Origin: a virus | DNA length: 21,044 nucleotides | Virus record (IMG/VR): IMGVR_UViG_3300037586_001357 | Span: 1 to 21,044 of that record | Direction: 5' to 3' (one strand) | Part shown: one piece after another, positions 1 through 21,044 of the stretch | Numbering within the stretch: the stretch's first letter is position 1 | Layout of the letters: each line of letters begins with the position of its first letter | Position numbers and translations under genes: made by a program | The notes under the pieces: model-generated | What the model was told of the DNA's origin: nothing | Database searches by the model: none | Seen by the model: the letters and a program-made list of their open reading frames with translations, nothing else

Positions 1-2
1 TG

Positions 3-701
3 AAAATTGTTGAGGCACGAATGCGCTCTGTTATGGGTATGCTTAGGCGGGAATTGAATCTTCAGTTTCTGGCTGGTACATCTACGGTTCTTACAGGGCT
101 TAACAGTCTTAACGGCGTACCTGCTGCGGCAACTACCGGCTTCCTAGAAGAAGGTCTACCTGCGGCTGCTACACAGACTAATACCATTGGAGGTATTCAG
201 AAATCAGTTGTTGATGTTGTCGGTTGGTATAACCAGATCGGTGACGCTGCTGGTGGTTTCAATGCCAATGGTCTTGCATCAATGAACAGTCTTTGGACTA
301 CGACTAATAGTCGTGCTCCTATGGGACAGATTGATGCGGTCATTATGTCTGAAGCAGGGTTCGCTAATTACAAACGAGCACTATTTGCTAATGAACGATA
401 CATTGACGAGAAGTCTTTAGACGGCGGTCGTATGTCTCTGCTTTATGCTGGTGCTCCTTGTGAGGCTGATATTGCTATGCCAGATGCTACTGTTAACGGT
501 GCTGGACAAGCGGCTACTGCTTACTTCCTGAACTTTGATGGAATTAAGTTGATTATGCATCCAGACGCTGATTTTGCAGTATCTGACTTTGAACATATTT
601 CTGGAACTACAGCCCGTGCTGCTACCCTCTATTGGAAGGGTCAGTTGATTGCGGATCACTTGGGTTCTCAGGGATTACTTTTTGACGGGGAGGCTTGGTA
701 A
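3..701 (+). CDS. Major capsid protein, C-terminal part (5' truncated by window edge)
   Basis: The reading frame is open from the window edge to TAA at 699-701, giving 233 visible residues. The first internal ATG is at 21, but the frame continues upstream of it, so the true start almost certainly lies outside the window. The protein has alternating helix and strand character, an inserted loop-like stretch around MPDATVNGAGQ, and a C-terminus of the form LYWKGQLIADHLGSQG...DGEAW. That ending resembles the last strand of HK97-fold phage coat proteins, although I assign the family from general resemblance plus context. It would form the icosahedral shell. It is followed 1 nt later by a decoration-protein gene, the usual partner. 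Most of its arginines use CGN codons, unlike the AGA/AGG-rich genes after 1329, which may reflect very high expression. Confidence is good for 'capsid' and lower for the exact fold family. Confidence 0.72.
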   Translation, partial: KIVEARMRSVMGMLRRELNLQFLAGTSTVLTGLNSLNGVPAAATTGFLEEGLPAAATQTNTIGGIQKSVVDVVGWYNQIGDAAGGFNANGLASMNSLWTTTNSRAPMGQIDAVIMSEAGFANYKRALFANERYIDEKSLDGGRMSLLYAGAPCEADIAMPDATVNGAGQAATAYFLNFDGIKLIMHPDADFAVSDFEHISGTTARAATLYWKGQLIADHLGSQGLLFDGEAW

Positions 702-702
702 T

Positions 703-1176
703 ATGTCTAGATCAGGATTAAGTTATTTAGAGAAGACTTCACAAGATGTGTTCGGGAATAGTATTGACATTCCGACAGCATTGGATCGTCGTACGGTACA
801 GCGTTTTCACTGTAACGGGACGGTTGCTGCTGGCGATTTTGTTATGCTTGATACGACACAGGCTGATTCTGCAAGAGCCATTACGGTTGTTGTAGCACCA
901 GTTGTAGCATTAGGTAATGCACTGACTGTTGGGGTCGCACTTGAAGCAGGAACTGCTGGATCACAGATTAATGTCTGTACCCGTGGTTATGTTGAGAATG
1001 CGGCTGTGGCTACCGGTACTGCTGTGGGTGTCCCACTAGTACTGGCTGTTGGTGCTGCTGGACGAGCAAGGGCTAAGGTTGCTGCGGATATCGCAACACC
1101 TGCGGCTGTTGTGTTGACGCTGGCTGCTGGTAATGTTGCCGATGTGTATGTCTTTGGTATCGCAAGCGATTCATAA
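703..1176 (+). CDS. Capsid decoration/cement-like protein
   Basis: This 157-aa protein starts at ATG 703, 1 nt after the capsid stop, with GGGGAGG (687-693) upstream inside the capsid gene. An in-frame ATG at 649 lies inside the capsid gene and has no good ribosome site, so I prefer 703. The polar N-terminus (MSRSGLSYLEK) is followed by a Gly/Ala/Val-rich beta protein with the segments AAGDFVMLDTTQ, LTVGVALEAGTAGSQ and INVCTRGYVENAAV. This layout resembles DUF2190-type small capsid cement proteins: 'GD.V.ld', then 'GVAlea...G..v.v...G.v'. Its role would be stabilising the shell from outside. It is the last gene of the head unit, because a strong terminator follows at 1192-1244. CGN arginine codons predominate, as in the capsid gene. 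Confidence 0.62.
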   Translation: MSRSGLSYLEKTSQDVFGNSIDIPTALDRRTVQRFHCNGTVAAGDFVMLDTTQADSARAITVVVAPVVALGNALTVGVALEAGTAGSQINVCTRGYVENAAVATGTAVGVPLVLAVGAAGRARAKVAADIATPAAVVLTLAAGNVADVYVFGIASDS

Positions 1177-1191
1177 ATTATTAGAATTGCC

Positions 1192-1244
1192 GAGGGTGTC
1201 CAGTTGTTTTATTGACATTTTGGACTGGACACCCTCTTTTTTTT
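1192..1244 (+). terminator. Strong intrinsic terminator after the capsid genes
   Basis: There is a perfect 13-bp inverted repeat: GAGGGTGTCCAGT (1192-1204) with ACTGGACACCCTC (1224-1236). The loop is 19 nt, and eight T residues follow immediately (1237-1244). It lies 15 nt after the decoration-protein stop and just before a new promoter. It therefore separates the capsid transcription unit from the tail/ejection unit. Confidence 0.93.
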
Positions 1245-1255
1245 CAAAGTTTATC

Positions 1256-1293
1256 TTTACAATTTCTTGGCTAAAGCAGTTAGTATTAATGTA
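1256..1293 (+). promoter_or_regulatory. Promoter of the tail/ejection unit (copy 1 of a two-copy promoter)
   Basis: TTTACA (1256-1261) and TAGTAT (1281-1286) are separated by 19 nt, longer than the usual 17 for a sigma70 promoter. The 38-bp block 1256-1293 matches 20885-20922 with only about four mismatches, including an identical CTAAAGCAGTTAGTAT (1271-1286). CTAA-AGCAG-TTAG (1271-1283) is an imperfect dyad lying where an activator or unusual RNA polymerase could contact the spacer. It sits directly after a terminator and about 40 nt before the first start codon. The promoter role is inferred from conservation and position, and the exact start site is not determined. Confidence 0.75.
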
Positions 1294-1302
1294 AGTGTTA
1301 AA

Positions 1303-1319
1303 CAGACGACCATATAGGA
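1303..1319 (+). promoter_or_regulatory. Conserved leader element plus ribosome binding site (copy 1)
   Basis: CAGACGACCATA (1303-1314) recurs exactly at 20940-20951, in the leader of the other copy of this promoter. The distance from the TTTACA box differs (47 nt here, 55 nt there), so the 12-mer behaves as an element separate from the promoter core. It is followed by AGGA (1316-1319), 9 nt before ATG 1329. A role in translation initiation or transcript stability is plausible but not shown. Confidence 0.6.
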
Positions 1320-1328
1320 ATTGGAAAT

Positions 1329-2843
1329 ATGAACTTAAAAGAACTGAGGAATAAAGTAAAGAACATTACTGATTACAATCCAGAAATTCAAACATACTTG
1401 GATGATCTGGATGCTTTAATTAATGATGCCTACAATCAGTTATATCTGAGCAAGAGATGGAACTTTGGTAGGAAGACTGAATTCCTAAACATCTATCCAG
1501 ATATTGCTGCTGAAGTTCCAGTAGGTGGTGGAGCAGCAGTTCCTAATCTGAATGTATTAGATGGACGAAGAGAATGTTCCTTCAGTGCTCCAGTCTCTCA
1601 ATTGTTAGAAGATCCTAGAATTTGGGAAGGACAGATAATTGAAATTCAAGGAAGAGAATATACTATAGAGACAGTAGCACAGAGCGGTGCTGGAATTAGA
1701 ACAGTAGAACCTCTCAGATGTACAACTACTACTGATGATCTTACTTGGAAGTTGAAGCATAGGTTCTATCATCTTCCTCCAGATGCTATAGAGATATTAG
1801 GACTGTGTCATAGAGATGCACCAGTCCCAGCAAAGAATCCACTGTGGGGAAAGAAGATTGGATTAGTTGCTAGACGAGATGAAGAATTAAATTTAAGAGA
1901 AGACTATACTGCTGAATTCAGTGAGGCTTATGTATTAGTTCCTCCAATAGATATCCCTGCTGGAATGAAGTGGGGAACACCAGTTATTACTTCAGTAGGT
2001 ACTGCTCCTAGTCCATTCTTAGCAAATACTAAATGGGAATTTACTTGGGCATTTGAGATTGGAGGAATTATAGGTCCTCTCTCAGATCCTCATACAGTTG
2101 ATATTGGAACTGTAGAACAGAATACAAGTCCAGTAGTTACACTACATTTTGAGACTTGGGATGATAGAGCAGTTAGGGCTAAGACCTATGCTCCTGCTAT
2201 TGATGTGTATCAGAATGATTTTGAAGGAATGAAGAAAGTAGTATTCTATAATTCAAACTATGATCATACTACTGGTACTAGAAAAGGACTTCCTTGTTGG
2301 AGACAAGTAGGTAGTGGAATTGCAGTTGCAAGTAGGAATGACTGGCGTCCTAAGACTGCTACAGATGAAGAAAGTAGTGTAGTCCTTAATGGTCTATTCA
2401 ATGTTAATCCCGGTGCTCCTAGATACCAAGAATGGGATGGACAGCATCTAAGAATTAGACCTTATCCCAGACCTCAAGGGTTTGAGAAAGAATATGCTGC
2501 TGCGGCAGCGACTGGTTCAATGGCAGTATTGAACCGAAGAAAGTTCAGACAATATGAACTAAGATATCAGCGTAAGCCTTATCGGCTCTGTAGCAGTACA
2601 GATAGTCCAGAGATGCCGTACGAATTTCATCAACTTATAGTATATAAAGTATTGCACGAATGCTTTGTCAAAGGTGGCAATGCAGCAATGGCTGGTATGT
2701 ATGATAAGAAAATGTTTGACGCAATTAAGATTCTTGAGAGGCGTTATGTTGATAGAGCAGATACTTTCTGGCAAAGGGGTCAGTTCGGAATGGAACGCCG
2801 TGGTATCGTCTATGACTATAATTCTCTCAGGAAAATTAATTAA
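1329..2843 (+). CDS. Head-to-tail adaptor / tail tubular protein A-like
   Basis: This 504-aa protein is the first of the tail unit. Its N-terminus (ELRNKVKNITDYNPEIQTYLDDLDALINDAYNQL, residues about 5-38) is a helical start followed by W44 and F46. It is typical of the adaptor proteins that sit under the portal in podoviruses (T7 gp11-like). T7 gp11 is about 200 residues, so this one is enlarged. The extra length includes a beta-rich Ig/FN3-like segment (about residues 213-330) with the motif GPLSD at 249-253. The C-terminal part (about 395-504) returns to helical sequence with a basic ending. The motif-bearing segment resembles one in the next gene. ATG 1329 has AGGA 9 nt upstream. The stop overlaps the next start as TAATG, indicating coupled translation. 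The adaptor role rests on position and N-terminal character. Confidence 0.6.
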   Translation: MNLKELRNKVKNITDYNPEIQTYLDDLDALINDAYNQLYLSKRWNFGRKTEFLNIYPDIAAEVPVGGGAAVPNLNVLDGRRECSFSAPVSQLLEDPRIWEGQIIEIQGREYTIETVAQSGAGIRTVEPLRCTTTTDDLTWKLKHRFYHLPPDAIEILGLCHRDAPVPAKNPLWGKKIGLVARRDEELNLREDYTAEFSEAYVLVPPIDIPAGMKWGTPVITSVGTAPSPFLANTKWEFTWAFEIGGIIGPLSDPHTVDIGTVEQNTSPVVTLHFETWDDRAVRAKTYAPAIDVYQNDFEGMKKVVFYNSNYDHTTGTRKGLPCWRQVGSGIAVASRNDWRPKTATDEESSVVLNGLFNVNPGAPRYQEWDGQHLRIRPYPRPQGFEKEYAAAAATGSMAVLNRRKFRQYELRYQRKPYRLCSSTDSPEMPYEFHQLIVYKVLHECFVKGGNAAMAGMYDKKMFDAIKILERRYVDRADTFWQRGQFGMERRGIVYDYNSLRKIN

Positions 2844-5089
2844 TGAAGACAAAGACTACTGAAGAAAGACTAGCAGGCGGGGTTGATCAGCGATGGAAGG
2901 CTCAGAATAACCTTGCATCTGATATCCGTAACTGTCGTGTTGAGGATGTAGGTCTTGGCTGGAAGAATGATAGAGGTTGGGAAAACCTAATACCGGTTCA
3001 CGATAATATGACCCGGACATTTACACCAGCAGAATTAGAGAATGTTTCTAATCCTGTCAGGTTCCTTAAGGTTTGGACTAGACACGGTGGGTCAGAAGTT
3101 TATTACCTTTATGAAAGAAATGGTAAACTGATGTATCACTTTGGTAATCAGGGTGCTGCTTCTGAGAGAGAAGTTATATTAGAAAGCGGTAGGAATATAC
3201 CTAAGGCTGATGATCCCGGTACACAGTTAACACCGTTTGGTAGGTTTGCTTTAGTACAGAATGGTTATGAAGCACCATTCAAATTCTGGGGTAGGGTACA
3301 TCAATCTCCGTTTGGTTGGACAATGGCTCCTAATCCTCCAGTAGTTTATGATGTAAACTTAGATGAGATAGATACACCTCAGCATATGGAAGCAGGACAA
3401 GGCTCATATGTAACCAGTTGGAGATCTGTTGGTTTAGGTAATACTGATAATGGAGACTGGAGCCATTATAGATACAAGGTTAGTTTCGTTTCAGACACAG
3501 GATCTGAAAGTCCTTTAAGTGATGGTCAAGCAACTACTTGGAAAGTTGAAAATACAGATCAAGATAATTTCAAAGCAGGAATTGTTTTAGATGATATTCC
3601 TACAGGTGATTCTAATGTTGTTGCTCGTAGGATTTATAGAACAAAGAACCTAGAGAATAATGCAGCAGAGAAGTACTACTTCTGTAAGCAACTGAATGAT
3701 AATACTACTAAGACTTATGTAGATATTATTCCAGATAGTTTAATGTTGGAAGAGGCTCCAGCGAAGACTGATAGTATATTAATCAATCAGTCATTCAAGT
3801 ATGCTGCTACATATAATGGTTGCATATGGGTTGCTGGAGGTGATGACTTCAGTACAAACATTAGATATAGTGATAGGCATCTTCCAGAACAGTTTGATGC
3901 CTTTAGATTTTTTGATGTAGGGATGAGACAAGGTGGTGAGATAACTGCGCTTGTTCCTTATAGTAATTCCTTATTGGTATTCAGAGCAGGATCAATAGAA
4001 GTTATCTCAGCCATCTCCGATGATACATATACGATTGGTACCTTGGATAGTGATATTGGTACAAGGGCAACGAATACTATTAAAGAAGTTCCCGGTGTTG
4101 GATTATTTTTTCTAACAAAAGATGGTGTGTATGCAATCCAAGGTGGACAGTCTGGTGCTGGCTTAGTAACCGCTAAAGTAGAATCTGTTAGTGCAGGTTT
4201 ATATGGAGAATGGAAACGACTAAGTGAAGGAAGTTTAGCAAGAGCAACAGCGACATATAGCACAATGGAAAAAGAATACTGGGTACATTATCCTTGTGAT
4301 GGTGAGACTGAGAATACTAGAGGTGCTGTATTCCATAGAGATATCCAGCAATGGAGCCTAAGAAATCTATCTGATGGTGTATCAGTTACTTCACATACAG
4401 GAACTAATACCAATTATCAGATGGCATTTACTTGTTTAGATTCAGATCCTGAAGGATGGATTGTTATAGGTACATATCCTGATTATCCTTATGCTGCTGC
4501 TGGTGCAGTTGCTAATCAGGATAAGACATTCTTTCCCGGCTTTGATCTACAGGTCTGGTCGGCTAATTGTCAGTGGGGTGTTACAGGTAGACGAACATCA
4601 GAAACAGCACAAGCAATAAGTTATTCGTTACACGATCAGGCTAAGGCTACAGATGATTGTGCGTGGATTAGTACTTGGGATGACTTTGGTGATGACAGTA
4701 TTAAAAAGAGAATTCATTCAGTAGAAATAGAAATGGTATCACAGGGATATAATGATCTGGTAATGACATATGCTTCTGACTATACATTCAGTACCCTGAC
4801 TGGCGGTACTGCTGCTCCTATGATTATAGAGAAGTATTATACATTAGCATCTGAACCAGTGTGGACAATTACAAGTGGGAATCCCAATGTAAAGAACTTA
4901 GCAATCTGGGGAGAGAACTGGTCTAATGGACAGTTGTGCAGGGTTAGGTTTGATGTTCATACTGGTTTAGTATCTCATTTCCAATGGGGAATTCAAAGTG
5001 CGAATCCATTTCACATTATCTCCTATAATGTAGAATACAGTTCATCTGATCAGAAGGTGATAACAAGGAGGGGTGGCAGTGGCTCGTAG
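2843..5089 (+). CDS. Tail nozzle/hub protein (tail tubular protein B-like, beta-propeller type)
   Basis: This 748-aa protein starts at ATG 2843, overlapping the previous stop by 1 nt, with AGGA at 2829-2832. The N-terminal segment (residues about 10-50: GGVDQR, NNLASDIRNCRVEDVGLGWKN, W-E-N) is the usual opening of podoviral nozzle proteins that count off 'drawn' residues of the DNA. Residues about 200-300 form an FN3-like domain with SESPLSD at 221-227, then ARRIYRT and a YVDI ending. The following half (IRYSDRHLPEQFDAF, VPYSNSLLVFRAGSIEVI, GLFFLTKDGVYAIQGG) is repetitive beta structure of the sort found in P22 gp10 and T7 gp12 propellers. It would form the distal tail tube and anchor appendages. 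The order adaptor then nozzle matches T7 gp11-gp12. Confidence 0.7.
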   Translation: MKTKTTEERLAGGVDQRWKAQNNLASDIRNCRVEDVGLGWKNDRGWENLIPVHDNMTRTFTPAELENVSNPVRFLKVWTRHGGSEVYYLYERNGKLMYHFGNQGAASEREVILESGRNIPKADDPGTQLTPFGRFALVQNGYEAPFKFWGRVHQSPFGWTMAPNPPVVYDVNLDEIDTPQHMEAGQGSYVTSWRSVGLGNTDNGDWSHYRYKVSFVSDTGSESPLSDGQATTWKVENTDQDNFKAGIVLDDIPTGDSNVVARRIYRTKNLENNAAEKYYFCKQLNDNTTKTYVDIIPDSLMLEEAPAKTDSILINQSFKYAATYNGCIWVAGGDDFSTNIRYSDRHLPEQFDAFRFFDVGMRQGGEITALVPYSNSLLVFRAGSIEVISAISDDTYTIGTLDSDIGTRATNTIKEVPGVGLFFLTKDGVYAIQGGQSGAGLVTAKVESVSAGLYGEWKRLSEGSLARATATYSTMEKEYWVHYPCDGETENTRGAVFHRDIQQWSLRNLSDGVSVTSHTGTNTNYQMAFTCLDSDPEGWIVIGTYPDYPYAAAGAVANQDKTFFPGFDLQVWSANCQWGVTGRRTSETAQAISYSLHDQAKATDDCAWISTWDDFGDDSIKKRIHSVEIEMVSQGYNDLVMTYASDYTFSTLTGGTAAPMIIEKYYTLASEPVWTITSGNPNVKNLAIWGENWSNGQLCRVRFDVHTGLVSHFQWGIQSANPFHIISYNVEYSSSDQKVITRRGGSGS

Positions 5090-5825
5090 TTGGACTAAAG
5101 AATGTTTTAAGGATGGTGATCAGTTTAAGGCAGATCATTTTAATCGTGATGCCGATGGTATTGCACAGCAGTTTAATGGTCAGTTAGACCAGAATAATAT
5201 GCCGTTGAATGGTTGTCACAGTGAACAGTTGAAGGTACCTCAACGGGTTAGTAATGCGTTTGGTGTGAATACAGTTAGTAGTTATATGCCTACACAGTCA
5301 TATCATTATGCACAGTGGAGAATTACGAATACGAATACTACAGACTATAATGTTGATCCAGCATCTATCTATGCGACCAATTGGGAAGAGGATAATTGGG
5401 ATCCTTTCTGGAACTTGTTTGATTACAGTGTAGTTACACAAGGATCACGAATTAGATTTGAATCTAAGGAAGGAATGATTATTGGTGGTGTAACAATTAA
5501 TGTAGAGCAAAGAACTGGTAGAGCAAGAGGTGGTGGAGATCCGGGATGGACTAAGAATACTTCAGCCTATGATGCTATGGAGATTGGTATCTTCTGTAAT
5601 GGTGTGTTGATAGGAAGAAGTGGAAAGATTTATACTGGAGCATATTGTTTAGATATTCCATTCAGTACACCAATTGGTACACAATATACAGAGATAGTAG
5701 TGAAGTGGTTTAGGGATCAAGAATCTTTCATTGATGGAGATCCTTGGCATACATTAGAAGTTGATCACGGTTTATATTTCTATATGTCTGGTATGCTACT
5801 GTGGGCGAGGAACCAGTACAGATGA
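5079..5825 (+). CDS. Tail appendage protein A of a three-gene set
   Basis: I place the start at GTG 5079 (248 aa, MARSWTKECF...) rather than GTG 5073. The strong AAGGAGGGG site (5065-5073) is correctly spaced only for 5079, and 5073 overlaps it. The gene overlaps the end of the nozzle gene by 11 nt. The N-terminus (KDGDQFKADHFNRDADGIAQ..., then GQLDQNN) resembles the N-termini of the next two proteins. The rest is beta-rich and Gly/aromatic-rich (SRIRFESKEGMIIGGV, KIYTGAYCLDIPF), as in jelly-roll tail appendages. I infer a short N-terminal virion-binding region and a C-terminal surface or receptor domain. No enzymatic motif is visible. The exact function is unknown. Confidence 0.6.
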   Translation: MARSWTKECFKDGDQFKADHFNRDADGIAQQFNGQLDQNNMPLNGCHSEQLKVPQRVSNAFGVNTVSSYMPTQSYHYAQWRITNTNTTDYNVDPASIYATNWEEDNWDPFWNLFDYSVVTQGSRIRFESKEGMIIGGVTINVEQRTGRARGGGDPGWTKNTSAYDAMEIGIFCNGVLIGRSGKIYTGAYCLDIPFSTPIGTQYTEIVVKWFRDQESFIDGDPWHTLEVDHGLYFYMSGMLLWARNQYR

Positions 5826-6484
5826 GCAATAATTTAATATATACGAATGGACAGGCTGGGCAACCTTCTAATGCTAATAATGAGACTGATAACTTTTTCA
5901 ATCAATTAGCAACTGATAGTGGGCAGATAGATCAAAGTAATACTAGAACTGAATGGGTATCTACTAGACACATTGACTGGCAGGATAAGCCGTTAATTAA
6001 GATGTATGCACATAGAGATAACAGTAATCATTCAAGTAATAACTACAATGGAACAACTTATCAGACAGTGACACACGGAGGAAGTGGTAGTACAGAACTT
6101 ACTTTTACTGCTGTTCCGTTTCGTGTTGGTGATGTATTCAGATATCATTTTAATTTTAGAACTAATCCATCTAATAATGATCTCGGTGCAAATAAAGGTA
6201 GGGATTATTTTTGGGTCAAGGCACAGATACAGATAGATACTGGAGGTGGTGCAACTTGGACTGACTTAGGATTTGATACAAGGAATTCATTTGGTACACA
6301 TAGGGCTGCTGCTGGTAGTGACTATCCGTGTGCTGGTTATAGAATGTATGGTATGACCTTTATTCATATTCCCGGTTATACTGGTACAGTGACAGGTATG
6401 AGGGTACAGGTTCGCACAGAACATAATAGTATGAATCTTAATATGGAGAACTGGAACCAGCAATTAAAGGTGGTAGGTGCATAA
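5822..6484 (+). CDS. Tail appendage protein B of a three-gene set
   Basis: The start at ATG 5822 overlaps the previous stop as ATGA, with GAGGAA at 5807-5812. This is preferred over in-frame GTG 5801, which has no ribosome site. The protein is 220 aa. The N-terminus YTNGQAGQPSNANNETDNFF with GQIDQSN following matches the pattern in both flanking genes. The remainder is polar, beta-rich and Asn/Thr/Gly-heavy (VTHGGSGSTELTFTAVPFRVGDVF, VQVRTEHNSMNLN), typical of an exposed tail or fibre domain. No catalytic motif or membrane segment is seen. Together with its neighbours it probably decorates the tail hub. Receptor binding is a guess. Confidence 0.58.
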   Translation: MSNNLIYTNGQAGQPSNANNETDNFFNQLATDSGQIDQSNTRTEWVSTRHIDWQDKPLIKMYAHRDNSNHSSNNYNGTTYQTVTHGGSGSTELTFTAVPFRVGDVFRYHFNFRTNPSNNDLGANKGRDYFWVKAQIQIDTGGGATWTDLGFDTRNSFGTHRAAAGSDYPCAGYRMYGMTFIHIPGYTGTVTGMRVQVRTEHNSMNLNMENWNQQLKVVGA

Positions 6485-7320
6485 TGCCTTATGTTAAACA
6501 ACACGCAGTAGCAACAGGTCAACCAGCAAGAGCAGGTGAGATCAATGAGAACTTTGAAGATGCTAGACGCTATATCAATAAAGAAATAGTTCAGGCTGAT
6601 TTGGCTAATGAAAGTGTAGATTATCCAGAGATTGTAAGAGGTGAGAGGAATGCAGGTACAGGACAGCATCAGTTCACTTGTGGAAATTCTGCTGGTATCT
6701 TTATGGATAGAACTTCAAGGAATATTAATGCTTTCACAAGGTATACTAAGAAAGAAATTACACCGTTATGGAACAATCAATTAAATGCAGCAAGTACACC
6801 TAGTACTAGTTTACCTTTATCTCAGACGCTGTCGTTACCAGATACTGCATTTGATTTTGAATTAGAACAGAGAGCATTGGTAACTTTCAGAACTTGGATA
6901 GAGGTGTATATTCCAGAGACACCCTGTCAGGATCCTGAAGACAATGCAACTAAGTGTGAACATAGATACACAACTTATTTTTATGTGTCCACAGATGGTG
7001 GCGAGACGACCTATGCAGATACATCTAAGGGTAGGTTCTATGACTATGGTGTATTCTCAGGAGGTGGAGGCGGAGGTGGTCCCAGTAGTTGGGCAGGTCC
7101 TCCTAATCAAGATCCGATGAAGACTGCTACAGATACTGGATGGTCAGCAAACATTCCGTGGTCAGCATATAATAGATTTTATTGTATAACTAAATCATTG
7201 TTATTGTCTGCTGGGAATCACAAGTTAGGTGTGGTCTATGATGCACATCACGATGTTGGTTATTGTTGGGCAAGTAATAGCACATTGGAAGTGGAATATA
7301 TTGGTGCTAACATTACTTAG
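6484..7320 (+). CDS. Tail appendage protein C of a three-gene set, with a poly-glycine linker
   Basis: This 278-aa protein starts at ATG 6484 inside the TAATG overlap, with GGTGG/GTAGG purine-rich sequence upstream (about 6470-6477). Its N-terminus HAVATGQPARAGEINENFED shares the GQPxxAxxxNxxF pattern with the previous protein. A run of seven glycines followed by PSSWAGPP (codons near 7063-7100) looks like a flexible linker inside a beta-rich domain (TTYFYVSTDGGETTYAD upstream; FYCITKSLLLSAGNHKLGVVYDAHH downstream). At 7246-7254 consecutive histidines are spelled CAT CAC before a G, an example of the CATG avoidance seen throughout. It is probably a tail surface protein with unknown specificity. 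Confidence 0.58.
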   Translation: MPYVKQHAVATGQPARAGEINENFEDARRYINKEIVQADLANESVDYPEIVRGERNAGTGQHQFTCGNSAGIFMDRTSRNINAFTRYTKKEITPLWNNQLNAASTPSTSLPLSQTLSLPDTAFDFELEQRALVTFRTWIEVYIPETPCQDPEDNATKCEHRYTTYFYVSTDGGETTYADTSKGRFYDYGVFSGGGGGGGPSSWAGPPNQDPMKTATDTGWSANIPWSAYNRFYCITKSLLLSAGNHKLGVVYDAHHDVGYCWASNSTLEVEYIGANIT

Positions 7321-7340
7321 TTTACAAAGAGGATATTAAT

Positions 7341-8117
7341 ATGGCAAGAGATTATTACAGCGAATATACTAAGACGGATCCTAGTGATCGGTTTAGAGGT
7401 GGTGCATCAGGTGCTATTAAAGGTGCAGGGACTGGTGCGCTTATAGGTTCTGTTGTACCCGGTCTTGGTACCGTTGTGGGTGGTGCTATTGGTGCTGGCA
7501 TTGGTGGTATGGCTGGTGCAGCAGGTGCTACAAAGTATATGTCGCCTTATGAAGAAGAGAACCTTAAAAGGTTAACGGATCTAGAATCACGAATGGAACA
7601 AGGACAATTAGGTTTATCTGAAGAAGAGAAGACATTGTTATATGGTTCAGCAGAAGATAGAGAACGACAAGCAAGAGAACAAGCAAGACAATTACAACAG
7701 TCTAAGTTAGCCTCAGCCTATCAAGGTGCTGGTACTGCTGCGGCAGAAATGGCACAGGCAGAAGAACTACAGGTTGATGCAATGAGAAAGACTGGATTGA
7801 AAGTTGCAGAACTAGATATCCAAAGAGCAGAGCAAGAGGAATCAGAATACTGGGGTAGACTGGCTACTATGTCTCAACGAGAGGCTATGGAGCAGGAACG
7901 AAAGAAAGAACAGAATGCTCAGTTGCTTAAGGATATGAATGAATTTATGGTAGGTGAAATCACTACTGGTGGTATACTATCAGAGAGCGGAATGGAAGGT
8001 CAGGCTGCGAACTTGGCTAAACGATATGATACAAGTGAGGGTGACTTGAATTCGGCTATAGACATACTAAGTAAGAACCCGGAACTAATGCAATTGTTAG
8101 TACAGGCGGGAGGTTAG
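7341..8117 (+). CDS. Internal virion/ejection protein with glycine-zipper membrane segment (gp14-like position)
   Basis: This 258-aa protein has GAGGAT (7328-7333) 7 nt before ATG 7341. After a charged start, residues about 20-65 are a Gly/Ala-rich stretch (GAIKGAGTGALIGS, GLGTVVGGAIGAGIGG, MAGAAGAT) of repeating GxxxG character, a glycine-zipper membrane-inserting pattern. The rest is charged, helical and probably coiled coil (EEENLKRLTDLESRMEQGQ, DRERQAREQARQLQQ). T7 gp14 (about 196 aa) occupies the same relative place and inserts in the outer membrane during ejection. I infer a similar pore role. It is the first and smallest of three consecutive ejection-type proteins. Confidence 0.62.
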   Translation: MARDYYSEYTKTDPSDRFRGGASGAIKGAGTGALIGSVVPGLGTVVGGAIGAGIGGMAGAAGATKYMSPYEEENLKRLTDLESRMEQGQLGLSEEEKTLLYGSAEDRERQAREQARQLQQSKLASAYQGAGTAAAEMAQAEELQVDAMRKTGLKVAELDIQRAEQEESEYWGRLATMSQREAMEQERKKEQNAQLLKDMNEFMVGEITTGGILSESGMEGQAANLAKRYDTSEGDLNSAIDILSKNPELMQLLVQAGG

Positions 8118-8120
8118 ACA

Positions 8121-10619
8121 ATGGCAGTTTTAACAGCAATTGATCCTATTGCAGGGATTTATAGTATCTCATATGAGAATCCAGAACTGGATCCTAATGA
8201 GGCTGATATAGGTGAAGGAACTACTGGTATCAGATATGCATCATCTTATATGGGTGCACGATCTAGATGGTGGGATCTATCTTGGAAGCAGGCAGAATTA
8301 GAACAGAAAGGAATTGAGGCTCATAACCGAAGGGTACAGCAAGAGATATTAAATCTTCAGGATGCTAGAGCAAATATCATTCAAGGTATTCCACAGAGAT
8401 ATGATAGTATGTGGAAGCATAATAATACACAGGAACAGAAGAGACTGGAATGGAATGCTTCGTCTGGTCCAATGACTACTAGTACTGTAACTACAAGTCC
8501 GGGAAGTGGACGAGGTGCGATGGTAGGTAACAGGGCTAAGGGAAGTTATTATGTTAAGACTGATGTACAGACTTTAATTCAAGGAGCGGCTAATCCTAAT
8601 CAAACTGCTGGTATGCTTGATGCTGGTAGGCAGACAGGTACACTGGGTAGAGATGAACAGTCACAGGATCAGGCAGGTTTCTATGCTGTACAGATGCAGA
8701 TTGAAGATCTGGCTAATACTAAATTAGATGCTGGTGTTTCAGCCGCTAATGCTTGGGCAGATGCTGAAAGAGAAACCTTGGCAGCATATGATGCATCGTC
8801 TGCTGGTGGAGATACAGTAGCAAGATATCGTAGGGTACAGGCAATTGTTGAGCAAGACTATGGTCCTCAACGAAGAACAAGTGTATCAACTAAGACTGGT
8901 AGACGAGCACTGGAACCTTATGCAAGAACAGCAGCAATCTTGGGTATTGACCCATTTGATGAGCGTCATACTATCTCTCAGTTGGATCTGGAAATTGGTG
9001 CAAAGGAAGCAGAACTTCAGCCTGATGTAGATCTTATTGGTAGAGCAAGACAGGTTCAAAGTGAGAAGTTTGGTCCAAGTTTAACTGGTGCATTGTTTGG
9101 TGGACCAAGAAATAGAATGCCGTTTGAGCAGAACTATGGTGTAAGAGATCCAGCAGTTATTGCTCCTAATAGACAAAGAGCAGCACAGGCTTTAGAGGCT
9201 TACCTTAGAGGTGGCGGAACTATGGATGAACTGCGAGCAATGGGATTGATGGATACACGACGAGGTGATAGACCATCTACTTCAGATACTACGGTAGGTG
9301 TACCCGGTTCGGCTCCTATTCCCGGTGCAGTTATGGAAGAGGGAGAAGATGTTTCAACAGTGTTGGAATGGAATCCTGATCAGATGGTTGAACGAACAGG
9401 AATTGCAGGTCACTTTGGTGTTGAAAATGAATCAAGTACTTTCCAACTTAATGATGGAACCTATATGCATTATACTTACGATCCCGGTGGTGAAGTAGTG
9501 GAGGAAAGCACTTCGTATACTGTAGGTGATACGGCTGATGATGGACCCGGTAGTTGGGTTATTAATGAAGTTAATGATGCTGGGCAGGTATCTAAAGCAA
9601 CTTATTCTTGGGGTACAGCAGGAGAGAGCAGGGTAATTACTGATACAGGTACATTAGATAATGTTATGGCGTTACCGGGAATTGTAGCAAAGACAACACC
9701 AGCATCTGGTGGAGAACCTAGTTGGACTGCTTATTATGTTACACCGGCTGGAAGGGTTGTTGGATTTAATAAGACAGATGTAGAAGGTGCTGAATGGGTT
9801 AAGGCTGATGATAGTGTTGATGAAGAGAAACTATTGTTTGGTCAAGTATCAGCATTAGAATTTATACCTCAGGCTCCAGCGGAAGAAGCACCGTCAGATG
9901 CAGAGGCAGCACCGCCGGGAGATCCTGCGGAAGATCAGCCGGTACCATTTATGGAGAGAGATCTTACTGGTGGTATGGACATAGACTTAGATGATCCTAC
10001 TGGTCCTAGTCCTTCAAGGCGTTTAGAAATTGAGGATGAAAGACGAAGGATAGCAGAAGAAGAAAAAGCATTAGAGACACAGATACTTAATCCTCCGTGG
10101 AGAGATAAGTTTAAGGTTGGTCCTTCAATGGAAGGATTTGATATGGGAGATCCAACAGCACCGACTGAAGAAGAGGAAGTTGAAGTTGAAGAGGAAGAAG
10201 AATCCCGTATCAAGAAAGCATTAAGAGAAATGGAAGAGGCTGCTACTGAAGGTATACCAGATGTATTAGGTAGAGGTTCACCTACATTGAATCAGCATCG
10301 TGGTAACCTATTGGCTGGATTTACTGGAGCAACAGAACTATTAGAGAAGCCTGCTAAATTAGATAGGATGACTGCTAATGCTGATGCTGGTTCTCCACAA
10401 GAATATGCTAGGGCTGTTATAGATGCAGAGACTGAGAAGGCACCTGATCAAAGATCTACACTGGAAGAAATAGTTTCTAATGTAGCACAACAGTATAATG
10501 GTATGGGTGATATCCAAGGTAGAGATGCAGCATTAGAATATACTATAGCATTATATAAGTTGTTCCTTGATAGTCCTATGCTAACGAATACGGCAGGTGG
10601 CGGAACAAGGAGCGCATAG
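8121..10619 (+). CDS. Internal virion/ejection protein (gp15-like position)
   Basis: This 832-aa protein starts at ATG 8121, 3 nt after the previous stop, with GGGAGG at 8108-8113. The N-terminal half is helical and Gln/Ala/Arg-rich (IEAHNRRVQQEILNLQDARA; LDAGVSAANAWADAERET). The centre (about 410-560) is Gly/Thr-rich and beta-like. After about residue 590 it becomes Pro/acidic low-complexity, with an almost pure Glu/Val run around residues 682-695. T7 gp15 (747 aa) has the corresponding size and position between gp14 and gp16. The assignment is by synteny only, because I see no sequence hallmark of gp15. The gene ends exactly before the ATG of the giant gene (TAG|ATG at 10617-10622). Confidence 0.52.
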   Translation: MAVLTAIDPIAGIYSISYENPELDPNEADIGEGTTGIRYASSYMGARSRWWDLSWKQAELEQKGIEAHNRRVQQEILNLQDARANIIQGIPQRYDSMWKHNNTQEQKRLEWNASSGPMTTSTVTTSPGSGRGAMVGNRAKGSYYVKTDVQTLIQGAANPNQTAGMLDAGRQTGTLGRDEQSQDQAGFYAVQMQIEDLANTKLDAGVSAANAWADAERETLAAYDASSAGGDTVARYRRVQAIVEQDYGPQRRTSVSTKTGRRALEPYARTAAILGIDPFDERHTISQLDLEIGAKEAELQPDVDLIGRARQVQSEKFGPSLTGALFGGPRNRMPFEQNYGVRDPAVIAPNRQRAAQALEAYLRGGGTMDELRAMGLMDTRRGDRPSTSDTTVGVPGSAPIPGAVMEEGEDVSTVLEWNPDQMVERTGIAGHFGVENESSTFQLNDGTYMHYTYDPGGEVVEESTSYTVGDTADDGPGSWVINEVNDAGQVSKATYSWGTAGESRVITDTGTLDNVMALPGIVAKTTPASGGEPSWTAYYVTPAGRVVGFNKTDVEGAEWVKADDSVDEEKLLFGQVSALEFIPQAPAEEAPSDAEAAPPGDPAEDQPVPFMERDLTGGMDIDLDDPTGPSPSRRLEIEDERRRIAEEEKALETQILNPPWRDKFKVGPSMEGFDMGDPTAPTEEEEVEVEEEEESRIKKALREMEEAATEGIPDVLGRGSPTLNQHRGNLLAGFTGATELLEKPAKLDRMTANADAGSPQEYARAVIDAETEKAPDQRSTLEEIVSNVAQQYNGMGDIQGRDAALEYTIALYKLFLDSPMLTNTAGGGTRSA

Positions 10620-13600
10620 ATGGGTGATCCTCGTCCAATAGTTTATACACCTGAAGATCTAGAATTTATCAATGCAGGTAGGCGTAAAGCAATGCTGCCT
10701 CCAATTGATAGGTATGGAGACTTTGGTCCTGTTGCGGATCCAAGAGATATGGCTGCACCTAAGCCTCAGGTTATAGATGCAGGTGAAGGAGCAGAACTTC
10801 GTCAAGGTAGAGAACTAGAGCAAGTCCAAAGAACTTTAAGTGCAGATGAAGTAGAAGCACAAGAAAGAATGGAAGAAGCGTTTAGGGGATTGACGCAAGA
10901 AAAAGCAAAGGGATTGTTAGCACAGTTTCAAGGTGGAGGTGCACCTCCTTATGATATCCCTTCACCGGGAGAACCGGGGTTTGCTGAAGCAATTGCTGAA
11001 CTGGCTCTTGACGAAGCCTTGACAGATACAGAAAGTATGGCGGCTATTGTACCCGGTTTTACTATGGAAGGATGGGGAGATAATCCTCCAGTAATGCCGA
11101 AAGGTGGTAGAGCATTACAATATGTTTTTGGTATAGTAGCAGAGCCGTTTACGGAGACAGGAGAGATGTTACCGGAAGGTGTTGCTGCACCGCCGATGGA
11201 TCAACCTCCAGCAGCAGCAGGTTATGATGAACCTACATTGATGATGGCATTAGCACCTCAGTCTCGTATCGGTCCAGTTAGAGCAGAGAGAGCAGAACGA
11301 TTATCAGCAGCACAAGCATTGAAGTCTCCAGCAGAATATGCTCAGGAACAAGGATTAGATCTTGATGCTAATCTTGCAAGATATCAAAGAGAAGAGATAG
11401 AATCAAGGCATTATGAATTAGGTGAAGAATTAACGGATGCTGATGTTGCTGAGATGGATAGACTTGAAGCAATAGAGCGAAGACTTGATGAAGGAGGAAG
11501 TTCAGACCGAGATCAGTATGCTGGTTATATGGGCTTCTATAATGCTTATCATACATACATTGGTGAGAATCCAGATGCAACAGCAGAGGAAGCAGTAGCG
11601 GCAGTACAGGCTGAATTAGAATTAATGGATACAATCCTATCCGGTGAGGCTGGTCCTGAATATTATACTGAACATAGAGCGGCTGATGCTGGTCCAGCAG
11701 ATCCTTGGTACAGAGCATTTGCTACTAGGGTAACACACGGACAGGTACCGAACTTAACTAATGTACAGAAAGAATATCTTAATACTAGTATTGCTGAAAG
11801 AAGAAAAGCATTTGTTGAGACAATGCCTTATCTTAGGCGTGAACAAGTTGCTCAAGACTATGGTGGAGATCCGGGTGATATTGAATCAGGTATGTTTGAT
11901 TATGGTGCTGTAGGAACTGATGTACCAGATATTGAAGGTGTTGATCTTGGTAATGTATGGGAACAAGATATCTCAGCATTTGCATTATCAGAAGAAGAAG
12001 TATTGCAACAATATAATAGTTGGCTAGAAGATAGAGGACTAACAGATTTCTGGGCTATTGATTTCTGGGATGATCCTGAGAAGTATGCTAGTGGTTATTG
12101 GTGGAATAGATCTTACCCATCTGGTGCAGCCGTAGAGGGACCGGCACAGTGGGGGCTTAGGTCTATATTAATTCTTCCGAACATAGCCTCTAGAGGTGTC
12201 TATGAGATCGGAACAGGTATCGGTGATTGGACTGGTTATAGTGAAGCAGCAGAGCGTAGACAAGAAGAAGATGAAGATTATCCAGAATTATATAAGGGTC
12301 ATCCGTTTCTAAGAAACATAGCAGAGAATAGAGGACTAATGTCTGATATGTATGACCTCTATGCTTATACACCGGGCTTAGAAGAATATGCTTGGATGGC
12401 TGGTGCAACAGGATTAGGTGGAGATATATTCATTGCTCCGTTTGATCCGGGTCTAAGTGCTTTGGCTAAAGGTAGTGTTGCTGGTGTAAGAGGATATAAA
12501 ACAGCAGGTGCTTTAGGTAGACCAGTTATTGGTAGAGCAGGTTCAGGTGGTAGTGCATTCGTTAGAGGATTTGCTGAAGGCTTAGGTGATACCTCAATGG
12601 TTATGAATGCTGGACTTCGTAGATGGGGTGGTGGATTACAGGATCCAATTACATATGCGTCAAGGCAGTCAGCACATTATCTAGATGGGCAACAGGCTTA
12701 TAGACACGCAAGAAAAGGTGGTGCTAGTCACGATGATGCATTGACAGTTGCTCAGTCTCAGTTCACTAAGAAGAATAGATTCCTTGCGGATGCTGAAAGA
12801 AGCGGAGAAGAATGGGCGGCTAAAAGTATTGAGGACTTATTAAATGAAAGTTCAGGGTATGGTAGGTTATACAATAGTTTCCTTGATGACATAGATGATT
12901 TTGCTAGAACACCGTCAGGTACCAAGTCAGCGATGCCTAATAGGAGAACTGTTAATAGATTAGTTGATGAGGCTTATGATAATAATCCAGCGTTCAAATC
13001 GTTTGTAGATAATTTAGTAGAGCGTGGAGCATTACCGGCGAGAGGAGGAAAGGGCTGGACTGATGAAGCATTGGAAGAGATAGTTCGTTCGGCTAGACAA
13101 AGTAATCCTAAGATGATGAATACTTTATTGCAACCTCTGAACTATAAGATGGCACAGCATTGGACTGTATCTACATTAGAAAGTTCTAAGTTGTGGAGGA
13201 GATCGTTTACTAAACTATCAATGGTTACACCGTCGTTGTTTGTACAAGGCGAAGACTTGCTTAGACTTGGTAAATTGGTTGGAGAAGCAGAGCAAGTAAA
13301 GTATATGGTTAGGCTAATGGATGATGCTCAGAAGGCTGGTCGTATTAAGCACGGACTACATCCATCATATGATCCAAGGGTGACTAGAACTGGTAGAGCA
13401 TCGTTCAGACCTAAGGTTGGTTCCTATATTGAATTGACTACAGATCAAAGAAATGCTATGAGAAAGTATCTTGATGATCTATACAAGAGAGGATTACTTA
13501 CAGAGCGTGAGCGTATGGAAGTGTTGTCTCAGTTATATCCTGATATGTTTGCACGAAGATTTGGTAGAGGTGTAATAAGTGAGGGACTTCCGTTCTGGAG

Positions 13601-16600
13601 GGATCAGTCATTTATTAGTACTGATTCATTAAGAAGATTAATGAATGCTCATATAGAAGATGTGGCTGCGGCTAATAGAATTGGTGTGGGTAGTAAGGCA
13701 TTAGATGAAGCAACATCGGCTACTAAGCAAGCATTGTTAGAACCGGTTGGTGCAAGGCATCTTAATCAGAACTTTTTGAAAAGGTTTCTTGGTAGAGGTT
13801 GGGAAGCAGTAACTGGTAGAGGCGGAAAGAAATGGGTGGAGAACTTTCCTGAAGGTATGCCGTTACACGCAGTTATAGAATTAAAGAAACTACAGGGTAG
13901 ACTAGCGGCTATGGATGTTGGGCTGCGTAGAGATCTATCAGAATTATTAAGAAGTCCAGAACTACAAGCAAGATACTTTGATGAAGAATGGTTGAGGGTT
14001 AATAAGCCTACAAGGAATGATTGTTTAGTTGCTCTATCGTTAGGACCGAAGTCGGCTAGATCTACATCAGCAATTCATTCCTCAACAAATAATCTATCTA
14101 AGATAATGATGGCTAGAACAGAAGACTTGGTACTTGGTATTGCTGATGTATTCAAGCAAGAAAGTATTATGGCTTCATCTATTACAGATACTTTAAGTGA
14201 GGCAGGTAAAGCAAGGCTGGCTGAATTGTTAGATGATGCTTCAGGTAGATCAGGTTATATGGGAGGTACTGGTAAAAGTATTACTGAAGAAGAAAGAATC
14301 TTTATGAGCGAACTTGGTGGTCGTGAAACAAAAGGATTATCCTCGTTTATGACTGTTAATGGTTATGAAGATTGGATGAGAATGATGGAAAGGTTTCACG
14401 ATGACTTAGGTGGATTCATTAGAAATCCAGAGAACTTTAATAGTCCTAAGGTAATTCAATTGGCAGATCCAGATTTTAATTCTATCTCGGCTGGTTTCTA
14501 TTATATGCAACAGATGGGTAGACTATCTGATGAAGCAATGGCTAACATTTATAGAAGTTGGGGTGGCTATGATGCCTTGCTTGCAAGTAATAAGAATCTT
14601 GGTAAGTTGTTAGAAGAAGCAAATACTATTAGATGGGCAGATGATCCAGAGATTAGTACAATCCTTAAACAAGAATTAGTTTCAGGTGAAGTAGGCAAAG
14701 CACAGATCGGTGATGCATTAGCAAGACGAATTGAGACTATGGTTAATGTTAGGGCAAGACCTAATCTATCAGCACGGTTGCCGAGATCCAATGAAGAGGA
14801 TTGGGCACAGATCGTTAGTGATATCTTTCCAAAACTTAATGATGAACAGGTTGGTAAGGTTGTTGGTGCACTGCTAAGAGAAGAGGCTGGTCAAGGTCGT
14901 ATGTTGATAATGGGTATCAAAGATAGTCTAGACGAGATGGCTACACAGATCATTCGTGTTAATGGATTAAATAGAAGCGAAGGGAATACTATGTTGGAAG
15001 CCCTTGGCATTATGATTAATAAGATGCGTCCGACTAAACCTGCGGGACCTAAGTTAAAGATTAATCTTAAAGGTAAGCCTAAGGCTAAGAGAAAGGGTGC
15101 TAAGGTTTCTCATAAGCAGGAATATATTACTAATCAATTGAGGCAGATGGAAGAAAGGTTTGCTGATAAATGGGCAAGGCAACACGGAGGAGATCCACCA
15201 GATGTAGGACTTGCAAGGGTACACGAAGAAATTGGTGGTATGTCAAGGATAGATGCAGAGACACATCTTGATGAAGCACTTGGTAGACAGGCAGATGCTC
15301 AATCAGATTTAAGAACAGCGACAATCCATATGGATCCTTATGAGGTACCGGAGATAGGTAGACTTGATGAATTAGAAAGATTAGTAAGAGAGGCTGATGC
15401 TGAAGTACGGGCTGCTCAAAGAAATCTAGATAATCTAGATGAGACTAGTTTGGGTGTAACGGAATCTGCTAAGCAAATGACTGCCTATGATAATATGTTG
15501 TATACAGAATTTATATCTACAGTTGAACGGCACATTATGGGTAGGACTGTAAAGGGTGAAGTTAGCAAGATTGGAGCAAGGATCAAACCTATTGGTGAGA
15601 TTAGACAGGCTCTATTATCATTGTATAAGGTTGATAAGACTGGTGCTTATGTAGCAGCAAGGGCTGTTGAAGAAGGTATACAATGGTTACAGACATTTAG
15701 ATATTCAGCATTGCTTGGTGCAAGAGCAGCGTTCCACGCAATTAATATGTTTACTGCACCTCAGATTATATGGGGTACATTAGGTGGAAGAGCAGCAGCG
15801 GCTTCTATAAATCCATATAATCTTGGATTGGCTCATAGGATTTGGCAGGTAGGTAATCCGGCTGTGAAGGCTAGAGGATTAAGAACTGTAGGTGCACCTG
15901 ATAGTGCAAGAATTGCGTTGACTGATGATATGGGTAGGAAGTATACCTATGGTGATATCTGGGAGATGGCAATAGGAACTGGTGGATTGAGATCACAGAC
16001 AAGATTAATTCTTGGTGCTGGAGAATTCAAACATATTCTAGATGATGCAAGGTTTAGTGATAAGTACAGAAACTTTATTAGAACAGGATTGGAAACCTCC
16101 TTGCCCGGTGCAGTTGGTGCAGTTGGTGTACGGGCTGGGGTTTCTCCATTGACAGCAGGAGGAGCACACTTAGGTGGATCAATATTGCCTGTACCTCAGA
16201 CAATTGGTGGTAGGGTAGTAGGACTAAAGCAGAATCCTTATGCAAGGTTCTTGGCTAATATGACTGAATACGAAGATCAATACTTTAGATTGACACAGGT
16301 TATACACGCATTGAAAAGAGGTGATGATCCTATAATGGCAGTGGGTGCTGGTCGTAGAGCATTGATGGATTATGGTTCATTGACTGGTGTAGAGAAGTTT
16401 GCAGTACAAAGGTTTATGATGTTCTGGGCTTTCTTCAGATTGAATATGATGAATATGGCTGGTGTGTTATTAAGTAATCCTAAGAGGTTTGCTAACATTT
16501 ATAGAACTACGCAGGCTCCGCAGACATTGAGAGAAAAGAAAGCCAAGGTACCTGAAGAAGTATTCCCAGAAGAATTGTTTCCGGGTATGCCAAGGATACC

Positions 16601-17447
16601 GAATCCAATAATGCCCGGATATGAATTTGGTAATTCGTTTGGTGGATTTAATACTGCTGAATTAGATTTCTATTCGCATCATTTCCTGCTGACTAGACCG
16701 ATGATTAGTTATATGGAAGGAGCGGATAAGCAAAGTCATTATACCTTTATGCCTCCAGTACCGATACTAGATGCAGCAGTTACGGCAGCAGAAATAATGA
16801 TGGCTCCTGATTGGGATAAGGCTATTCAACCGTTTAGGGATTATGTGAATCCTGATTTGAAATTAATCCTTGGGCAGAGATCAAGAATAGAATGGAAGAA
16901 GAAGTATATAGATCCTAAGGATATGTACTTGTTTACTGAATCAGGTTGGGGTGATTGGTTCTGGAATACTATGATTAAAGAGGAACCGACAAGGACACCA
17001 GCGGTGGCAGGAGAAGAACACTATGGTGGCTTCAGGTACACTTTAAGTGATGAAGGTATGGAAAGGTATCTATACTTTAAGAATGTCTTAGGACCGTTCC
17101 TGACCGTACCCAGCGTTATGGGAACTGATACTATACCGTTGACACATTTAGTTTCAGGTGGTGGTACAGGATTGTTTGGTAAACAGTTCGGAGAAGAAGG
17201 CGAAGGTGATGTACTTGGAACATTAGGTATTGTTCGTAAGGTTGGTACAATTCCTATTACTGCTCAGCGTACAAGGATCTTGCAAGAACTAGAGAAAAGA
17301 TTAAAGCAGATGGAAGAAGATGCTGGTGTAATAAGAGAAGATGAAGCAACAGTACCGGGACTAAGTCCAATTCAAGATGAAAGAATTAGAAAGGTTCAAG
17401 AGAGACAGAGATTACGAGAAGAGGAGCGTCCTCGTTATCGTGAATGA
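10620..17447 (+). CDS. Giant virion-associated/ejection protein, 2275 aa (gp16-like position)
   Basis: This is the longest gene here. ATG 10620 follows the previous stop directly, with AAGGAG at about 10608-10613. The N-terminal ~330 residues are Pro/Glu-rich and probably extended or coiled. Around residue 600 there is a hydrophobic stretch (GGDIFIAPFDPGLSALAKG). Residues about 1477-1500 are very basic (KINLKGKPKAKRKGAK). About 1577-1607 is a predicted coiled coil. Hydrophobic, possibly membrane-active segments lie at about 1694-1735 and 1925-1953. The second follows DYGSLTGVEKFAVQRFMMFW, a D-Y/F-x-x-L-T-x-x-E-K pattern I associate with very large phage virion proteins of uncertain function. 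I see no lytic transglycosylase motif, although T7 gp16 (1318 aa) carries one at its N-terminus. It is probably packaged and injected with DNA. Confidence 0.6.
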   Translation: MGDPRPIVYTPEDLEFINAGRRKAMLPPIDRYGDFGPVADPRDMAAPKPQVIDAGEGAELRQGRELEQVQRTLSADEVEAQERMEEAFRGLTQEKAKGLLAQFQGGGAPPYDIPSPGEPGFAEAIAELALDEALTDTESMAAIVPGFTMEGWGDNPPVMPKGGRALQYVFGIVAEPFTETGEMLPEGVAAPPMDQPPAAAGYDEPTLMMALAPQSRIGPVRAERAERLSAAQALKSPAEYAQEQGLDLDANLARYQREEIESRHYELGEELTDADVAEMDRLEAIERRLDEGGSSDRDQYAGYMGFYNAYHTYIGENPDATAEEAVAAVQAELELMDTILSGEAGPEYYTEHRAADAGPADPWYRAFATRVTHGQVPNLTNVQKEYLNTSIAERRKAFVETMPYLRREQVAQDYGGDPGDIESGMFDYGAVGTDVPDIEGVDLGNVWEQDISAFALSEEEVLQQYNSWLEDRGLTDFWAIDFWDDPEKYASGYWWNRSYPSGAAVEGPAQWGLRSILILPNIASRGVYEIGTGIGDWTGYSEAAERRQEEDEDYPELYKGHPFLRNIAENRGLMSDMYDLYAYTPGLEEYAWMAGATGLGGDIFIAPFDPGLSALAKGSVAGVRGYKTAGALGRPVIGRAGSGGSAFVRGFAEGLGDTSMVMNAGLRRWGGGLQDPITYASRQSAHYLDGQQAYRHARKGGASHDDALTVAQSQFTKKNRFLADAERSGEEWAAKSIEDLLNESSGYGRLYNSFLDDIDDFARTPSGTKSAMPNRRTVNRLVDEAYDNNPAFKSFVDNLVERGALPARGGKGWTDEALEEIVRSARQSNPKMMNTLLQPLNYKMAQHWTVSTLESSKLWRRSFTKLSMVTPSLFVQGEDLLRLGKLVGEAEQVKYMVRLMDDAQKAGRIKHGLHPSYDPRVTRTGRASFRPKVGSYIELTTDQRNAMRKYLDDLYKRGLLTERERMEVLSQLYPDMFARRFGRGVISEGLPFWRDQSFISTDSLRRLMNAHIEDVAAANRIGVGSKALDEATSATKQALLEPVGARHLNQNFLKRFLGRGWEAVTGRGGKKWVENFPEGMPLHAVIELKKLQGRLAAMDVGLRRDLSELLRSPELQARYFDEEWLRVNKPTRNDCLVALSLGPKSARSTSAIHSSTNNLSKIMMARTEDLVLGIADVFKQESIMASSITDTLSEAGKARLAELLDDASGRSGYMGGTGKSITEEERIFMSELGGRETKGLSSFMTVNGYEDWMRMMERFHDDLGGFIRNPENFNSPKVIQLADPDFNSISAGFYYMQQMGRLSDEAMANIYRSWGGYDALLASNKNLGKLLEEANTIRWADDPEISTILKQELVSGEVGKAQIGDALARRIETMVNVRARPNLSARLPRSNEEDWAQIVSDIFPKLNDEQVGKVVGALLREEAGQGRMLIMGIKDSLDEMATQIIRVNGLNRSEGNTMLEALGIMINKMRPTKPAGPKLKINLKGKPKAKRKGAKVSHKQEYITNQLRQMEERFADKWARQHGGDPPDVGLARVHEEIGGMSRIDAETHLDEALGRQADAQSDLRTATIHMDPYEVPEIGRLDELERLVREADAEVRAAQRNLDNLDETSLGVTESAKQMTAYDNMLYTEFISTVERHIMGRTVKGEVSKIGARIKPIGEIRQALLSLYKVDKTGAYVAARAVEEGIQWLQTFRYSALLGARAAFHAINMFTAPQIIWGTLGGRAAAASINPYNLGLAHRIWQVGNPAVKARGLRTVGAPDSARIALTDDMGRKYTYGDIWEMAIGTGGLRSQTRLILGAGEFKHILDDARFSDKYRNFIRTGLETSLPGAVGAVGVRAGVSPLTAGGAHLGGSILPVPQTIGGRVVGLKQNPYARFLANMTEYEDQYFRLTQVIHALKRGDDPIMAVGAGRRALMDYGSLTGVEKFAVQRFMMFWAFFRLNMMNMAGVLLSNPKRFANIYRTTQAPQTLREKKAKVPEEVFPEELFPGMPRIPNPIMPGYEFGNSFGGFNTAELDFYSHHFLLTRPMISYMEGADKQSHYTFMPPVPILDAAVTAAEIMMAPDWDKAIQPFRDYVNPDLKLILGQRSRIEWKKKYIDPKDMYLFTESGWGDWFWNTMIKEEPTRTPAVAGEEHYGGFRYTLSDEGMERYLYFKNVLGPFLTVPSVMGTDTIPLTHLVSGGGTGLFGKQFGEEGEGDVLGTLGIVRKVGTIPITAQRTRILQELEKRLKQMEEDAGVIREDEATVPGLSPIQDERIRKVQERQRLREEERPRYRE

Positions 17448-17473
17448 TTTAACATATTATCTATCTATAGAGG

Positions 17474-17491
17474 TAGGAGGAGAAGAAGATG
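17474..17491 (+). promoter_or_regulatory. Purine-rich ribosome binding module, copy 1
   Basis: TAGGAGGAGAAGAAGATG ends with the ATG of the 17489 gene. The same 18 nt recur exactly at 18260-18277 before the next gene. The strong GGAGGAG core with a GAAGAAG spacer implies high translation of both surface proteins. Confidence 0.8.
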
Positions 17492-18262
17492 CCTATAGCA
17501 AGAACATTTGCAACAGTAACACCGTCAAGTTCGGCGTGGTCCCAAGCGATTGGTAATGGGGCTGATGATAGTGACTGGGACAATATTGATTTAGAAGATG
17601 GCTGGACTAGAACTGGAACTAATGTTACAGTGGCTACACTAGCGGTTGATGGAACTAAGAAGCATACATTTACTATGACGGCAATTGCTAATAGTGATGC
17701 TGATCTTTGTCCATTGACTACAGGTAATTTTACTGGGGATACTTGGACTAAAGATCTAAGGATGCCTGATGGTTATCAAATGACTGGTGATGATAACTTT
17801 ATGTTGGTAATGGAAGGACACATATATGATCCGGGTGTAGACAAAGAAGATATTGCTGTGACTTGGGGATTATGTGGAGATGCTTCAACTACAGTAATAA
17901 ATGATAGAGCGTTCTTCGGTACACTGATGTGGGAAACTTCAGCAGGTACAGTACAGTTTGCTGGTGGTACACAGTGTCGTGGAGCGCAGACTAATAATCA
18001 GAATACTGCTATGACTAGGGTATATAATGTTTTTAGTTTTAGTAAGAATTCTGTAGGAGCAGGAACATTCCATACATACCAAGCAGATGGTAGTACACAG
18101 GGTAAGGGTTCAAGGAATGCTAACTATACTTGGACTGGTAATCCGAATTTGAAATTGTGTGTCCAAGTAGGATGCAGACAGAATAGTGATTCATATGATG
18201 CAGGTAAAAAGATACTTGTGAATATGAGATACAAATTAATCCGTATAACAGATCTACCGTAG
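17489..18262 (+). CDS. Beta-rich virion surface protein (possible tail fibre or lectin-like), unknown
   Basis: This 257-aa protein starts at ATG 17489 behind a very strong purine-rich ribosome site. It is Thr/Gly/Asp-rich and mostly strand-forming (TRTGTNVTVATLAVDGTKKHTFTMTA; FMLVMEGHIYDPGVDKEDIAV; LKLCVQVGCRQNSDSYDAGK), with regularly spaced aromatics as in concanavalin-like jelly-roll domains. No signal peptide, membrane segment or enzyme motif is evident. It sits after the ejection proteins, where T7-type phages encode fibres. A tail or head fibre role is likely but not proved. Its stop codon TAG is itself part of the next gene's ribosome site, so the two genes are translationally linked. 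Confidence 0.5.
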   Translation: MPIARTFATVTPSSSAWSQAIGNGADDSDWDNIDLEDGWTRTGTNVTVATLAVDGTKKHTFTMTAIANSDADLCPLTTGNFTGDTWTKDLRMPDGYQMTGDDNFMLVMEGHIYDPGVDKEDIAVTWGLCGDASTTVINDRAFFGTLMWETSAGTVQFAGGTQCRGAQTNNQNTAMTRVYNVFSFSKNSVGAGTFHTYQADGSTQGKGSRNANYTWTGNPNLKLCVQVGCRQNSDSYDAGKKILVNMRYKLIRITDLP

Positions 18263-18277
18263 GAGGAGAAGAAGATG
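18260..18277 (+). repeat. Purine-rich ribosome binding module, copy 2, overlapping the upstream stop
   Basis: This is an exact copy of 17474-17491. The first three bases, TAG, are the stop codon of the 17489 gene and the last three are the ATG of the 18275 gene, so stop, ribosome site and start are compressed into 18 nt. Confidence 0.8.
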
Positions 18278-18709
18278 GGTGCAACAGGAAAATATATACA
18301 TTGTAGTAGAGATATTACAACAGGTGCAATCGCATTAGCGGCAGCATATAATCCAGCGTTATATCATACTATTGAATGTAATAGTGGTGTGAGGGCTGAT
18401 ACACAGAAGAATCAAAGAATGCATATGTCAGGTGTGAATATTGGTCTGACTAATATTGGTGGTGGTGCAGTGACTGTAACATTTAATATCAGTGCTGATG
18501 CTGCTGGTGATAAGTTGATTGTACCAGATACTGCGTGTACAATTTCACCGGGACTAACTACAGCGACTGAAGGATTAGCGGCTGCATATGTTGGTGTTAA
18601 TTATGTATTAGGTGAATTGGCAGTGACTGATAATACAGTTTATATTCACGCTAAGATTAATGGTGGTACAGCCAATATGGTTTTAAGTGCTATAACTTGG
18701 GAAGAATAG
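18275..18709 (+). CDS. Small beta-rich virion protein, unknown
   Basis: This 144-aa protein starts at ATG 18275 in the duplicated ribosome module. The sequence is Ala/Gly/Thr-rich and strand-forming (VNIGLTNIGGGAVTVTFNISADAAGDKLIVPDTACTISP; TVYIHAKINGGTANMVLSAITW), like small capsid- or tail-decorating beta sandwiches. No transmembrane or enzymatic motif is seen. Sharing its ribosome site with the gene before it suggests the two products are made in similar amounts and may assemble together. The function is unknown. Confidence 0.5.
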   Translation: MGATGKYIHCSRDITTGAIALAAAYNPALYHTIECNSGVRADTQKNQRMHMSGVNIGLTNIGGGAVTVTFNISADAAGDKLIVPDTACTISPGLTTATEGLAAAYVGVNYVLGELAVTDNTVYIHAKINGGTANMVLSAITWEE

Positions 18710-18712
18710 ACA

Positions 18713-18934
18713 ATGGAATTTGAAGCATTGGCAGCGTTGATTGCTGGACCGTGTGGAGGATTAGTTGTTGCTGTTTATTTCCTCAGGTCTTTTATATCAT
18801 TTCAGAAAGATACTATACAGAAAGTATTGGATAGTGCGGATGAAGATAGAGAATTGTTTAGACAGGCTCTTACAAAGATTGATATCCGTTTACAGTATCT
18901 TGAGAAGTTGGTTGAGAGACAGTGCGAGAAGTAA
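18713..18934 (+). CDS. Small membrane-anchored coiled-coil protein (holin-like candidate)
   Basis: This 73-aa protein starts at ATG 18713, 3 nt after the previous stop. Residues about 5-27 (ALAALIAGPCGGLVVAVYFL) form one hydrophobic segment. It is followed by a charged helix (FQKDTIQKVLDSADEDRELF, then LTKIDIRLQYLEKLVER) with heptad spacing, so it is a single-pass protein with a coiled-coil tail. T7 places its small holin gp17.5 (67 aa) right after the fibre gene, and this gene has the same place and size. A holin or lysis-accessory role is therefore reasonable. However, no endolysin gene is nearby, and single-segment proteins of this shape also serve other roles. Confidence 0.5.
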   Translation: MEFEALAALIAGPCGGLVVAVYFLRSFISFQKDTIQKVLDSADEDRELFRQALTKIDIRLQYLEKLVERQCEK

Positions 18935-19010
18935 GGTGGGGTTCTATGAAAGCGATAGGATCCGGCGTAAGCAGAAGTTAGTTATTAAAAAAATAATAAA
19001 GAGGAAAGAT

Positions 19011-19187
19011 ATGGGTAAGGCAGAAGAAGTAAGTGTAAGTGTGGCTGATGATTTATTGAGGTTGCTCTGGAAAGTATTCAAGTATGGCAAAGGTGGTTAT
19101 ACAAAAGAAGAAGCCAGAGATCTCGGAGAAGACCTACTGGCTCTTGCATTTGAAGTACTTGAGAAAGCACTAGATAAGGAAGACTAA
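19011..19187 (+). CDS. 58-aa acidic helical protein, unknown
   Basis: ATG 19011 has GAGGA at 19001-19005. A longer in-frame reading from upstream would run through the 18713 gene in another frame and has no ribosome site, so I take the short form. The sequence is helical and acidic (VADDLLRLLWKVFKYGKGGY; TKEEARDLGEDLLALAFEVL), probably two amphipathic helices. It is the last gene of the rightward unit. Its stop overlaps the stop of the opposing nuclease gene by 4 nt (19184-19187). No family is recognised. Confidence 0.55.
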   Translation: MGKAEEVSVSVADDLLRLLWKVFKYGKGGYTKEEARDLGEDLLALAFEVLEKALDKED

Positions 19188-19873
19188 GCGGCGTTAGATC
19201 CTGTAATGATTTTAATTACATTGGACTTACGGTCGGCGTGGATTTCCTCAAAGTTGTTGGGTTGATTATTTTTAAGTTCAGCCCAGTGTGCTTTGTTTAG
19301 TTGTGACCAGATGCGTTTGCATTGTGGTACATTTTTAATGGATGGAATGATATGTCCAGTCCAGTATAAAGTTTCTGTTAGAGGGATTTGGGATTTGAAT
19401 CCGTAGTCCTTAGCAGCAGGGCAATCGCCGTGTGGTACTTTATAGATGAAGCCGGGACAGTCATTACGATTGTCCATATTCTGATGTGCTACACCCATAC
19501 GACAGCCTTGTGCTTCCATAGCATTGAAGCGTTTGTATAGGGTTTTAGCGTGATAGAAATGGGCAGTATAGTTTTTCATATTGATGAAGCAGATTAAATC
19601 TATCTCGTCAATGTTAGTGTACCATTGAGGTCGTTTAGATTTCTGATCGTCTTGATAGATTTCAAATACGAAATCGCTATAGCCTACTTGGTTCCAGTCT
19701 AATGCCTTGACTTCTATATTCATAGTGCGTCCAGTTTTCATTAGTGATGTAAGGTCGTAGGGAAAGATACGGTAGTCCATTTTTTGTGTTGGCATTCCGT
19801 GTTCTTCAAATGCTAGGCGTACTGCCTGCTCTGTCCATTCTGCTTTGATTAGATCGGTGTTGAAATTTTGCAT
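19184..19873 (-). CDS. Probable PD-(D/E)XK-type nuclease with Cys/His cluster
   Basis: This 229-aa protein starts at the ATG on the minus strand at 19873. AAAGGAG (minus strand, about 19885-19891) lies 11 nt ahead of it. An in-frame ATG at 19915 overlaps the upstream gene and has no ribosome site, so it is rejected. Residues D40 (FPYD) and E54-V-K56 (NIEVKA) form the D-Xn-E-x-K pattern of PD-(D/E)XK nucleases, preceded by a helix with E24/E25. A Cys/His group follows (C124, H130, C139, H148, C151) that could bind zinc. It is second in a leftward two-gene unit. Possible roles are DNA processing, host DNA degradation or recombination. The superfamily call rests on one short motif and is moderate. 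Confidence 0.5.
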   Translation of the reverse strand: MQNFNTDLIKAEWTEQAVRLAFEEHGMPTQKMDYRIFPYDLTSLMKTGRTMNIEVKALDWNQVGYSDFVFEIYQDDQKSKRPQWYTNIDEIDLICFINMKNYTAHFYHAKTLYKRFNAMEAQGCRMGVAHQNMDNRNDCPGFIYKVPHGDCPAAKDYGFKSQIPLTETLYWTGHIIPSIKNVPQCKRIWSQLNKAHWAELKNNQPNNFEEIHADRKSNVIKIITGSNAA

Positions 19874-19904
19874 AGTAGTTTTATCTCCTTTGATAATGTT
19901 AGTG

Positions 19905-20564
19905 TTATGCAGCATCAGATACTACAGGTGTAGGTGCCGATGCCTTCAAGGTAAGTCCCTTGAATTTGTGGATTAGTTTCCGTTTATGACTGTGAAAGGT
20001 TTGGCGTGTTACGACCTTGCCCGGATAGTTGAGAACATATTTGTAATGTTCATCGTATACGATATCATCCAGTCCAGTCATTGACCGGAAGATAAAGCGT
20101 TCTCGTTCTGTTGCGTGATATTCGCAGAAGTCAGAGATTAGTTGATAGATAGACTTGTTTGTCATTAGTTCCTCCATATTATCTATTGTACTATAAGTTA
20201 GACTATTTGTAAAATCTTTTAGTTTATATTGTAATGTTCGCTTATACCTTTTGGATTGTTTGCGAAGTTTGTATGAATACCAGTCCCTGAATATCTTGAT
20301 AGATAATGGTTTGAATTGTTCAAGGGGTAGGTCTATAAATTTAGTTAGTGCTCGTTGTTCCTCCGAATAGAAAGCGGCTGAGGTAGAAAGAATAGATCGT
20401 TCTAATTTAGATGATGGATTCCAGACACGACAGGTATCCCTAAAGTATTCAGCCTTCTTGACTTGATGTGTCATACAGAGAAGAGCGTGAAAGTATGAGG
20501 CGATGCCGTTGCGGTCAGTTAATAAGAAATGTATCTTATCGTCGGGTAGTAGTTTCTGTTGCAT
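19905..20564 (-). CDS. Basic DNA-binding protein with sigma region 4/LuxR-like C-terminal HTH (putative)
   Basis: This 219-aa protein starts at minus-strand ATG 20564, with AGGA at about 20575-20578. It is Lys/Arg-rich (RKQSKRYKRTLQYKLKD, residues about 101-117). Residues about 150-203 read HATERERFIFRSM..., then VTRQTFHSHKRKLIHKFKGL. This resembles the 'S-E-R-E-R-x-V/I-x' and 'V-S-x-x-T-V/F-x-x-H-x-x-K-I-x-x-K-L' pattern of sigma region 4 and LuxR-type helix-turn-helices. No region 2 is recognisable. A regulator of phage transcription, perhaps acting at the paired 1256/20885 promoters, is a hypothesis. It is the first gene of the leftward unit, 31 nt ahead of the nuclease start. It could also be a plain DNA-binding protein with chance similarity. 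Confidence 0.45.
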   Translation of the reverse strand: MQQKLLPDDKIHFLLTDRNGIASYFHALLCMTHQVKKAEYFRDTCRVWNPSSKLERSILSTSAAFYSEEQRALTKFIDLPLEQFKPLSIKIFRDWYSYKLRKQSKRYKRTLQYKLKDFTNSLTYSTIDNMEELMTNKSIYQLISDFCEYHATERERFIFRSMTGLDDIVYDEHYKYVLNYPGKVVTRQTFHSHKRKLIHKFKGLTLKASAPTPVVSDAA

Positions 20565-20598
20565 TGGTAGTAGTTCCTATGTTTTGTACTGTATATAT

Positions 20599-20627
20599 AG
20601 TATACCATATTATTAGTAGATTGTAAA
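20599..20627 (-). promoter_or_regulatory. Sigma70-like promoter of the leftward two-gene unit
   Basis: On the minus strand, TTTACA (20627-20622), a 17-nt spacer and TATACT (20604-20599) are followed by a short leader of about 28 nt to ATG 20564. The -10 box is preceded by TGG, an extended -10 feature. This is close to consensus, so the host RNA polymerase should read it early. Confidence 0.8.
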
Positions 20628-20709
20628 GTATTATTTTTATTTTTGTTATTATTTATTGTACTATAGTAAATAGGTATGTACAAGAGAAAAAGACAATTTA
20701 ATTTGAAAT
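20628..20709. other. AT-rich spacer with TTGTAC/GTACAA half-sites
   Basis: This is very AT-rich sequence between the leftward promoter and the small RNA terminator. It holds the inverted pair TTGTAC (20656-20661) and GTACAA (20678-20683), separated by 16 nt. A third TTGTAC lies at 20584-20589, just beyond the leftward transcription start. It might be an operator. No gene is seen. Confidence 0.3.
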
Positions 20710-20760
20710 AAAAAAAGAAAGTCCCCGACCCTGAAACTACTACATAAAAGGGAAGGGGAC
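20710..20760 (-). terminator. Intrinsic terminator of the candidate small RNA
   Basis: On the minus strand, GUCCCC (20760-20755) pairs with GGGGAC (20726-20721). An inner CCCU/AGGG helix closes a 16-nt loop, with a 2x2 mismatch between the helices. The stem is followed by TTTCTTTTTTT (20720-20710). On the plus strand no T-run follows, so it is directional. Confidence 0.8.
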
Positions 20761-20814
20761 CGAGAACTTGTCCGAGCCAAAGGAGATTATGGCTCTTCAG
20801 TATGGACTGATCTC
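20710..20814 (-). ncRNA. Candidate small regulatory RNA with anti-Shine-Dalgarno loop
   Basis: A minus-strand RNA of about 105 nt is predicted from a promoter (20821-20849) and an intrinsic terminator (20710-20760). From the expected first base (G, 20814) the sequence folds into one long interrupted stem: GAGA/UCUC (20814-20811 with 20765-20762), GUCC/GGAC (20807-20804 with 20773-20770) and GAGCCA/UGGCUC (20795-20790 with 20779-20774). An 8-nt bulge interrupts one side. The apical 10-nt loop reads UAAUCUCCUU, which looks like the anti-Shine-Dalgarno end of 16S rRNA. AUCUCCUUUG can pair with CAAAGGAGAU at the nuclease gene's ribosome site (about 19883-19892, minus strand). No known family is recognised. 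Transcription, folding and targets are inferences from sequence. Confidence 0.55.
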
Positions 20815-20820
20815 TATAAT

Positions 20821-20849
20821 AGTATACATTGTAAAATGAAAGTTTTCAA
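20821..20849 (-). promoter_or_regulatory. Sigma70-like promoter of the candidate small RNA
   Basis: On the minus strand, TTGAAA (20849-20844), exactly 17 nt, then TATACT (20826-20821). The expected start is G at 20814, which is also where the predicted RNA stem begins. The octamer TTTACAAT, found at the -35 of three other promoters here, occurs in the spacer (20835-20828). Confidence 0.7.
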
Positions 20850-20884
20850 GGGAAAAGTGAAATGAAAATAAATAAAAAAAAGTC

Positions 20885-20922
20885 TTTACAATTTTCTCGC
20901 TAAAGCAGTTAGTATAAATGTA
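20885..20922 (+). promoter_or_regulatory. Rightward promoter (copy 2 of the two-copy promoter)
   Basis: TTTACA (20885-20890), a 19-nt spacer and TAGTAT (20910-20915), with CTAAAGCAGTTAGTAT at 20900-20915 identical to copy 1. It lies directly downstream of an A-rich tract and about 75 nt ahead of the gene at 20991. It diverges from the small RNA and the leftward unit. Confidence 0.72.
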
Positions 20923-20939
20923 GGTACAAAATTGGTAAG

Positions 20940-20955
20940 CAGACGACCATAGGAG
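20940..20955 (+). repeat. Conserved leader element (copy 2)
   Basis: CAGACGACCATA (20940-20951) is identical to 1303-1314 and runs into AGGAG (20951-20955). The nearest ATG (20957) is too close to that site and gives only an 8-codon frame, so the element probably acts on the longer leader of the 20991 gene. Confidence 0.55.
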
Positions 20956-20990
20956 AATGGATTTCTGGAAGAATAAATACTGAGGGGATA

Positions 20991-21044
20991 ATGATTATGA
21001 TATTGCCGGTACAGAACTTAGGGCTGAAAGTTCCAACAAGACCG
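20991..21044 (+). CDS. Start of an unidentified gene, cut by the window edge
   Basis: The frame opens at ATG 20991 (or the in-frame ATG 20997) and stays open to the edge, giving MIMILPVQNLGLKVPTRP. GAGGGG (20982-20987) lies upstream and is better spaced for 20997. The gene is driven by the second copy of the structural-gene promoter, so it probably belongs to another structural or packaging unit. Eighteen residues are too few to identify it. Confidence 0.5.
   Translation, partial: MIMILPVQNLGLKVPTRP

Follow-up and report, generated by a model that had tools for sequence, protein, structure and literature searches.

A candidate phage small RNA with loops complementary to the start regions of an adjacent two-gene operon

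The virus record IMGVR_UViG_3300037586_001357 carries on its minus strand a candidate small RNA of about 109 nt, the terminator loop of which is complementary to the start region of the first gene of an adjacent two-gene operon, and the reading towards which we lean, if only slightly, is that of a trans-acting small RNA repressing the translation of this operon. In the proposed mechanism, a promoter (P1) would give rise to a free-standing RNA, ended by an intrinsic terminator, just upstream of the operon, the mRNA of which would be transcribed separately from a second promoter (P2). The RNA would then act in trans on the operon mRNA by loop-to-single-strand pairing, with its terminator loop contacting one or the other of two tandem sites, placed on both sides of the gene 1 start codon, and a second loop, CUCCUUU, contacting the Shine-Dalgarno (SD) sequence of gene 2, which would block ribosome loading and thereby delay or limit the operon. 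The evidence, all of it drawn from sequence comparison and prediction, is good for the RNA and moderate for its target.

The window, i.e. the whole stretch of DNA that was analysed (21,044 nt), is the entire 21-kb virus record, which is not backed by a fuller genome. Its plus strand contains the genes of head, adaptor (SU10_adaptor), and virion proteins, and at its right end two minus-strand genes, gene 1 and gene 2, oppose the rest of the genome. A search of IMG/VR with gene 1 returned three contigs with the same layout (L002, L003, and L004), in which the gene 1 protein is 95-97% identical, as well as L005, which has only the C-terminal 86 residues of gene 1 as a separate ORF. Both genes oppose all others in L002 and L003 as well, where they separate the structural genes from the opposite, terminase-side operon. 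The window and L002-L004 share ~86% identity across 447 nt; these three contigs form one lineage, and the comparison with the window is one of two independent lineages only. Exact loop and terminator patterns recovered the same three contigs only from IMG/VR. DNA and protein searches of a phage collection with the RNA, gene 1, and gene 2 gave no match, a search of genome contigs for gene 1 gave no relative, and phage contigs of the same group reached via terminase or neighbouring genes (L015, L024, and L040) end before the locus or are without the cassette.

The features of the candidate RNA and its promoter are the following:

20844..20849, minus strand: -35 box TTGAAA of the sRNA promoter P1 (TTGATC in L002-L004)
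20821..20826, minus strand: -10 box TATACT of P1 (TATAAT in relatives)
20706..20814, minus strand: candidate small RNA, ~109 nt, with predicted ends, based on fold z, the L002 fold, and compensatory changes
20762..20814, minus strand: hairpin 1, with three nested stems, GAGA/UCUC, GUCC/GGAC, and GAGCCA/UGGCUC
20780..20789, minus strand: apical loop UAAUCUCCUU of hairpin 1 (loop 1), with CUCCUUU retained in relatives, complementary to the gene 2 SD
20720..20761, minus strand: terminator hairpin GGUCCCC...GGGGACU (GGACCCC...GGGGUCU in relatives)
20733..20743, minus strand: terminator-loop seed GUAGUAGUUUC, invariant across the relatives and complementary to the start region of gene 1
20706..20719, minus strand: U-rich terminator tail, retained in relatives

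A preceding reading of the letters of the window, referred to here as the sequence-only reading, had described a compact minus-strand sRNA gene with TTGAAA-17-TATACT, a purine start at 20814, a stem beginning at that first base, and a terminator with a T-run, and this anatomy was borne out in every part. A G is found at 20814, hairpin 1 begins at that base and exposes the apical loop, and a second hairpin with a U-rich tail follows; its stem GGUCCCC/GGGGACU is succeeded by UUUCUUUUUUUAUUU. In the relatives, P1 is present at the same place as TTGATC-17-TATAAT, with a perfect TATAAT; since promoter-like sites are no commoner across the window than in shuffled sequence (8 vs 6.0), the credibility of P1 rests mainly on this conservation. 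When folded, as that reading had advised, the RNA (20814-20706) reaches -36.1 kcal/mol, compared to -24.4 +/- 3.1 kcal/mol for dinucleotide shuffles (z -3.8), and the same two-hairpin fold is obtained for L002 (z -3.3). A stock terminator scan reports none at the sRNA end because it permits loops of 8 nt at most. The impression that no known RNA family is represented was likewise upheld, in that an Rfam search with the RNA, at the gathering threshold and at E up to 10, returned nothing credible. Two hallmarks of trans-acting base-pairing sRNAs, an own promoter and an intrinsic terminator, are present in sequence and conservation, with their activity, and with it the transcription of the RNA, being predicted.

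The promoter and both hairpins are retained in all three relatives, and the hairpins of the window and the relatives were aligned by hand, with 24 shared base pairs being picked from the folds by the author. Five bases are changed within these pairs, none of the pairs is broken, and two are compensated on both sides, so that the conserved structure with compensatory changes that is typical of trans-acting base-pairing sRNAs is seen here at 2 of 24 pairs and in two lineages only. The changes include U-A to A-U in the terminator and A-U to G-C and G-C to G-U in the outer stem of the relatives. With five changes scattered randomly, all pairs stay intact in 0.08% of trials and two double changes occur in addition in 0.02% (~2e-4), values that are indicative only because there are two lineages and the list of pairs was chosen by the author. 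The loop core CUCCUUU is kept in the relatives, and the terminator loop UUUUAUGUAGUAGUUUC, including the seed, is unchanged in all of them, whereas the 5' half has otherwise diverged. Both the compensatory changes and the loop conservation for which the sequence-only reading had looked to relatives are thus found.

The operon downstream of the RNA and the sites within it are arranged as follows:

20599..20627, minus strand: promoter P2, TTTACA-17-TATACT with TG, for the two-gene operon, conserved in relatives
20567..20577, minus strand: target site 1, GGAACUACUAC, between the gene 1 SD and ATG, with 10 Watson-Crick pairs and one G-U
19905..20564, minus strand: gene 1, 219-aa ORF, first gene of the operon, of no established family, the proposed main target
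20546..20556, minus strand: target site 2, GAAACUACUAC, at gene 1 codons 3-6, with 11 Watson-Crick pairs (10 in relatives)
19873..19892, minus strand: CAAAGGAGAUAAAACUACUA, the start region of gene 2, with 10 nt of complementarity to loop 1 and 9 nt to the terminator loop
19184..19873, minus strand: gene 2, 229-aa ORF, likely start MQNFNTD, SD AAAGGAG

The complement of the seed is present twice at the start of gene 1, in the form of two AACUACUAC sites that flank the start codon, and AAACUACUA, a 9-nt version of the terminator-loop complement, overlaps the start of gene 2; the match to gene 1 had been absent from the sequence-only reading. Ranked by duplex energy with the terminator loop, gene 1 is the top start region both in the window (-14.5 kcal/mol, 16 regions) and in L003 (-14.0 kcal/mol, 33 regions), with gene 2 being third in both, and the observed values are reached by shuffled terminator loops in 7 and 6 of 2000 trials. 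None of 2000 dinucleotide shuffles of the RNA produced an 11-nt exact complement to gene 1. Net of opening both partners, the two gene 1 sites retain -9.3 and -11.9 kcal/mol in the window and -9.1 and -9.3 kcal/mol in L002, and the RNA thus displays a conserved, accessible seed that is complementary to a target start region, as trans-acting base-pairing sRNAs do, with the conservation of seed and target resting on two independent lineages only. These figures have to be read with the repetitive nature of the target in mind (ACUACUAC), which makes chance matches more frequent, and several non-start sites in the genomes pair with the terminator loop equally well or better. Co-folding of the RNA and its target with nested structures only gave no interaction, the method being unable to represent loop pairing.

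An RNA with a promoter and terminator of its own, a neighbouring operon that likewise has its own promoter, and loops complementary to the starts of that operon together suggest a trans repressor working at short range, and we infer repression rather than activation because the sites lie over the start codon. The same layout can be read differently, namely as a 5' leader with partial termination (an attenuator) of the gene 1-gene 2 mRNA, in which the hairpins would be present in cis on transcripts reading through from P1, with the terminator loop folding back on the gene 1 start. This is possible, if unlikely: the RNA does precede the operon, which is on its strand, and a read-through transcript would contain both loop and target, but a second conserved promoter, P2, is placed between the terminator and gene 1, inspection revealed no alternative antiterminator pairing that is kept in both lineages, and no leader family was matched in Rfam.

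The trans-acting reading assigns the second contact to loop 1, for which gene 2 is the best start region in the window (-13.8, first of 16) and which differs in step with the gene 2 SD between the lineages (AUCUCCUU/AAGGAGAU and UUCUCCUU/AAGGAGAA). A 10-nt complement to gene 2 arises in 27 of 2000 dinucleotide shuffles of the RNA, and opening loop 1 for the 10-nt pairing costs ~6 kcal/mol in the window, where the pairing with gene 2 amounts to -3.3 net of opening. In L003, loop 1 pairs best with the start region of a 144-aa gene in the opposite operon, and gene 2 is one of several that tie; L004 carries in place of gene 2 a different gene, which lacks the site. Loop 1 is ranked as a secondary contact because other strong SDs do better in L003 and because its opening is costly in the window, and such a contact is probably what it is. 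The sequence-only reading had started from the likeness of this loop to the 3' end of 16S rRNA; CUCCUU is indeed shared, but taken alone the resemblance is weak evidence because CUCCUU is a frequent 6-mer (the window has 11 copies of AAGGAG vs 14 expected). Its proposal that ribosome binding would be blocked on selected mRNAs finds partial support, but the best-supported pairing is that of the terminator loop, with CUCCUU coming second and being less specific.

Were the CUCCUUU loop to act alone, the RNA would be a general anti-SD RNA, pairing with many phage or host SDs and lowering their translation, which we consider rather unlikely. The retention of CUCCUUU in both lineages, the strong SDs that pair with the loop (in the window that of gene 2, in L003 those of the 144-aa and 101-aa genes), and the RNAs with exposed anti-SD or C-rich loops that are known in other bacteria are all consistent with it; its specificity, however, is poor and shifts between lineages, the opening cost given above burdens it in the window, and it is the terminator loop that has the stronger match, one both conserved and specific.

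It is decidedly unlikely that the locus consists of a strong terminator with a spurious promoter, or that CUCCUU is the reverse complement of the ribosome-binding site of a tiny plus-strand ORF (AAGGAG..ATGGCT, MALQYGLISIIVYIVK). The window carries AAGGAGATTATGGCT on its plus strand, and when a looser hairpin pattern, AGCCAT-N(0-6)-CTCCTTTGGCT, was run against IMG/VR (100 stretches, 97 matches examined), the matches were mostly gene starts in reverse, with 65 of the 97 having the 6-nt spacing of a normal SD-ATG, so that CTCCTT next to a GCC/GGC stem is often no more than that; the pattern gave no new relative, its matches beyond the known contigs looking like opposite-strand gene starts or chance. 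At the locus itself, by contrast, the SD-ATG spacing is 3 nt in the window and 1 nt in the relatives, a distance insufficient for initiation, and the relatives do not keep the ORF (MALQYGLISIIVYIVK vs MANPYGRPLIYYTL), on which two grounds the plus-strand mini-ORF was rejected. No upstream minus-strand gene needs a terminator here, and the compensatory changes in hairpin 1 favour a minus-strand RNA.

The 9-mer AACTACTAC is present in four copies in the window (0.25 expected), three of them at the sRNA/operon locus and within 200 bp, an enrichment that counts for the proposed pairing but would also befit DNA operators or sites of an RNA-binding protein, with the terminator loop having acquired one by inversion. 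We regard this as quite improbable, since the operon copies (two at gene 1 and the 9-nt version at gene 2) are in sense orientation at start codons and the RNA copy is antisense and in a loop, an arrangement that pairing requires and operators do not. A ribosome decoy, as also raised by the sequence-only reading, in which the loop would mimic 16S rRNA and titrate ribosomes, is highly improbable because the loop, for all that CUCCUU is common to it and the 16S 3' end, has 16S polarity, and an RNA with the 16S 3'-end sequence pairs with mRNA SDs, not with the ribosome's own anti-SD.

As to the proteins of the operon, residues 83-125 of gene 1 (PLSIKIFRDW...LKDFTNSLTY) bear a sub-threshold resemblance to ProQ/FinO (PF04352: E 0.025, 15.0 bits, cut-off 27), and gene 1 also weakly matches phrog_7125 (E 0.0023), the function of which is unknown. 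Gene 1 was tried as a ProQ/FinO chaperone and rejected, with an hhalign probability of 6%, 20 of 2000 shuffles scoring higher, and G37, R80, and G85 (E. coli ProQ numbering), invariant in the family alignment, being missing. The resemblance is tempting but unproven; should gene 1 nevertheless prove to be a divergent relative of ProQ/FinO, the fuller cassette picture given below would have the RNA regulate its own chaperone as well. Gene 2 resembles PD-(D/E)XK nucleases by motif alone (D..EVK, seen by eye), a profile search gave only NOV_C (E 0.11), and the protein may be a nuclease. AlphaFold models of gene 1 (pLDDT 40) and gene 2 (pLDDT 33) were built from too few sequences and are too poor to use. 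What the regulation would be for is a guess, namely the timing or delay of two proteins, possibly a nuclease and its partner. An in-frame start, GGAGGAACTAATG, lies inside gene 1 at residue 134 (window 20165, minus strand), and in L005:6010-6270 exactly the C-terminal 86-aa part of gene 1 is a gene of its own (93% identical), in a phage with a DNA polymerase III alpha gene; gene 1 may yield two proteins.

Among known systems, the c4 RNA of phages P1/P7 comes closest, in which translation is blocked by short stretches of complementarity, presumably located in loops, that pair around a ribosome-binding site of the neighbouring operon (PMC12197685). The candidate RNA resembles c4 (Rfam RF01695) in being a short phage RNA that adjoins its targets and has loops complementary to the start region of the adjacent operon. 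c4 is processed out of the transcript that also contains its target, and it serves immunity, whereas here promoter and terminator look independent, P2 lies between the RNA and gene 1, and the seed is in the terminator loop; unlike in the c4 setting, no lysogeny genes were seen, and the RF01695 covariance model gave no match at the gathering threshold or up to E 10. By analogy, the candidate RNA would work most like c4, of which family it is not a member. In its use of a terminator loop it recalls FinP/traJ (with FinO) of F-like plasmids (review: PMC9977716), where there are likewise two stem-loops, the second a terminator, with loops that pair with the mRNA start region. FinP, however, is antisense to its target over its full length and depends on the FinO chaperone, whereas the complementarity here spans only 9-11 nt and gene 1 has only the sub-threshold ProQ/FinO match, and on this comparison the candidate RNA is not a member of that group either. 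P22 sar RNA and lambda OOP RNA, too, are small phage RNAs, which dampen translation of a phage gene beside them; each is an antisense transcript of its target, whereas the candidate RNA lies upstream and shares the strand of its target. Staphylococcal UCCC-loop sRNAs (RsaE type) and alphaproteobacterial anti-SD loop RNAs (cuckoo/CcsR type) cover SD sites with anti-SD or C-rich hairpin loops. They differ in sequence and structure, are chromosomal, and have several targets, and in the candidate RNA the anti-SD loop appears secondary to the terminator-loop seed.

This appears to be a new RNA with a known mode of action. To our knowledge, small RNAs of phages known only from environmental sequence have almost never been described, because those phages cannot be grown. 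If the trans-acting reading is true, a phage can time a two-gene operon by an RNA whose terminator loop is its seed, a layout that would be missed by screens limited to 5' seeds or full antisense overlap; the fuller picture of a self-contained cassette, in which one sRNA would silence both operon genes with one loop each and with the terminator loop doubling as seed, is put forward with considerable doubt. As its target, its seed, and the two tandem sites are all specified, the proposal is testable by reporters in a laboratory strain, without the phage.

Several observations concern the surroundings of the cassette. L004 has the RNA and gene 1 and then switches directly to L005-like sequence (L005:6270-6552); judging by this junction, its gene 2 has been exchanged and the switch point after gene 1 is a recombination joint. 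The related phage L040 is without genes 1 and 2 and has at the same place (L040:1-713, minus strand) ~700 nt in which no ORF is convincing; this stretch includes a TTTACA-17-TATACT promoter, a strong terminator, and several predicted hairpins, has no Rfam match, and reaches a fold z of only -1.9. Between the terminase and the cassette, L002 encodes a protein with a sigma-70 region 4 domain (L002:2899-3357, minus strand; Pfam E 9e-9), a candidate reader of a promoter element that is repeated in these genomes. This ~70-bp element, CTTTACAATTTnnnnGCTAAAGCAGTTAGTAT...TAAACAGACGACCATA, occurs twice per genome, in the window at 1250-1320 and 20885-20950 (both plus strand) and in the L003 contig near 5720-5790 and 16260-16330, one copy preceding the adaptor gene just past a terminator and the other being divergent to the sRNA, and it is probably a phage-specific promoter plus leader.
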